The translations under genes and the position numbers were made by a program. Positions 1-64,000 of a DNA stretch of 64,000 nucleotides are shown here, piece after piece. The DNA is taken from positions 2,251,501 to 2,315,500 of the forward strand of contig NZ_JAUSVK010000001.1 of the NCBI RefSeq assembly GCF_030814655.1, given 5' to 3'. The notes beneath the pieces were generated by a model. That model worked only from the letters and a program-made list of their open reading frames with translations. It was not told the origin of the DNA and did no database searches. Numbering within the stretch: position 1 is the stretch's first letter; every line of letters begins with the position of its first letter. The DNA is from Labrys monachus (GTDB lineage: Bacteria > Pseudomonadota > Alphaproteobacteria > Rhizobiales > Labraceae).

Positions 1-1
1 C

Positions 2-937
2 CTGCCGCCGGGCGGTCCGGCGATCGATCACGTGCGCCGCGCGCACCGCTCCGGCTTCAAGGCCGGCGCCCTGGCGGCCGGGCTCGCCCGCAGCGTCGCC
101 CCGATGGTCGCCATTCTCGACGTCGATTTCCGCGCGCCGCCGGACTGGCTTCGGGTCGCGGTCGCTGCCCTCCTGGCGGATGAGCGGGCCGCCTTCGTGC
201 AGTTCCGCTTCGAATTCGCCAATCGGGACCGCAACTGGATGACGCGCGGCCAGCAGCTGTCCGTCGATACCCATTTCTGCGCCGAGCAGGCGGGCCGCGC
301 GGCGGGCCGGGAGCCGTTCCAGTTCAACGGCACGGGGGCGGTGTGGCGGCGGGCAGCGATCGAGGATGCCGGCGGCTGGTCGGCCGACACGCTGGCCGAG
401 GATCTCGACCTCACCTTCCGCGCCTATGCGGCCGGCTGGCACGGCCTTCTCGCGCTGGAGCCGGCGCTGCAGGGCGAGGCGCCCGCCGATATCGGCGCGT
501 GGCGCGTGCAGCAGGCCCGCTGGTCTACCGGCTTCGTGCAGGTCGCCCGCAAGGCGCTGCCGCTGATATGGCGGGCCGCATGGCCGCTGCCGGCGAAGCT
601 GGGCGCCAGCCTGCTGCTCGGGCTGCAGGCGGGCTTGCCCTGTTTCCTGCTCGCCGCCGGCGCCTTGCTGCTGGACGGAGGGGTGCGGGGCTTCGGTCCG
701 GTTCACGGCGCCATCGCCACGGCAGCGGCGATCGTCGCGGGGGTGTCGGCGGTCGCGATCACGCTGCCGCCGTTTAAGCGCTTGCGCCGAGGTGGTATAG
801 TTCGCTACGTGGCGACCCTGACGACGATGCCCGCTCTCCTGGTCTTCCTGGCGATCGCGAATTCGGGTGCCGTCATGGCGGCGCCTTTCGCCGCCCGCCG
901 CGATTTCGTGCGGACGCCGAAGACGGGGCGGAAATGA
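2..937 (+). CDS. GT2 family glycosyltransferase, 5' end outside the window
   Basis: The reading frame is open from the first bases, so the gene starts upstream and only the C-terminal part (about 311 codons) is present. It has hallmarks of processive cellulose-synthase-like GT2 enzymes: a nucleotide-sugar/metal site ILDVDF at about residue 40 of the fragment, a FNGTGAVWRR acceptor segment, EDLDLT, and QQARWSTGF (the Q-x-x-RW motif), followed by hydrophobic segments from about residue 200. The N-terminal part of the GT domain is missing. The enzyme would sit in the cytoplasmic membrane and transfer a sugar to a lipid or polysaccharide. The next gene is a second GT2 of the same type 36 bp downstream, so the two probably form one unit. 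The acceptor is unknown; the neighbouring sphingolipid-type enzyme makes a lipid acceptor possible, but that is inference. Confidence 0.85.
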   Translation: MPPGGPAIDHVRRAHRSGFKAGALAAGLARSVAPMVAILDVDFRAPPDWLRVAVAALLADERAAFVQFRFEFANRDRNWMTRGQQLSVDTHFCAEQAGRAAGREPFQFNGTGAVWRRAAIEDAGGWSADTLAEDLDLTFRAYAAGWHGLLALEPALQGEAPADIGAWRVQQARWSTGFVQVARKALPLIWRAAWPLPAKLGASLLLGLQAGLPCFLLAAGALLLDGGVRGFGPVHGAIATAAAIVAGVSAVAITLPPFKRLRRGGIVRYVATLTTMPALLVFLAIANSGAVMAAPFAARRDFVRTPKTGRK

Positions 938-973
938 GCGGGTTTTCTCGAAGCCGCGTTTCCGGGCCGGGAC

Positions 974-2413
974 TTGGTGAGTGGAACAGGCAGGCGCTTC
1001 GGCAGGCGCGGGCGAACGGGGCATTGCTTGGATAGGTTCTGGATAGCGATCGATTGGCTTGCGCTGGTGCTGTCGTGGGTTTCGCTGGCCGGCTGGGCCG
1101 TCACCTTCGCCTCGACCCTGGCGACGCTCTATTTGGTGGCCGAGCATTGGCGCCTGCGCGCTGCGGGCACGGCGCGGGAGAGCGCGCTGCTGGCGCACGG
1201 CCTGCCGCCCGACGAGGATCTTCCGCACGTCGTGGTGCAGATCCCGACCTATAACGAAGGCGCGATGGTGGCGCGGGCGCTCGATGCCGCCATCGCGCTC
1301 GACTGGCCGCGCGACCGGCTGCACATCCAGGTGCTCGACGATTCCACGGACGGGTCGACGCTCTTCGCCCGCCAGGAGGCGGCCGACCGCCGCGCCCTGG
1401 GCTTCGACGTCCTCGTCATCCACCGCACCAACCGCACCGAATACAAGGCCGGGGCGCTCGCCCACGCGATGACGCTGACGCGCCACGATTTCTTCGCCAT
1501 TCTCGACGTCGACTACGTCCCGCAGCCCGATTTCCTGCGCAAGACCATGACCTGCCTGCTCGCGGCGCCGAATCTCGCCTTCATCCAGGCGCGCTTCGAC
1601 TACATCAACCGCGACGCCAACGACCTGACCCGCACGCAGGCCGTGCTGCTCGATGCGCATCTGGCCATCGAGCAGGGCACGCGCTGCTGGGGCGGCCACC
1701 CGCTGCCCTTCAACGGGACATGCGGCGTGTGGCGGCGCGAGGCGATCGAGGCCGCCGGCGGCTGGCGCGGCGGCACGCTGGCGGAGGACCTCGATTTGTC
1801 CTACCGGGCCTGGCGCATCGGGCGCCGCGGCTCCTTCCTGATGAGCGTGCCGGTGCCGGGCGAACTGCCGGAGACGATGAAGGCCTGGATGACGCAGCAG
1901 CAGCGCTGGACCAAGGGATTCGGCGAGGTGATGCTGCGCCTGCTGTGGCCGATCCTCGGCGACGCCTCCCTGTCGCTGGCGGACCGCTGCAGGGCGGCGA
2001 TCCATCTGGGCGTCTGGTGGTCCGGCATCGCCTGGGGCGTCGCCCTGCCGGCCGGGGTCGCGGCCGTCCTGCTCGCTTCGCCCCTGCGCTGGACGCTCGC
2101 CGCCCTGCTGCTCGGGCAATTGGCGGTCGGCTATGTCGCGCTGTTCCTGTTCCTCCGCGCGGGCAATCTTTCCCTGCGGCCGGGCGCCACGACGTTCGGC
2201 CGGTTCCTGCGCGATTTCCTCTTCGTCTCGCGCGATCTCTTCCGCATCGGTGCCGCCATCGGCCCGGCGCAGCGCGAGGTGATCTTCCGCAAACGCAGCG
2301 AATTCGTGCGGACGCCGAAATCGGCGGCGCAGACGGCTTATGCCGAACCGGTACCGGTGCCGGTGCCGGCCGCCGCCGATCTCAGGCTGCCGGGCGGATC
2401 ACCCCGGTCCTGA
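974..2413 (+). CDS. GT2 family membrane glycosyltransferase
   Basis: A 479-residue cellulose-synthase-like glycosyltransferase. An N-terminal hydrophobic segment (about residues 30-55) precedes the GT2 domain, with VVVQIPTYNE, LDDSTDGS, FKAG-like TEYKAGAL, AILDVDY, PFNGTCGVWRR, EDLDLSYR and QQQRWTKGF, and then several membrane segments. The D-D-D-QxxRW set is complete, so the enzyme should be active. No ATG suits the start: the frame opens with TTG at 974, with GTG at 977 and another TTG at 1028 as alternatives, so the exact N-terminus is uncertain. The 3' end overlaps the opposite-strand PLP enzyme by 32 bp. The sequence EFVRTPK near the C-terminus resembles DFVRTPK in the preceding gene, so the two look like paralogues. 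Substrate and acceptor cannot be told from sequence. Confidence 0.88.
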   Translation: MVSGTGRRFGRRGRTGHCLDRFWIAIDWLALVLSWVSLAGWAVTFASTLATLYLVAEHWRLRAAGTARESALLAHGLPPDEDLPHVVVQIPTYNEGAMVARALDAAIALDWPRDRLHIQVLDDSTDGSTLFARQEAADRRALGFDVLVIHRTNRTEYKAGALAHAMTLTRHDFFAILDVDYVPQPDFLRKTMTCLLAAPNLAFIQARFDYINRDANDLTRTQAVLLDAHLAIEQGTRCWGGHPLPFNGTCGVWRREAIEAAGGWRGGTLAEDLDLSYRAWRIGRRGSFLMSVPVPGELPETMKAWMTQQQRWTKGFGEVMLRLLWPILGDASLSLADRCRAAIHLGVWWSGIAWGVALPAGVAAVLLASPLRWTLAALLLGQLAVGYVALFLFLRAGNLSLRPGATTFGRFLRDFLFVSRDLFRIGAAIGPAQREVIFRKRSEFVRTPKSAAQTAYAEPVPVPVPAAADLRLPGGSPRS

Positions 2414-3596
2414 GCCCGACGGCCGACACGATGGCCAGCGCTGCGTCGATATCCTCCGGCCGATGGGCGGCCGAGACGCTGTAACGCAGCACGACCTCGC
2501 CGTTCGGGGTCGCCGGCGGGATCAGCATGTTGACGTAGACCCCGGCCGCGAGCAGGCTGCGCCACATGTCGAGGCCGGCCTTGATCCCCGGCATGCGCAC
2601 GGCGCCGACCGGCCCCGGCGGCGCGAGCGGCGGCAGGCCGAGCGCCGTCAGTCCGCGATGCAGCGCCTCGGCATTGGCCGCCACCGTCCGGCGCGGGCCG
2701 TCATCGGTGCGGATCAGGTGCAGCGCCCGGCTGGCCGCCGCCACCACGGGCGGCGGCAGCGAGGCCGTGTAGAGATAGGCCCGGGCGGCGAAGCGCAGGG
2801 CGCGATAGGCCGGATCCGCCGTGACGCAATAGCCGCCGACCACCCCCACGCTCTTGGAGAAAGTGCCGACGATGACGTCGACCTTGTCCTCGACGCCCTG
2901 CGCCTCGGCGACCCCGCGCCCGCTGCGGCCGAACAGGCCGAGGGCATGCGCCTCGTCCACCAGCAGCAGCGCGCCGGAGGCCTGCGTCACGGCGCTGACG
3001 GAGACGAGATCGGCGATGTCGCCGAGCACGCTGTAGAGGCCTTCGACGATCACCAGGATACGGCTCGGAGCAATGCCGCTGGCCTCGATCACCCGGGCGA
3101 GGTCGACGGCGTCATTGTGCCGGAAGGTGAGGGTCCTGGCGCCGCTGAGCTTGCAGGCATCGAAGATCGAAGCGTGGCAATGGGCGTCGAGGATGGCGGC
3201 GTCCCCTTCACGGACGAGGCCGCCGATGGTGCCGACATTGGCCATGAAGCCGGTGGAGAACACGATCGCGTCGCGCCGGCCATAGAGGTCGGCGACCGCC
3301 CGTTCCAGTTCGACGTGAAGGCGCTGGTTGCCGCTGGCGACGCGGGAGGCGGTCGAGCCGGTGCCGAAATCTGCGAGGGCGATGGTGGCCGCTTCGATGC
3401 AGGACGGCTCGAAATTCAGGCCGAGATAGGAGTTCGTGCCGAACATCAGCGTCTCCCGGCCTTCGATCACCGCGCGGACAGGGCTCAGCACCTTCTCGAT
3501 CACCACGTCGAGCGGGGTGAGCCCGCCGGCCGTCGAGCGGTCGAACATGTCGGCAAAGCCGGACGAACGTGCCTTGATGCCAGCCGGTCCCGCCAT
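2382..3596 (-). CDS. Serine palmitoyltransferase-like PLP enzyme (alpha-oxoamine synthase family)
   Basis: A 404-residue fold-type I PLP enzyme of the alpha-oxoamine synthase family (AONS, KBL, ALAS, SPT). The PLP lysine lies in GTFSKSVGVVGG, DEAHALGLFG supplies the cofactor aspartate and histidine, and NSYLGL and SFTGFMAN-type segments are present. The stretch SKSVGVVGGYCVT followed by YLYTASLPPPVVA is close to my memory of the soluble Sphingomonas serine palmitoyltransferase, more so than to BioF or HemA, and the length fits. The reaction would be L-serine plus palmitoyl-CoA to 3-ketodihydrosphingosine. The start at 3596 is chosen because GGAGG lies 5 nt upstream; the in-frame ATG at 3632 lacks this. 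The alternative is another oxoamine synthase of unknown substrate. Confidence 0.72.
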   Translation of the reverse strand: MAGPAGIKARSSGFADMFDRSTAGGLTPLDVVIEKVLSPVRAVIEGRETLMFGTNSYLGLNFEPSCIEAATIALADFGTGSTASRVASGNQRLHVELERAVADLYGRRDAIVFSTGFMANVGTIGGLVREGDAAILDAHCHASIFDACKLSGARTLTFRHNDAVDLARVIEASGIAPSRILVIVEGLYSVLGDIADLVSVSAVTQASGALLLVDEAHALGLFGRSGRGVAEAQGVEDKVDVIVGTFSKSVGVVGGYCVTADPAYRALRFAARAYLYTASLPPPVVAAASRALHLIRTDDGPRRTVAANAEALHRGLTALGLPPLAPPGPVGAVRMPGIKAGLDMWRSLLAAGVYVNMLIPPATPNGEVVLRYSVSAAHRPEDIDAALAIVSAVGLRTGVIRPAA

Positions 3597-3736
3597 GTTT
3601 CCTCCGTCGATCCGATGCAAGGCCGTCGTCATAGCCTATTTTGGCCGGCATTCCAGGGAATGCGGAGCTTCCCGCCCGTTCTTTCCCGCAGGAGCGGTGC
3701 CTGGGGGCGGACCGCGGGTCCGCGTGCCGGCGGCGT

Positions 3737-4990
3737 TCAGGATGCCGCGATCGGCAGCTCGACCACGAATACCGACCCGCCGCCGTCCCGCGTCTCGCAC
3801 CGCACGGTGCCGTGGTGGCGCCCCGCGATCTGCCTGACCAGCGCGAGGCCGAGGCCCCAGCCGCCCGACATCTCGCTGCGTCCCGCCGGCCGGTAGAACG
3901 GCTCGAACAGGCGCTTGCGCTCGGTCTCCGAAATGCCGGGGCCCCTGTCGGCGACGGCGATCCGCACCCGGTCGCCGGCGCGGCTCACCGTGATCTCGAC
4001 CGGCGGCCTGCCGTGCTTGCCGGCATTCTCCAGCAGATTGCGCATGAGCCGGCGCAGCAGCGTGGCATCGCCGTAGATTTCGACCGGCGTGCCGTCGACG
4101 CCGGCCCCGGTGCGCGCCGCTTCTTCGGCAGCGAGGCCGAGGAGGTCGACCTGGCTGCCGCTGAGCGGGCTGGCGCCGGCATAGTCCAGCCGGCTCGCCA
4201 GCAGGATTTCCTCGACGAGCTGGTCGATCTCGGCGAGATTGCGCGTGATCTCCTCGCGCGCCGCGCCCGGCGAGGCGGACCAGATCTCGATCGCCATGCG
4301 CAGGCGTGCCAGCGGCGAGCGCAATTCATGGCTGGCATTGGCGAGCAGCGCTTTCTGCGAGTTGACGAGCGCCTCGATGCGGTCGGCGGCGCCGTTGAAG
4401 CTGTGCGCCACCATGGCGACTTCGTCGCGTCCCTGCTCGGGCACCCGCCGTGCCAGGGCGCCGCTGCCCCAGCTTTCGACGCCGGTCCGCAATTGCTCGA
4501 GGCGACGGGTCAGCCGCGCCGTCGCAGGATAGGCCGCGATGCCGACGCCGCCGGCGACCAGGAGCACGAGCGTCAGGATGCGCAGGCCGGGCTCCGGCGG
4601 CGGCAGCCGTGCCAGCACGATGCGACCTTCCGGCAGGTCCACCCGCACGACATGGTCCCGCCAGCGCTGCGGCACCTCGTCCTCTCCCGCCGAAAGCGGA
4701 ATCGGACGTCCCTGCGCGGCGATCAGGACCCGATCGGGGCCGTAGACCGAAATCGCGGCGCCGAGATCCTGGCTGAGCTCGCGGACGGCGGCGCGCACGC
4801 CCTCGTGCGGAAGGCCCTGCGTCTTGGCCAGTTCGTCGGTCAGGCGGACGCGGAAGGCGTCCCAGCGGGCCTCCGGGCTCTCCCCCGTGAAGTGGAGGAG
4901 CGCGCCGACGAGCAAAGCGAGCAGCAGCAGGCAGGCCAGCAGCGTCAGGTAGACCTGCCAGAACAGCCGCTTACGAAAGAATGTGAGCAT
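3737..4990 (-). CDS. Envelope sensor histidine kinase (CpxA/RstB-like)
   Basis: A membrane histidine kinase of about 417 residues. A transmembrane segment follows the start (FWQVYLTLLACLLLLALLVG), then a periplasmic stretch of about 100 residues, a second membrane segment (LRILTLVLLVAGGVGIAAY), HAMP, a HisKA box with NASHELRSPLARLR, and an HATPase domain with NLLENAGKHG, DRGPGI and GWGLGLALV. The start at 4990 puts MLTFFRKR directly before the first membrane helix; an upstream ATG at 5053 would overlap the regulator gene. It is the last gene of a three-gene unit after a Spy/CpxP-like protein and an OmpR-type regulator, the arrangement expected of a Cpx-like periplasmic stress circuit. The inducing signal is not visible from the sequence. 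Confidence 0.9.
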   Translation of the reverse strand: MLTFFRKRLFWQVYLTLLACLLLLALLVGALLHFTGESPEARWDAFRVRLTDELAKTQGLPHEGVRAAVRELSQDLGAAISVYGPDRVLIAAQGRPIPLSAGEDEVPQRWRDHVVRVDLPEGRIVLARLPPPEPGLRILTLVLLVAGGVGIAAYPATARLTRRLEQLRTGVESWGSGALARRVPEQGRDEVAMVAHSFNGAADRIEALVNSQKALLANASHELRSPLARLRMAIEIWSASPGAAREEITRNLAEIDQLVEEILLASRLDYAGASPLSGSQVDLLGLAAEEAARTGAGVDGTPVEIYGDATLLRRLMRNLLENAGKHGRPPVEITVSRAGDRVRIAVADRGPGISETERKRLFEPFYRPAGRSEMSGGWGLGLALVRQIAGRHHGTVRCETRDGGGSVFVVELPIAAS

Positions 4991-5021
4991 CGAACCGCTC
5001 GATCCTGCTTTCCGGCCTGGT

Positions 5022-5717
5022 TCAGTCCGCGTCCTGGCGGCGGGCGAAGACATAGCCGGCGCCGCGCACCGTCAGGATGCGGCGCGGATGCTTGGCGTCT
5101 TCCTCGATTGCCGCGCGGATGCGGGAAATATGCACGTCGATCGAACGGTCGAAGGCATCGAGCTCCTCGCCCTTGACGAGGTCCATCAGCCTTTCTCGAT
5201 TGAGCACGCGGCCCGCATTGTCCGCGAGGGCGAGCAGCAGGTCGAATTGGTGGCTCGTCAGCGAACGCTCGTCCCCGTCGATGCGCACGCTGCGCGATCC
5301 GCGATCGATCTCCAGCCTTCCGAAGCGCATCGTCGTGTCCTGCGGCTCGGTCGTGGCGACGCGCCGCCGCAGCACCGCGCGGAGGCGGGCGAGCAGTTCA
5401 CGGGGATTGAAGGGCTTGGGCAGGTAGTCGTCGGCGCCGATCTCGAGCCCGACGATGCGGTCGGTATCGTCACCCCGCGCCGTCAGCATCACCACCGGGA
5501 TGTTGGAGCGCACCCGCAGCCGGCGGCACACTTCGAAGCCGTCGAAATCGGGGAGCATGATATCGAGCACGACGGCATCGTAGACGTCGCGCTCCAGGGC
5601 CGTCAGCCCCTCCTGGCCGGATTGCCGGCGGTCGACCGAAAAGCCGGCCGCCGACAGATATTCGCTGAGCATGGCGGCAAGGCGCGCATCGTCGTCGATG
5701 ATCAGAATGCGTTCCAC
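5022..5717 (-). CDS. OmpR-family response regulator
   Basis: A 231-residue response regulator. The receiver domain has the acidic pocket IIDDDARL, the phosphoacceptor in VVLDIMLPDFDG, the switch residue in MLTARG and the lysine in YLPKPF. The C-terminal winged helix of the OmpR/PhoB type carries LTSHQFDLLLALADNAGRV, DRSIDVHISRIR and ILTVRGAGYVF. It lies 31 nt upstream of the histidine kinase and 24 nt downstream of the Spy/CpxP-like gene on the same strand, so it is very likely the kinase's partner. A GAGG ribosome site precedes the ATG. Its targets probably include its own operon, as in Cpx systems, but no binding box was identified. Confidence 0.95.
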   Translation of the reverse strand: MERILIIDDDARLAAMLSEYLSAAGFSVDRRQSGQEGLTALERDVYDAVVLDIMLPDFDGFEVCRRLRVRSNIPVVMLTARGDDTDRIVGLEIGADDYLPKPFNPRELLARLRAVLRRRVATTEPQDTTMRFGRLEIDRGSRSVRIDGDERSLTSHQFDLLLALADNAGRVLNRERLMDLVKGEELDAFDRSIDVHISRIRAAIEEDAKHPRRILTVRGAGYVFARRQDAD

Positions 5718-5741
5718 CTCAGCCGCCTCGCTCGTTCGCCG

Positions 5742-6413
5742 TCAGTCGTTGTCGGGACCCTGATTATCATCAGGTGCGCCGGGAATGCCATGACGATCGC
5801 CATCGGGGCCGCCATCAGGCCCTTCGCCGTGGCGCCAGCCGGGGGCGCCCATCATCGGAGGATGCTGCGGCGGGTGTTCCGCCCAGAAGGCGGCGCGGTC
5901 CGCCAGCTTGGCGCGCTGGTCCGGCGTCAGCACGTCGGCGGCCTGCAGCAGGGCGTCGACGAAGCGCTTCGACTTCGCATCCATCTGGCCGACGAAATCG
6001 GTGCGCAGCTTCTCGACCCCGGCCTTGTCGATGGTGGGGGCGCGCAGGAGTTCGATCGCCTGCTTGGCCAAAGCGGCGCGGTCTTCCGGCTTGGGCGCGA
6101 GGTCGGTGAAGGCGGAGGCGACGATATCGTGGATCTTCGCTTCCTGGTCCGACGTCGCCGCGACCGAGTCGAGCGCCATGCGCACGAAGTTCTGCATATG
6201 CGCCAGATGGGACCCGCGCGGGTGCCAGCCCATATGGTCGCCCATCACCGCGGCGCCGGCGAGGCCGGCGGCGCCCAGTGCCATGCCGCCCGCCACGGCT
6301 CCGCCGAAGAGGAGCGCACGCGGCCACATCCGCCTGCGGGCAGGCTCGCCCTCGCCGGAGGCGGGTTTCGGCGCGAGATAGTCGAGTTCACCGTCGGTCA
6401 TCTCAGTCTCCAT
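5742..6413 (-). CDS. Spy/CpxP-like periplasmic stress protein, membrane anchored
   Basis: A 223-residue protein with a hydrophilic N-terminus, one membrane-spanning segment at about residues 30-60 (rich in Gly and Ala), an all-helical middle, and a Gly/Pro/Asp/His-rich tail. The motif LTPDQRAKLADRA near residue 165 is the LTxxQ signature of the Spy/CpxP/heavy-metal-sensor family, whose members act as periplasmic chaperones or sense misfolding or metal. The first segment looks like an uncleaved anchor because no clear signal-peptidase site follows it. It heads the operon with the response regulator and kinase. Either of two ATGs (6413 or 6401) could be the start. The His-, Asp- and Met-rich ends could bind metal, but this is only suggestive. 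Confidence 0.82.
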   Translation of the reverse strand: METEMTDGELDYLAPKPASGEGEPARRRMWPRALLFGGAVAGGMALGAAGLAGAAVMGDHMGWHPRGSHLAHMQNFVRMALDSVAATSDQEAKIHDIVASAFTDLAPKPEDRAALAKQAIELLRAPTIDKAGVEKLRTDFVGQMDAKSKRFVDALLQAADVLTPDQRAKLADRAAFWAEHPPQHPPMMGAPGWRHGEGPDGGPDGDRHGIPGAPDDNQGPDND

Positions 6414-6510
6414 TGAAGCGCAGCCGAAGCGGCTGCTTCAGGGAGAACCCTAGACAATGGAGGTTTCGCGCCGAGCGGCCCTATGTAAAGTTAGGTGAAC
6501 GAAGCGCGAA

Positions 6511-6536
6511 GAAAATACGGCAACTCTGGGTTGCCG
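6511..6536 (-). terminator. Probable intrinsic terminator of the formaldehyde dehydrogenase gene
   Basis: On the minus strand CGGCAAC and GTTGCCG form a 7-bp stem (6518-6536) with a 5-nt loop, followed by TATTTTC. It lies 27 bp after the stop codon of the dehydrogenase gene. Confidence 0.5.
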
Positions 6537-6563
6537 CCGCGGTTCGCGCAGCCTTGCGGACGC

Positions 6564-7676
<1,113 letters not shown>

Positions 7677-7800
7677 GTGACCTCCCCGGACTGTAGCGAG
7701 GGCGTAGCGCGAAAGGGAGCCGGGAGGCAAGATCCCTACGGGCAGTTCGAAAAGACGAGCCGCACGAAAAACCCGCAACCTCGGATATCGGCGCCCGAGG

Positions 7801-8343
7801 CTAGCGCGGCGCCCGCTTGGCCAGGATGCGCTGCAGCGTGCGCCGGTGCATGGCGAGGCGGCGCGCCGTCTCCGAGACGTTGCGCCCGCACAGCTCGTAG
7901 ACGCGCTGGATGTGTTCCCAGCGCACCCGGTCGGCCGACATCGGGTTTTCCGGCAGTTCGGGCTTGTGGCTGGGGTCGGCCATCAGGGCGGCATGGATGT
8001 CGTCGGCGTCGGCCGGCTTGGCGATGTAGTCGAAGGCGCCGAGCTTCACGGCCGTGACCGCGGTGGCGATGTTGCCGTAGCCGGTGAGGATGATGCCGCG
8101 CGCTTCGGGCCGCTTGACCTTCAGCCGCGATATGACGTCGAGGCCCGACCCGTCGGACAGCTTCATGTCGATGACAGCGAAGGCCGGCGGCGATCCCTCG
8201 ACCTGGGCGAGCCCGTCGGCGACCGTGTCCACGGTGGTCACGACATAGCCGCGCGCCTCCATCGCTCGTCCGAGCCGTTGGAGGAAGGCCTTGTCGTCAT
8301 CGACGAGCAGGAGCGAACGGTCGGCGAAATCGGGTGCAACCAT
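7801..8343 (-). CDS. actR: Redox response regulator ActR/RegA/PrrA type
   Basis: A 180-residue two-domain regulator of the RegA/PrrA/ActR family. The receiver has [10 protein letters not shown], the phosphorylation site in [26 protein letters not shown] and KPADADDI. A proline-bearing linker leads to the nearly invariant Fis-like helix-turn-helix, with ERVYELC-like [28 protein letters not shown]. In this order the family controls respiration, carbon fixation or nitrogen metabolism and acid tolerance in response to the quinone pool. The sensor actS lies upstream on the same strand with a 165-bp gap. The order sensor-regulator is that of rhizobial actSR rather than the divergent regB/regA of Rhodobacter. 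Confidence 0.93.
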
Positions 8344-8508
8344 GAAACAAACTCACACTGCGCGGCAGATCGCCACATCTCAAAGTATAACGGCGAAACA
8401 AAGGATTTTCATCGCGAACTGCGCATATCGTTTATTCCCTCGGCCGGCGATTGCAAACCCCGGTCTTTGCGGGGCGGCGAAGGGCACCCGCATCGCCCCG
8501 GCGCGCCG

Positions 8509-9807
8509 CTAACGCTCGAAGATGTCCCGCGCCCATTCGAGCCGGATGATGGCGCCGCTTTCCGGCGCCGCACGGTTGGCGAGCGAGATCGAGGCGCCGG
8601 AGCGTTCCAGCAGCGTCTTGGCGATGAAGAAGCCGAGGCCGAGGCCGCCGCCCGGCTGGCCCGGCGGACGGGGGCGGCGGCGCGTCACATAGGGATCGCC
8701 CAGCCTCGCCATGATCTCGGACGGAAAGCCCGGCCCGTCGTCGCTGACGGTGAGGGTGACGATCTTGGGATCCCAGGCGGCGACGATCGTCACCTGGGAC
8801 TTGGCGAAGTCGACGGCATTCTCGACGATGTTGCCGAGGCCGTAGAGCATGCCGGCATTGCGTGCGGCCGTCGGCGCGATGCGTTCCACGCCTTCGAACC
8901 GGGTGGCGATGGCGATGCCGAAATCGCGGTGCGGCGCCGCGACCTCCTCGATCAGCAGGGGCAGGGACAGGCGGTCGAAGGGGGCGGCGCTGTCCTCGCT
9001 GAGCGAGGCGAGCTTGCCGAGGATCTCGCGGCACCGCTCGACCTGGCTGCGCAAAAGGCGGATGTCGTCGATGAAGTCGCCCTGCTGCGGCGCCGCGACT
9101 TCCAGTTCCTTGGCGACGAGGGCGATGGTGGCGAGAGGCGTGCCGAGTTCATGGGCCGCCGCCGCGGCGAGGCCGTCGAGCTGGGAGAGGTGCTGCTCGC
9201 GCGCCAGCACCAGTTCCGTCGCGGCCAGCGCGTTGGACAGGAGCCGCGCTTCGTCCGCCACCCGCCAGGCATAGATGCCGATGAAGCCGAGCCCGAGCAG
9301 GACGGAGAACCACATGCCGGCGACATAGAGGATCGGCATGTTGAGCCTCTGGCCGTCGAACCAGGGCAGCGGCAGGTGCCATTCGGTCAGCACGGTGGCG
9401 CAGGCGATCGCCAGCAGGCCGAGCGCCAAAGTGAGCATCGGCGGCAGCGAGGTGGCCGAGATCATCACCGGCGCGAGGAAAAGGAAGGCGAACGGATTTT
9501 CGAGGCCGCCGGTGAGGAAGAGCAGGGCCGCCAGCTGGATGATGTCGAAGCTGAGGAAGCTGGCGGCTCGGGCCGTATCGACGCGCTCGGTCGCCGGATA
9601 GCGCAGGCGCAGCACCAGGTTGACGAGGGCGCTGGCGCCGATCAGGGCGAGGCAGGCGCCGAGCGGCACCGAGAACCGCAGGCCGAAATGAACGCCGAGC
9701 ACGGCGCTGAGCTGGCCGGCGAGCGCCATCCAGCGCAGGCGTATCAGCGTGTCGAGCCGGAGCGTGCCGATGCCGAAGCTGTCATGGGGCAGGAAGGACG
9801 AGGACAT
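8509..9807 (-). CDS. actS: Redox sensor histidine kinase ActS/RegB/PrrB type
   Basis: A 432-residue kinase with about six membrane segments in the first 190 residues. It contains GGLENPFAFLF, the quinone-site GGxxNPF motif of RegB homologues, an H-box AAAAHELGTPLATI, and a cysteine in the segment SQVERCREIL, matching the position of the redox-active cysteine of RegB. The ATP lid carries DDGPGFP and GGLGLGFFIAKTLL. By homology it phosphorylates ActR when the quinone pool is reduced. The ATG at 9807 follows GGGAGAAG. It pairs with the actR gene downstream. Both the quinone box and the cysteine are present, so both known redox inputs seem intact. Confidence 0.93.
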   Translation of the reverse strand: MSSSFLPHDSFGIGTLRLDTLIRLRWMALAGQLSAVLGVHFGLRFSVPLGACLALIGASALVNLVLRLRYPATERVDTARAASFLSFDIIQLAALLFLTGGLENPFAFLFLAPVMISATSLPPMLTLALGLLAIACATVLTEWHLPLPWFDGQRLNMPILYVAGMWFSVLLGLGFIGIYAWRVADEARLLSNALAATELVLAREQHLSQLDGLAAAAAHELGTPLATIALVAKELEVAAPQQGDFIDDIRLLRSQVERCREILGKLASLSEDSAAPFDRLSLPLLIEEVAAPHRDFGIAIATRFEGVERIAPTAARNAGMLYGLGNIVENAVDFAKSQVTIVAAWDPKIVTLTVSDDGPGFPSEIMARLGDPYVTRRRPRPPGQPGGGLGLGFFIAKTLLERSGASISLANRAAPESGAIIRLEWARDIFER

Positions 9808-9963
9808 TCTTCTCCCGGGGGCTGAAGGTCGCCGGCGGCGTGCCTCTCCGCTATACGCCGTTGCGACGGCAAAACCATCCCGGTTTTGCGCTGCACCCTG
9901 TACAGGCCCACCCTGCCGCGCTAAGGAAACCTCGCATCGAGCTTATCTCGGGGATCGAAGAGA

Positions 9964-10929
9964 ATGGCGCCTGTCAGCGATCGTCTGGTCACGGTATTTG
10001 GGGGATCGGGTTTTGTCGGCCGCAATCTGGTGCGGTCGCTGGCCAAGCGCGGTTTTCGCGTGCGCGTCGCCGTCCGCCGTCCGGACCTGGCGCGATTCCT
10101 GATGACGGCCGGGGCCGTCGGCCAGATCCACGGCATGCAGGCCAATATCCGCTATCCCGCCTCGATCGCCGCCGCGGTGGAAGGCGCCGAGGCGGTCGTC
10201 AACCTCGTCGGCGTCATGCATGACGGCCGCAACGGCTTCGATGCCGTGCAGGCATTCGGCGCCGGCGCCATCGCCCGGGCCGCCGAGGCCGCGGGCGTGC
10301 AGCGCCTCGTCCATGTCTCCTCCCTGAGCTGCGAGGCCGGCGCCGAGGCGCATTATGCGCGCTCCAAGGCACAGGGCGAGGCGGCCGTAAGGTCGGCCTT
10401 CGCCGATGCGATCATCGTGCGTCCCTCCGCGATCTTCGGCTCGGACGACAATTTCTTCAACCGCTTCGCCGCCCTGGCCCGCCTGTCGCCGGTCCTGCCG
10501 CTGATCGGCGGCGGCGACACGAAGTTCCAGCCCGTCTTCGTGGGCGATGTCGCCGAGGTCCTGGCGCGCGGCGTCGAAGGCGGCCTGCGGCCGGGCACGA
10601 CCTATGAACTCGGCGGGCAGGAGATCATGACCCTGCGCGACATCTTCAAATTCGTGCTCAAGGTCACCAACCGCAAGCGCCTGCTGGTGCCGATGCCCTT
10701 CGCGCTCGCCAATCTCCAGGCGGCGGTGCTCGGCCTCCTGCCCAACGCGCCGCTGACGCGCGACCAGGTCGCGCTGCTGCGCCGGGACAACATCGTCTCG
10801 GCGGCGGCACAGGCCGAAGGCCGCACGCTGGAAGGGCTCGGCATCCAGGCCGCCACCGTGGAAGCCATCGTGCCCGGTTATCTCTGGCGCTTCCGCAAAT
10901 CCGGCCAGTTCGAGCATATGCCGGCCTGA
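9964..10929 (+). CDS. Complex I NDUFA9-like NAD(P)-binding protein
   Basis: A 321-residue atypical short-chain dehydrogenase. The N-terminus has the dinucleotide-binding motif VTVFGGSGFVGRNLVRSLAKRG; then VVNLVGVMHDG, VHVSSLSCEAG, the YxxxK-like HYARSKAQGE, and RPSAIFG. The segments FFNRFAALARLSPVLPLIGGG and FQPVFVGDVAE are typical of alphaproteobacterial relatives of the NDUFA9 subunit of mitochondrial complex I. In bacteria such proteins are not core Nuo subunits and their role is unsettled; stabilisation of complex I or an NADPH-linked role is discussed. The gene is transcribed divergently from actS. The downstream gene uppP is convergent, so it stands as a single unit. Confidence 0.88.
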   Translation: MAPVSDRLVTVFGGSGFVGRNLVRSLAKRGFRVRVAVRRPDLARFLMTAGAVGQIHGMQANIRYPASIAAAVEGAEAVVNLVGVMHDGRNGFDAVQAFGAGAIARAAEAAGVQRLVHVSSLSCEAGAEAHYARSKAQGEAAVRSAFADAIIVRPSAIFGSDDNFFNRFAALARLSPVLPLIGGGDTKFQPVFVGDVAEVLARGVEGGLRPGTTYELGGQEIMTLRDIFKFVLKVTNRKRLLVPMPFALANLQAAVLGLLPNAPLTRDQVALLRRDNIVSAAAQAEGRTLEGLGIQAATVEAIVPGYLWRFRKSGQFEHMPA

Positions 10930-10981
10930 ACGGTGCATCGGCGGGAGCGGTGAGGCCGCTCCGCGCCGGCGAGCGGTCCCG

Positions 10982-11782
10982 TCAGCCGATCGTGTAGAGG
11001 GCGACGAGGCCGGCGACGCCGACGATGATGCGCCACCAGCCGAAGATGGCAAAGCCGCGCCGCGACACGAAGTCGAGCAGCGAGCGCACCACGAACAGGC
11101 CCGAGACGAAGGCGGCGACGAAGCCGATGGCGGTCTGTCCCAGGCCGTCGAGCGTCATGGTGTGGTAGCTCTTGGCGAATTCATACACGAAGGCGCCGAG
11201 CATCGTCGGCATCGCCAGGAAGAACGAGAATTCCGCCGCCGAGCGCCTGTCCAGGCCCACCAGCATGCCGCCGACGATGGTCGAGCCCGAGCGCGACACG
11301 CCGGGGATCAGCGAGAGGCACTGGAACAGGCCGATCTTCAGATAGGCGGGGAGCGGCAGGACGTAGCAATTGCTGAAGCGGCGGGTGAAGTTGATCTCGT
11401 CGATGGCGATGAGCACGAAGCCGCCCGCGATCAGCGCGTAGCACACGATGTGCACGTCGAAGAGATATTCCTTGATCTTGTGCTCGAACAGCGCGCCGAG
11501 GATGGCCGCCGGCAGGAACGCCACGAGGACGCCCACCACGAAATGCTGCGCTTCCCGGTCGCGCGGCGCGGCGACGGCGATCCGCCACAGCTTCTCCGCA
11601 TAGACGAGCAGCAGGGCCAGGATGGCGCCGAGCTGGATCAGGATCTCGAAGGTGCCGTCCGAGGCGAAGCCGAGGAAATGCGAGGCGAGCAGCAGGTGCC
11701 CGGTCGAGGACACGGGAATGAACTCGGTCAGGCCTTCGACCACACCGAGGACGATCGCTTCCAGAATGCCGGGCAGTGTCAT
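10982..11782 (-). CDS. uppP: Undecaprenyl-diphosphatase
   Basis: A 266-residue integral membrane phosphatase (UppP/BacA) that dephosphorylates undecaprenyl pyrophosphate to recycle the lipid carrier for peptidoglycan and O-antigen synthesis. Family motifs are clear: [19 protein letters not shown] near the N-terminus (catalytic glutamates and serine) and [17 protein letters not shown] (second signature with the PGxSRSG element). Seven or eight membrane segments fill the rest. The start at 11782 gives [10 protein letters not shown], the normal family N-terminus; a longer reading would add 59 low-quality residues. It is convergent with the NDUFA9-like gene. Loss of uppP would raise bacitracin sensitivity in related bacteria. 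Confidence 0.96.
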
Positions 11783-12025
11783 GGGGGGCCTTTGCAGGGG
11801 TATGATCCGGCGGAGGAGGGCGCCGGAACCGATGCAGGATGGAAACCGGAAGACCGGGCTTTCCGCGCGGGGGGCGCGGAAAGCCGGCCGATGGATGATT
11901 CTAGAGGAGGAGGGGTAACCAAGAAGTAACCATGCATCGAAAAGCGAGCCCTGCGACACCCCGGCAACCTTGCCGGGAAGGCGGACGGCCGCTCGGCTCC
12001 CGGGCGCCGGCGGGCGTGCCCGGTC

Positions 12026-14443
12026 TCAGCCGCGAAGGCTGGCGCCGGTCTTCCGGCCCACCTCGGCGACGATCTTCGCCGCCACCGCTTCGATCTCCGC
12101 ATCCGTCAGCGTCCTGTCCTGCGGCTGCAGCACGACTTCCACGGCGATCGATTTCTGCCCTTCGCCGACGCCCTTGCCCTCATAGACGTCGAAGATCGAC
12201 ACGCCCGCGATCAGCTTCCTGTCGGCGCCCTGCGTCGCCTTCACGATGTCGGCCGCGCGCACCTTGCGGTCGACGAGGAAGGCGAAGTCGCGCCGGACCG
12301 GCTGGAACGGCGACACGGCGAGCGGGCCGCGTGTCTTGGTCGCCTTCGCCTTCGGCTGGGGGATGGCGTCGAGGATGATCTCGAAGGCGGCCACCGGGCC
12401 CGCCGCGTCGAGCGTCTCCAGCGCGGCGGGATGGAGCTCGCCGAACCAGCCGATGACGTTCTGCGGGCCGAGCTGGATCGTGCCCGAGCGGCCGGGATGG
12501 TACCAGGACGGCGCGCCCGGCACGATCTGGAAGCTGGCGACCGGCGCGCCGAGGGCGGCGAGCAGGCTGAAGGCGTCCTCCTTCGCATCGAACACGCCGA
12601 CGGGGGCGGCCGGCGCCGACCAGTGCCGGCCGAAGCCGGTCGGCCGGGCCTGGCTGCGCCGGATGCCCGAGGCCGCGATCTTCTGGTCCTCCGGACGGTC
12701 TCCGCGGAAGATCTGGCCGACCTCGAACAGCGCGACGTCGCCCGCGCCACGGTCAGCGTTGCGCTGGCCGGCCGCAATCAGGCCGGGCAGCAGGCTCGGC
12801 CGCATGTCGGAAAGATCGGCGGCGATCGGGTTGGCGAGCGCGAGCGCCGGCTGGCCGCCGCCGAAGCGTTCGGCCTGCGCCTTGGCGATGAAGGACCAGG
12901 TCACGGCCTCCATCATGCCGCGGGCGGCGAGGCTGCGCTTGGCGAGGCGGGTGCGCTTCTGCAGCACGGTGAGCACCGGCAGCGGCACATGGGGGGCGCG
13001 CGGCAGCGGCGTGACGGCGATGTTGTCGACGCCGACGATGCGCATGACCTCCTCGACGAGGTCGGCCTTGCCTTCGATGTCGGGCCGCCAACTGGGGACG
13101 GTGACGTCGAGCGCGTCGGTCCCGCGCCCGACCCCGAAGCCCAGCCGTCCGAGGATCGCGGCGCTCTCCTCGGCGTCGGTGTCCAGGCCGGTCAGGCGGC
13201 GCACTTCGCCGGCCGGCAACGCGATGCGCTTCGGCACGATCGGCTCGGCGCCGACGACGCTGAGCTGAGTCGGCGTGCCGCCGCACAGCTCCAGCACCCA
13301 TTGCGTGGCGAGATCGGCGCCCGGCGCCATGAAGGCGGGGTCGACGCCGCGTTCGAAGCGATAGCGCGCGTCGGTATTGATGCCGAGGCTGCGTCCGGTG
13401 CGGGCGATGTTGAGCGGCTCCCACAGCGCCGATTCGATCAGCACGTCGGTGGTGTCCGCATCGCAGCCCGACTGCTCGCCGCCCATGATGCCGGCGATCG
13501 ATTCGATGCCCTTGTCGTCGGCGATGACGCATATCGTTTCGTCGAGCGCATAGGTCTTGCCGTCCAGCGCGAGGACGGTTTCGCCTTCCCGGGCGCGGCG
13601 GACGACGAGGTTGCCGGCGATCTTGCCGGCATCGAAGACATGCAGCGGCCGGCCGCGGTCGAAGGTGACGTAATTGGTGATGTCGACGAGCGCGCTGATC
13701 GGGCGCAAGCCGATGGCGGTGAGGCGGCGCTGCATCCATGCCGGCGACGGGCCGTTGCGCACGCCGCGCACCAGGCGCAGGGCGAAGCCGCGGCAGAGCG
13801 GGGCGGTGTCGCCGAAATCCAGCGTCACGCCGACGGGGCAGGGGCCTTCGCCGGCGATGGCGGCAACCGGCGGCGTCTTCAGCGTGCCGAGCCCGGCGGC
13901 GGCGAGGTCGCGGGCGATGCCGGCGATGCCGGTGCAGTCGGGCCGGTTCGGCGTCAGGTTGATGTCGATGACCGGGTCGCCCAGGCCCGCCCACTCGGCA
14001 TAGGGCACGCCGACCGGCGCGTCGGCCGGCAGGTCGATGATGCCGTCATGCTCGTTGGAGAGCTCGAGCTCGAATTCCGAGCACAGCATGCCCCGGCTCT
14101 CGATGCCGCGCACCGGGGCGATGCCGAGCGTGATGCCCTTGCCGGGGATGTAGGTGCCGGGCGGCGAGAACACCGACTTCATGCCCGTGCGGGCATTCGG
14201 CGCGCCGCAGACGACCTGCACCGGCTCGCCCGAGCCGGTATCGACCATGCACAGCCTGAGCTTGTCGGCATTGGGATGCTGCACGGCCGAGATGACATAG
14301 GCGATGGAAAAGCCGGCCAGCTTCTTGGCGCGATCTTCCACCCCCTCGACCTCGAGGCCGATGCGGGTGAGCGTGGTGACGATCTCGTCAAGCGACGCCT
14401 CGGTGTCGAGGTGGTCCTTGAGCCAGGAAAGCGTGAATTTCAT
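12026..14443 (-). CDS. pheT: Phenylalanyl-tRNA synthetase beta subunit
   Basis: An 805-residue PheRS beta chain, the usual bacterial length. It begins [21 protein letters not shown], carries the tRNA-binding (EMAP/OB) domain at about residues 40-150 (VQVVCGAPN), the B3/B4 editing domain with NITNYV-type [19 protein letters not shown], the B5 domain, and the C-terminal anticodon-binding FDX-ACB domain with [11 protein letters not shown] and [16 protein letters not shown]. With PheS it charges tRNA-Phe and edits Tyr-tRNA-Phe. pheS lies about 47 kb away at 61296, also on the minus strand, whereas pheST are adjacent in most bacteria. The gene ends about 240 bp before the uppP start on the same strand. 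Confidence 0.97.
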
Positions 14444-14541
14444 CGAGGAGGCCTAGTCATTCTGCGCAGGCCCTGCCGATAGCGCGTTGAGCGCCAAGAT
14501 GCAAAGGGGGGCGTCGGTATGGCGGTCTTCGACCGCATTCT

Positions 14542-15471
14542 TCATGCCGGAGGCCGATCCGAAGGCCGGCGCACCCCATCCTCGGCCTGCCGCGCGGCGA
14601 AGCGCTTCGCCTCGGCGATCAGGGCGGCGACCAGCGGGGTCTGCGTCTCCCGGCGCGGCGTGATCAGGCCCACCAGATGGCGGGCGTCCGGATTCACGAT
14701 GGGAATGGAACGCACCCTGTCGCCGACGCCGAGCGTCTCGACCAGGATCGACGGCATCACGCTCGACCATTGCCCGGTGCGCACATGCGAGAGCAGCACC
14801 TGCATCGAGTTGGACACCAGCGTCGGCACCGCCTGGGCCTGCGCCCCGCGCAGCAATTGGTCGACGATGCGCCGGTTCTGCATGTCGGGCGTCAGCAGGC
14901 AGAGCGGCACATGCCCGAGCTCGGACCAGCTCACCTCGTCGCGCCCGCCGAATTCGCCGTCGGCGGCGGAAAGCAGGCAATAGGTCTCGCGGTAGAGCTC
15001 CACCGCCGACACCTTGCCGAGGGGCTCGTTGTCGAGATAGGTGATGCCGGCATCGATGGCGAGGTCGTCGAGTTCCTGCTGCACGCCGATCGAGGGGCGC
15101 GACAGGATGGTGAAGGTGACGTTGGGATGGCGCGCCCGGTAGGGCGTGGTCAGCGAGGCGACCATCGACAGCGCCGTGGGGATCACCGAGATGGTGAGAT
15201 GGCCGTGCAGGCCGCGCTTGAGGGCATCGACCTCCTGGCGCATGGCCCGCGCATCGCCGACGATGCGCCGGGCCCATTCCAGCACCTTCTCTCCCTCCGG
15301 CGTGAAAGCCTGGAAGCGTGAGCCGCGCGCCACCAGCAGCACGCCGAGCTCGCCCTCGAGCTGCTTGAGCCCGGCCGACAGAGTGGGCTGCGTGACGCCG
15401 CAGATCTCCGCCGCCCGGCCGAAATGCCGTTCGCGGGACAGGGCGATCAGGAATTCGAGCTTGTCGATCAT
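14542..15471 (-). CDS. LysR-family transcriptional regulator
   Basis: A 309-residue LysR regulator. The N-terminal winged helix reads MIDKLEFLIALSRERHFGRAA followed by GVTQPTLSAGLKQLEGELG; the periplasmic-binding-type effector domain follows from about residue 90. The start at 15471 gives the standard family N-terminus. From memory, this N-terminus (MIDKLEF, ERHFGRAAE, TQPTLSAG) and the NRRIVDQLL segment resemble the regulator next to the fdsGBACD NAD-dependent formate dehydrogenase operon in Hyphomicrobiales, but no formate dehydrogenase genes are in this window. Effector unknown. A palindromic repeat lies just upstream of the start codon. Confidence 0.9.
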   Translation of the reverse strand: MIDKLEFLIALSRERHFGRAAEICGVTQPTLSAGLKQLEGELGVLLVARGSRFQAFTPEGEKVLEWARRIVGDARAMRQEVDALKRGLHGHLTISVIPTALSMVASLTTPYRARHPNVTFTILSRPSIGVQQELDDLAIDAGITYLDNEPLGKVSAVELYRETYCLLSAADGEFGGRDEVSWSELGHVPLCLLTPDMQNRRIVDQLLRGAQAQAVPTLVSNSMQVLLSHVRTGQWSSVMPSILVETLGVGDRVRSIPIVNPDARHLVGLITPRRETQTPLVAALIAEAKRFAARQAEDGVRRPSDRPPA

Positions 15472-15479
15472 GCCATCCC

Positions 15480-15556
15480 GGAGCGCGGACATCCTGTCCG
15501 CTCTTGGAAACGTCGCGCCTGCAGAAAGGAAGAAGCGGACGGCACGTCCGTGCTCC
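15480..15556. repeat. Palindromic intergenic repeat, family 1 (copy 1)
   Basis: An arm beginning GGAGCGCGGACATCCTGTCC at 15480-15501 faces an imperfect inverted arm, GCGGACGGCACGTCCGTG..., at 15535-15556. The same arm occurs at 61168-61189 with a near-perfect inverted partner, and one inverted arm occurs at 20213-20235. It lies just upstream of the LysR start. Confidence 0.75.
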
Positions 15557-15661
15557 GGACGAGCCCGTGCCGTTTCGCACGGCAGGTTCTTCCGGCTTCG
15601 ACCATGATCTTCCCATCGATCGAGCGCAAGCCCGCGCAGATCCAGCGAGAGGAAGACGACG

Positions 15662-15937
15662 ATGTTCAAGAAGATCCTCACCGGTGCCCTGGTTGCCGCC
15701 TCCCTGGCCGGCGCGGCTGTCGCCACCACCGGTTCCGCCGAAGCCCGCTACGGCAATCACGGTGCCTTCGCGGCCGGCGCCGGCCTCGGCCTGCTCGGCG
15801 GCGTGCTCGCCGGCGCCGCCTACAACAACGCCTATTACGACTCCGAGCCGGTCTATTACCGCAGCTGCCATATCGAGCGCCGCCGCGTCGCCGACTATTA
15901 CGGCTGGCACTGGGAACGCGTCCGCGTCTGCTACTGA
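15662..15937 (+). CDS. Small secreted Gly/Tyr-rich protein
   Basis: A 91-residue protein of unknown function. It starts MFKKILTGALVAASLAG, a basic N-terminus and hydrophobic core, with a plausible signal-peptidase I site after residue 28 or 29 (SAEA-RYG). The mature part of about 62 residues has a Gly/Ala glycine-zipper-like stretch (AGAGLGLLGGVLAGAAY), then a Tyr-rich region and two cysteines (RSCHIE and the penultimate residue, VCY) that could form a disulfide. Similar small secreted proteins are common in Hyphomicrobiales. An AGAGGAAG ribosome site precedes the ATG. It is divergent from the LysR gene and followed by 252 bp before the pyruvate carboxylase gene. Confidence 0.75.
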   Translation: MFKKILTGALVAASLAGAAVATTGSAEARYGNHGAFAAGAGLGLLGGVLAGAAYNNAYYDSEPVYYRSCHIERRRVADYYGWHWERVRVCY

Positions 15938-16189
15938 CGAGGCAGGGCGGACTTCGGTCCACGCTGCCGACCGAAGCTCCGCATGCCGGCGGACGCTGCA
16001 GCCGGACCGATCCGCCGGGCCGTGCCCCAAGCCGGCCCGGCGGATCGTAGGAGGCCTCGTTCGCGCGGGGCCTCCGCCTCTTGCATTGCCGAGGAAATGG
16101 GCGTGGCGCGCTGTTCGGCAGATGCCCGTTGCAACGGTCTTCGCGTTGCAACATAAAGTCGGGTGCTGCCCCTCTGGATGAGAGTGCCC

Positions 16190-19669
<3,480 letters not shown>

Positions 19670-19681
19670 TCCCGCCTCCCG

Positions 19682-19735
19682 CCCCTTCCATTCCCTCCGC
19701 CGCGTGCGGGCAGGGAATGGAAGGGTGGGGGCGGG
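19682..19735. other. Long hairpin after pyc
   Basis: CCC TTCCATTCCCT at 19683-19696 pairs with AGGGAATGGAA GGG at 19712-19725 (14 bp) around a 15-nt GC-rich loop. It begins 14 bp after the pyc stop codon. It lacks a T-tract, so it may be a Rho-type end or a 3'-protecting hairpin rather than a classic terminator. Confidence 0.55.
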
Positions 19736-19863
19736 ACGGCCATCTCACCAGTCCAGACCATGCCTCGGGGCCTATGCGGCGGGAGGCGAGGAAGAGGCGC
19801 TGTCGTGTCATATCCGGGCTTGTCCCCCATATGCGCTAACTTTGCCGACAATAGCGCGATTTT

Positions 19864-20006
19864 CCTTCTCCCGAGTGGGAGAAGGTGGCGCGAAGCGCCG
19901 GATGAGGGCCTGGACTTCTGCAAGTCCAGCGCGACTATTAAGCTATCTGCGTTGAAGTTTAGACCCTCATCCCCCTGCCGGGACCTTCTCCCGGACCGGG
20001 AGAAGG
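19864..20006. repeat. Intergenic palindromic repeat family 2, inverted pair
   Basis: A unit at 19864-19908 (CCTTCTCCC-GAGT-GGGAGAAGG, then GGATGAGGG) faces an inverted unit at 19964-20006 (CCCTCATCC, then CCTTCTCCCGG-A-CCGGGAGAAGG). The signature is a CCTTCTCCCC/GGGGAGAAGG hairpin with a GGATGAGGGG tail. Further copies are at 21692-21732, 22927-22963 (diverged) and 23037-23075. The rest of the 579-bp gap between pyc and the HIT gene (19670-20248) holds the hairpin above, this pair, one arm of repeat family 1, and no credible gene. Confidence 0.8.
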
Positions 20007-20212
20007 CGGGTATGGCCTTGTCCCCGGATATCCGGAGGTCATCCGGAAGGAGTTTGGCGGCCCGGCTGGATTGCCGGGACGAGCCCGGCAATGACAAATC
20101 CCGATCGTCGCGGGCCAGAAGCCGCCCTCCCGCGGCTTCGGCGCGATGCCGCCGGCGTGACGAATCCTTCCCCGGCGCAGCTTGGAACAGCCGCGCCGGC
20201 AGGCTAGGAAGG

Positions 20213-20235
20213 GCGGACGAGGACGTCCGCGCTCC
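20213..20235. repeat. Palindromic intergenic repeat, family 1 (copy 2, one arm)
   Basis: GCGGACGAGGACGTCCGCGC followed by TCC matches the inverted arm of the 15480 and 61168 repeats. It ends 13 bp before the HIT gene start, so it is within that gene's leader. Confidence 0.65.
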
Positions 20236-20248
20236 CAGGAAAGCCTTC

Positions 20249-20668
20249 ATGCCCGTCTCCGCCTTCACGCTCCATCCGCAGATCGTCAGGGACACGATCG
20301 AGGTCGGCGATCTGCCGCTCTCGCATCTGCGCCTGATGAACGACACGACCTATCCCTGGCTGCTGCTGATGCCGCGGCGGGCCGGCGCCGTCGAGATCAT
20401 CGACCTCGACGAAGAGGATCGCGCCGCGCTGATGCGCGAAATAGCGCTGGTCTCCGCTGTCCTGAAGGCGCATACCGGCTGTGACAAGCTCAACGTCGCC
20501 TCGCTCGGCAACGCCGTGCCGCAGCTTCATGTCCACGTCATCGCCCGCTTCCGGAGCGATGCGGCCTGGCCCCGGCCCGTCTGGGGGCAGGCGGAGGCCG
20601 TGGCCTATGACGAGAGAAGCGCCGCCGATCTCGTCAGCCAGCTCCGATCCAAGCTTTTCATCGCCTGA
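20249..20668 (+). CDS. HIT-family hydrolase
   Basis: A 139-residue histidine-triad protein, a family of nucleotide-phosphate and phosphoramidate hydrolases. The signature reads QLHVHVIAR: compared with the canonical H-x-H-x-H-x-x, the first His is Gln, while the second (catalytic nucleophile) and third are kept. The upstream segments SHLRLMNDTTYPWLLLMPR and LNVASLGNAVPQLH fit the family. The start at 20249 (MPVSAFTLH) gives the normal length. It lies 9 bp ahead of nudC, so the two form an operon of nucleotide-metabolising enzymes. The true substrate is unknown. Confidence 0.9.
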   Translation: MPVSAFTLHPQIVRDTIEVGDLPLSHLRLMNDTTYPWLLLMPRRAGAVEIIDLDEEDRAALMREIALVSAVLKAHTGCDKLNVASLGNAVPQLHVHVIARFRSDAAWPRPVWGQAEAVAYDERSAADLVSQLRSKLFIA

Positions 20669-20677
20669 AGAATTCCC

Positions 20678-21634
20678 ATGACAGTTCATTCCCTGTTCGA
20701 CCGCTCCGCCGCGATCGGTTTTTGCGTCAACCCGCTCGACCGGGTCTCCGACCGGCGGGAAGACGCCGATTTCATTGCCCGCAGTCTCGAAGATCCCGCC
20801 AGCCGCTTCTTCGCCTTCGCCGGGGACGTGCCCGTGCTGCGCAAGCATGGCGGCGGCTACGAGGCCGCCTTCACCCGCGCCGACATCGAGACGTTCCGGG
20901 ACGGCCGGCAGACGGTTCTGCTCGGGCTGCAGCCGGACGGCGGGGCGGTCTTCGCGCGTTCCTTCGACAAGGCGCTGGCGGAGGAGATCGCCGGGCGGGA
21001 GGACATCGAGGCGATCGACCTGCGGTCCACCGCCCAGCGCGGGCTGGTGCCCGACGAGGTCCTGGGCGAACTGAGCTGCGCCAAGGAAACCCTCGACTGG
21101 CACAACCGCCATCGCTTCTGCGCCAATTGCGGCCATGCGACCGAGGCGGTGTCCGGCGGCTGGCGTCGCGACTGCGGGCAGTGCGGCGCGCAGCATTTCC
21201 CGCGCGTCGACCCCGTGGTGATCATGCTGGCGGTCGACGGCGACCGCTGCCTCATGGGCCGGCAGGCGCGCTTTCCCGAGAAGATGTATTCGGCCCTGGC
21301 CGGCTTCCTCGAGCCCGGCGAGACGGTGGAGGACGCGGTGCGCCGCGAGATCCGCGAGGAGGCCGGCATCGCCTGCTCGCATGTGCGCTATTTTGCTTCC
21401 CAGCCCTGGCCCTTCCCGTCGTCGCTGATGGTCGGCTGCTTTGCGCGCGCCATCGGCGACGGCATCACCATCGACATGAAGGAACTGGAGGATGCCCGCT
21501 GGTTCACGCGGGCCGAGGTGGTGCAGATGCTGGCGGAGACCCATCCCGCCGGCCTGCTGGCGCCCAAGCCGGTGGCGATCGCCCACCACCTCCTGAAGGA
21601 ATTCGCGGAGAAGGGCGGCGAGGTGGTGCCGTAG
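20678..21634 (+). CDS. nudC: NAD(H) pyrophosphatase NudC (NADH diphosphatase)
   Basis: A 318-residue Nudix hydrolase that cleaves NADH to NMNH and AMP and, in related species, removes NAD caps from RNA. It has an N-terminal NudC domain, a zinc ribbon with CANCG and CGQCG (about residues 147-170), the Nudix box GFLEPGETVEDAVRREIREE, and the NudC-specific SQPWPFPSSLM that follows it. All metal-binding glutamates are present. It lies 9 bp downstream of the HIT gene. Its 3' side is followed by repeat family 2 and then the IS110 element, which does not disrupt it. Confidence 0.97.
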   Translation: MTVHSLFDRSAAIGFCVNPLDRVSDRREDADFIARSLEDPASRFFAFAGDVPVLRKHGGGYEAAFTRADIETFRDGRQTVLLGLQPDGGAVFARSFDKALAEEIAGREDIEAIDLRSTAQRGLVPDEVLGELSCAKETLDWHNRHRFCANCGHATEAVSGGWRRDCGQCGAQHFPRVDPVVIMLAVDGDRCLMGRQARFPEKMYSALAGFLEPGETVEDAVRREIREEAGIACSHVRYFASQPWPFPSSLMVGCFARAIGDGITIDMKELEDARWFTRAEVVQMLAETHPAGLLAPKPVAIAHHLLKEFAEKGGEVVP

Positions 21635-21691
21635 GGGGAGACATCTGCCGCGCGGCCCCGCCGCGTCATGATGCAACGCGACGCCGCCGCC

Positions 21692-21732
21692 CCTTCTCCC
21701 CGTTCTGACGGGGAGAAGGTAAGGATGAGGGG
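21692..21732. repeat. Intergenic palindromic repeat family 2, left of the IS110 element
   Basis: CCTTCTCCCC-GTTCTGAC-GGGGAGAAGG (21692-21719) with the tail AAGGATGAGGGG. It ends 36 bp before the assigned left end of the element. Confidence 0.8.
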
Positions 21733-21784
21733 CTGCACCACGGAACGGCAGATAGCTCCGCGCCGCCCCTTGTATCTGGACATC

Positions 21785-21963
21785 ACGATTGATGTTGGAT
21801 TGAAGCGACAGAGCCCGAGGACCGGTGGCCACCGGTCCTCGGGTGCGGTGAAGTCGCCCGTTGCCCCTCAGGTTACAACCGCAGGTGAGCCTGGGATCTT
21901 CGCCGTTGTCACGTACGACCGAATAGTCGCTGGATCGCAATCGCACGAACAAGGCAGGTTACC
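21785..21963 (+). ncRNA. Putative bridge RNA of the IS110 element
   Basis: A leader of about 180 nt between the left end and the transposase GTG. A 30-nt perfect palindrome (21814-21843, arms CCCGAGGACCGGT) gives a 5' stem-loop. Then come two candidate loops. Target loop: CGTTGCCCCT at 21859-21868 equals the left target plus core (21761-21770) except two C-to-T changes that allow G-U pairs; GGTTACAACC forms a tip; AGGTGAG at 21883-21889 is complementary to core plus right target (22927-22933). Donor loop: ATAGTCGCT at 21923-21931 equals the right end plus core (22920-22928); ACAAG at 21949-21953 is complementary to core plus left end (21769-21773). The order matches the IS621 bridge RNA. The 5' end is estimated from the predicted junction promoter. 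Confidence 0.72.
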
Positions 21964-22911
21964 GTGGCGCATCAGTTTTGTGGAGCAGATGTTTCGAAGG
22001 CGCGTCTCGACGTGGAGATGCTGGACCCGCGTGGCGAGGTGGTGAGAGCTTCTTTCATCAACGACGCGGCGCAGATCGCCGACTTTGCGGCCTTGTGCCG
22101 GGAGCATGGCGTTGAATTGGTGGTGATGGAGGCGACCGGCGGCTATGAGCGGCTGGCCTTCCTGCTTCTGTGGGAGGCTGGCATCCCCTGTGCCCTGGCC
22201 AATGCCCGGTCGGTGCGCCGCTTCGCCGAAGCCATGGGGGTGCTGGAGAAGACCGACCGGATCGATGCGGGCATGATCCGGCGCTTCGCCGAAGTGAAGC
22301 AGATGCGGCCCGATCCGCCGCCGAGCTTGGCCCAGCAAAGCCTGACGGCGCTTGTACGCCGGCTCGGCCAGGTCACGAGCGACCTTGTGGTCCAGAAGCA
22401 GCGGCGCCAGATAACGACCGACGCCAAGGCTCTCGCCAGCCTGGACGAATTGATCGCCTTCCTCAAACGCCAGTCGCGTTCGCTGGAGGGCGAGATCGCC
22501 GGTCTGATCGACGAGGATCCCCTCTGGAGCCATCTGGGGGAGACTTTTCGGTCGGTCAAGGGCGTGGCCAATCGCTCGATCGCCCGCCTGATGGCGGACC
22601 TGCCGGAAATCGGCACCTATTCCAACCGAGCCATCGCCAAACTGGTCGGCCTTGCCCCGATCGCCAGGGAAAGCGGCGCACTCGAAGGCAAGCGCCATAT
22701 CCGCGCCGGCCGGGCTCCGGTGCGTTCGATCCTCTTCCTGGTCGCCGACATCGCCCGTCGCTACGACCCCGGCCTGAAACAATTCCACCAGAGGTTGCTG
22801 GATGCCAAGAAGCCCAAAATGGTCATCCGTATTGCCCTGGCCCGCAAACTTCTCGTCAAGCTCAACGCAAAAGCACGCGATGCGCGCATCGCTTTCGCCA
22901 ACGCAACTTGA
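21964..22911 (+). CDS. IS110-family transposase (bridge-RNA recombinase type)
   Basis: A 315-residue recombinase with a GTG start. The N-terminal RuvC-like DEDD domain has D9 (CGADVSKARLD), E56 (VVMEATGGYE), D98 and D101 (EKTDRIDAG). A coiled-coil middle leads to the C-terminal Tnp domain with GVANRSIARLMADLPEIG and LVGLAPIARESG, giving the catalytic serine S237, and RHIRAGRAPVR. These positions parallel D11, E60, D102, D105 and S241 of the IS621 recombinase as I recall them. The frame is intact, so the enzyme is probably active. The stop codon TGA overlaps the TTGACA that would act as the -35 box of the circular junction. In this subgroup the guide RNA lies upstream of the gene, as here. Confidence 0.95.
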   Translation: MAHQFCGADVSKARLDVEMLDPRGEVVRASFINDAAQIADFAALCREHGVELVVMEATGGYERLAFLLLWEAGIPCALANARSVRRFAEAMGVLEKTDRIDAGMIRRFAEVKQMRPDPPPSLAQQSLTALVRRLGQVTSDLVVQKQRRQITTDAKALASLDELIAFLKRQSRSLEGEIAGLIDEDPLWSHLGETFRSVKGVANRSIARLMADLPEIGTYSNRAIAKLVGLAPIARESGALEGKRHIRAGRAPVRSILFLVADIARRYDPGLKQFHQRLLDAKKPKMVIRIALARKLLVKLNAKARDARIAFANAT

Positions 22912-22913
22912 CA
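22908..22913 (+). promoter_or_regulatory. Right-end -35 half of a junction promoter
   Basis: TTGACA at 22908-22913, overlapping the transposase stop, would lie exactly 17 bp upstream of TATCTG (21773-21778 in the left end) when the two ends are joined through one CT. Such end-to-end promoters drive the guide RNA and transposase in excised IS110 circles. Confidence 0.6.
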
Positions 22914-22926
22914 AGCCAGATAGTCG

Positions 22927-23075
22927 CTCACCTCTATCCTCTCCCCGCTCCGCGGGGCGAGGAGACATCGGCGTCGCGACAGGATGGAGAGGCCGCCGTC
23001 TCGCAGCCCGGTGATCGAAACGCGACGCCAGCCAGCCCTTCTCCCCGCTGGCGGGGAGAAGGTGAGGATGAGGGG
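22927..23075. repeat. Intergenic palindromic repeats family 2, right of the IS110 element
   Basis: A diverged unit at 22927-22963 (CTCACC..., TCCCCGC-TCC-GCGGGG) directly abuts the right end of the element. A good unit at 23037-23075 (CCTTCTCCCCGC-TG-GCGGGGAGAAGG plus TGAGGATGAGGGG) follows. The remaining gap to pheA shows no gene. Confidence 0.7.
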
Positions 23076-23209
23076 CAGCGCAACCGGGACGAGGCAGACG
23101 GCGGCGCCGCCCGATCGTCACGGCCTGGCTTCGGTGTTGTGACCTGTTGGGTGAGGCCGGGATCTCGCGCCAGCACACGCGATCGCGCGGCGATGCGCCG
23201 CCCTCGCGG

Positions 23210-24073
23210 TCACTCCGCCGGCGGGGCGCGGACGCCGCGGACGGGATTGGCCGGATAGACGCCGACGATCCGCACCTCGGTGGAGAAGAAGCGCAGTTCG
23301 TCGATGGCGCGCCGCAGGCCCGGCTCGTCGGGATGGCCCTCGACATCGGCATAGAACTGGGTGGCGAAGAAGAAGCCGCCGACCATGTAGCTCTCGAGCT
23401 TGGTCATGTTGACGCCGTTGGTCGCAAAGCCCCCCATCGCCTTGTAGAGCGCCGCCGGCAGGTTGCGCACCGTGAAGAGCAGCGAGGTGATGCAGGGGCC
23501 GTCGCCGACGGGCGGCCATCGCGGCTCGTTCGACAGCACGATGAAGCGCGTCATGTTGTGCGTCTCGTCCTCGACGTCGGCGGCGAGGATCTCCAGCCCG
23601 TAGATCTCGGCGGCGAGCGCCGGCGCGAGGGCGGCCCTGCCCGGATCCTGCCAGTCGCGCACCAGGCGCGCCGAGCCGGCGGTGTCGCTCTCGGTGACCG
23701 GCGTCAGATGCAGCCGGCGCATGGTGTTGCGGCATTGGCCGAGCGCCTGCGGATGGCTGTGCACGGTCCGGATCGTCTGCAGACTCGCGCCGGGGATCGC
23801 CATCAACTGGTGATGGATCGGCAGGAAATATTCGCCGACGATGTGGAGGTCGGCCGTCGGCATCAGATGATGGATATCGGCGACGCGCCCGGCAACCGAA
23901 TTCTCGATCGGGATCATGGCGAGCGCGGCCTGGCCCGAGGAGACCGCGTTGAAGGCGTCCTCGAAGGTCGGGCAGGGCAGCGGCTCGGCCTCGGGAAAGA
24001 CATTGAGGCTGGCGATATGGGAATTGGCGCCGGGCTCGCCCTGGAAGGCGATCTTGAGGGGGGGCGGACTCAT
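23210..24073 (-). CDS. pheA: Prephenate dehydratase
   Basis: A 287-residue monofunctional prephenate dehydratase making phenylpyruvate for phenylalanine synthesis. It opens [15 protein letters not shown], has [51 protein letters not shown] and the catalytic Thr motif in [14 protein letters not shown]-terminal regulatory ACT domain follows ([29 protein letters not shown]), so feedback inhibition by phenylalanine is expected. No chorismate mutase domain is fused. Its start overlaps the kdsB stop by 4 nt (ATGA), so the two are translationally coupled, an arrangement common in Hyphomicrobiales. Confidence 0.97.
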
Positions 24074-24810
24074 GCGTTGCGGCTTTCCAAGAGGATCCTG
24101 GCGCGTTCCAGGTCATGGGGGGTATCGACGCCGAGCGGCACGGCCGGCACGATGGCGACGTCGATGCGCATGCCCGCTTCCAGGGCACGCAATTGCTCCA
24201 GGCGCTCGCGCTGTTCCAGCGTCGACGGCGCGAGGCCGACGAAACGGACGAGGGCCGTCCTGCGATAGGCGTAGAGGCCGATGTGATGCAGGAGCGGGCC
24301 TTCGCCCCATGGGGCGGTGGCGCGGGTGAAATAGAGGGCGCGCAGCAGGCCGGGCCCGATCGGCGTGCCCACCGCCTTGACGACGTTGGGGTCGGTCCGC
24401 TCCTCCTCCCGCGTGATCACCGCGGCGAGGGTGGCGATATCGACCGCCTCGTCGGCGAGCGGGGCGAAGACGGTCCGGATGGTTTCGGGCTCGATCGTCG
24501 GCAGGTCGCCCTGCACATTGACGACGACGTCGTGCCGCGCCTGCGGATCGAGCGCGAGCAGCGCCTCATAGATGCGGTCGGAGCCGGACGGATGGTCGGC
24601 GCGCGTCATCACCGCCTCGCCGCCGGCGGCGCGCACCGCCGCGGCGACTTCAGGCGCGTCGGTGGCGACGGCGACGCGGCCGAGGCGCGATTCGCAGGCG
24701 CGGCGCCAGACATGGACGATCATCGCCTCCCCGGCGATGGGAGCGAGCGGCTTGCCCGGCAGGCGCGTGGAGGCCATGCGCGCGGGAATGAGGATGAGCG
24801 GATTGGACAA
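24070..24810 (-). CDS. kdsB: 3-deoxy-manno-octulosonate cytidylyltransferase
   Basis: A 246-residue CMP-Kdo synthetase that activates Kdo for lipid A-core assembly. It begins [19 protein letters not shown], with [29 protein letters not shown] (metal-binding Asp) and [10 protein letters not shown]. All are classical KdsB motifs. It is the first gene of a two-gene unit with pheA. The region upstream to cycM (24811-25033) is shared by divergent promoters and has no clear further gene. Confidence 0.97.
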
Positions 24811-25033
24811 GGCGGACCATGGTGAGAAGCCGCGCGAAACGCGGCGAGAGTGGGGCGGCGAAAAGTAGCAAGCGCGCGCGATTTATACGAGTTGCAAACA
24901 ACGGGTCAAACCGGATAGACGAGCCGATGAGGTTTGTCGCTTGACACAAGCGGTGGCCCGCGTCTGTCTGGCGCAGGGATCGGCGGGCTCCCAGGGGCTG
25001 CCGTGCCAAGGTTTGTCATATTTGGAGCCGGGG

Positions 25034-25591
25034 ATGAGCTCGTCGTCATCGTTTGAACTGAACAAGATTGCCGGCGCGGTCCTCGGCACGCTGACCCTCA
25101 CCGTCGCGCTGGGCATCTTCTCCGAGATCATCTTCGAACAGCCCAAGCCGGCCAAGCAGGGCTATGAGCTGGCCGAGGCGACGCCGACCAACACGAGCAC
25201 TGCGGCTGCCGCTCCCCAGGATCCGCCGCTGGCCGAAGTCCTCGCCAAGGCGTCGGCCGAGCGCGGCGCCGCGATCTTCAAGCGGTGCGGCGCCTGCCAT
25301 ACCGACGACAAGGGCGGCAAGAACGGCGTCGGCCCCAACCTCTACGGCGTGATCGGCGGCCCGAAGGGGCACAAGAGCGACTTCGCCTATTCGGACGCCG
25401 TGAAGGCCCTGCACGACAAGGGCGAGACCTGGACCCCGGATGATTTCTACCACTTCATCAAGTCCCCGCAGGCCTTCATCAAGGGCACCAAGATGACCTT
25501 CGTCGGCCTGCCGAAGCCGCAGGATCGCGCCGACGTGCTGACCTATCTGAACTCGCAGAGCGACAAGCCCGTCGACCTGCCGAAGTCCTGA
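25034..25591 (+). CDS. cycM: Membrane-anchored c-type cytochrome CycM (c552 type)
   Basis: A 185-residue cytochrome c. The N-terminus MSSSSSFELNKIAGAV is followed by one hydrophobic segment (residues about 12-30) that acts as uncleaved anchor, an Ala/Pro linker, and a class I cytochrome domain with haem motif CGACH (KRCGACHTDD) and KGTKMTF, which gives the axial methionine. In rhizobia CycM passes electrons from the bc1 complex to the aa3 oxidase. The ATG at 25034 is preceded by GGAG; an earlier in-frame start lacks family similarity. It is divergent from kdsB and followed by a terminator. Confidence 0.95.
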   Translation: MSSSSSFELNKIAGAVLGTLTLTVALGIFSEIIFEQPKPAKQGYELAEATPTNTSTAAAAPQDPPLAEVLAKASAERGAAIFKRCGACHTDDKGGKNGVGPNLYGVIGGPKGHKSDFAYSDAVKALHDKGETWTPDDFYHFIKSPQAFIKGTKMTFVGLPKPQDRADVLTYLNSQSDKPVDLPKS

Positions 25592-25620
25592 TCCCTCGTT
25601 TTTTGTAGCGCCGCCGTCGG

Positions 25621-25644
25621 AGCCGGGCCTTGCGCCCGGCTTTT
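25621..25644 (+). terminator. Intrinsic terminator of cycM
   Basis: AGCCGGGC (25621-25628), loop CTTGC, GCCCGGCT (25634-25641), then TTTCTCT. It begins 29 bp after the stop codon. Confidence 0.88.
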
Positions 25645-25821
25645 CTCTGTTAGGTTCCCCACTCGACGGAAATTCGGGGGCCGACGGAACCGGCGGCTCC
25701 CTCGCTCGTTTCCTTTGCCGGGTGCCTTCGCGCCGAGGCGGCCTCGCCCGGCGCCGCGGCGGTGGGATGACCGGGCGGATGACCCGCGCCCGCATTCCTC
25801 TCCGGCAGAAGGGAACGGGCC

Positions 25822-26412
25822 ATGCGCGCGGTCGCTTCCGACGTCATCGATCATCTGGCTGGCATCGATCCCGGCTCCCGTCTCGACGGGATTCGCGGCC
25901 GGGCTCCGCAGATACGCGGTGACGCGCAGCAACGCCATCGCGCGCTGTTCCAGTGCGATGACGAGGCGGGCGTGACAAGACAGGAGCGCCATGTCGTCGC
26001 CGCCTTCGTCGCCGGCCTGCACCGCGAGCCCTCGATCGTGCAGTTCTACGGCCGCGGCATGGCGGATCCGGACGGGCGGCTGGCCCGCCTCCTGTCCGAG
26101 GAGGTCTTTTGCGGCGCCGCGCGGGGGCCCTATGGCCGCTCCGCCGTCCCGCCCGGTGCCAAGGGTGGGGAAGGCATGCGCTATCGTGTCCTGGATGCGC
26201 ACCGGCCGGTCCTCGGCCGGCGGCTGGCGGCGGCGTTGGAGCATGCCCATCTGCTGGTGTTCCACCCCGGCGACGCCGGGCGCGCCGATCTCCGTGCGCT
26301 GGAGGATGCCGGCTGGCCGCCGGAAGGCATCGTGACCCTGTCGCAGCTCGTCGCCTTCCTCGTCTTTCAGATCCGCGCCGTGGCCGGCCTGCGCGTTCTC
26401 GATGTGGCCTGA
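25822..26412 (+). CDS. CMD domain protein (Avi_7170-like)
   Basis: A 196-residue protein of the carboxymuconolactone decarboxylase (CMD/AhpD) fold group. Features recalled from the Avi_7170 family: DVIDHLAGIDPGS near the start, HVVAAFVAGLH, GPYGRSAVPPG, RRLAAALEHAHLLVFHPGDA and VTLSQLVAFLVFQIRAVAGLR at the C-terminus. It lacks the CxxC of AhpD, so peroxidase activity by itself is doubtful. The function is not known. It precedes, by 39 bp, a second AhpD-like protein that does carry CxxC, and the two often go together. The family assignment rests on memory of the motifs. Confidence 0.8.
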   Translation: MRAVASDVIDHLAGIDPGSRLDGIRGRAPQIRGDAQQRHRALFQCDDEAGVTRQERHVVAAFVAGLHREPSIVQFYGRGMADPDGRLARLLSEEVFCGAARGPYGRSAVPPGAKGGEGMRYRVLDAHRPVLGRRLAAALEHAHLLVFHPGDAGRADLRALEDAGWPPEGIVTLSQLVAFLVFQIRAVAGLRVLDVA

Positions 26413-26451
26413 CCCGGCAGCCGCCCGCCCAATGCGGGCAGGAAGATCGCC

Positions 26452-27033
26452 ATGACCGCCGCTCCGCCCCTCCCTCATTGCCTCGACGGTCCCGCCGCCT
26501 TCGCCCTGGAAGCACCGGCGTGGCTGGGCTGGCTCGAATGCGCTCCGCCGAGCCGCGAGCTTCTCGGCGAGGGCGTCCCGTCCGGCTCGGATGCGGCCTG
26601 CTCGCGGGAGGATGGCGTGCGTCGGGTCGAGCAGGCGCTTTGCGCCGCCGTCGCGTCCCGCTTCAACGGCTGCTTCTTCTGCGCCTCCGTCCACGCACGC
26701 ACCGTTTCGCAGGCCTGCGGCCGGACGGGCGACATGCAGCGCCTCCTCGACCAGGGCACCGCTGCCGATCTCGGCCCGCGCTGGAACGCCATCGCCGCCG
26801 CATCGGCGGCTCTGTCCGCCACGCCGAGCCAGTTCGGGGCCGGGCATGTCCGCGAACTGCGCCGCGTCGGGCTGGACGATGACGCCATCGCGGCGATGAT
26901 CAACGCCGTCGCGCTGTGCAACGGCGTCAATCGCCTGACGTTGTCGCTGGGCGAGCCGGCAGGGTCCGGCACCGGCCGCGACGGCGGACGTCCGGCCGCG
27001 AACCGGAATGCGGAATGCCAGACCTCCTCGTAG
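26452..27033 (+). CDS. Alkylhydroperoxidase-domain protein (Avi_7169-like)
   Basis: A 193-residue CMD/AhpD-like protein. The segment EQALCAAVASRFNGCFFCASVHA contains the redox CxxC (CFFC) followed three residues later by His, the arrangement of the AhpD active site. The helix FGAGHVRELRRVGLDDDAIAAMINAVALCNGVNRL follows. It would use the two cysteines for peroxide reduction or as an electron carrier. It forms a unit with the CMD protein upstream. Its 3' end is convergent with the semialdehyde dehydrogenase gene 23 bp away. The last 30 residues are Gly/Arg-rich and probably disordered. Substrate unknown. Confidence 0.8.
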   Translation: MTAAPPLPHCLDGPAAFALEAPAWLGWLECAPPSRELLGEGVPSGSDAACSREDGVRRVEQALCAAVASRFNGCFFCASVHARTVSQACGRTGDMQRLLDQGTAADLGPRWNAIAAASAALSATPSQFGAGHVRELRRVGLDDDAIAAMINAVALCNGVNRLTLSLGEPAGSGTGRDGGRPAANRNAECQTSS

Positions 27034-27056
27034 AGCGGGGAGGCGTGCGCGGTGCC

Positions 27057-28493
27057 TCAGGCCAGCGCCGCGTGGGTGACGAATTTCGTCGTCAGATAGG
27101 CTTCCATCGCTTCCAGGCCGCCTTCGGAGCCGTAGCCGCTGTCCTTGACGCCGCCGAACGGCACTTCGGGCAAGGCGAGGCCGAGATGGTTGATCGTCAG
27201 CATGCCCGTCTCGATGCCGGCGGACAGCGTCGCCACGTTCCGGGACGCGCGCGAGAAGGCATAGGCCGCGAGGCCGAAGGGCAGGCGGTTGGCTTCCGCC
27301 ACCGCCTCGTCGAGATCGTGGAAGGACGTCATCAGCGCGACCGGCCCGAACGGCTCCTCGTTCATGATGCGCATGTCGCGGGTCACGCCGGTCAGGACGG
27401 TCGGTTCCAGGAAATTGCCGGTATTGCCGACGCGGCTGCCGCCGGTGGCGACGCTCGCCCCCTTCTGCTGCGCATCGGCGATGAGGCTGCCCAGCGCATC
27501 CAGGCGGCGGGAATTGACGACCGGGCCCATGCGGGTGGCCGGATCGAGGCCGTCGCCGACCTGGATGGCGCGCGCGTGCTGGACGAAGCGGTCCACGAAC
27601 GCATCCATCACCTTTTCCTGTACGAGGAAGCGGGTCGGCGAGACGCAGACCTGCCCGGCATTGCGGAACTTCGAGGCGGACAGGAGCGTGCTCGCGGCTT
27701 CGATGTCGGCATCGTCGCAGATGATCGCGGGCGCATGGCCGCCGAGTTCCATCGTCACCCGCTTCATGTGGCGGCCGGCGAGCGCGGCGAGATGCTTGCC
27801 CACCGGCACCGATCCGGTGAACGATACCTTACGGATCGTCGGATGCGGGACGAGATGCTCCGAAATCTCGGCAGGCGTTCCGAAGACGAGGTTGAGGACG
27901 CCCGCCGGCACGCCCGCTTCGACCAGCGCCGCGGCCAGCGCCGCCGCCGAGGCCGGGGTTTCCTCCGACGCCTTGACGATGATCGAGCAGCCGGCGGCGA
28001 GCGCCGCGGCGACCTTGCGCACCACCTGGCTCATGGGGAAGTTCCACGGCGTGAAGGCGGCGACCGGCCCGACCGGCTCGCGGAGCGAGAGCTGGCTGAC
28101 GCCTTCGGCCCGGGCCGGAATCACCCGCCCATAGGTCCGGCGCGCTTCCTCCGCGAACCAGTCGAGGATGTCGGCGGTGCTGAGGACCTCCATCCGGGCT
28201 TCGGCGAGGGGCTTGCCCTGCTCCATCGTCATCGCCGTCGCGATGGCCTCGAAGCGCGTCCGCACCAACTCGGCGGCGCGGCGCATGATCTTGCTGCGCT
28301 CGAAGGCCGAGATGGCGCGCCAGACCCGGAAGCCCTTCTCGGCGGCCGTCAGCGCGTCGTCGAGATCGGCGATGCCGGCATGGGCGACCGACCCGATGCG
28401 CTCATTGGTCGCGGGATTGAGGACGTCGATGGTCCGGCCGTCATGGCTCGGGCGCCAGACGCCGTCGATGAGCAGCTGCGTGTCGGAATACAT
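27057..28493 (-). CDS. NAD(P)-dependent succinate-semialdehyde dehydrogenase-like ALDH
   Basis: A 478-residue aldehyde dehydrogenase. Catalytic Cys lies in [14 protein letters not shown], the general-base Glu in [12 protein letters not shown], with [20 protein letters not shown] and [11 protein letters not shown]. Overall it is closest to the GabD/succinate-semialdehyde group, but substrate range in this group is wide. The start at 28493 ([11 protein letters not shown]) is preceded by AAGGA. It is the last gene of a unit with the thioesterase, the BKACE enzyme and the TIM-barrel protein. In that setting it may oxidise an aldehyde from quaternary amine or keto-acid breakdown. Confidence 0.88.
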
Positions 28494-28680
28494 GGGGCAA
28501 TTCCTTGAAGGCGATGAATCGTCGGGCGCGCCGGCCGCAAGCCGGGGCTTGCAGCCGGCCGGGGGCGCATCGGTGCCCGTCGCCCGGCTCGTCACCTTGT
28601 AGACCAGACGCGCGTCTTTTGGCAGCCACACGGCGTCGGCGGGGCGCAGCACGATGTCGCCGCCGACGCGGCACGGGGCC

Positions 28681-29262
28681 TTATCGCGGGTCGGTGCCCG
28701 CGATGGCGGGCGGCCGGGCCTTCCGCAAGCCCGTCGGCACCCCAACCGTCGCCGGCACGGGCAGGACGGCATGCGCGCCGGCGATGGCGGCGATGCGCTC
28801 GGCGAGGTCCGGCGGGAACGGGGTGGAGCGCCCCTCCTTCATGTCCACATGCACCAGGATCTGCTCGGCGGTCGCCAGCGTCTGGCCGGTCGCCTCGTCG
28901 GTCATGCCGTGGAAGACGTGCAGGCGCTTGGCGTCGTGGTCGAGCAGCTGCAGCGTCAGGGCCAGGCGGTCGCCGATATGGGCCTCGCGCCGGTTGTGGA
29001 TGCGCGTCTCCACCGTATAGATCGACCGGCCGGCGGCCCGATAGGCTTCGTCGATGCCGATATAGCGGAAGAAGCAGTCGGAGGAATCGCCGAAGACCAG
29101 CAGGAAGGCGCTTTCGGTCATGTGGTCGTTATAGTCGGTCCAGGCCTCGATCACCGGCGTACGGTGCAGGGCCAGCGGCGCCGGGACCGGCTTCGACCAG
29201 TCCCAACCCGCGAAGGGCTTGCCCTCGTTCGGTGCGACGACGCGTGTCGGCCGGTCCTGCAT
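28681..29262 (-). CDS. Thioesterase, hot-dog fold (betainyl-CoA thioesterase-like)
   Basis: A 193-residue hot-dog-fold protein with the 4-hydroxybenzoyl-CoA thioesterase-like motif [21 protein letters not shown], where the Asp is the usual catalytic residue, and [14 protein letters not shown] further on. It resembles CdhB of the carnitine pathway, which hydrolyses betainyl-CoA to glycine betaine, and also the C-terminal thioesterase domain of fused carnitine dehydrogenases. It sits 13 bp after the BKACE gene. In Pseudomonas the BKACE (CdhC), thioesterase (CdhB) and dehydrogenase (CdhA) act together; the dehydrogenase is absent here. The gene name is therefore not assigned firmly. Confidence 0.82.
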
Positions 29263-29275
29263 CGGATGTCGAGCC

Positions 29276-30157
29276 CTATTTCTGCTTGCGGAGGCCGAGC
29301 TTTTCGCGCGCTTCGGCGGGGGTCAGGGCGCGCCCGCCCATGCGCTCGACGATTTCCTTGGCGCGGGCGGTCAGCGACCCGTTGGAGGCGGGCACGCCGC
29401 GGTCGAGCCAGATATTGTCTTCGAGGCCGACGCGCACATTGCCGCCGAGCAGCATGGCCTGCGCCACGAAGGGCATTTGCATGCGTCCGATGGCGAAGCC
29501 CGCCCAATTGGCACCCGCCGGAAGGTGGTTGCGCATGGCCAGCATGGTCTCGGTGGTGGCCTCCGCGCCCCAGGGGATGCCGAGGCAGAGCTGGAACAGC
29601 GGCGGCGCATCGATCAGGCCGCGCTTGATCAGGTCCTTGGCGAGCCAGATATGGCCGAGCTCGAAGCATTCGATCTCGGGCTTGACGCCGACCGCCTGGA
29701 TGCGCTGCGCCATGTCGCGCAGCAGGTCCGCCGTGCCCACGAACAGGCCGTCGCCGAAATTGAGCGAGCCGCAGTCGAGGGTGCAGATCTCGGGCCTGAG
29801 TTCCTCGACATGGGCGACGCGCTCGGCGGCGTTGGCGATGTCGGTGCCCGGTCCGCCGGTGCGTGGGTTCTGCGGATCGAAGAAGAAATCGCCGCCCATG
29901 CCGGCGGTGAGGTTGATCACCACGTCGACGCCGGAATCGCGGATGCGCTCGACCGCCTCGCGGTAATGTTCGAGCTTGCGCCCGGCCTTGCCGGTCTCGG
30001 GATCGCGCACGTGGAGATGGGCGATCGCCGCCCCCGCCTTGGCCGCCTCGATCGCCGAATCGGCGATCTGCTTGGGCGTGACGGGGATGGCGGGATGCCT
30101 GCCGACCGTATCGCCGGCCCCGGTGATCGCGCAGGAAATGATGATGTCGGTGTTCAC
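29276..30157 (-). CDS. Beta-keto acid cleavage enzyme (BKACE), dehydrocarnitine-cleavage-like
   Basis: A 293-residue TIM-barrel enzyme of the BKACE (formerly DUF849) family, which condenses a beta-keto acid with acetyl-CoA to give acetoacetate and a new CoA ester. It shows [22 protein letters not shown], the zinc-binding [35 protein letters not shown] and [11 protein letters not shown]. GxxxDxxF-type variants mark dehydrocarnitine cleavage enzymes, and the neighbouring thioesterase suggests the same, but acetoacetate-forming substrates vary. GTG at 30157 is chosen as start since AAGGAGAA lies 7 nt upstream. Confidence 0.87.
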
Positions 30158-30220
30158 GAGCGTTCTCCTTTGCCGCGATGTTAGGGGACGGCGATGCGGC
30201 CTCGTGACCTGCCGCGACAA

Positions 30221-31123
30221 TCAGATGGCCGAATGCGACAGGCCGGCGGCGAAGGCGCGGGCGGCGTCGATCGCGGCGTGCCGGTCGCGCCAGAAGCGCA
30301 TGTTGAGCTCGTGGATGGCGATCGCCTCCGGCGGGAAGGCGCATTGCGCGGCGATCGCCGCCCATGGCACCGAGCCCCAGCCCTGGGGCAGATGGAGGTC
30401 GCCGAAGCCGAAGGCATTGGCCTCGGCGCTGGCATAGACCCAGGGCAGGTCCGGTATGCCGAAGGAATCGTGCAGGTGCAGATGCTTGGAGAAGGGAGCC
30501 AGCGCCCTGGCTTCCGCAAGGAAGTCGTAGCGATGCTGGGTGGCATGGATCAGGCCGTGGCTGAAATCGAAGGTGGCGCGCACATGGTCGTGGCCGATCG
30601 CCTCCAGTTCGCGCGCGAGGCGGGCGATGCTCGGCGTCGCGGCATAGGGGCCGAAGTCGAAGAGGTTCTCGACGCAGAGCGTCACCGCGTGCTCGGCCGC
30701 AAACTCGCCGGCGCGATGCAGGCAATCCCGCTGGCGCCCGGCCGCGTTCTCGAAATCATGCCGCTCGTCCGGCTGCATCATGCCGGCATGGATGACGAGA
30801 TGCGGGGCGCCGATGCGCGCGCAGATCTCGATGAAGGCCTTGGTCGCCTCGAGGAAGCGCGGCAGTTGGGCTTCCGGTCCCATGAAGTTGATCGACAGCG
30901 GGCCGTGGATGGTGAAGCCGTGTCCGCGTCCCTCGCAGATCGCCGCGAACTCGGCGACCCGTGCCGGCAACAGCCTGCCGGCGATCACGAGGTCATAGGC
31001 ATAAGCGGGGATCTCGACATAGCCGAGGCCGAGACCGGCCATGTCGTCGAGGGTGGCGGCGAAGTCGGAGAGGTCGGGCTGGCCTTCGCGCGCGGCGAGA
31101 CCGACTGGAATGGAAAGCGACAT
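30221..31123 (-). CDS. Xylose-isomerase-like TIM-barrel protein
   Basis: A 300-residue sugar-phosphate isomerase/epimerase-type TIM barrel (AP endonuclease 2 superfamily). Metal-site style motifs are VEIPAYA, FTIHGPLSINF, LVIHAGMM, LCVENLFDFG, ATFDFSHG and HLHDSFG. The start at 31123 gives MSLSIPVGLAARE. It is the first gene of the four-gene minus-strand operon leading to BKACE, the thioesterase and the aldehyde dehydrogenase. Its substrate cannot be deduced; in such a setting it may isomerise a hydroxy- or keto-acid intermediate. It should not be called xylose isomerase. Confidence 0.78.
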   Translation of the reverse strand: MSLSIPVGLAAREGQPDLSDFAATLDDMAGLGLGYVEIPAYAYDLVIAGRLLPARVAEFAAICEGRGHGFTIHGPLSINFMGPEAQLPRFLEATKAFIEICARIGAPHLVIHAGMMQPDERHDFENAAGRQRDCLHRAGEFAAEHAVTLCVENLFDFGPYAATPSIARLARELEAIGHDHVRATFDFSHGLIHATQHRYDFLAEARALAPFSKHLHLHDSFGIPDLPWVYASAEANAFGFGDLHLPQGWGSVPWAAIAAQCAFPPEAIAIHELNMRFWRDRHAAIDAARAFAAGLSHSAI

Positions 31124-31255
31124 GGCGGGCCTGGGAAATGAACGATGGCGGGAGGACGGCGACGCCAAGCCTTACATGATTTCCAAGCCTTGCATGATCT
31201 CAATGACGGTCACACGGGGCCGTTGGCGCCGCCTTTGCCCGTTGCGGCCGGTCCA

Positions 31256-32323
31256 TCACTCGCGCAGGAACGCCAGCAGGTCCTGGTTGAACGCGTCGGG
31301 TGCCTCCAGATGCGGCACATGGCCGAGGCCCGGAAAGACGACAAGGCGGCAATGCCGGGCCTCCGCGCAGGCGTCCCGGGCCAGCACCGGGAAATCGCCC
31401 ATCCTGGCGGCGACCTCGGGCGGCGCATAGGCCCGCAGCGGCGTCGTGCGGTCGGCCCCGCCCACCATCATCAGCATCGGCATCTCCAGGAAGCGGTATT
31501 CATAGCGCACCGGCTGGCGGTAGATCATCTGGTAGGTCAGGGCCACCGCCATTGCATAGCGGTCGAACTCGCCGCTGAGGCCGATGCGGGCGCGCCATTC
31601 GACGAAGGGTTCGTACTGGCTTGCGGGCAGCACGGGGAAATAACGCTTGATGAAGGCCCGGTACTGCTCGACCGTCTGGTTGCGCTCGGCCTCGAACAGC
31701 GTCCGGGTGGTCTGCGGCGGAATCGAGAGGCGGTAATCTTCGAGGCCGATCGGGTCCTCCAGCACGAGCCGCCGAATCCGGGAGGGAAAGGTGCGGGCGA
31801 AGCGGACGGCCAGCATGCCGCCGGTCGAATGGCCGATCAGGTCGACATCGCTGACGTGCAGGCTGTCGAGCAGCCGGGCGGTGTTGGCGGCCAGGACATC
31901 GAAGGAGTAGTCGATTTCCGGCTTGGACGATTTGTTGAAGCCGATCTGGTCGGGTACGACGACACGATAGCCGGCGCCGGCCAGGGCCTCGATCGTCAGG
32001 CGCCAGTAGGAACTGTCGAAATTCTTGCCGTGGAAGAGAAGGGCCGTGCGCCCGTTCGGCGTGGCTGACGGCGCCACGTCCATATAGGCCATGCGCAGGG
32101 CCTGACCCTGCTCCTCGACGGGCATGAAATGGACGGGATAGGGATAGGGCCAGGATTCAAGGCCGATCCCCAGCGCCTGCGTGTAAACGGGGCCTTGGAT
32201 TCCGGCGGGGGCTGCCGTCTGGGCCGCGGCCGGAAGGCAGGCGAAAGCGAGACAGAAAGCGACGAGCGTCGCGGCCCCATGAAGGGCGCGCCATGCCGGC
32301 GGGAAACGAAATTTGGATGACAC
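31256..32323 (-). CDS. Secreted alpha/beta hydrolase
   Basis: A 355-residue alpha/beta hydrolase with a signal peptide: a basic start, then HGAATLVAFCLAFACLPAAAQ and a cleavage site after AAAQ (about residue 36). The fold elements are LLFHGKNFDSSYWR (oxyanion loop), the nucleophile elbow LIGHSTGG (Ser), ADRTTPL and FPGLGHVPHLEAPDAF (catalytic His). It would act in the periplasm on an ester or similar bond. The GTG at 32323 is chosen because AGGAG lies 7 nt upstream and the signal peptide then starts properly. It is divergent from the PHB depolymerase gene. Confidence 0.88.
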   Translation of the reverse strand: MSSKFRFPPAWRALHGAATLVAFCLAFACLPAAAQTAAPAGIQGPVYTQALGIGLESWPYPYPVHFMPVEEQGQALRMAYMDVAPSATPNGRTALLFHGKNFDSSYWRLTIEALAGAGYRVVVPDQIGFNKSSKPEIDYSFDVLAANTARLLDSLHVSDVDLIGHSTGGMLAVRFARTFPSRIRRLVLEDPIGLEDYRLSIPPQTTRTLFEAERNQTVEQYRAFIKRYFPVLPASQYEPFVEWRARIGLSGEFDRYAMAVALTYQMIYRQPVRYEYRFLEMPMLMMVGGADRTTPLRAYAPPEVAARMGDFPVLARDACAEARHCRLVVFPGLGHVPHLEAPDAFNQDLLAFLRE

Positions 32324-32472
32324 CCGGGATCTCCTGCTGCAAGGTGCACTGCACAATTTAGAAGACGAATGACGCCGCCGGCCCTTGCGCCCCCGCATAA
32401 AGCGCGCCAGTTTGTTGATAATTCGACGGCTAACCTGCACGGGATGGGCAGACCATCCCCTTGGGTATTGTG

Positions 32473-33834
32473 ATGTTTGACAATTTTTCAGGTGACGGGC
32501 TCGGCGTGCTCTCCGCGCCGGTCTATTCGCTTTACGAAGCCACGCATGCGGCCCTGGGCCCCTCCCGCGCTTTTTCCGACGCGACCAGGGCATTCTTCGA
32601 GAATCCCGGCAACCCCTTTTCGAAGACGCCGTGGGCCAAGTCGGTGGTGGCCGCCTGTGAGGTGTTCGAGCGCGTGACGCGCCGCTACGGCAAGCCGGCC
32701 TTCGGCATCAAGGACGTGCTGGTCGGCGGCGAGCGCGTGGCGGTGCATGAGGAAATCGTCTGGCAGCGGCCCTTCTGCAACCTCCTGCATTTTTCCCGCG
32801 CCGTCCGCGGCGCTCGCCGGCCCGACCCGAAGCTGCTGATCGTGGCGCCGATGTCGGGCCATTATGCGACGCTGCTCCGCGGCACCGTGGCGGCGTTCCT
32901 GCCCAATCACGAGGTCTACATCACCGATTGGGTCGATGCCCGCATGGTGCCGGCCGCGGAAGGCCGCTTCGATCTCGACGACTACATCGACTATGTCATT
33001 TCCATGCTGCACACGCTCGGCCCCGACACCCATGTGGTCGGGGTCTGCCAGCCTTCGGTGCCGGTGATGGCGGCGGTCTCCCGCATGGAAGCCGAGCAGG
33101 ACCCCTATATCCCGCAGACCATGACGCTGATGGGCGGACCGATCGATACCCGCCTGTCGCCGACCAAGGTCAACGACGTCGCGGTCGACAAGGGCATCGA
33201 CTGGTTCCGCAGCAACGTCATCACCAAGGTGCCGTTTCCGCATCCCGGCTTCATGCGCGACGTCTATCCCGGCTTCCTGCAGCTGAGCGGCTTCATGACG
33301 ATGAACATCGATCGCCACGTCAACGCGCACAAGTCTCTCTATTTCGACCTCGTGCGCGGCGACGGCGACAATGCCCAGAAGCATCGCGAATTCTATGACG
33401 AATATCTCTCGGTCATGGATCTCACCGCCGAGTTCTACCTGCAGACGGTGGAGACCGTGTTCATCAATTTTGCCCTCGCCAAGGGCGAGATGACCCACCG
33501 GGGCAAGCCGGTCGATCCCGCCGCGATCCGCAACGTCGCCCTGCTGACCGTGGAGGGCGAGAACGACGACATCACCGGCCATGGCCAGACCCAGGCCGCG
33601 CACGGGCTGTGCGTCAATCTTCCGCCGGAGAAGAAGGCCCATTACACCCAGATGGGCGTCGGCCATTACGGCGTGTTCAACGGTTCCCGCTTCCGTTCGG
33701 AGATCGCGCCGCGCATCGCCGATTTCATCCGCTCCAACGCCGCGCCGAGCGTCGTCCCGCGGGGCGGCGGCGCCGCCAAGCGGCCGGTTTCCTCCGATGC
33801 CGAGCGCCCCAAGCCTCGCCTGGTCAAGGAATGA
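32473..33834 (+). CDS. phaZ: Intracellular poly(3-hydroxybutyrate) depolymerase
   Basis: A 453-residue intracellular PHB depolymerase that mobilises stored polyester granules. The lipase-like box is VGVCQPSVP, in which cysteine (C192) replaces the usual serine, as in the cysteine-type PhaZ enzymes of Ralstonia. Typical segments are LLIVAPMSGHYATLLRGTV, YITDWVDARMVP, TLMGGPIDTRLSPT and QMGVGHYGVFNG (catalytic His). The ATG at 32473 gives MFDNFSGDG; the ribosome site is weak. The presence of phaZ implies a PHA cycle in this organism, though phaABC are not in the window. Confidence 0.95.
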   Translation: MFDNFSGDGLGVLSAPVYSLYEATHAALGPSRAFSDATRAFFENPGNPFSKTPWAKSVVAACEVFERVTRRYGKPAFGIKDVLVGGERVAVHEEIVWQRPFCNLLHFSRAVRGARRPDPKLLIVAPMSGHYATLLRGTVAAFLPNHEVYITDWVDARMVPAAEGRFDLDDYIDYVISMLHTLGPDTHVVGVCQPSVPVMAAVSRMEAEQDPYIPQTMTLMGGPIDTRLSPTKVNDVAVDKGIDWFRSNVITKVPFPHPGFMRDVYPGFLQLSGFMTMNIDRHVNAHKSLYFDLVRGDGDNAQKHREFYDEYLSVMDLTAEFYLQTVETVFINFALAKGEMTHRGKPVDPAAIRNVALLTVEGENDDITGHGQTQAAHGLCVNLPPEKKAHYTQMGVGHYGVFNGSRFRSEIAPRIADFIRSNAAPSVVPRGGGAAKRPVSSDAERPKPRLVKE

Positions 33835-33916
33835 CCCTGGTGCTTTGCGGCGCCTGCCGATGGAACCGCCGGCCGTCGGCATGAGCCGGACGTGGTGAAC
33901 CGCCGGGAGGAAGGCG

Positions 33917-34624
33917 ATGGACGTGCTGTCGCCTGAGGAATGGACGGCGCTTCGGCTCAGCCTTCAGATCGCCGGGCTCGCCACGATGCTGTCGCTCGTG
34001 CCGGCCATCGCCGCCGCCTGGATCCTCGCGCGCCGCGATTTTCCCGGCAAGGCGCTGTTCGACGGCCTCATCCACCTGCCCCTGGTGCTGCCGCCGGTGG
34101 TCACCGGCTATGTCCTGCTGGTCCTGTTCGGGCGCAACGGCGAGATCGGCGCCTTTCTGGCCGTGCATTTCGGCGTGGTGCTCGCCTTCCGCTGGACCGG
34201 GGCGGCCCTGGCCTGCGCCGTCATGGGCTTTCCCCTCATGGTGCGCGCCATCCGTCTGGCCATCGAGGCCGTCGACCCGCGGCTCGAGGCGGCGGCCGGC
34301 ACCCTCGGCGCCAATCCCTTCCTCGCCTTCGGCGTGGTGACGCTGCCCCTCGCTTTGCCCGGCATCATCGCCGGCATGGTGCTCGCCTTTGCCAAGGCGC
34401 TCGGCGAATTCGGCGCCACCATCACCTTCGTCTCCAATATTCCCGGCGAGACGCAGACCCTGTCCGCCGCGATCTACACCGCGCTCCAGGATCCCAATGG
34501 CGACCGCACCGTCCTGCGGCTGACCCTGGTGTCCGTGGCGCTGGCTCTTGCCGCCCTCATCGTCTCCGAAGCCTTGGCGAGGCGGGCACGGGCCCGCATC
34601 GGCCAGGGGCGCGTGGACGGCTAA
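33917..34624 (+). CDS. modB: Molybdate ABC transporter permease ModB, without modA or modC
   Basis: A 235-residue binding-protein-dependent permease with five or six membrane segments. The motif LGANPFLAFGVVTLPLALPGIIAGMVLAFAKALGEFGATI is the EAA loop plus the downstream helix, very close to known ModB, as is the N-terminal WTALRLSLQIAG. The protein needs a molybdate-binding protein (ModA) and an ATPase (ModC); neither lies beside it: upstream is phaZ, downstream a peptide-type ATPase. It is thus an orphan here. An in-frame ATG at 33917 follows GGAGGAAGGCG. ModA/ModC may be elsewhere. Confidence 0.92.
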   Translation: MDVLSPEEWTALRLSLQIAGLATMLSLVPAIAAAWILARRDFPGKALFDGLIHLPLVLPPVVTGYVLLVLFGRNGEIGAFLAVHFGVVLAFRWTGAALACAVMGFPLMVRAIRLAIEAVDPRLEAAAGTLGANPFLAFGVVTLPLALPGIIAGMVLAFAKALGEFGATITFVSNIPGETQTLSAAIYTALQDPNGDRTVLRLTLVSVALALAALIVSEALARRARARIGQGRVDG

Positions 34625-34810
34625 ACCAAAATGCGTCCAGGCAGGGGTGGTCCACCAATTTAACGCATTGGTATCAAAAGAATTTTGCAATCCCTGGTGA
34701 TCCGATCCGACGGCAGAACACGCCAGAATCCGATTCAATTGCCCCCGATTCTGCCTTAAGGCTTGAGGGAGCACCCGCCCTTCGTCGTGAACCGCGAGAT
34801 TCAGCCCCGG
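34625..34810. other. Intergenic region with two inverted repeats between modB and yejF
   Basis: It is less GC-rich than its surroundings. AATGCGT (34630-34636) pairs with ACGCATT (34663-34669) around GGTGG-T-CCACC, and CAGAATC (34724-34730) pairs with GATTCTG (34747-34753). It may hold the promoter for yejF or mark an old rearrangement. Confidence 0.4.
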
Positions 34811-36439
<1,629 letters not shown>

Positions 36440-36500
36440 TCCGCACCACGCCGCCCGCCACCGCGCGTCCCCCCATCCCTTCCATTCAGGTCCGGCTGTC

Positions 36501-37442
36501 ATGGCTCTTCTTCTCTGCATCACCCAGTGGGACGCCGCGCGCTGGCTCGACCGGCTGCGCCGCCTCGCGCCCGATCGCGACATCCGCGCCTGGCCGGATG
36601 TCGGCGACCCCGCCGAGATCACCTATGCCGCCGTATGGAAGCAGCCGCCGGGCCTGCTGGCGACCTTCCCCAATCTCCGGGGAATCGTCTCTCTGGGCGC
36701 GGGGGTCGACCATGTGCTGGCCGATCCCGCGCTGCCGCCGGTGCCGCTCGGGCGGGTGATCGACGACAGCCTCACCCACCGCATGAGCGAATGGGTGGTG
36801 ATGCATGCGCTGATGCATCTGCGCAACCAGGCCGGCTACCAGGCGCTGCAGCGCCAGAGGATCTGGCGCGAGCTCGATCCCTCGCCCGAGGCGCGCGAGC
36901 TGCGCGTCGGGGTGATGGGTCTCGGCGTGCTCGGCCTCGATGCGGTGCGCAAGCTCGCCCTCATGGGCTTTGACGTCGCGGGATGGAGCCGGACGCCCAA
37001 GCAGGTCGACGCCATTCCCTGCTTCGCGGGCGAGGACCTCGACCGCTTTCTCGCACGGACGGATCTGCTCGTATCGCTCCTGCCGCTGACGCCGGCGACG
37101 CGCGGCATCCTCGACCGGAGCCTGTTCGGGAAGCTGGCGCGCGACGGCGTCTTCGGCGCGCCGATCCTGATGAATGCCGGGCGCGGCGGCCTGCAGGTCG
37201 AGGCCGACATCCTCGCCGCGCTGGACGACGGCACCCTGCGCGCCGCCACCCTCGATGTGTTCGAGAGCGAGCCCCTGCCCCCCGAGAGCCCGCTCTGGCT
37301 GCATCCGAACGTCACCATCTCCCCGCACAATTCCTCGATCTCGGACGAGGAGGCGGTCGGCCGCTTCGTGCTCCGCCAGGTCGAGCGGCATGAACGCGGC
37401 CTGCCTTTCGAGGCGCCGGTGGATATCGCCAGGCAGTATTGA
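36501..37442 (+). CDS. ghrA: Glyoxylate/hydroxypyruvate reductase A
   Basis: A 313-residue D-2-hydroxyacid dehydrogenase of the GhrA type. The Rossmann motif is RVGVMGLGVLGLDAV; catalytic Arg is in MNAGRGGLQVE, the Asp/Glu in ATLDVFESEPLP, and His in ISPHNSSISDEE. GhrA-like proteins reduce glyoxylate and hydroxypyruvate with NADPH. The N-terminal segments SLGAGVDHVL and MSEWVVMHALMHLR are typical. The gene follows yejF by 61 bp and is likely co-transcribed with it. Confidence 0.93.
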   Translation: MALLLCITQWDAARWLDRLRRLAPDRDIRAWPDVGDPAEITYAAVWKQPPGLLATFPNLRGIVSLGAGVDHVLADPALPPVPLGRVIDDSLTHRMSEWVVMHALMHLRNQAGYQALQRQRIWRELDPSPEARELRVGVMGLGVLGLDAVRKLALMGFDVAGWSRTPKQVDAIPCFAGEDLDRFLARTDLLVSLLPLTPATRGILDRSLFGKLARDGVFGAPILMNAGRGGLQVEADILAALDDGTLRAATLDVFESEPLPPESPLWLHPNVTISPHNSSISDEEAVGRFVLRQVERHERGLPFEAPVDIARQY

Positions 37443-37571
37443 GGGCGCGCGCCCGGCCGGCCTCGGCATCCGCGCCCAAGCCGTTGACAAACAAGCCGTA
37501 TTCGAGCCCGTCCGGCAGGAAGCCGCGGCGTGGATTACATCCTTTTAAGGCGGGGCGAAAACGCATCGGCG

Positions 37572-37600
37572 TTGACGCGGGATCAAGACGGTCCTACCTA
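37572..37600 (+). promoter_or_regulatory. Candidate sigma-70-type promoter of hpf
   Basis: TTGACG at 37572-37577 and TACCTA at 37595-37600 with a 17-bp spacer, about 80 bp ahead of the hpf start. A 7-bp hairpin, GCAGGCC-5 nt-GGCCTGC, lies in the leader at 37637-37655. Confidence 0.45.
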
Positions 37601-37678
37601 GATGGGTGGGCCGGTCCTGACGGCCGGTTCGTGGATGCAGGCCCCTCAGGCCTGCTTATCTCAGAAGCGGAGCGAAGC

Positions 37679-38260
37679 ATGACCTTGCGTGTCTCCGGAC
37701 AAAATCTCGACATTGGCGAGGCGTTGCGTACCCACGTCCAGGCGCGGGTGGCCGATAGCCTGTCGAAGTATTTTGACCACGACTATACCGGACATGTCAC
37801 CGTTAAGAGGGAGGGGACGGGGTTTCGGACCGACTGCCTCATCCATCTCTCCACGGGTCTTACGCTGCAGACGGAATCGATGGCGCATGACCCGCATGCC
37901 AGTGTCGACCTGGCGACGGAACGGCTCACAAAGCGGCTCAAGCGCTACAAGCACCGCATCAAGGACTATCATGCCGGGCCCGACTCGGGGGCCGACGGCG
38001 AATCCATCGACTACGTCATCGCCGCCCCGGACGAGGAGGAAGCGGCGCCCGGCGAATTCACGCCGGTGATCGTCGCCGAGAATTCCAAGCGCATGAAACG
38101 CCTCTCGGTCAGCCAGGCGGTGACCGACCTCGATCTGACCGGCGCCGGAGCCCTGGTGTTTCGCCACGCTGGACATGGCCGCGTGAACGTGGTTTACCGC
38201 CGCTCCGACGGCCATATCGGCTGGATCGACCTGCCGCATGTTGCGGCGGACGCATCCTGA
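37679..38260 (+). CDS. hpf: Long-form ribosome hibernation promoting factor
   Basis: A 193-residue long Hpf. The N-terminal S30AE domain (MTLRVSGQNLDIGEALRTHV, AHDPHASVDLATERL, KRLKRYKHRIKD) binds the decoding site, an acidic linker follows, and a C-terminal dimerisation domain (MKRLSVSQAVTDLDLTGAGALVFRHA, HGRVNVVYRRSDGHIGWIDL) makes 100S dimers in stationary phase. In rhizobia it usually lies between rpoN and ptsN; here ptsN follows but rpoN is not upstream, where ghrA is found. The start at 37679 is clear. Confidence 0.96.
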   Translation: MTLRVSGQNLDIGEALRTHVQARVADSLSKYFDHDYTGHVTVKREGTGFRTDCLIHLSTGLTLQTESMAHDPHASVDLATERLTKRLKRYKHRIKDYHAGPDSGADGESIDYVIAAPDEEEAAPGEFTPVIVAENSKRMKRLSVSQAVTDLDLTGAGALVFRHAGHGRVNVVYRRSDGHIGWIDLPHVAADAS

Positions 38261-38397
38261 CCGGCCCATCAATCATGCGCCTGCCTCGACGAGAGGCGGG
38301 CGCCGGGCCGGTGGCGAACCGGCAGGCAAACACGAACAAGATTGAGCCGACGATCGCCTCGAGTGCGGCCGTGCTCGAACCATCCGCGAGGAATTCG

Positions 38398-38862
38398 ATG
38401 CCTCTGAGCGATCTGCTGCCGCAGGATGCGGTGCTTCCGGCGCTGAAGGTAAACTCAAAAAAGCAGGCTTTGCAGGAAATTTCCGCCCAGGCGGCGGCTT
38501 TGACCGGTATCGGCGAACGCGAAATCTTCGACACGCTCCTGCAGCGCGAGCGGCTGGGATCCACCGGCGTCGGCAACGGCATCGCCATTCCGCACGGCAA
38601 GCTCGGCAAGATCAACCGGATTTTCGGTCTTTTCGCCCGGCTCGAAAGGCCGATCGACTATGAGGCGCTGGATGGCCAGCCCGTCGACCTGATCTTCCTG
38701 CTGCTGGCCCCCGAAAGCGCGGGCGCCGACCATCTGCGTGCGCTGTCGCGTATCGCGCGCATGTTGCGGGATCCCGGCATCGTCCAGAAATTGCGCGCGA
38801 CCCGCGACGGCGCGGGGCTCCACGCCATCCTCTGCGACGAGCCGGCATCCCACGCTGCATAG
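38398..38862 (+). CDS. ptsN: PTS IIA-Ntr phosphocarrier protein
   Basis: A 154-residue EIIA-Ntr of the nitrogen-related phosphotransferase system. The phosphorylated His is in GIAIPHGKLG, with KVNSKKQALQEISAQAA and ESAGADHLRALSRIARML. It regulates potassium transport, carbon/nitrogen balance and, in many species, PHB metabolism through its phosphorylation state. It follows hpf by 137 bp. The phosphorelay partners PtsP and NPr are not seen in the window. Confidence 0.96.
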   Translation: MPLSDLLPQDAVLPALKVNSKKQALQEISAQAAALTGIGEREIFDTLLQRERLGSTGVGNGIAIPHGKLGKINRIFGLFARLERPIDYEALDGQPVDLIFLLLAPESAGADHLRALSRIARMLRDPGIVQKLRATRDGAGLHAILCDEPASHAA

Positions 38863-38919
38863 GACGGACCGGCCCGCGGTGCGATGACCGCCTGCGGCCG
38901 CCGCGGGAGGGCTGCTGGC

Positions 38920-39561
38920 ATGTTGACGGTCTGGGGACGCAAGACATCGTCGAATGTGCAGGCGCTGATGTGGTGCATCGGCGAATTGGAGCTTGCGTTC
39001 AGGCGGCACGACGTCGGCCACAACTATGGCGGCAACGACACGCCGGCCTTCCTGGCGATGAATCCCAACGGCACGGTTCCGGTGCTGCGGGACGGGGAGG
39101 GCGAGCCGTTGTGGGAGACGGGCGCGATCCTGCGCTATCTCGCCAATCGCTATGGCGAGCCGCCCTTCTGGCCTGCGGACATCGAGACGCGCAGCCGGGT
39201 CGACATGTGGGCCGAATGGTCGAAGATCAATATCGCCCTGAACTTCACGGTGCCGATCTTCTGGCGCGCCGTGCGCACGGCGCCGAAGGACCGCGACGAG
39301 GCGGCGATCCGCCGGGCGGTCGGCGAACTCGGCGCCAGGCTGGACATCGCCGAGACCCGCCTCGCCCGCCATGCCCATCTGGCGGGCGAAGCCTTCACGC
39401 TCGCCGATATCCAGTTCGGCCATGTGCTCTACCGCTATTTCGACATGGCGATCGAGCGGCCCGGCCATCCCGCCCTGCGCCGCTACTACGACCGGCTGAC
39501 GGAGCGGGCGGCGTTCCGGGAGCATGTCATGATTTCCTACGAGGATCTGCGCGTGCGCTGA
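38920..39561 (+). CDS. Glutathione S-transferase family protein
   Basis: A 213-residue GST. The N-terminal thioredoxin-like domain has VWGRKTSSNVQALMW (catalytic Ser in TSSN) and NPNGTVPVLRDG plus ETGAILRYLANRY; the C-terminal helical domain has AGEAFTLADIQFGHVLYRYFDM with the N-capping-box aspartate. ATG at 38920 is preceded by GGGAGGG 8 nt upstream. It stands 57 bp after ptsN and is convergent with dapB. The substrate is unknown, as for most bacterial GSTs. Confidence 0.92.
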   Translation: MLTVWGRKTSSNVQALMWCIGELELAFRRHDVGHNYGGNDTPAFLAMNPNGTVPVLRDGEGEPLWETGAILRYLANRYGEPPFWPADIETRSRVDMWAEWSKINIALNFTVPIFWRAVRTAPKDRDEAAIRRAVGELGARLDIAETRLARHAHLAGEAFTLADIQFGHVLYRYFDMAIERPGHPALRRYYDRLTERAAFREHVMISYEDLRVR

Positions 39562-39592
39562 TCCCCGGCCGGCCAGGCCGACCTCCGTCCCG

Positions 39593-40408
39593 CTACAGGT
39601 CGGCGAGGCCGAGCACGTCGGCCATCGTGTAGAGGCCCGGCTTGCGCCCCTGGCCCCACATCGCCGCCTTGAGCGCGCCGTTCGCGAAGATCGTGCGGCT
39701 CTCCGCCTTGTGCGAGAATTCGATCCTCTCGCCCTCGCCGGCGAAGATCACGCTGTGCTCGCCGACGACCGTGCCCCCGCGCAGGGTCGCAAAGCCGATA
39801 TGCCCCTTCTGGCGCGCGCCGGTGTGGCCGTCCCGCACCCGGTCCGCATGGCCGGCGAGATCGACGCCGCGCCCGGCGGCGGCCGCTTCCCCGAGCAGGA
39901 GCGCGGTGCCCGAGGGCGCGTCGACCTTGCGGTTGTGATGCATTTCGAGGATCTCGATGTCGAATTCGGCGTCGAGGCTCCTGGCCACCCGCTTGACCAC
40001 GGCTGCGAGCAGGTTCACGCCGAGGCTCATATTGCCCGACTGCACGATCACGGCATGGCGGCCGGCCGCCCTCAGGCGCGCCATGTCCTCGCTGGACAGG
40101 CCGGTGGTGCCGACGACATGCACGATGCGCATCTGCGCGGCGAGGGCCGAGAGCTCCACCGTCGCCGCCGGGGCGGTGAAGTCGACGATGCCCTCGGCGC
40201 CGGTGAGGAGGGCGAGCGGATCGTCGGTGACGAGGACGCCATTGGGTTCGAGGCCCGCCAGCCTGCCGGCGTCCTGGCCGATCAGGGGGGAGCCCGCCCG
40301 CTCGATGGCGCCGGCGAGGACGACGCCGGGCGTCGCGCCGATCAGCCGGACGAGGGCCTGCCCCATGCGCCCGCCGGCGCCCGCTACCACGAGCCTCATA
40401 TCCGCCAT
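39593..40408 (-). CDS. dapB: 4-hydroxy-tetrahydrodipicolinate reductase
   Basis: A 271-residue DapB for lysine and meso-diaminopimelate synthesis. It begins [21 protein letters not shown], with [31 protein letters not shown], and the substrate-binding/catalytic [29 protein letters not shown] precedes the ATG at 40408. It is transcribed on the minus strand downstream of rimI with an 85-bp gap, and could be in the same unit as tsaB-rimI, but no evidence decides this. Confidence 0.97.
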
Positions 40409-40493
40409 CGTTCTTCTCCTTGTGCCGATTGTGCCGAACGGTTCGCGGTCCGTCGAACGTCGGGGTGACGCGTGGTTGAAACATCGCACGGCA

Positions 40494-40985
40494 TCAGCGC
40501 AGGCTTCGTTCCATGACGAGCGCCGCGGCGGCGGCTCCGCCCTTGCGGGCGTAATAGGCGGCGCGCCGTCCGATCTCGACGAAGCCGTGGCGGTCATAGA
40601 GCCGGCGCGCCGCGACATTGTCCTCCGCGACTTCGAGGAACACCTTCTTGATGCCGGCGGCGGCGAGGCGCGCCAGATGATGCTGCATCAGCAGGGTGGC
40701 CAGCCCCGTCCGCCGTGCCGCCGGCGCCACGGCGACGGTAAAGATCTCGGCTTCGTCCAGGACGAGGCGGGACATGGCAAAGCCCGTCGGACTGCCGCGC
40801 CCTCCCGGCCGCGCCACATGGGCGACCACCATGCGGTCGGCGAGCAGGTGCTCGAATTCATAGATGTCCCAGCCCCGCTCGAAGCTGGCGGCATGGATGG
40901 CGGCGAGCCCGGCCGCATCGGCGGTCTGCGCATCGGCGACGACCGGCGGCTGCGGCCTGCCGAACCAGGGCCAGTTCCCGCTCAT
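40494..40985 (-). CDS. rimI: N-terminal acetyltransferase RimI-like (GNAT)
   Basis: A 163-residue GNAT acetyltransferase. The acetyl-CoA site is [20 protein letters not shown], with [30 protein letters not shown], which is the RimI pattern. RimI acetylates the N-terminal alanine of S18 and other proteins. Its start codon overlaps the tsaB stop by 4 nt (40982-40985), which is the usual tsaB-rimI order. The longer upstream reading overlaps tsaB further and is less likely. Confidence 0.93.
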
Positions 40986-41659
40986 TGCCGTGCAACCTGG
41001 CCGTTCTGCTGCGGCGTGGCGTCGGCGGGCTTGAGATAATAGGGCCGCGGCGGCGATTCCGCGGGATCGGCGAGCAGCCCGAGCTGGGCGACCCACGCGA
41101 TGTCCGGCGCCGGCCGGCTGTCGACGATGATCCCGGCGGTCCCCGCCGCCTTGGCCTCGGCCAGCAGGAGGGGGGAGGCGGGGCCCGCCATCTTCACCGT
41201 GGCCGGGCCGAGGACGCGCGCCGCGTCGCGGATGGGAATGCAGCTCGCCTCCACGATGGTGCGGCCCCGATTGGAAAACAGCTCGAAATAGATGTTGCCG
41301 TGGCGGGCGTCGATGGCGGCGGCCACGTGCTGGCCGTCCTTCTCGTCGATGAACGGCGCCGCGATGGCCGCCAGGCTCGATATGCCGACGCAGGGCACGC
41401 GCAAGGCGAGGGCGAAGGCGCGCGCCGCCGAAATCGCCACGCGCAGGCCGGTGAAGGAGCCGGGGCCCACCGTCGTCGCGATGCGGTCGATCGGCGAAAA
41501 GCCGCCCGAGCGGGCGACGACGCGTTCGACGAGGGGAATCAGCGCCTCCGCATGGCCGCGCTGCATGATCTCGGTCTCGGACGCGATCTCGCCGTCATCC
41601 GAATCGAACACGCAGGCCGAACAGGCTCCGAGGGCGGTGTCGATGGCCAGGATACGCAT
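40982..41659 (-). CDS. tsaB: tRNA threonylcarbamoyladenosine biosynthesis protein TsaB
   Basis: A 225-residue TsaB, an ASKHA-fold partner of TsaD required for t6A at position 37 of ANN-decoding tRNAs. Motifs: MRILAIDTALGACSACVFD, RGHAEALIPLVERV, TTVGPGSFTGLRVAISAARAFA and ISSLAAIA, followed by DARHGNIYFELF. It is the first gene of the tsaB-rimI unit. The short AT-rich region upstream probably holds its promoter. Confidence 0.96.
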   Translation of the reverse strand: MRILAIDTALGACSACVFDSDDGEIASETEIMQRGHAEALIPLVERVVARSGGFSPIDRIATTVGPGSFTGLRVAISAARAFALALRVPCVGISSLAAIAAPFIDEKDGQHVAAAIDARHGNIYFELFSNRGRTIVEASCIPIRDAARVLGPATVKMAGPASPLLLAEAKAAGTAGIIVDSRPAPDIAWVAQLGLLADPAESPPRPYYLKPADATPQQNGQVARQ

Positions 41660-41786
41660 GAAGATCGTCCGTAAGCAGCAAGGGAGGAAACGACGGTCCC
41701 ATCGGATCCCTCATTCGGCTCCATCTACTTATTTTTCTGATAAATTTGCCTTAAAATTCGACAAATTCACAAATTATGCCCCGGCT
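41660..41786. promoter_or_regulatory. AT-rich intergenic region upstream of tsaB
   Basis: The stretch 41726-41778 is strikingly AT-rich (ATTTTTCTGATAAATTTG, AAAATTCGACAAATTC). On the minus strand TTGTCG and TTTATCA lie about a promoter spacing apart, so it is a likely promoter for tsaB-rimI, and may also end the upstream kinase transcript. Confidence 0.45.
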
Positions 41787-43217
41787 TCAGGACGGCGACC
41801 CCGTCCGGTCGGGAATGCGGATGCGGAACGTCGCGCCCGGGCTCTGGTCGAGGAGGGTCAGCATGCCGCCATGGGCCCGCACCAGCTCGGCCGCGATCGC
41901 CAGGCCGAGCCCCGATCCACCCGGCCGCGTCGAGCCGGCGAAAGCCTCGAACAATCTCTGCCGCGCCCGTTCCGGCACGCCGGGGCCGTCGTCGGCGACT
42001 TCGATGATCACCGCCGCGCTGTCGCGCCGGCACATCACGTGGATGCGGCCCCGGCCGTCCTCGGTCCTCGCCTGGGCTTCGAGCGCCTGCAGCGCGTTGC
42101 GGCACAGATTGAGCAGGATGCGCGAGAGATGGTCGGGGTCGGCATCGATGTGCAGGTCCGGCTCGATCTTCTCGTACCAGACGATGCCGTCCTCGCCGCC
42201 GAGCCCGAGCAGTTCGCGGGTGTCGGTGACGATCGGCGCCACCGGGATCATGCGCCGGGACGGCAGCTGTTCCGCCGCCCGGCCATAGGACAGGGTGGAC
42301 TGGCAGAAGGCGATGGCGCGATCGAGCGTCTGCAGCAGCTTCGGCGCGAAGCGCTGCACCAACGGATCCTCCGAATCGGTCAGGCGGTCCGAGAAGAGCT
42401 GCGCCGCCGCCAGGAGATTGCGAAGATCGTGGTTGATCTTGGAGACGGCGAGGCCCAGCGCGGCGAGGCGGCTCTTCTGCTGGAGCATGCCCAGAAGCTG
42501 GCGCTGCATCGCCGCCAACTCGCGTTCGGCGACGCCGATTTCGTCGTTGCGCCGCGACGTCTGCACGATGCGCGAGCCGTCTTCCGGATTGTCGCCGAAA
42601 TGCATCATCGCGAAGGTCAGGCGGCGCACCGGCCGGACGATGAGCCAGCTCAGCGTGAGATAGACGAGGCAGCCGGTGATGGCGGAGATGGACAGCGAAA
42701 TCAGGAGGAGACGGCGCGAGGCCGCATACATGGCCTCCTTGAGGGGGGCTTCGTCGATCACGATCTCGACGAACTGCCCGTTCATCGGCGCATTGCCGAT
42801 GACGCGGATGAAACGCCCGGGAGGGGCGATCAGCGTGGCGACGGCTTCGCGGATCGACGCCATTTCGGAGACGTTGCGCAGGTCCGTCGTGGTCGCGACC
42901 TGGGGCGGCATTTCGGAGGAGGCGAGCAGGCGCTTGGTGTCGCGCATCTTCAGCGCCACCATCTTGGCCCCCACCGAATCCAGAATCTGCATGGCGAGGC
43001 TGTCCGATACCATGCCGTTCGGCGCCGCCTCCAGCACCAGCGCGGCGGTGATCGCCGACGAAATGCGGTTGGACAGCCAGTTCTGGCGGTAGGTCGCCAC
43101 CGACGGCAGATAGATCATCACCTCGGCCAGCATGCCGAACAGGATGGTGAGGACGAGCAGGCGTGCGGAAAGTCCGAAAAGGCCGGATTTGTCCTTGATG
43201 TCGGCGAAATTGGGCAC
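41787..43217 (-). CDS. Orphan sensor histidine kinase
   Basis: A 476-residue membrane histidine kinase. Two membrane segments (LLVLTILFGMLAEVMIYLPSV and LLLISLSISAITGCLVYLTLSWLI) enclose a periplasmic domain of about 130 residues; then HAMP, an H-box with KINHDLRNLLAAAQLFSDRL (HxxxN type), and an HATPase domain with ADDGPGVPERARQRLFEAF and GSGLGLAI. GTG at 43217 gives VPNFADIKDKSG as the start. No response regulator is adjacent. The signal and partner are unknown. The HATPase spacing and HDLRN box place it in the subgroup of general kinases found next to rpsO or tsaB in Hyphomicrobiales, as I recall. Confidence 0.88.
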   Translation of the reverse strand: MPNFADIKDKSGLFGLSARLLVLTILFGMLAEVMIYLPSVATYRQNWLSNRISSAITAALVLEAAPNGMVSDSLAMQILDSVGAKMVALKMRDTKRLLASSEMPPQVATTTDLRNVSEMASIREAVATLIAPPGRFIRVIGNAPMNGQFVEIVIDEAPLKEAMYAASRRLLLISLSISAITGCLVYLTLSWLIVRPVRRLTFAMMHFGDNPEDGSRIVQTSRRNDEIGVAERELAAMQRQLLGMLQQKSRLAALGLAVSKINHDLRNLLAAAQLFSDRLTDSEDPLVQRFAPKLLQTLDRAIAFCQSTLSYGRAAEQLPSRRMIPVAPIVTDTRELLGLGGEDGIVWYEKIEPDLHIDADPDHLSRILLNLCRNALQALEAQARTEDGRGRIHVMCRRDSAAVIIEVADDGPGVPERARQRLFEAFAGSTRPGGSGLGLAIAAELVRAHGGMLTLLDQSPGATFRIRIPDRTGSPS

Positions 43218-43332
43218 ACAAATTGCCTTAGTCGAAATTGCCGCGCGCCGCCAGTGTCCCAGCGATGCGTCGGCGTGCAAGCATATAGAAAGAGACTTTG
43301 CCTTTTCTCTGGCTTTTTGTCCCGGTATCGAC

Positions 43333-43364
43333 TATAGGGCCGCATCCGGACGGAAGCCGTCCGG
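43333..43364 (+). promoter_or_regulatory. Candidate promoter -10 and leader hairpin of rpsO
   Basis: TATAGG at 43333-43338 could be a -10 box with TGGCTT 17 bp upstream. CCGGACGG-AAG-CCGTCCGG forms an 8-bp hairpin at 43346-43364, about 150 bp before the start codon. S15 commonly represses its own mRNA through leader structures, so this may be part of such a control. Confidence 0.4.
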
Positions 43365-43514
43365 GTTTAAACCGCCTCCGCCGACCCCGCTGGACGACAT
43401 CCCGGCCGGGCCGAGGTGGATGGCGATCCTGGCCTCACAGGCCTCCCTCGTCGCAAGACGCTCCGGCATCATAGCGCATTTTGCGCCGTACATGCCCTGT
43501 GAAAGGAACACCCG

Positions 43515-43784
43515 ATGTCGATTACTGTGGAGCGCAAGAGCGCGCTCATCAAGGAATATGGAACGAAGGCCGGCGACACCGGCTCGCCGGAAGTGCAGAT
43601 CGCCATCCTCACCGAGCGGATCGCCAACCTGACCGGCCACTTCAAGTCGCATGTGAAGGACAATCATTCGCGGCGGGGGCTTCTCAAGATGGTGGCGCTG
43701 CGCCGCTCGCTGCTCGACTATCTCAAGTCGAGGGACGAGGGCCGCTACAAGACGGTGATCGAGCGCCTCGGCATCCGCCGCTGA
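43515..43784 (+). CDS. rpsO: 30S ribosomal protein S15
   Basis: An 89-residue S15, with the usual length and sequence ([57 protein letters not shown]). It binds the three-way junction of 16S rRNA and helps bridge the subunits. AAAGGAACACCCG precedes the ATG. As in most bacteria pnp follows, here after 349 bp. Confidence 0.99.
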
Positions 43785-43799
43785 GAGCGGTTTTCGACG

Positions 43800-43821
43800 G
43801 GCGCACGGTTTTCCGTGCGCC
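43800..43821 (+). other. Hairpin between rpsO and pnp
   Basis: GGCGCACGG (43800-43808), loop TTTT, CCGTGCGCC (43813-43821). It begins 16 bp after the rpsO stop and has no T-tract. It may act as an mRNA end-protecting hairpin or a partial terminator. Confidence 0.55.
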
Positions 43822-44020
43822 GCCCGCAGCGGCCTTGCAGCAGAGGGCCGCGGCAACGACATGGAGGGGCATGGCGGCATGGGGCCGCCGTGCAGCCCGA
43901 GGAGAGCAGCAGGCAAGCTGCCTCGCTACAAGAGGACGCGGGATCCGTTTTGAAGACGCGCAGGGCGCGGCAGGATCGCGCATCAGACCGGACGGGCAGC
44001 AGACCATGGCAGGATCGCAG

Positions 44021-44057
44021 GATGCATTCCTGGAGCTTTCGGCTCCGAGGATGCATC
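44021..44057 (+). promoter_or_regulatory. pnp leader stem-loop (likely RNase III/PNPase autoregulation site)
   Basis: GATGCAT, CCT, GGAGC (44021-44036) pair with GCTCC, AGG, ATGCATC (44042-44057) to give 15 bp with two single-base bulges and a TTTCG loop. It lies 76 bp upstream of the pnp start. The E. coli pnp leader has a comparable stem that RNase III cleaves so PNPase can repress itself. The remaining rpsO-pnp gap has no gene. Confidence 0.6.
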
Positions 44058-44133
44058 GCGCCGTCTTGCTCATGGCTGCTTTCGTTTATGCCTGCTTCGT
44101 CTGGTCGCCCACACAAGGACAGGATTGAACAGA

Positions 44134-46278
44134 ATGTTCACGATATATCGCGAAGAGCTTGAATGGGCCGGCCGCAAACTGACGCTCGAGACGGGCAAGA
44201 TCGCCCGCCAGGCTGACGGCGCGGTGCTGGCTTCCTACGGCGACAGCACGGTCCTCGCCACCGTCGTGTCGGCCAAGGAGCCGAAAGCGGGCATCGACTT
44301 CTTCCCGCTCACCGTCAACTACCAGGAAAAGGCCTTCGCGGCCGGCCGCATTCCCGGCGGCTATTTCAAGCGCGAAGGGCGTCCGTCCGAGCGCGAGACC
44401 CTGATCTCCCGCCTGATCGACCGTCCGATCCGCCCGCTCTTCGTCGAAGGCTATCGCAACGAGACGCAGGTCATCGTCACCGTCCTCTCGCATGACCTCG
44501 TCAACGACACCGACGTGCTCGCGATGGTCGCCGCCTCCGCTGCGCTGACCCTGTCGGGCGTGCCCTTCATGGGGCCGGTGGGCGCCGCCAGCGTCGGCCT
44601 CGTCGACGGTGCGCTCAAGGTCAATCCCACCGTCGACGAGATGAAGGAATCCTCCCTCTCGCTCGTGGTCGCCGGCACCGCCGACGCCGTGCTGATGGTG
44701 GAATCGGAAGCCAAGGAACTCTCCGAGCAGACCATGCTCGAGGCGGTCATGCTCGGCCACAAGGGCTTCCAGCCGGTGATCGAGGCGATCATCCGCCTCG
44801 CCGAGAAGGCGGCCAAGGAGCCGCGCGACTTCCAGCCTTCCGACCGCTCGGAATTCGAAAAGGCCATGCTCGAAGTGATCGAAGGCGATCTGCGCGCCGC
44901 CTATTCGATCACCGCCAAGCAGCAGCGCTATGCCGCCATCGACGCCGCCAAGGCCAAGGTCATCGCCCATTTCCTTCCCGAGGGCGCCGAGACCCCGGCT
45001 TATTCCAAGCAGCAGGTCGCCGAGGTCTTCCACGACCTCCAGGCCAAGGTCGTGCGCTGGAACATCCTGGACAACGGCATCCGCATCGACGGCCGCGACG
45101 TGAAGACGGTTCGCCCCATCGTCGCTGAAGCCGGCATCCTGCCCCGCACCCACGGCTCGGCCCTGTTCACCCGCGGCGAGACGCAGGCCCTGGCCGTCGC
45201 CACCCTCGGCACCGGCGACGACGAGCAGTTCGTCGACAGCCTGGAGGGCACCTACAAGGAGCGCTTCATGCTCCATTACAACTTCCCGCCCTACTCGGTC
45301 GGCGAGACCGGTCGCATGGGTTCGCCCGGCCGCCGCGAAATCGGCCACGGCAAGCTCGCCTGGCGTGCCGTCCATCCGATGCTGCCGCCGCAGCACGAAT
45401 TTCCCTACACCATCCGCGTCGTGTCCGAGGTCACCGAATCCAACGGCTCGTCCTCGATGGCGACCGTCTGCGGCACCTCGCTGGCGCTGATGGATGCCGG
45501 CGTGCCGCTGCGTGCGCCGGTGGCGGGCATCGCCATGGGCCTGATCCTGGAAGGCGAGCGCTTCGCGGTGCTGTCCGACATCCTCGGCGACGAAGATCAT
45601 CTCGGCGACATGGACTTCAAGGTCGCCGGCACCGAGAACGGCATCACCTCGCTGCAGATGGACATCAAGATCGCCGGCATCACCGAAGAGATCATGCAGG
45701 TCGCTCTGGAGCAGGCCAAGGGTGGGCGCCTGCACATCCTCGGCGAGATGTCGAAGGCGCTGACCGGCGCGCGCCCCGAACTCGGCGAGCATGCCCCGCG
45801 CATCGAGGTGATCACCATTCCCGTCGACAAGATCCGCGAGGTCATCGGATCGGGCGGCAAGGTCATCCGCGAGATCGTCGAGAAGACCGGTGCCAAGATC
45901 GACATCCAGGACGACGGCACCGTCAAGGTCGCCTCCGCCTCGGGCACGGCGATCAAGGCCGCGATCAACTGGATCAAGTCGATCGCCTCCGAGCCCGAAC
46001 TCAACGCCGTCTATGACGGCACCGTGGTCAAGACCACCGATTTCGGCGCCTTCGTCAACTTCTTCGGCGCCAAGGACGGCCTCGTTCATATTTCGCAACT
46101 GGCTGCGAACCGCGTGAACAAGGTCACCGACGTGGTCAAGGAAGGCGACAAGGTCAAGGTCAAGCTGCTCGGCTTCGACGAGCGGGGCAAGGTCCGCCTG
46201 TCGATGAAGGCGGTCGACCAGGCCACCGGCGAAGACCTGGAGAAGAAGGCCAAGGCCGAGGGCCAGGCGGCCGAGTAA
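44134..46278 (+). CDS. pnp: Polyribonucleotide nucleotidyltransferase (PNPase)
   Basis: A 714-residue PNPase, the 3'-5' phosphorolytic exoribonuclease of the degradosome. It begins [31 protein letters not shown], the first RNase PH domain carries [11 protein letters not shown] and RPLFVEGY, the second has [36 protein letters not shown] and [17 protein letters not shown] ([12 protein letters not shown]) and S1 ([19 protein letters not shown]) domains complete it. The ATG at 44134 is preceded by AGGA. A strong terminator follows. Confidence 0.99.
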
Positions 46279-46321
46279 GATCTCCTCCCGAGCCCGGGAA
46301 TCTCCGGCGCGTAACGATCAT

Positions 46322-46348
46322 GGGCGGCCCTCGCGGGCCGCCCTTTTT
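46322..46348 (+). terminator. Intrinsic terminator of pnp
   Basis: GGGCGGCCC (46322-46330), loop TCGC, GGGCCGCCC (46335-46343), then TTTTTC. It lies 43 bp after the pnp stop codon and 47 bp before the ycaO-like start. Confidence 0.95.
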
Positions 46349-46395
46349 CTTGGGACGGTGTAGACTGCGGGCGTCCCCACGACAGGAAGCCCGGC

Positions 46396-47649
46396 ATGGC
46401 GCTGCCCTCTCTCCACCCGATCGACCTTCGTGCCGAGGCCGGAACGGCGTTGCTGCAGGCGGTGTCGGACCAGGCCTCGCCTGCTCTGGCCGCCGTCGCC
46501 GCCCGTCTTGCGCGCGCCTTTGCGGTCCGCTCTCCCTTCGCGCCGGGACTTGTCTGTATCGGCGGGGAGGTCGTGCTCGACGCTGCGGCTTCTCTCGCCA
46601 ATAGGGCTCCGCGCCTGAGCGTCACCGGCAATGGCGAGACGGCGGAGGCCGCCTTCATTTCCTGCCTCGGCGAGACGGCCGACCTGCTCTCGCAATTCGA
46701 AAGGGACGGCGATATCGCCGCCCAGGGCGGCCCGGCCGGCCTGCCGGGGAGCATGGCCGATGGCTGGATCGGGGCTGGGGCGATCGGCGCGGGCCGGGCC
46801 CTGGACTGGATGGCCGGTGTCGAGGCGGCCTCCGGCGACCCCGTTCTCCTGCCCGCCGATCTCTGCCTGCGGCGTGACCCGGCAAGGCGCGTCCTGGCGC
46901 CGGCCGGCGCCTTGTCGGCCGGGGTCGCCGCCGGGCCCGACCGGGAACGGGCCGCGCTGCGCGCCATCCTCGAGCTCTGCGAACGCGATGCGGCGGCGCT
47001 CTGGTGGTTCGGCGGCCGCGCGCCGCGGCATTTCGCTGCGGACCATCCGGCTGGCCTCGCCGGCCGCGCGCTGGTGGGGCGCCTGAGGCGGGGCGTGGAG
47101 GGCCGCCGCACGCTGCTCCTCGACATCACCGCCGATCCCGGCGTGCCGGCCGTCGCCGCCCTGTCGATGGATGGGGACGGCCGGGGCCTCGCCTGCGGCG
47201 TCGCCGCGCGGCTCGCCCCGGAAGAAGCCGTCGCGGCGGCCGTGCTCGAAATGGCCCAGATGGAATTGTCGGCGCCGATTGCCGCGGCCAAGCTGGCCGA
47301 ACGCGGCGAGGCCGGGCTCAACGAGGCGGACCGGCGCCATTTGCGCCGGGCCGCCTTTCCGGCTGCCGGGTGTCCCCTTCTCGAAAGCGCCGGCCTCTCC
47401 AACGCAGCGGCGCTCTTCGACGGCAGCAGCCGGACCGGCGCTCTCGATCGGCTCGTCGGCCATCTCCGCGAGCGCGGCATCCGCATTTTCCTGGTGGATC
47501 TGTCGCGGGGCGATATCGGCATCGCCGTCCTGCGCGCGGTCTCTCCCGACCTTCAGCCCTATTCTCGGGACGTGACGGCGAAGCGCCTGGAAACGTTGCG
47601 GAACATGCCGGGTCACGGAGAGTTCGCCGACGGCTTGCCGCTCTTCTAG
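46396..47649 (+). CDS. Stand-alone YcaO-family protein
   Basis: A 417-residue YcaO-domain protein. YcaO enzymes use ATP to phosphorylate a peptide amide and so form azolines, thioamides or amidines, or support S12 beta-methylthiolation. Conserved elements are TGNGETAEAAFISCLGETADLL (first motif), the ATP-binding ALRAILELCERDAAALWWFGG (E-x-x-ERD...WW), and GLACGVAARLAPEEAVAAAVLEM. The proline-rich C-terminus typical of azoline-forming cyclodehydratases is absent (it ends ADGLPLF). AGGAAG precedes the ATG. No TfuA, ocin-ThiF, dehydrogenase or obvious precursor peptide is adjacent. It is followed, after 125 bp of repeats, by a BTAD regulator on the same strand. The substrate is unknown. Confidence 0.85.
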   Translation: MALPSLHPIDLRAEAGTALLQAVSDQASPALAAVAARLARAFAVRSPFAPGLVCIGGEVVLDAAASLANRAPRLSVTGNGETAEAAFISCLGETADLLSQFERDGDIAAQGGPAGLPGSMADGWIGAGAIGAGRALDWMAGVEAASGDPVLLPADLCLRRDPARRVLAPAGALSAGVAAGPDRERAALRAILELCERDAAALWWFGGRAPRHFAADHPAGLAGRALVGRLRRGVEGRRTLLLDITADPGVPAVAALSMDGDGRGLACGVAARLAPEEAVAAAVLEMAQMELSAPIAAAKLAERGEAGLNEADRRHLRRAAFPAAGCPLLESAGLSNAAALFDGSSRTGALDRLVGHLRERGIRIFLVDLSRGDIGIAVLRAVSPDLQPYSRDVTAKRLETLRNMPGHGEFADGLPLF

Positions 47650-47694
47650 ATGTGCATTGCCATCGGGCGGCATGCCGTGCCATTCTCATTCATA

Positions 47695-47739
47695 ATCTTC
47701 CAAAGGAACTCGTCTTCCGTTGGAAGACGGATCTTCCAA
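47695..47739 (+). promoter_or_regulatory. Spaced TCTTCC repeats upstream of the BTAD regulator gene
   Basis: TCTTCC occurs at 47696-47701, 47713-47718 and 47732-47737 (spacings 17 and 19), the outer two as ATCTTCCAA. An inverted GGAAGA (47722-47727) makes CGTCTTCC-GTT-GGAAGACG (47711-47729) and TGGAAGA-CGGA-TCTTCCA (47721-47738). Regulators with BTAD/OmpR-like DNA-binding domains often bind direct heptamer repeats, so this looks like an autoregulatory operator. Confidence 0.55.
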
Positions 47740-47774
47740 GAGGGGCGAGGGCCTTGGGGATTGCCTTGCAGGAT

Positions 47775-49808
47775 ATGTCGAACGCGGCAGCCGACGGGGC
47801 CGGGAGCGCTGGGGAGCGCCCGGTGCTGATTCTGCGCGTGCTCGGTGATTTCTCGGCCAGTTTCAACGGGCGCAGGCTCGACCTGCCCAAGCGCAAGACG
47901 CGGGCGCTGATCGCCTATCTGGCGTTGTCGGACAACGCCCATGACACGCGCGAGCGCCTGGTCGGGCTGCTGTGGAGCGAGAGCGACGAGGAGCGGGCGC
48001 GCGCCTCCCTGCGGCAGGCCGTGCACGACATCAAATCCGCCTGCGACGCCGTCGGCTTCGACGGCTTCCGCCCCGGCAAGCTGACGCTCTCTCTGGAGCG
48101 CGGCCGCTATCAATGCGACGTCGACGAGATCATCGCGGCGATCGTGCGTCAGGACGTGCCGGAGCGCCTGCTGTCGACCCAGCGGCTGCCCGATGCGCTG
48201 CTGGAGGGCCTCGACGATCTCGATCCGGCCTTCCAGATCTGGGTGCAGACCCGGCGCCAGCTCCTGCACGACCGGCTGACCCTGGGCCTGGAGGCCCTGC
48301 TGCCGCCCGAGGGCAGCGGCATCGATTCCAGCGCCGTGGCGACCGCCCTGCTCAATCTCGACCCGACCCATGAGCCCGCCTGCCGGCATCTCATCCGCGC
48401 ACGCGCCGCCCGGGGCGACATCGGCGCCGCGATGAAGGCCTACAAGACGCTGTGGGACGTGCTGGAGGCCGATTTCGATATCGAGCCTTCCAAGGAGACG
48501 CAGGACCTCATCGTCGAGATCAAGCAGCAGGCGGACTGGAGCGCGACGCGCCCGAGCCGGCCCGCGGCGCTGCAGAGCCAACCGGTCTGGGCCAAGGGCG
48601 TCCTGATTTCGGTCTGCCCCTTCGATGCCGGCGGCGTGCCGACCGACAAGCGCTACGTCGTCGACGGCTTCCAGCACGAGCTGATCGCCTGCCTGATGCG
48701 CTTTCGCGAATGGTCCGTGCGCCCCCTGGCGCCCGACCAGAAGCCCGTGCCGGCGAGCTGGTTCGCGCCGCCCGAATATGTGGTCGAGGGCACGACCTAT
48801 GAATCGGGCGGCGAGATCCGGCTCATCATCACCTTCCGTGACGCGGCGACCTCGATCTGCGTGTGGAGCGAGCGTTTCAAGCTGTCGCTGGCGACCTGGC
48901 TCGAAATGCAGCAGCAGATCGTCCGCAAGATCGCCACCGCCCTGAATGTGCATCTGTCGGCGGAAAGGCTCAGGCGCATCGGCGTCGAAGGCAGCATCGC
49001 CTCCGACATCCATGATCGCTGGCTGCGCGGCCAGGCGATGGTGCATCGCCTGGCGTCGGAGGACTGGCGCGCGGCGCTCGCCGTCTTCGAGGAGCTGGTG
49101 CGCGACGCGCCCGACTACGGGCCGGCGCTCACCAGCCTGGTGCAGATGAACAACACCGAGCACATCGCGCGGCCGGGCGTCTTCCTTGACCGCGCGCGCC
49201 TCGCCGATGTGCTCGTCCTGGCGCGCCGCGCCGCCCATCTCGACCCGCTCGATTCCCGGGCCCAGCTCAACCTCGCCTGGACCCACCAGCTCGCCCGCCG
49301 CGCCGACGAATCCACTTTGCACGCTTCCCTGGCCATCGATCTGAACGGCAGCGACCCCTGGACGCTGATGTCGGCGGGATTGATTTTTGCCTATTGCGGC
49401 AAATACGCCGAAGCCAGGGATTTCGCGGCAGCCTCGGTCGATATCACGCCGCTGGCGACGCCGCAGCAGATGACCTATCTTTCGGTCATCAAGTTTCTCG
49501 TCGGCGATTATGAAGCCTGCATCGAACTCGCCGCGAATGGATTAGACGCATCCCCGGGTTTTCGGATGTGGGTCACCGCCGCCCTCGCCAGGCTCGGCCG
49601 CTCGCGAGAGGCCGCGGCCGAACTCGACAAGACCTATGTCAGGATCAGGAGCGACTGGCACGGCAAGCACAATCCGACTCCCGAAAACATGGCGCGTTGG
49701 ATGCTGCATCTCTATCCCATCGCCGTCGCCGAGGATTGGGAGCACCTGCGGGCCGGTCTCGGCGGCGCTGGAGCGCCGGTCGAGAAGGCTGCCTTCGGGG
49801 TCTGGTAA
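47775..49808 (+). CDS. SARP-like regulator: OmpR-type DNA-binding, BTAD, TolB-like and TPR domains
   Basis: A 677-residue predicted cytoplasmic regulator. The N-terminal winged helix (about residues 15-110: LRVLGDFSASFNGRRLDLPKRKTRALIAYLAL, ARASLRQAVHDIKSA) and bacterial transcriptional activation domain (to about residue 260, ACRHLIRARAARGDIGAAMKAYKTLWD) are of the SARP/AfsR type. Then a TolB-like region (VCPFDAGGVPTDKRYVVDGFQHELIACLMRF, YVVEGTTYESGGEIRLIITFRDAATSICVW) of the type found in adenylate-cyclase-linked and CadC-like proteins, and C-terminal TPR-like helices. The start is ATG at 47775, or TTG at 47754, which has a GAGG site. It may sense a small ligand or protein through the TPRs. 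Targets unknown; likely nearby genes. Confidence 0.85.
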   Translation: MSNAAADGAGSAGERPVLILRVLGDFSASFNGRRLDLPKRKTRALIAYLALSDNAHDTRERLVGLLWSESDEERARASLRQAVHDIKSACDAVGFDGFRPGKLTLSLERGRYQCDVDEIIAAIVRQDVPERLLSTQRLPDALLEGLDDLDPAFQIWVQTRRQLLHDRLTLGLEALLPPEGSGIDSSAVATALLNLDPTHEPACRHLIRARAARGDIGAAMKAYKTLWDVLEADFDIEPSKETQDLIVEIKQQADWSATRPSRPAALQSQPVWAKGVLISVCPFDAGGVPTDKRYVVDGFQHELIACLMRFREWSVRPLAPDQKPVPASWFAPPEYVVEGTTYESGGEIRLIITFRDAATSICVWSERFKLSLATWLEMQQQIVRKIATALNVHLSAERLRRIGVEGSIASDIHDRWLRGQAMVHRLASEDWRAALAVFEELVRDAPDYGPALTSLVQMNNTEHIARPGVFLDRARLADVLVLARRAAHLDPLDSRAQLNLAWTHQLARRADESTLHASLAIDLNGSDPWTLMSAGLIFAYCGKYAEARDFAAASVDITPLATPQQMTYLSVIKFLVGDYEACIELAANGLDASPGFRMWVTAALARLGRSREAAAELDKTYVRIRSDWHGKHNPTPENMARWMLHLYPIAVAEDWEHLRAGLGGAGAPVEKAAFGVW

Positions 49809-49849
49809 GTACGAATCGGGCCGCAGCTTCCGCTCGCCCGATCGTCTCG

Positions 49850-50335
49850 TCAGTGGCAAGTATTGATCGTGTACTCGCCCACGCGTTCGGCGTGCAGCTG
49901 GGCCCGCTGCGTGGCGGTCTGGACTTCCGCCGGCTTCACGTCGGTTTCGAAGATGCGGCTGTAGAACGTCGGCAGCCAATAGTCCTGCCCCGCGAGCAAT
50001 TGCTGCTCGGATCGCTCCAGCGCATCCTTGGCCGGCAGACGCAGCACATAGGTTTCGAGGGTCGCCTGCGCGAGCAGGAAGCCGAGATCTTCGTCTCCGG
50101 TGACAGGTGTATTGTTGCCATCCTCGAAATGCATTCCGACCTTGGCGGCGATGGCCTGGGTTGCGAGGTCTTTGAAGCAGGTCGGCTTGGGATATTTCGG
50201 CGGGTTTTCGACTTCCGTCGGCAGGGGTTCGGCTTCCGTCGGCTCATGGTCGACATAGTTGCGGCCCGTGGCCCACGTCTTCACGAGTTTTCCCCAGGCG
50301 AAGTTGTCGTCCACATTGATGCGATAGCGTTCCAT
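49850..50335 (-). CDS. Hypothetical protein, 161 residues
   Basis: I do not recognise this protein. It begins MERYRINVDDNFAWGKLVK after a good AAGGGG ribosome site, has no signal peptide or membrane segment, a Pro/Glu-rich stretch at about residues 35-55, and helical-looking segments (LAQATLETYVLRLPAKDALERSEQQLLAGQ). The last residues are TINTCH. It contains two cysteines. It is convergent with the BTAD regulator 41 bp away and downstream of the haem peroxidase on the same strand, with a TTGGGT-6 nt-ACCCAA dyad in the 118-bp gap. Its role may be tied to the peroxidase or the regulator. A substrate-like role for YcaO is possible but unsupported. Confidence 0.6.
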   Translation of the reverse strand: MERYRINVDDNFAWGKLVKTWATGRNYVDHEPTEAEPLPTEVENPPKYPKPTCFKDLATQAIAAKVGMHFEDGNNTPVTGDEDLGFLLAQATLETYVLRLPAKDALERSEQQLLAGQDYWLPTFYSRIFETDVKPAEVQTATQRAQLHAERVGEYTINTCH

Positions 50336-50453
50336 AGTTTCCCCTTCCAGCGAAAAACCGCTCAAGCATGATATTCAATTCAGTCGCAGTTCACTACTTT
50401 GTCCCTTGGGTAGTCTCACCCAAAGATCTCGTCATTTCCAGCGGAACTGATCG

Positions 50454-52271
50454 TCAGCCATTCAGCCCGGACGGAAATGCGACGGCATCGCCGAGATAGT
50501 CGATCAGCGAATTGAAATCCCGGATGCCGGACAGGGCCTGCAGCTTGTCGTCGGCGTCGAGCGCGATGCGCGAGACCGCCTTGAGCTGCACGTCGAGATC
50601 GGCGAGGGGATCGATGCCCAGCACCCTGTCCTGGTTCAGCACGCCGAACAGGGTGTCGGCCATGACGATCGACCCGAAGATGCCGAGATGCTTGCCGCTG
50701 GCGCCCGGCGCATGGGCGGCCTCGAAGCGTACGAAGAAGGGCATCGGCGGATCCTGGATGATCGCGGCGATGTCCTCGTCGGTCGGTGCATGGCCGACGC
50801 GGTTTCTCTGCTGCGCCAGCCAGTCGCTCATCGGCTTGGCCCAGGGCCGGGCCGTCGGAAGCTGCGCGGTGGTGTCGTCATAGAGGAGGGACGAGCCGGC
50901 GATCAGGTCCCCATGTGTCCTGGCGATCTCCGCGATGAGGGCGTTGACCGACCAGGGGCAGGTCATCACCGATCCCAGGAGGTCGCGGTAGATCAGGCTG
51001 CCGCCGCCGGGCGGCTTCTGGCTTTCGATGGAAAATTCCAGCTGCCGATGCGTCCACGGACCGAGCCGGACGCTGAAATTGCCAGTCTTCGGATCGTCCC
51101 CGAAGAAGCGGTGCCAGTCGACGGTCCATTTCGTCAGCAGCGGCATCTGGTCGGGACGCAGGTCCGAATTGAAGCGCATGATGTCGGTGAAGTTGAAGGA
51201 CTTGTCGGGCGCCGCCGGGCTGTCGGGGAAGGTCGTCAGTTCGTTGAAGGAATATTTCGCACGGATCATGGCGTGGCCGAAGCGCATGACGCCATGCGTG
51301 AATTCGAGCGGCGCGGTCCAGATATCCTCTTCGAGCCCGGTCCAGTCCTCGAGGAACGGTCCCGAGCCGGCGCGATAGACCGCATAGACGTCGGGATGGA
51401 GGATGCGCGGCAGCAGGTCTTCCCGGATGAGATGGCGGTAGATCAGGATGCACGCGCATTGGGCGGCGAAGAAATTGCGCTGCGCCGCCGCGAAGCTGTT
51501 GGCGGTCGGCGGCAGGCTCTTGTCCCGGGCCAGCGTCTCGACCGCCGCGTTATGGAGGTGATGGAACAGCACCGTCATCTGCGAGATGAGGGCGTGCATG
51601 TCGTTGCGCGGATCGGCGATCAGCGCTTCCGGATAGAGGGGCGAGCCGTCGGGAACCGTGGTGTCGCGGCCCCTGGCGATGTCGCGCAGCCGGCCGCTGG
51701 TATCGTCGCGCGTCCGGCCCAGCCGAAGGCGGGTGCGCAGCTCCACCGCCGGGTCCGGCTGGTAGGCATGCGGGCAGACGGCCGGGCCGCCGCCATAGAT
51801 CGCATCGAGCCTGAGCGGCACGCGACGCTGGTTGGCGAAGCCGACGGTCTGCGCCTCGCTGCGCGAAAGCGTCAGCGAGCTGCTCACCATGTCATGGGCG
51901 ATGAACTGCATGAAATAGGTGAAGCCGCTGGGAAGGCCGCGATTGAACCAGGCGCTGATGCCGTCTTCCTGGCCGGCGGGGATGGGCGCCGCCTCGATCA
52001 TGTCGGCGAGCTTGTGCATCAGGTCCTGCACCTGAGTGAATTGCTGCGCGTCCGCGGGATCGAACGGGCGCCGGGCGACGGCGAAGCGTTCCTTCGGCTC
52101 GGGCGGCCGGATGAAATGCCGGAAGCCCGCCATGCCCCGCTGGCGCGGATCGCCCGCGCCGGGGGCGCGTGCCGCCAGGGGATCGACGTCGGCTTCCAGA
52201 AGAGACCGTAGATTCAACGTCTTGGGTATGTTCGACAGAAACCGTGCCCTGCTGCTACCGTGACCACTCAT
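50454..52271 (-). CDS. Animal-type haem peroxidase (peroxidase-cyclooxygenase superfamily)
   Basis: A 605-residue haem peroxidase of the animal peroxidase superfamily. The distal His and the calcium/haem region are in YFMQFIAHDMVSSS, proximal His probably in FTHGVMRFGHAMIRAKYSF; RHLIREDLLPRILHPDVYAVYR and LISQMTVLFHHLHNAAVETL are other typical helices. No signal peptide is evident. These proteins oxidise halides or organic substrates with H2O2; bacterial members are little studied. The gene is divergent from an unknown 136-residue protein across 210 bp that hold an 18-bp inverted repeat. The next gene on the same strand is the 161-residue unknown protein. Confidence 0.88.
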   Translation of the reverse strand: MSGHGSSRARFLSNIPKTLNLRSLLEADVDPLAARAPGAGDPRQRGMAGFRHFIRPPEPKERFAVARRPFDPADAQQFTQVQDLMHKLADMIEAAPIPAGQEDGISAWFNRGLPSGFTYFMQFIAHDMVSSSLTLSRSEAQTVGFANQRRVPLRLDAIYGGGPAVCPHAYQPDPAVELRTRLRLGRTRDDTSGRLRDIARGRDTTVPDGSPLYPEALIADPRNDMHALISQMTVLFHHLHNAAVETLARDKSLPPTANSFAAAQRNFFAAQCACILIYRHLIREDLLPRILHPDVYAVYRAGSGPFLEDWTGLEEDIWTAPLEFTHGVMRFGHAMIRAKYSFNELTTFPDSPAAPDKSFNFTDIMRFNSDLRPDQMPLLTKWTVDWHRFFGDDPKTGNFSVRLGPWTHRQLEFSIESQKPPGGGSLIYRDLLGSVMTCPWSVNALIAEIARTHGDLIAGSSLLYDDTTAQLPTARPWAKPMSDWLAQQRNRVGHAPTDEDIAAIIQDPPMPFFVRFEAAHAPGASGKHLGIFGSIVMADTLFGVLNQDRVLGIDPLADLDVQLKAVSRIALDADDKLQALSGIRDFNSLIDYLGDAVAFPSGLNG

Positions 52272-52307
52272 GCTCGCGTCCTCCCCATACCGCCGGTTAC
52301 GACATCC

Positions 52308-52372
52308 GCGTGATCGCAGCGTGAAATGTCGGCGCTATAGTACCGCCAACGCAGTTCACGCTGCGATCACGC
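52308..52372. promoter_or_regulatory. 18-bp perfect inverted repeat in the divergent peroxidase promoter region
   Basis: GCGTGATCGCAGCGTGAA (52308-52325) and TTCACGCTGCGATCACGC (52355-52372) are perfect inverted copies separated by 29 bp that contain a -10-like TATAGT (52336-52341). The peroxidase ATG is 37 bp to the left and the 136-residue protein ATG 110 bp to the right. It is probably an operator for a dimeric or oligomeric regulator. Confidence 0.7.
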
Positions 52373-52481
52373 TGCCTTCTTAACGCTGCGCCATCCATCG
52401 GGCGCGTCGGAACAAAAGCCTGAGAATGGCTCCCTGCGCAGCACGGTGTCCCGTCACACCGAGACGAATTGCAGGCATTTG

Positions 52482-52892
52482 ATGAGTGATTTTCTCACGC
52501 GAATGAACAATCAATTCCGATTTTCGCGCTGTGAGAGTCCCCATCTTCCCATTACGGAAATTCGCGAGGAAGTGGTCACCGTCGAGTCACGGCAGAACGT
52601 CCTCACCATCACCGCGCCGGAAACGAGCCTCGGCAGCCCGCGGATCTACGGGCGTCTCACCCTCGAACTGGCGGGGTCGTCGATCTTCATGATCCTGCCA
52701 CGCCTTCCTTCGAATGTCGTCGACAATTCCTTCTTTCCGGCCATGGGCTCGATCCTCATCTTCGAACCCGACGCGAGCGGCCTGCGGCGCATGCGGGCGA
52801 CCGGGATGGACAGCAACAGCGGCCAGTGCCGCGGCTGGATCTTCGATGCCGTCGAGACCCTGCCGGGCCCGTCGAACTTCGATCGGGGATAG
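52482..52892 (+). CDS. Hypothetical protein, about 136 residues
   Basis: I do not recognise this protein. It has MSDFLTRMNNQFRFSRCE at its start, a beta-rich middle (VVTVESRQNVLTITAPETSLGSPRIYGRLTLELAGSS), FMILPRLPSNVVDNSFFPAMGSILIFEPD and a C-terminal GQCRGWIFDAVETLPG. There is no signal peptide or membrane segment. The strand-rich pattern hints at a small beta-barrel. A GTG at 52446 could extend it by 12 residues. It is divergent from the haem peroxidase and shares its inverted-repeat control region, so it may be co-regulated with it. Confidence 0.6.
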   Translation: MSDFLTRMNNQFRFSRCESPHLPITEIREEVVTVESRQNVLTITAPETSLGSPRIYGRLTLELAGSSIFMILPRLPSNVVDNSFFPAMGSILIFEPDASGLRRMRATGMDSNSGQCRGWIFDAVETLPGPSNFDRG

Positions 52893-53070
52893 GCTTCATC
52901 CCGCATTGCTCCGCCCGCCCCAGTCAGCTGCCGGCATCCTGCCCGCCATCCCGCCTCCGCGCCGTGCCTCTTCGCACGGCCCGGCGCGCCCGCCGGGACT
53001 ATTTCTCCTGCGATTGCCTTCGCCCGAGCGGTGCGCGATGGTGGGGCATCGCCGAAACCGTGAGCGCCCC

Positions 53071-53631
53071 ATGACCAGCTACATCATCCTCGGCATCGTC
53101 GCCGTCGTCGCGCTCTATGCGATCACGGCCTATAACGGCCTCATCCGCAACAAGAACCTGACGGCGGAAGGCTGGAGCGGCATCGACGTGCAGCTGCGCC
53201 GCCGCGCGGACCTCATTCCCAACCTCGTCGAGACGGTGAAGGGCTATGCGACCCATGAAAAGGGCGTCTTCGAAGCGGTGACGCAGGCCCGCGCCGCCAG
53301 TCTCGGCGCCAAGGGCGTCGGCGCCAAGTCCGCTGCCGAAGGCGGGCTGCAGGCGGCGCTCGCCAACCTCTTCGCGGTGGCCGAAGCCTATCCCACCCTC
53401 AAGGCGGACGCCAATTTCCGCGACCTGCAGAGCCAGCTCTCCGGCATCGAGGACGACATCCAGGCCTCCCGGCGCTACTACAACGGCGCGGCGCGCAATT
53501 TCAACACGCAGATCGAATCCTTTCCCTCCAACCTCATCGCCAACGCCTTCCATTTCCAGAAGGCCGAATATTTCGAGATCGGCGACGAAGCGGCCCGCAC
53601 CGCACCGAAAGTCAGCTTCGGAACGCCCTGA
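53071..53631 (+). CDS. LemA family protein
   Basis: A 186-residue LemA protein. One N-terminal membrane segment (YIILGIVAVVALYAITAYNGLI) is followed by a helical periplasmic or cytoplasmic domain with the LemA signatures AEGWSGIDVQLRRRADLIPNLVETVKGYA, FEAVTQARA and YNGAARNFNTQIESFPSNLIANAF. The function of LemA is not settled; it often pairs with membrane proteins such as DUF2207 or TPM-domain proteins. It overlaps the next gene by 1 nt, a translational coupling. Confidence 0.93.
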   Translation: MTSYIILGIVAVVALYAITAYNGLIRNKNLTAEGWSGIDVQLRRRADLIPNLVETVKGYATHEKGVFEAVTQARAASLGAKGVGAKSAAEGGLQAALANLFAVAEAYPTLKADANFRDLQSQLSGIEDDIQASRRYYNGAARNFNTQIESFPSNLIANAFHFQKAEYFEIGDEAARTAPKVSFGTP

Positions 53632-55556
53632 TGGCACGGGCTGCGACGGCCTTCTCCCTGCTGCGCGGGCTCCTTCTCCTCGCCGCGCTGCTGTTCGGCC
53701 TCCCCGCCTGGGCGGACGAGCATATCCTCGCCTTCGACAGCGCCGCCACGGTCGATCCGGATGCGGCCCTCGACGTCGTCGAGACGATCCGGGTCGACGT
53801 GCAGGGCATCCGCATCCGGCACGGCATCAACCGCGATTTCCCCACGCGCTACAAGGATCGCAACGGCAACCTCCTGTTCGTCGGCTTCCATGTGGAAGCG
53901 GTGAAGCGCGACGGCCGGAGCGAGCCTTATGTGCTGGAGGGCCTCAGCAACGGCGTGCGTATCCGCATCGGCGACAAGGATGTCGTGCTGCCGCCGGGGC
54001 CGACGACCTATGAGATCCGCTACCGGGCCACCCGCGAGATCGGCTTCTTCGACGGCTATGACCAGCTGTACTGGAACGTGACCGGCAATGGCTGGGAGTT
54101 TCCCATCGACGCGGCCAGCATCCGCGTCACGCTGCCGCCCGGCGCCGCGGCCCTGCGATCGAGCCTCTACACCGGCTATCAGGGCGCGCGGGAGCGCGAT
54201 GCCGCCGTCGACGAAAGCGGCGCGGCCTTCGCCGCCCATACCACCGCCCCGCTGCAGCCGAACCAGGGCTTCACCATCGCGGTCGACTGGCCGAAAGGCT
54301 TCGTGACGCCGCCCGGCCGCCTGCAGAGGATCCTCTGGTTCGTCGAGGACAATGCCTCGACCGTGGTCGCCCTGCTCGGCGTCGTCGTCGTCGCAGGCTT
54401 CTTCCTCGGCGCGTGGTGGCGGGTGGGGCGCGATCCGCCGGCGGGCGTCATCGTCCCCGCCTTCCGCCCGCCGGCCGGCGTCACGCCGGCCGCCGCCCGC
54501 TATGTCCGCCAGCGCGGCTTCGACGACAAGGCCTTTTCCAGCGCGGTGATCGATCTTGCCGTCAAGGGCTATCTCAAGATCGTCGACACGGCGTCGTCCT
54601 ACCAGCTCCAGCCGCTCGGCAAGGCGCCGACAGGCCTGATGCCGGACGAATTGCGCCTCGTGCAGACGCTCGGAACAAGCCCCCTCGTCCTCTCGAATAC
54701 CAGCTACCGGCGGGTCGAGGCGGCCCGTTCGGCCCTGCGCAGCGCCCTCGACCTCGCTTATGGCGGCAAGGCCTTCAGCCTCAATCGGGGGTGGTTCGCG
54801 GCCGGCCTCGCCCTCTCCGTCGCCTTCCTCGCCGTCGCCTTCGTGCTCGGGTCCGGCGAAGCCGGTCCGCTGATCGTCGGCGCCTTCTTCGTCGTCTGGT
54901 GGGCGATCATTTTCGCGATGGGACGCCGGCTGGTCGCCAGCCTCGCCGGCGTGCGCGGCGTCGCCGCCATCGGGCGCCTGTTCGGCCTCCTCGTGCTCGC
55001 ACCGTTCGTGCTGTTCGGCCTCGCCCTGCCGGCGGTGTTCGCCTCCGTCGACGGCATTTCGCCCGGGGACTGGCTGCCCATGCTCGCCGCCGCCGCGATC
55101 GGCGGGCTCAATCTCGTCTTCTTCTTCCTGCTGCCGGCACCGAGCCGGGCCGGGCGCGACCTGCTCGACAAGATCGAGGGCTTCCGCATGTATCTGGCGG
55201 CGGCGGAGGAAGAACGCCTGAACATCCTCAATCCGCCGCAGCGCACGCCCGACCTCTTCGAGCGCTATTTGCCCTATGCGCTGGCGCTCGGCTGCTCGCA
55301 CGAATGGAGCAGCAAGTTCACCGCCGTGCTGGCGGCGGCCGGCATCACCGCGCCCGCCTGGTATGTCGGCACCAACTGGAACCCCTCGAACCCCACCTCC
55401 TTCGGGACGCGGCTTGGCGACGGGCTCGCCACGAGCGCGGCCGCCGCCTCGTCCCCGCCCGGCTCGAGCCCCGGCACGGGTTTCGGCGGCGGCGGAGGGG
55501 GCGGAGGTGGCTCGTCCGGCGGCGGCGGCGGTGGAGGAGGGGGAAGCGGCTGGTAG
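53631..55556 (+). CDS. DUF2207-type membrane protein with Gly-rich tail
   Basis: A 641-residue membrane protein. It has a signal peptide (LLRGLLLLAALLFGLPAWAD, cleaved near residue 28), an extracytoplasmic beta domain of the DUF2207 kind (VVETIRVDVQGIRIRHGINRDFPTRY, YEIRYRATREIGFFDGYDQLYWNVTGNGWEFPI), a membrane helix at about residues 240-260, a cytoplasmic segment, and further helices. The last 30 residues form a glycine/serine tract with a final Trp. The pair LemA-DUF2207 is common and probably forms a membrane complex of unknown role. The tail resembles those of other LemA partners. Confidence 0.88.
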   Translation: MARAATAFSLLRGLLLLAALLFGLPAWADEHILAFDSAATVDPDAALDVVETIRVDVQGIRIRHGINRDFPTRYKDRNGNLLFVGFHVEAVKRDGRSEPYVLEGLSNGVRIRIGDKDVVLPPGPTTYEIRYRATREIGFFDGYDQLYWNVTGNGWEFPIDAASIRVTLPPGAAALRSSLYTGYQGARERDAAVDESGAAFAAHTTAPLQPNQGFTIAVDWPKGFVTPPGRLQRILWFVEDNASTVVALLGVVVVAGFFLGAWWRVGRDPPAGVIVPAFRPPAGVTPAAARYVRQRGFDDKAFSSAVIDLAVKGYLKIVDTASSYQLQPLGKAPTGLMPDELRLVQTLGTSPLVLSNTSYRRVEAARSALRSALDLAYGGKAFSLNRGWFAAGLALSVAFLAVAFVLGSGEAGPLIVGAFFVVWWAIIFAMGRRLVASLAGVRGVAAIGRLFGLLVLAPFVLFGLALPAVFASVDGISPGDWLPMLAAAAIGGLNLVFFFLLPAPSRAGRDLLDKIEGFRMYLAAAEEERLNILNPPQRTPDLFERYLPYALALGCSHEWSSKFTAVLAAAGITAPAWYVGTNWNPSNPTSFGTRLGDGLATSAAAASSPPGSSPGTGFGGGGGGGGGSSGGGGGGGGGSGW

Positions 55557-55580
55557 GGCCGCGCCCGCTCTTCGCCGGGG

Positions 55581-56273
55581 TCAGACCGCGGCGGCGATCT
55601 CGGCCTGGATCGCCAGGGCCGCGGCTTTCGGATCCGCCGCCGCGACGATCGGGCGGCCGACGACGAGATGGTCGGCGCCGGCACGCAGGGCGTCCCCCGG
55701 CGTCATGATGCGCTTCTGGTCGCCGCTGTCGCTGCCGGCGGGGCGCACGCCCGGCGTCACCAGCAGCATGCGGTCTCCGACGCGGCGCCGGGTCGCCGCG
55801 GCCTCTTCCGGCGAGAGGACGAGGCCGGGCAGGCCGATCTCCAGAGCCTGCCCGACGCGCAGGGACACGAGGTCGCTCACGCTCTGGCGATAGCCGGATT
55901 CGGCGAGGTCGGCGGCGTCGTAGGAGGTCAGCACCGTCACGCCGAGGACCTTGAGGTCCGACCCCCGTGCGCCTTCCACCGCCGCCCGCATCGTCTGCGG
56001 AAAGGCGTGCACGGTGAGGAAGGTGACGCCCATGCGGGCGATCGCCTCGACGCCCTTGGCGACGGTGTTGCCGATGTCGTGCAGCTTCATGTCGAGAAAG
56101 ACCTTCTTTCCCGACGCGACCAGCGCCTGCGCAAAGGGCAGGCCGCCATTGAAGACGAGCTGGTAGCCGACCTTGTAGAAGGTGACGCTGTCGCCCAGCT
56201 GCGCGACCAGGGCCTCGGCCCGTGCGACGCTGTCGATGTCGAGGGCGACGATGAGACGGTCCCGCTGGTCCAA
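55581..56273 (-). CDS. pyrF: Orotidine 5'-phosphate decarboxylase
   Basis: A 230-residue OMP decarboxylase for the last step of UMP synthesis. It begins [14 protein letters not shown], has the catalytic [14 protein letters not shown] (Asp-Lys-Asp-type tetrad), [17 protein letters not shown], and the phosphate loop [36 protein letters not shown]. The only convenient start is TTG at 56273, 2 nt after the stop of the pmtA-like gene, so translation is likely coupled to it. It is convergent with the DUF2207 gene. Confidence 0.96.
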
Positions 56274-56275
56274 GA

Positions 56276-56893
56276 TCAGTTCCTCGAAAGCTGGCGATAG
56301 GTCCAGACCCGTGCCGGCGGCACGTTGAGCCAGATGCGCGGCGACGCCTTCCAGGTGAAGAAGGCATTGCGAAGCGGCATCGGCGAGGTCAGGGAGTAGG
56401 TGAACTGGACGAACGGGCCGCCGGCCTGCATCAGGCTGAAGGCCTGGGCGAGCAGCGCGAGCCGGGCCGGCTCCGGCTTGGTAAGGAGGGGGAGCCCGCA
56501 GACGACGGCCGCCGCCTTGGCGGACAGCATGCCGTCCAGCGTCTTCGCCAGGGCATAGGCATCCCCCTGCACGATCCGCGCTTTCGGGAAGCGACGCCGC
56601 AGCAGGTCACAGAATTCGGGGCTGTATTCCACCAGGACGAGCCGGTCCTCGGCGATGCCGCGCTCGATCAGCGCCTGCGTGACGGGGCCGGTGCCGGGGC
56701 CGATCTCGATGACGGGTCCCGGGGATTGCGGGTTGACGGCTCGGGCGATGGCGCGGGAAAGGGTACGGCTCGACGGGGTGACGGAACCCATCTGCAGGGG
56801 CTTCTCGGCCCAGCTTCGGAAGAATTGAGCGGCATCGTGCAGTCGCCTCGGTGATTTCCTGCCCAACTGCCGCGATTCATTCCGATGAAGCAT
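56276..56893 (-). CDS. pmtA: Phospholipid N-methyltransferase PmtA-like
   Basis: A 205-residue SAM-dependent methyltransferase of the rhizobial PmtA type, which converts phosphatidylethanolamine to phosphatidylcholine. The SAM site is [19 protein letters not shown]; then [30 protein letters not shown], and VVCGLPLL. The region resembles rRNA adenine dimethylases as well, but the length and Leu-rich N-terminus fit PmtA. The ATG at 56893 is chosen because AGGAGG lies 6 nt upstream; ATG at 56899 is too close to that site. Phosphatidylcholine is typical of Hyphomicrobiales membranes. It precedes pyrF. Confidence 0.88.
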
Positions 56894-56944
56894 CGCCATC
56901 CTCCTGTTACTCGAAACCACCGCTATTGACGGACGGCCGCGGCG

Positions 56945-58156
56945 TCAAGGCAAGCCGTCCGAATGCGACAAATTTGCGGCGTTTCCCTGAAAGTCGATGC
57001 CGGCCTCGCACCATTCCGTGCGGACTTCGCCATCGGTTTCGTCGACGGCGAGCGCCGAGGCGGCGGCCAGCCGTTCCGGCGCCAGCCGCGACAGGGCCCA
57101 TATGGCGGCGCCCCGCACGAGCGGCGAGGGGTCGCGCAGCAGGCGTTCGACGGCCGGCACGGCCGCCCCGTCGCCGCCATTGCCGAGGGCGACGAGGACG
57201 TTGCGCATGAAGCGGTCGCGGCCGATGCGCTTGACTGGATTGCGGGCGAACAGCGCCCGGAATCCGGCATCGTCGAGGCGAGCGAGATCGAGGAGGCGCG
57301 GCTGGCGCAGTTCGGCGCGCGCGGCCAGCCTCTGCTCGCGCGCCGTCTGCGCGAATTTGTTCCACGGACAGGCCGCCAGGCAGTCGTCGCAGCCATAGAT
57401 GCGGTTGCCGATCGCCGCCCGGAACCGGCGCGGGATCGGCCCCTTGTTCTCGATGGTCAGATAGGAGATGCAGCGCCTGGCGTCGAGCCGGTAGGGCGCC
57501 GGGAAGGCGGCGGTGGGGCAGGCGTCGAGGCAGGCCCGGCAGGAGCCGCAATGGTCGCGTTCCGGCCCGTCCGGCTCGATCGCCGCCGCGCTGAAGATCG
57601 CGCCGAGAAAAAGCCAGGACCCGAACTCGCGGCTGACGAGATTGGTGTGCTTGCCCTGCCAGCCGAGGCCCGCCGCGGCCGCGAGCGGCTTTTCCATCAC
57701 CGGCGCGGTGTCGACGAAGACCTTCAGGGCCTGCCCCGTCGTCTCGCCGAGCCAGCGCCCCAGGCTCTTGAGCTTCTTCTTGACGACGTCGTGGTAGTCG
57801 TCGCCCTGCGCATAGGCCGAGATCAGCCCGCCGGCGCGATCCTCGAGCCCCAGCCTCGGATCGGACCCGGGCCCGTAATTGAGGCCGAGCATGACGATGC
57901 TGCGCACGTCGGGCCACAGGATCCGCGGATCGCCGCGCTGCTCGGCCCGTTCGGCCATCCAGGCCATGCTGCCCTGAAATCCGCTGTCGAGAAAGCTGCG
58001 CAACCGCTCCGGCGCGGCGGGAATGGCGTCGGGCCCGGTCACCCGCACCGCGTCGAAGCCTTCGGCCCGGGCCCGGACGATCAGCGATGCCTTGAGGCCG
58101 GAAGCGGCGGGCGCCGGCCGCGTGGGCTCGGGAGATCGGTCGGTGTGTGGGACCAT
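56945..58156 (-). CDS. queG: Epoxyqueuosine reductase
   Basis: A 403-residue QueG that reduces epoxyqueuosine in tRNA to queuosine using cobalamin and two [4Fe-4S] clusters. Cluster motifs [16 protein letters not shown] and [11 protein letters not shown] are complete, [36 protein letters not shown] is the family signature, and a C-terminal HEAT-like region ([34 protein letters not shown]) is present. It follows the GST gene by 39 bp on the same strand, an order seen in other Hyphomicrobiales. It ends 51 bp from the pmtA start. Confidence 0.97.
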
Positions 58157-58195
58157 GTCGGGATCTGCCGGATGAGGCGCGGCACAGGCCCGATC

Positions 58196-58888
58196 TCAGA
58201 AATCGAGATCCGCATAGCTTGCCGAAGGCGGCGTGCCGCGCATGGTTTCCGCCAGCAACGGACGGAAGGACGGGCGCGATTTCAGCCTTGCATACCATTC
58301 CTTGGCGGCGCTGTCTTCCTCCCACGGCACGTCGCCGAGATAGTCGATCACCGACAGATGGGCGGCAGCGATGAAATCGGCATAGGAGAGGCGGTCACCG
58401 GCGAGCCAGTTCCGCCGCCGTGCCAGATAGCCGACATAGCGCAGATGGTAGCGCACATTGCTCTTGGCGGCCCGGATCGCCACCGTATCGGGCGAGCTGC
58501 CGCCTTCCCCCACCGGGACGAAGCGCTTCAGGATCTTCTCGGTGATGAGATATTCGCCCACCTCGGCATGGAACTTGATGCCGAACCATTCGATCAGGCG
58601 GCGGGTCTCGACCCGCGCCCGCGGGTCGCGCGGCAGCAGGCGCTGCTCGCCGAGGGCATCGCCATAGGTCTCGTCGAGATATTCGCAGATCAGCGCCGCG
58701 CCCGGGATGGCCAGGCCCGTCGCGTCGACCAGCACGGGCAGGACGCCGGCCGGATTGAGATGCAGGAACGCCTCGCGGCGTTCCCATGGCCGCTCCTCGA
58801 TCAGATCCGTCGCCACATCCATTTCATTCAGGACGAGACGAATGAAGCGCGATTGCGGGTCGATAGAATGATGAAAAAGCTGTGCCAT
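58196..58888 (-). CDS. Glutathione S-transferase family protein
   Basis: A 230-residue GST. N-terminal thioredoxin-fold domain: AQLFHHSIDPQSRFIRLVLNE, NPAGVLPVLVD, ALICEYLDETYG; C-terminal domain: LAGDRLSYADFIAAAHLSVIDYLGDVPW, ending with FRPLLAETMRG. The start at 58888 gives MAQLFHHSI, typical for the family; a longer start at 58957 is possible. It forms an operon with queG. The substrate is unknown. In this order a GST adjacent to queG is often annotated only as a GST family protein. Confidence 0.93.
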   Translation of the reverse strand: MAQLFHHSIDPQSRFIRLVLNEMDVATDLIEERPWERREAFLHLNPAGVLPVLVDATGLAIPGAALICEYLDETYGDALGEQRLLPRDPRARVETRRLIEWFGIKFHAEVGEYLITEKILKRFVPVGEGGSSPDTVAIRAAKSNVRYHLRYVGYLARRRNWLAGDRLSYADFIAAAHLSVIDYLGDVPWEEDSAAKEWYARLKSRPSFRPLLAETMRGTPPSASYADLDF

Positions 58889-59663
58889 GAAACCGCCGGT
58901 CGGAGCAGGACTACCCATAGGAGCGTCAGATTGCTCTATCTGTTTGAATCTACGCATAATCTCGTCGAAAAGTCTGCAGCTTTCCGTAATTATGCCCTGG
59001 AGATTCCCGCAACGAGGGCTTCTGCGGGAGATTCCTATAGCCCCGTCCGTAATCGCGCGGCAACTCTCCGGAGGGACTAAAGCACAGGTTGTGCATCGCC
59101 GATCCGGAAATGGGCTTGGGAGGTTAACGAGTCGTCAACATCCCCCAAACGTCTTTGCAAGGCCGGGACTGCGGGAACTTTTACTGCCGACCACGATTAC
59201 GGCATGGAATTTCTCCTGCGGATTGAGCGGTGATGCCTCGAATGTGCTGGAATGCCGGGCGTGCGGGCGATGATGCCGACCTTCGATGCGTGGACGGTTT
59301 CCGGCGACGAAGCCGCGCGAGGAGGACGTCCGCCCGCTCTCGGGGCCGGCCCTTTCCCGCCGGTGCCGCGTCCCGGACCGCCGGACCCGCTCCGCCCCGC
59401 CTTGTCGCCGCGGGGGCCTGTCGGCATGCCCCGTCCCGACCGTCGGACGACCGGCGCCTCCCGGCGCCCCGCATGCCGCGGCGCGAAGGCAGAGCCGAAT
59501 AGAGCCGAAATGCGGCATGAATCCGGCCGTTGCGTCTTCGAGGCCTTCTTCGGCCGCACGCGCCGCGCCTCCCTCGGTCGTCGGACGTGAAGTCCCGGAA
59601 ATTCGGCTTTCGCGACCGGTATCCCCAAGAACAGAGTCGGGAAGACGTTCTCAGGAGCAGAAC
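58889..59663. other. Gene-free stretch upstream of the MFS gene
   Basis: No gene can be supported here. The first 150 bp (58920-59070) are less GC-rich and may hold the divergent GST promoter. The rest is GC-rich, with short open frames lacking ribosome sites or family features. A direct repeat AGAGCCGAA occurs twice close together near 59491-59511. The MFS start is fixed by the ribosome site at 59653-59657. Confidence 0.5.
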
Positions 59664-61154
59664 ATGCGGGCAGCATCCGCCGATACACGGCCCGTCCACA
59701 GCCTCATACCGGCGCGGCTGGACCGGCTGCCCTGGGCGCGGTTCCACTGGATGGTGGTCGTCGGGCTGGGGGTGAGCTGGATTCTCGACGGCATCGAGAT
59801 CCAGCTGGTCTCGGCCTCCGGCTTCAAGGAGACGCTCGGCATGTCGAGCGCCGAAGTCGGCTTCACCGGCACGATCTATCTCGTCGGTCAGGTCGTGGGC
59901 GCCCTGTTGTTCGGCCGCCTGACGGATCGCTGGGGACGAAGGAAGCTGTTCATCATCACTCTGGCGATCTATCTCGTCGGCTCCGGCGTCGCCGGCCTCG
60001 CCTGGGCACCGTGGTTCCTCTATGTCTGGCGCTTCGTCGCCGGCCTCGGCATCGGCGGCGAATACACGGCGATCAATTCCGCCATCGACGAGCTCATTCC
60101 GGCCCGGTATCGCGGCCGGGTGGACATCGCCATCAACGGCACCTACTGGGCCGGAGCCATGCTGGGTGCGGTCGGCAGCTTCGTGCTGCTCGATCATTCC
60201 CTGTTCCCGGCCAATCTCGGCTGGCGCCTCGCCTTCTTCATCGGCCCGCTGCTCGGCCTGGCCATCATCTTCCTGCGCCGTCACATCCCGGAAAGCCCAC
60301 GCTGGATGCTGACCCACGGCCATGCCGAGGCGGCCGATCGCATCGTCGACGGCATCGAGGCGGGCCTGCGCGAGGGCGGAGCCGACCTGCCGCCCGTCGA
60401 CGAGCGCAGGGCGGTGACGATAAGGCCGGAGACGTCGGTCCCCTTCGGGCGGCTGATGCATGTCTTCTTCGAGCGCTACCCGTCGCGGACCTTCCTCGGC
60501 CTCACCATGATGGTCACGCAGTCCTTCCTCTACAACGCGATCTTCTTCACCTACGCTCTCGTCCTGCAGAATTTCTATCATCTCAACGAGTCGCGGACGG
60601 CGCTCTATTTCTTTCCCTTCGCCATCGGCAACCTGCTCGGCCCGCTCGTGCTGGGGCCGCTGTTCGATACGATCGGGCGCCGGCGGATGATCTTCGGGAC
60701 CTATGTGCTCGCCGGCATGGTGCTGCTCGTCTCGGCCTATCTGTTCAAGCTGGGCCTTCTCGGCGCCGGCACGCATACGCTGCTGTGGTGCGTGTCGTTC
60801 TTCTTCGCGTCGGCGGGAGCGTCCTCGGCCTATCTCACCGTCAGCGAGATCTTTCCGCTCGAAGTGCGCGGGCAGGCGATCTCCTATTTCTTCGCCGTCG
60901 CCCAGATCGTCGGCTCGCTCGGCCCGCTGATCTTCGGCTATCTGGTCGGCGACGGCACCCAGCGCGACCCGCTGTTCTGGGGCTATGTCGTCGGGTCGGC
61001 CGTGATGATGTTCGGCGGCATCGTCGCCCTCGTCTGCGGCGTCGACGCCGAGCGCAAGGGCCTCGAGGACATCGCCGACCCGCTCACCAAGGTGTCCGCC
61101 GACGGCAGCGGCTGGCTGCAGGGGCTCGCGGTCGAGGCCGCCAGGAAACCCTGA
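59664..61154 (+). CDS. MFS transporter, sugar-porter-like
   Basis: A 496-residue major facilitator with 12 predicted membrane segments. Loop 2-3 has FGRLTDRWGRRKLFI; loop 4-5 has RFVAGLGIGGEYTAINSAIDELIPARYRGR; after helix 6 comes IPESPRWMLTHGH, the PESPRWL motif of sugar/metabolite-H+ symporters; loop 8-9 has GPLFDTIGRRRMIFG. The long middle loop with an Asp/Glu-rich stretch is usual. The ATG at 59664 follows AGGAG at 59653-59657. The transported substrate (sugar, aromatic acid or other) is unknown, and no catabolic genes lie next to it. Confidence 0.9.
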   Translation: MRAASADTRPVHSLIPARLDRLPWARFHWMVVVGLGVSWILDGIEIQLVSASGFKETLGMSSAEVGFTGTIYLVGQVVGALLFGRLTDRWGRRKLFIITLAIYLVGSGVAGLAWAPWFLYVWRFVAGLGIGGEYTAINSAIDELIPARYRGRVDIAINGTYWAGAMLGAVGSFVLLDHSLFPANLGWRLAFFIGPLLGLAIIFLRRHIPESPRWMLTHGHAEAADRIVDGIEAGLREGGADLPPVDERRAVTIRPETSVPFGRLMHVFFERYPSRTFLGLTMMVTQSFLYNAIFFTYALVLQNFYHLNESRTALYFFPFAIGNLLGPLVLGPLFDTIGRRRMIFGTYVLAGMVLLVSAYLFKLGLLGAGTHTLLWCVSFFFASAGASSAYLTVSEIFPLEVRGQAISYFFAVAQIVGSLGPLIFGYLVGDGTQRDPLFWGYVVGSAVMMFGGIVALVCGVDAERKGLEDIADPLTKVSADGSGWLQGLAVEAARKP

Positions 61155-61167
61155 CCTGCGGATAGGG

Positions 61168-61239
61168 GGAGCGCGGACATCCTGTCCGCCCTCTTCCGCA
61201 AGCGCGAGGGTCCACCAGCGGACGGGATGTCCGCGCTCC
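61168..61239. repeat. Palindromic intergenic repeat, family 1 (copy 3)
   Basis: GGAGCGCGGACATCCTGTCC... at 61168-61189 faces its near-perfect inverted partner at 61218-61239 (GCGGACGGGATGTCC...), with one mismatch in 22. The copy lies between the MFS gene and pheS, both of which end there, so the hairpin may also act as a bidirectional transcript end. Confidence 0.75.
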
Positions 61240-61295
61240 GAGCGCGCCGGTTCCCCGGCAGGATGGCAACGCCGCCGCCCGGGGGGCGAGGCACC

Positions 61296-62378
61296 CTATG
61301 CCGACAGGCCGCCGGCCAGGCTCGGCAGGTCGAACGGGCGGAAGCCGAAATGCGACAGCCAGCGCACATCGGCGTCGAAGAAGGGGCGAAGATCCGGCAT
61401 GCCGTATTTCAGCATGGCGATGCGGTCGATGCCCATGCCCCAGGCGAAGCCCTGGTAGCGGTCGGGGTCCAGGCCGCAATTGGTGAGCACGTTCGGGTGC
61501 ACCATGCCGCAGCCGAGGATCTCCAGCCAGTCGTCGCCCTCGCCGAAGCGGATCTCGCCGCCCTTGCGCGAGCACTGGATGTCGACTTCCATCGACGGCT
61601 CGGTGAAGGGAAAGAAGGACGGCCGGAAGCGCATCTTGACCGAGGGCACCTCGAAGAAGGCGCGGCAGAACTCCTCCAGCACCCACTTCATGTGGCCGAC
61701 ATGGCTGGTCTCGTCGATGACCAGGCCCTCGACCTGGTGGAACATCGGCGTGTGCGTCTGGTCGGAATCGCAGCGATAGGTCCGCCCCGGAATGACGACG
61801 CGGATCGGCGGCTTCTGCGTGAGCATGGTGCGGATCTGCACCGGGCTCGTATGGGTGCGCAGCACCTTGCGCTCGCCCTTCTCGTCGGGCGCGAAGAAGA
61901 AGGTGTCGTGCATCTCCCGCGCCGGATGGCCCGGCGGGAAGTTGAGCATGGTGAAATTATACTCGTCCGTCTCGATGTCGGGCCCTTCGGCGACGGCGAA
62001 GCCCATATCGGCGAAGATCGTGGTGATCTCGTCGATGACCTGGCTGATCGGATGCAGGCGGCCGATCTCGGTGCCGGTCTCGCGGACGGGAAGCGTCACG
62101 TCGACGGCTTCCGCCTGCAGGCGCTGGTCGAGCGCCGCCGCCTTGAGCACGGCGCGCCGGCTCGCCAGCGCGGCGGTGACGCGGTCCTTGACGGCGTTGA
62201 TGGCGGCGCCGGCGGCCCGGCGCTCGTCCGGCGCCATGCGGCCGAGAGCCGCCAGCCTTTCGGATAGCGAACCCTTCTTGCCGAGCGCGCCGACGCGCAC
62301 CGCTTCCAGCGCCGCCTCGTCGGCGGCGGCATCGATATCGGACAGAAGGGCGCTTTCCAGCGCGGCGAGATCGGTCAT
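61296..62378 (-). CDS. pheS: Phenylalanyl-tRNA synthetase alpha subunit
   Basis: A 360-residue PheS, the catalytic class II chain. N-terminal coiled coil ([31 protein letters not shown]), then motif 1 [19 protein letters not shown], motif 2 [16 protein letters not shown] with [19 protein letters not shown], and motif 3 [22 protein letters not shown]. The ATG at 62378 is preceded by GAGGAAT. It lies downstream of rpmI-rplT as usual, with a LOG-family gene inserted on the other strand, but pheT does not follow; it is near 12 kb. Both genes look complete. Confidence 0.98.
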
Positions 62379-62553
62379 CGTGCCATTCCTCAAATCGAGG
62401 CGCCTTCTAGCGCATATCCGGCCGGGATGGGAACCGGCTTGACCGCAAATTCCGCCGCCGGCCCGCGGAAACCGGAGGGACCCCGGGCGCCGGACCTTGC
62501 GGCGCGCCGTTCAAGAGCCCAGATCGGGCCCACCGACCTCCGCAAGGCTCTCA

Positions 62554-63381
62554 ATGTCCACCACCGATACGTCCTCGCCGACCACGATGGTCTCCACCAG
62601 GCAAACCCTGGCCCCGCAGACGAAGGAGAAGATCGAGGAACTCCGCCAGACCGAAGCGCCCGCCTATCGGCTTGCCGCGGTCGACCCCGACTTCCTCCTC
62701 GGCGATTCCACGCGCGGGGTCCGCTTCCAGCTCGAATATATGAAGGTGCAGGAAGGCCTCAGGGCCGCCCGTATCCGCTCGACCATCGTGGTGTTCGGCT
62801 CGGCGCGCATCCGCGAGGATGCGCCGGGCCGGCACGGCCGCTGGTATGCCGAGGCGCGGACCTTCGGCCGCATCGCTTCCGAACGCGGGGGCGCCTGCAA
62901 CGAGGACGGGGGCGGGCGCTTCAACGTCATCGCCACCGGCGGCGGCCCGGGCATCATGGAAGCGGCCAATCGCGGCGCCAGGGATGCGGGCGCGCCGACG
63001 ATCGGCTTCAACATCACGCTGCCGCACGAGCAGCGCCCCAATGTCTACACGACGCCGGACCTCACCTTCCGCTTCCATTATTTCGCGATGCGCAAGATGC
63101 ACCTGGCCATGCATGCGGCGGCGCTGGTGGCGTTTCCCGGCGGCTTCGGCACCTTCGACGAATTGTTCGAGATCATTACCCTGCGCCAGACCGGCAAGAT
63201 GCCCTTCTGCCCCATCGTGCTGATGGACGAGGCCTTCTGGCGTCGGACGGTCAATTTCGAGGCGCTGGCCGAGGAGGGCTTCATCCGGGCCGAGGATCTC
63301 GGCCTGTTCCATTTCGCCGAGGATGCCGAGGCCTGCTGGGCCATCCTCGACCGCGAGGGCCTCAACGAGCCTGCGCCCTGA
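62554..63381 (+). CDS. LOG family protein (cytokinin riboside phosphoribohydrolase-like)
   Basis: A 275-residue Rossmann-fold protein of the TIGR00730/LOG family. The signature PGGFGTFDELFEIITLRQTGK (PGGxGTxxE) and VVFGSARI, GGGPGIMEAANRGA, GFNITLPHEQRPN are present. LOG enzymes cleave nucleotide 5'-monophosphates to the base and ribose 5-phosphate; several are PpnN-like. Start at 62554 (MSTTDTSS) is preferred. It lies between rplT and pheS but on the opposite strand, so it separates the usual rpmI-rplT-pheS order. Confidence 0.9.
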   Translation: MSTTDTSSPTTMVSTRQTLAPQTKEKIEELRQTEAPAYRLAAVDPDFLLGDSTRGVRFQLEYMKVQEGLRAARIRSTIVVFGSARIREDAPGRHGRWYAEARTFGRIASERGGACNEDGGGRFNVIATGGGPGIMEAANRGARDAGAPTIGFNITLPHEQRPNVYTTPDLTFRFHYFAMRKMHLAMHAAALVAFPGGFGTFDELFEIITLRQTGKMPFCPIVLMDEAFWRRTVNFEALAEEGFIRAEDLGLFHFAEDAEACWAILDREGLNEPAP

Positions 63382-63410
63382 ACCCGCTGGCCGGCCGGGC
63401 GCAGTCAAGC

Positions 63411-63439
63411 AAAAACCCGCCGCGACGAGGCAGCGGGTT
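63411..63439 (-). terminator. Intrinsic terminator after rplT
   Basis: On the minus strand AACCCGCTGC, loop CTCGTC, GCGGCGGGTT (10 bp with one T-G pair, 63414-63439) is followed by TTT. It lies about 33 bp after the rplT stop and may also end the LOG gene transcript from the other side. Confidence 0.8.
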
Positions 63440-63472
63440 CTGCAGGACCTGTCGTCTCGCAGGGAAGGCGGC

Positions 63473-63823
63473 TCAGGCCGCCTTGGCCTTCTCGACGAGG
63501 GCCTTGAACGCTTCCGGCTCGCGGATGGCGAGGTCGGAGAGCACCTTGCGGTCGATCTCGACCCCGGCGCGGGTGAGACCTGCGATGAACTTGGAATAGG
63601 TCAGGCCCAGTTCGCGGACAGCCGCGTTGAGGCGCTGGATCCACAAGGCGCGGAACGTGCGCTTCTTGAGCTTGCGGCCGACATATTCATATTGAAGCGA
63701 ACGCTCCACCGACTGCTTGGCAGTGCGGATGGTGTTCTTGCGGCGGCCGTAATAGCCCTTCGCCTGCTTCAGGACCTTCTTGTGCTTTGCATGGGCGGTG
63801 ACGCCCCGTTTGACGCGAGCCAT
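63473..63823 (-). CDS. rplT: 50S ribosomal protein L20
   Basis: A 116-residue L20 with the usual sequence ([58 protein letters not shown]). It is an early assembly protein on 23S rRNA and often represses the infC-rpmI-rplT operon. It follows rpmI by 37 bp on the minus strand. Confidence 0.99.
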
Positions 63824-63860
63824 GGCTGATCTCCTCGAGGTTGCGCGTTTGCCGTGGCGA

Positions 63861-64000
63861 TCAGCCGTTCGGCAGGAAGTACTTCTTCACGTTTTCGCCG
63901 TCCGTCTTGAACAGGACGCGCGTGCCGCGAAGCTTGCGGATCTGCTTGTTGGTGCGCTTGATCATGCCGTGCCGCTTGCCCTGCTGGGCATGCATCACCT
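63861..64000 (-). CDS. rpmI: 50S ribosomal protein L35, 5' end outside the window
   Basis: The C-terminal 46 codons of L35 (reading back from the right edge: [20 protein letters not shown], then [19 protein letters not shown], ending FLPNG and a TGA at 63861). The start lies beyond the window. The rpmI-rplT pair is conserved. Confidence 0.93.

Follow-up and report, generated by a model that had tools for sequence, protein, structure and literature searches.

A predicted bridge RNA with four guide segments in the leader of an IS110-group insertion sequence of Labrys monachus

At the edge of a palindromic, intergenic repeat in the genome of Labrys monachus lies an insertion sequence, and the locus raises the question of what directs an element to this point of this repeat. 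The stretch of DNA analysed here comprises 64,000 nucleotides (hereafter the window, to whose forward strand the coordinates refer unless given otherwise). An initial annotation, made from the letters alone, had proposed that the leader of the element contains four guide segments of an IS110 bridge RNA, which match the ends of the element as well as its present insertion site and would explain its position in the repeat. Examination of further copies, unoccupied sites and relatives leaves little doubt in our view that this is an IS110-group (IS621-like) insertion sequence moving by bridge-RNA-guided recombination, and the bridge RNA, as predicted from sequence, can be regarded as a well-supported further example of a recently described recombination system.

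Ends, core and recombinase of the element

The complete element extends from 21771 to 22928 on the forward strand and measures 1158 bp, one core dinucleotide CT being counted at its right end (22927-22928); the CT of the left junction is found at 21769-21770. These ends were set without use of the guides, from a second copy and from unoccupied copies of the repeat, in which the homologies to the left and right flank are joined with CT as overlap, e.g., GCGTTGCCC-CTCACCTC in L003 and GCGCTGCCC-CTCACCTC in L005 and L008. The second copy (G000:C1:6242109-6243266, minus strand) is located in the same genome, inserted at the corresponding position of the same repeat, and differs from the window copy in two of 1158 bp (window 22725 and 22833), both within the open reading frame. 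The left end is long with 193 nt, the right end short with 17 nt including the core. A subterminal inverted repeat of 7 bp can be read from the sequence, its left half CCAGATA at 22916-22922 and its right half TATCTGG, which includes TATCTG (21773-21778), at 21773-21779; most relatives listed display one mismatch, with C replacing T in the left half.

The open reading frame (21964-22911, forward strand) starts with GTG and encodes an IS110-family DEDD recombinase of 315 amino acids with matches to the Pfam families PF01548 (DEDD RuvC-like, E 1.2e-20) and PF02371 (Transposase_20, E 3e-12), and its relatives in the PDB are IS621 (8wt6, E 7.7e-26) and ISCro4. In an alignment of seven sequences, IS621 among them, D9, E56, D98 and D101 are invariant. 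The motif ESG, which holds the conserved serine of the Tnp domain, aligns with ESG of IS621, and one relative (L030) shows T at the serine position.

The right part of the target repeat family was found at 22927-23060 (query part 1288-1421) and a left neighbouring unit of the same family at 21675-21736 (query part 36-97), both on the forward strand and both with further matches in the genome, many in case of the right part; in total, the query was matched 66 times. The palindromic intergenic units, CCCCTCACCTCTATCCTCTCCCC and CCTTCTCCCC..GGGGAGAAGG, are abundant and occur at many places in G000:C1. Beyond the window, at G000:C1:2344853-2345531, the target site occurs three times at intervals of about 333 bp, which suggests a tandem repeat.

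Guide segments and insertion sites

All four proposed guides were located in the leader, on the forward strand, in the order known from IS621 (left target, right target, left donor and right donor guide; LTG, RTG, LDG and RDG) and with core bases in each. The word CGTTGCCCCT at 21859-21868 corresponds to CGCCGCCCCT at 21761-21770 apart from two T-for-C changes that permit G-U pairs; the LTG itself, GTTGCCCCT, is here placed at 21860-21868, its start having been annotated at 21859, and would pair with the left target CGCCGCCC (21761-21768), two of the pairs being G-U. The RTG, AGGTGAG (21883-21889), is complementary to CTCACCT (22927-22933) and fits the core and the right target CACCT (22929-22933) in seven of seven positions. 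On the donor side, ATAGTCGCT is present at both 21923-21931 and 22920-22928, and the RDG, ACAAG (21949-21953), is complementary to CTTGT (21769-21773), its role in pairing being assigned by analogy with IS621. The match of the LDG to the right end held, but the final T annotated at 21931 was dropped and the guide set at 21923-21930, as it needs to reach the core C only; this T is not required, since in IS621 the core C is the last base of the LDG and A comes next, and in five of 18 leaders here A stands in place of the T. Two adjacent bases are candidate handshake positions: C21890, next to the RTG, could pair with donor G22926 (by analogy with PMC11208158, in the portion of that paper available), and G21954, next to the RDG, could pair with target C21768 (by analogy with the published handshake).

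Chance agreement of four guides in the right order had been judged unlikely, which the score of the leader bears out. With the junctions fixed, the best ordered placement was sought, scored on core and contiguous pairing with G-U allowed and pairing beyond the core summed. The leader scored 23, a value that none of 5000 dinucleotide shuffles attained (maximum 19) and that, among 2121 further 179-nt segments of the window, was reached by four, all of which contain the flanks or ends themselves.

The flanks of other copies proved largely as the target guides predict. In the second copy the right flank matches, and the left flank shows one mismatch and one G-U pair in nine positions; among eight copies of an orthologue in genome G119, seven possess the guide-predicted right flank CTCACCC and one deviates by a single change (CTCTCCC). 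These eight copies (L108, L111, L113-L118) are good natural material for studies of site preference. The predicted joined target was met with in unoccupied repeat copies elsewhere in the genome, and the site at 6895332, GTTGCCC-CT-CACCT, shows a full Watson-Crick match to the guides. Twenty sites of the genome are exact to the wobble-compatible pattern GYYGCCCCTCACCT, 19 of which pair with wobbles, and 60 sites deviate from it by at most one mismatch, compared with nine for the reversed control; many of the target-pattern sites coincide with the repeat family. An orthologous empty site, the other comparison suggested, was not found. The element is absent from all four same-genus genomes searched, and the matches to its two flanking genes are separated by about 41 to 85 bp without a reported repeat in G001, G002 and G003 and by about 12 kb in G004.

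A protein scan yielded 185 stretches encoding a relative of the recombinase, of which the best 80 were kept. The closest relatives among these best 80 of 185 are about 50-65% identical, and the layout of the leader is common to all with a leader in reach (L022, L033, L045 and L049 are without a usable one). Their record titles name Alphaproteobacteria, Proteobacteria or genera of the Alphaproteobacteria or Acidobacteria. Apart from these, the chromosome CP036432.1 of the Planctomycetes accounts for nine IS110 loci among the matches listed (L055-L057, L059-L063, L065), with 39-40% identity.

In the relatives the target guides vary between elements and follow each element's own flanks. For 12 guide sets with 20 sites, exact non-core matches, weighted per guide set, amounted to 50.0 of 84 on the left and 56.9 of 60 on the right, and neither count was reached in any of 20000 permutations, which treat the rows as unrelated, so that relatedness among elements stays in the counts here and below. 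Duplicates were merged in this test, L028, L029, L036, L047 and L068 were left out for want of a flank or guide, and the guide pattern used missed L034 and L038, whose right guides fit in seven of seven positions by eye. The enlarged test added L120, L167 and L171 with both flanks and L068 and L036 with the right side only, and used one G119 copy of the eight; 84 of 90 bases agreed on the right (18 rows) and 69 of 112 on the left (16 rows), again with 0 of 20000 permutations each, where exact matches alone were counted, wobbles were not, and L050 and L171, with an LTG register probably one base off, were kept as read. By position, the right target matched in 18, 18, 17, 14 and 17 of 18 rows, the left target in 14, 15, 15 and 10 of 16 at -1 to -4 and in 7, 2 and 6 of 16 at -5 to -7. 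As positions -5 to -7 seldom match in relatives, the distal half of the annotated LTG is weak evidence. L167 cuts both ways (left 6/7, right 3/5). It belongs to seven loci found later, of which L164, L169 and L170 lack a right end within reach (left 3, 4 and 4 of 7) and L168 was set aside as a chance pattern match. The donor guides could be compared by match only: AGTCG of the LDG is identical in 18 of 18 leaders, and since donor guides hardly vary, the relatives provide no covariation test for them. In L119 and L068 the LDG word of the leader and the right end of the same element differ, by one and two letters, respectively.

That the repeat is found through recognition of its palindrome by the protein, as a REP-type target, and that the guide matches are chance or relics, might be thought in view of the palindromic target itself and of several relatives, e.g., L011, L030 and L032, which also adjoin palindromes of the CTCTCC type. 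However, the target guides covary with the flanks even where targets are unusual, as CTCCGTG in L050 and CTGAGCG in L037, and no such palindrome is seen by eye in the right flank of L034 or of L120; we consider this explanation highly improbable. Guidance by the RNA as the reason for insertion in this repeat is supported by the second copy, the unoccupied sites and the guide-flank covariation alike.

Leader structure, junction promoter and start codon

The predicted bridge RNA (21785-21968, forward strand), obtained with RNAalifold and a covariance model termed R1, has its start inferred from the putative junction promoter and its end set at the stem of the donor loop. Three elements follow each other on the forward strand: a 5' stem-loop (21813-21844), a target-binding loop (21846-21905; closing helix 21846-21853/21898-21905, inner helix 21857-21859/21893-21895, tip 21871-21880) and a donor-binding loop (21908-21968; closing helix 21908-21913/21963-21968 plus 21917-21920/21957-21960, tip 21933-21942). 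Compensatory changes over 18 leaders support the presence of a structured RNA. In these aligned leaders 92.8% of cells are paired and 16 of 40 pairs have changed on both sides, as opposed to 27-48% of cells paired in a control with partners slid by one to three columns, which favours the proposed structure as this was drawn from one of the 18 leaders. Most of the covariation is contributed by the 5' hairpin (10 of 13 pairs changed on both sides), and at the outer positions of the helix that closes the target loop 75% of cells are paired, at least partly since five leaders have insertions there. Among the pairs initially annotated, AAG/CTT form the inner end of the 8-bp closing helix and CCC/GGG are invariant in 18 of 18 leaders; at the tip, GGTTACAACC, two G-C pairs are invariant and a third exists in only nine of 18.

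The predicted structured RNA does not end at 21963 but runs on to about 21968. Folding of the leader only to 21963 gave no donor-loop stem because the 3' half of this stem lies partly in the open reading frame. RNAalifold recovered the stem without the proposed structure as input. It appears in the minimum-energy fold of 21771-21979 and is absent from that of 21785-21975, so that the outcome of folding a single sequence depends on where its ends are set. Most pairs of the stem are invariant, with some G-U changes, the outermost being broken in two of 18 leaders and the one at the T of GTG in one (L050); the support for the stem is consistency, not covariation.

As a scan of the window against Rfam gave no match at gathering thresholds, the structure rests on the alignment made here, and the model R1 built from this clade does find relatives. 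It detects the RNA in L120, L164, L167, L169, L170 and L171, all outside its training set, with E below 1e-50, the match in L164 being not independent as the model includes L010 from the same genome. Distant elements, L052 and L066 for example, are matched more weakly, and at E 0.1 no match was obtained in nine of 29 sources (L121, L168, L055, L070, L075, L081, L091, L107, L013); since the RNA of IS621 in L121 is missed, R1 must be seen as a clade-level model. Weak matches (E above about 1e-8) were not trusted, the best one in L095 being on the wrong strand.

At the DNA level the 5' hairpin is a perfect palindrome of 30 bp (21814-21843) with a self-complementary loop, UGGCCA. Self-complementary loops are likewise found in L010 and L164 (UUGCAA) and in L028 (CGGCCG); L011 and L031 show one changed base, and L035, L036, L037, L047 and L051 other loops. 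A loop-loop pairing between two bridge RNAs appears possible from these sequences, and the complexes of IS621, according to the published text available, draw on two RNA molecules.

Joining of the ends would place a -35 word, TTGACA (22908-22913, forward strand), which lies over the recombinase stop codon, 17 nt ahead of TATCTG (21773-21778, forward strand), a weak -10-like word with three of six letters of TATAAT and a poor match to the sigma-70 consensus. Of 20 rows listed with both ends found, 19 show TTGAC at a distance of 17 or 18 nt ahead of TATC, L050 being the exception, where the rows include copies of one element and the left end of L099 may be spurious; L002, L024 and the first rows of L034 and L110 were set aside, as a guide copy inside the leader and not the right end had been matched. 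In L035, L037 and L051 the -35 word and the stop codon of the recombinase lie apart, an arrangement that favours a promoter over a remnant of coding sequence.

The predicted closing stem of the donor loop includes, on its 21963-21968 side, the GTG start codon, and the RDG together with G21954 reads AAGG, a Shine-Dalgarno-like motif 9 nt before GTG. At the start position GTG is found in 17 of 18 aligned leaders, counting the one studied here, and ATG in none. The remaining one, L050 (L050:1303-1513), displays GCG instead, looks decayed and lacks the junction -35 word, yet its right guide fits in seven of seven positions; it is probably a recent inactive copy. That the leader acts solely as a structured 5' untranslated region controlling translation of the recombinase, as the start codon within the donor-loop stem and the overlap of AAGG with the RDG might suggest, is still less credible than recognition by the protein alone, for it leaves both the target guides following the flanks and the leader matches to the ends unexplained, and such control could hold in addition to, not instead of, a bridge RNA.

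For the bridge RNA itself, the modelled stem over the start codon is a possible variation on what is known. Rather tentatively, one transcript may serve two exclusive purposes in this clade, guide folding shutting off translation of the recombinase and translation unfolding the guide. Such a choice, if real, would determine how much guide is present relative to protein, and it would account for the prevalence of GTG and the lack of ATG in the leaders. No mention of an overlap between guide RNA and start codon was found in the accessible portions of the open-access literature on IS110 bridge RNAs searched, and the possible overlap offers a testable regulatory idea.

Proposed mechanism and comparison with known systems

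For circle formation, transcription, protein binding and catalysis, the mechanism favoured here follows the published work on IS621 by analogy. Joining of the ends in a circle would bring the -35 and -10-like words together, and transcription from the resulting junction promoter would produce a bridge RNA of about 184 nt from the leader, with read-through giving the recombinase message. The target-binding loop would pair with GYYGCCC-CT-CACCT at the edge of the abundant intergenic palindromic repeat and the donor-binding loop with the joined ends, ATAGTCG-CT-TGT, whereupon the recombinase would exchange strands at the shared CT core and place the element in the repeat. As this case shows, bridge-RNA guides can be identified in a single element lacking annotation, and further copies, empty sites and relatives can serve as a check on them. 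The clade added here, with members in Alphaproteobacteria and Acidobacteria, leans in its target match more on positions -4 to +5 around the core than on the distal left target, and should be useful to collectors of programmable recombinases.

The element resembles IS621 in its DEDD recombinase, which carries the same pair of Pfam domains, and in the location of the predicted RNA in the left end. According to the available portions of the IS621 papers (PMC11208160, PMC11208158), it further shares with IS621 the target loop before the donor loop, the order LTG, RTG, LDG, RDG, the CT core, the strand of pairing and the core within the guides, insertion in extragenic palindromic repeats and, putatively, a promoter across the joined ends. 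In contrast, the recombinases are only 27% identical, and the RTG has 7 nt including the core versus 4 in IS621, longer RTGs being reported for some IS621 orthologues (PMC11208160, in the text available). The 177-nt RNA of IS621, whose end was placed on L121 via the published LTG numbering, stops at 582, before the ATG at 583, whereas the last predicted stem here covers the GTG start codon. Subterminal inverted repeats in the IS621-like IS110 group are short (2-3 bp); the one read here has 7 bp.

A junction promoter has been published for IS621 (PMC11208160) as well as for ISEc21 (PMC11187229), as far as the accessible parts of both papers go. ISEc21, a member of the IS110 family with a seekRNA, is similar, in the part of its description available, in the non-coding region upstream, the circle with junction promoter (predicted here) and the top-strand match 3' of the bottom-strand match, and differs in its target inside transposase genes of the IS3 family (PMC11187229). 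With the IS1111 group the element has in common a DEDD recombinase with an RNA guide, and the 7 bp of its subterminal inverted repeat lie in the range of 7-17 bp reported for that group (PMC11208160, in the portion available), although the replacement of T by C in the left half breaks one pair of it in most relatives listed. The RNA of IS1111 elements, however, is situated downstream in a long right end, whereas here it lies upstream in the left end and the right end is confined to 17 nt.
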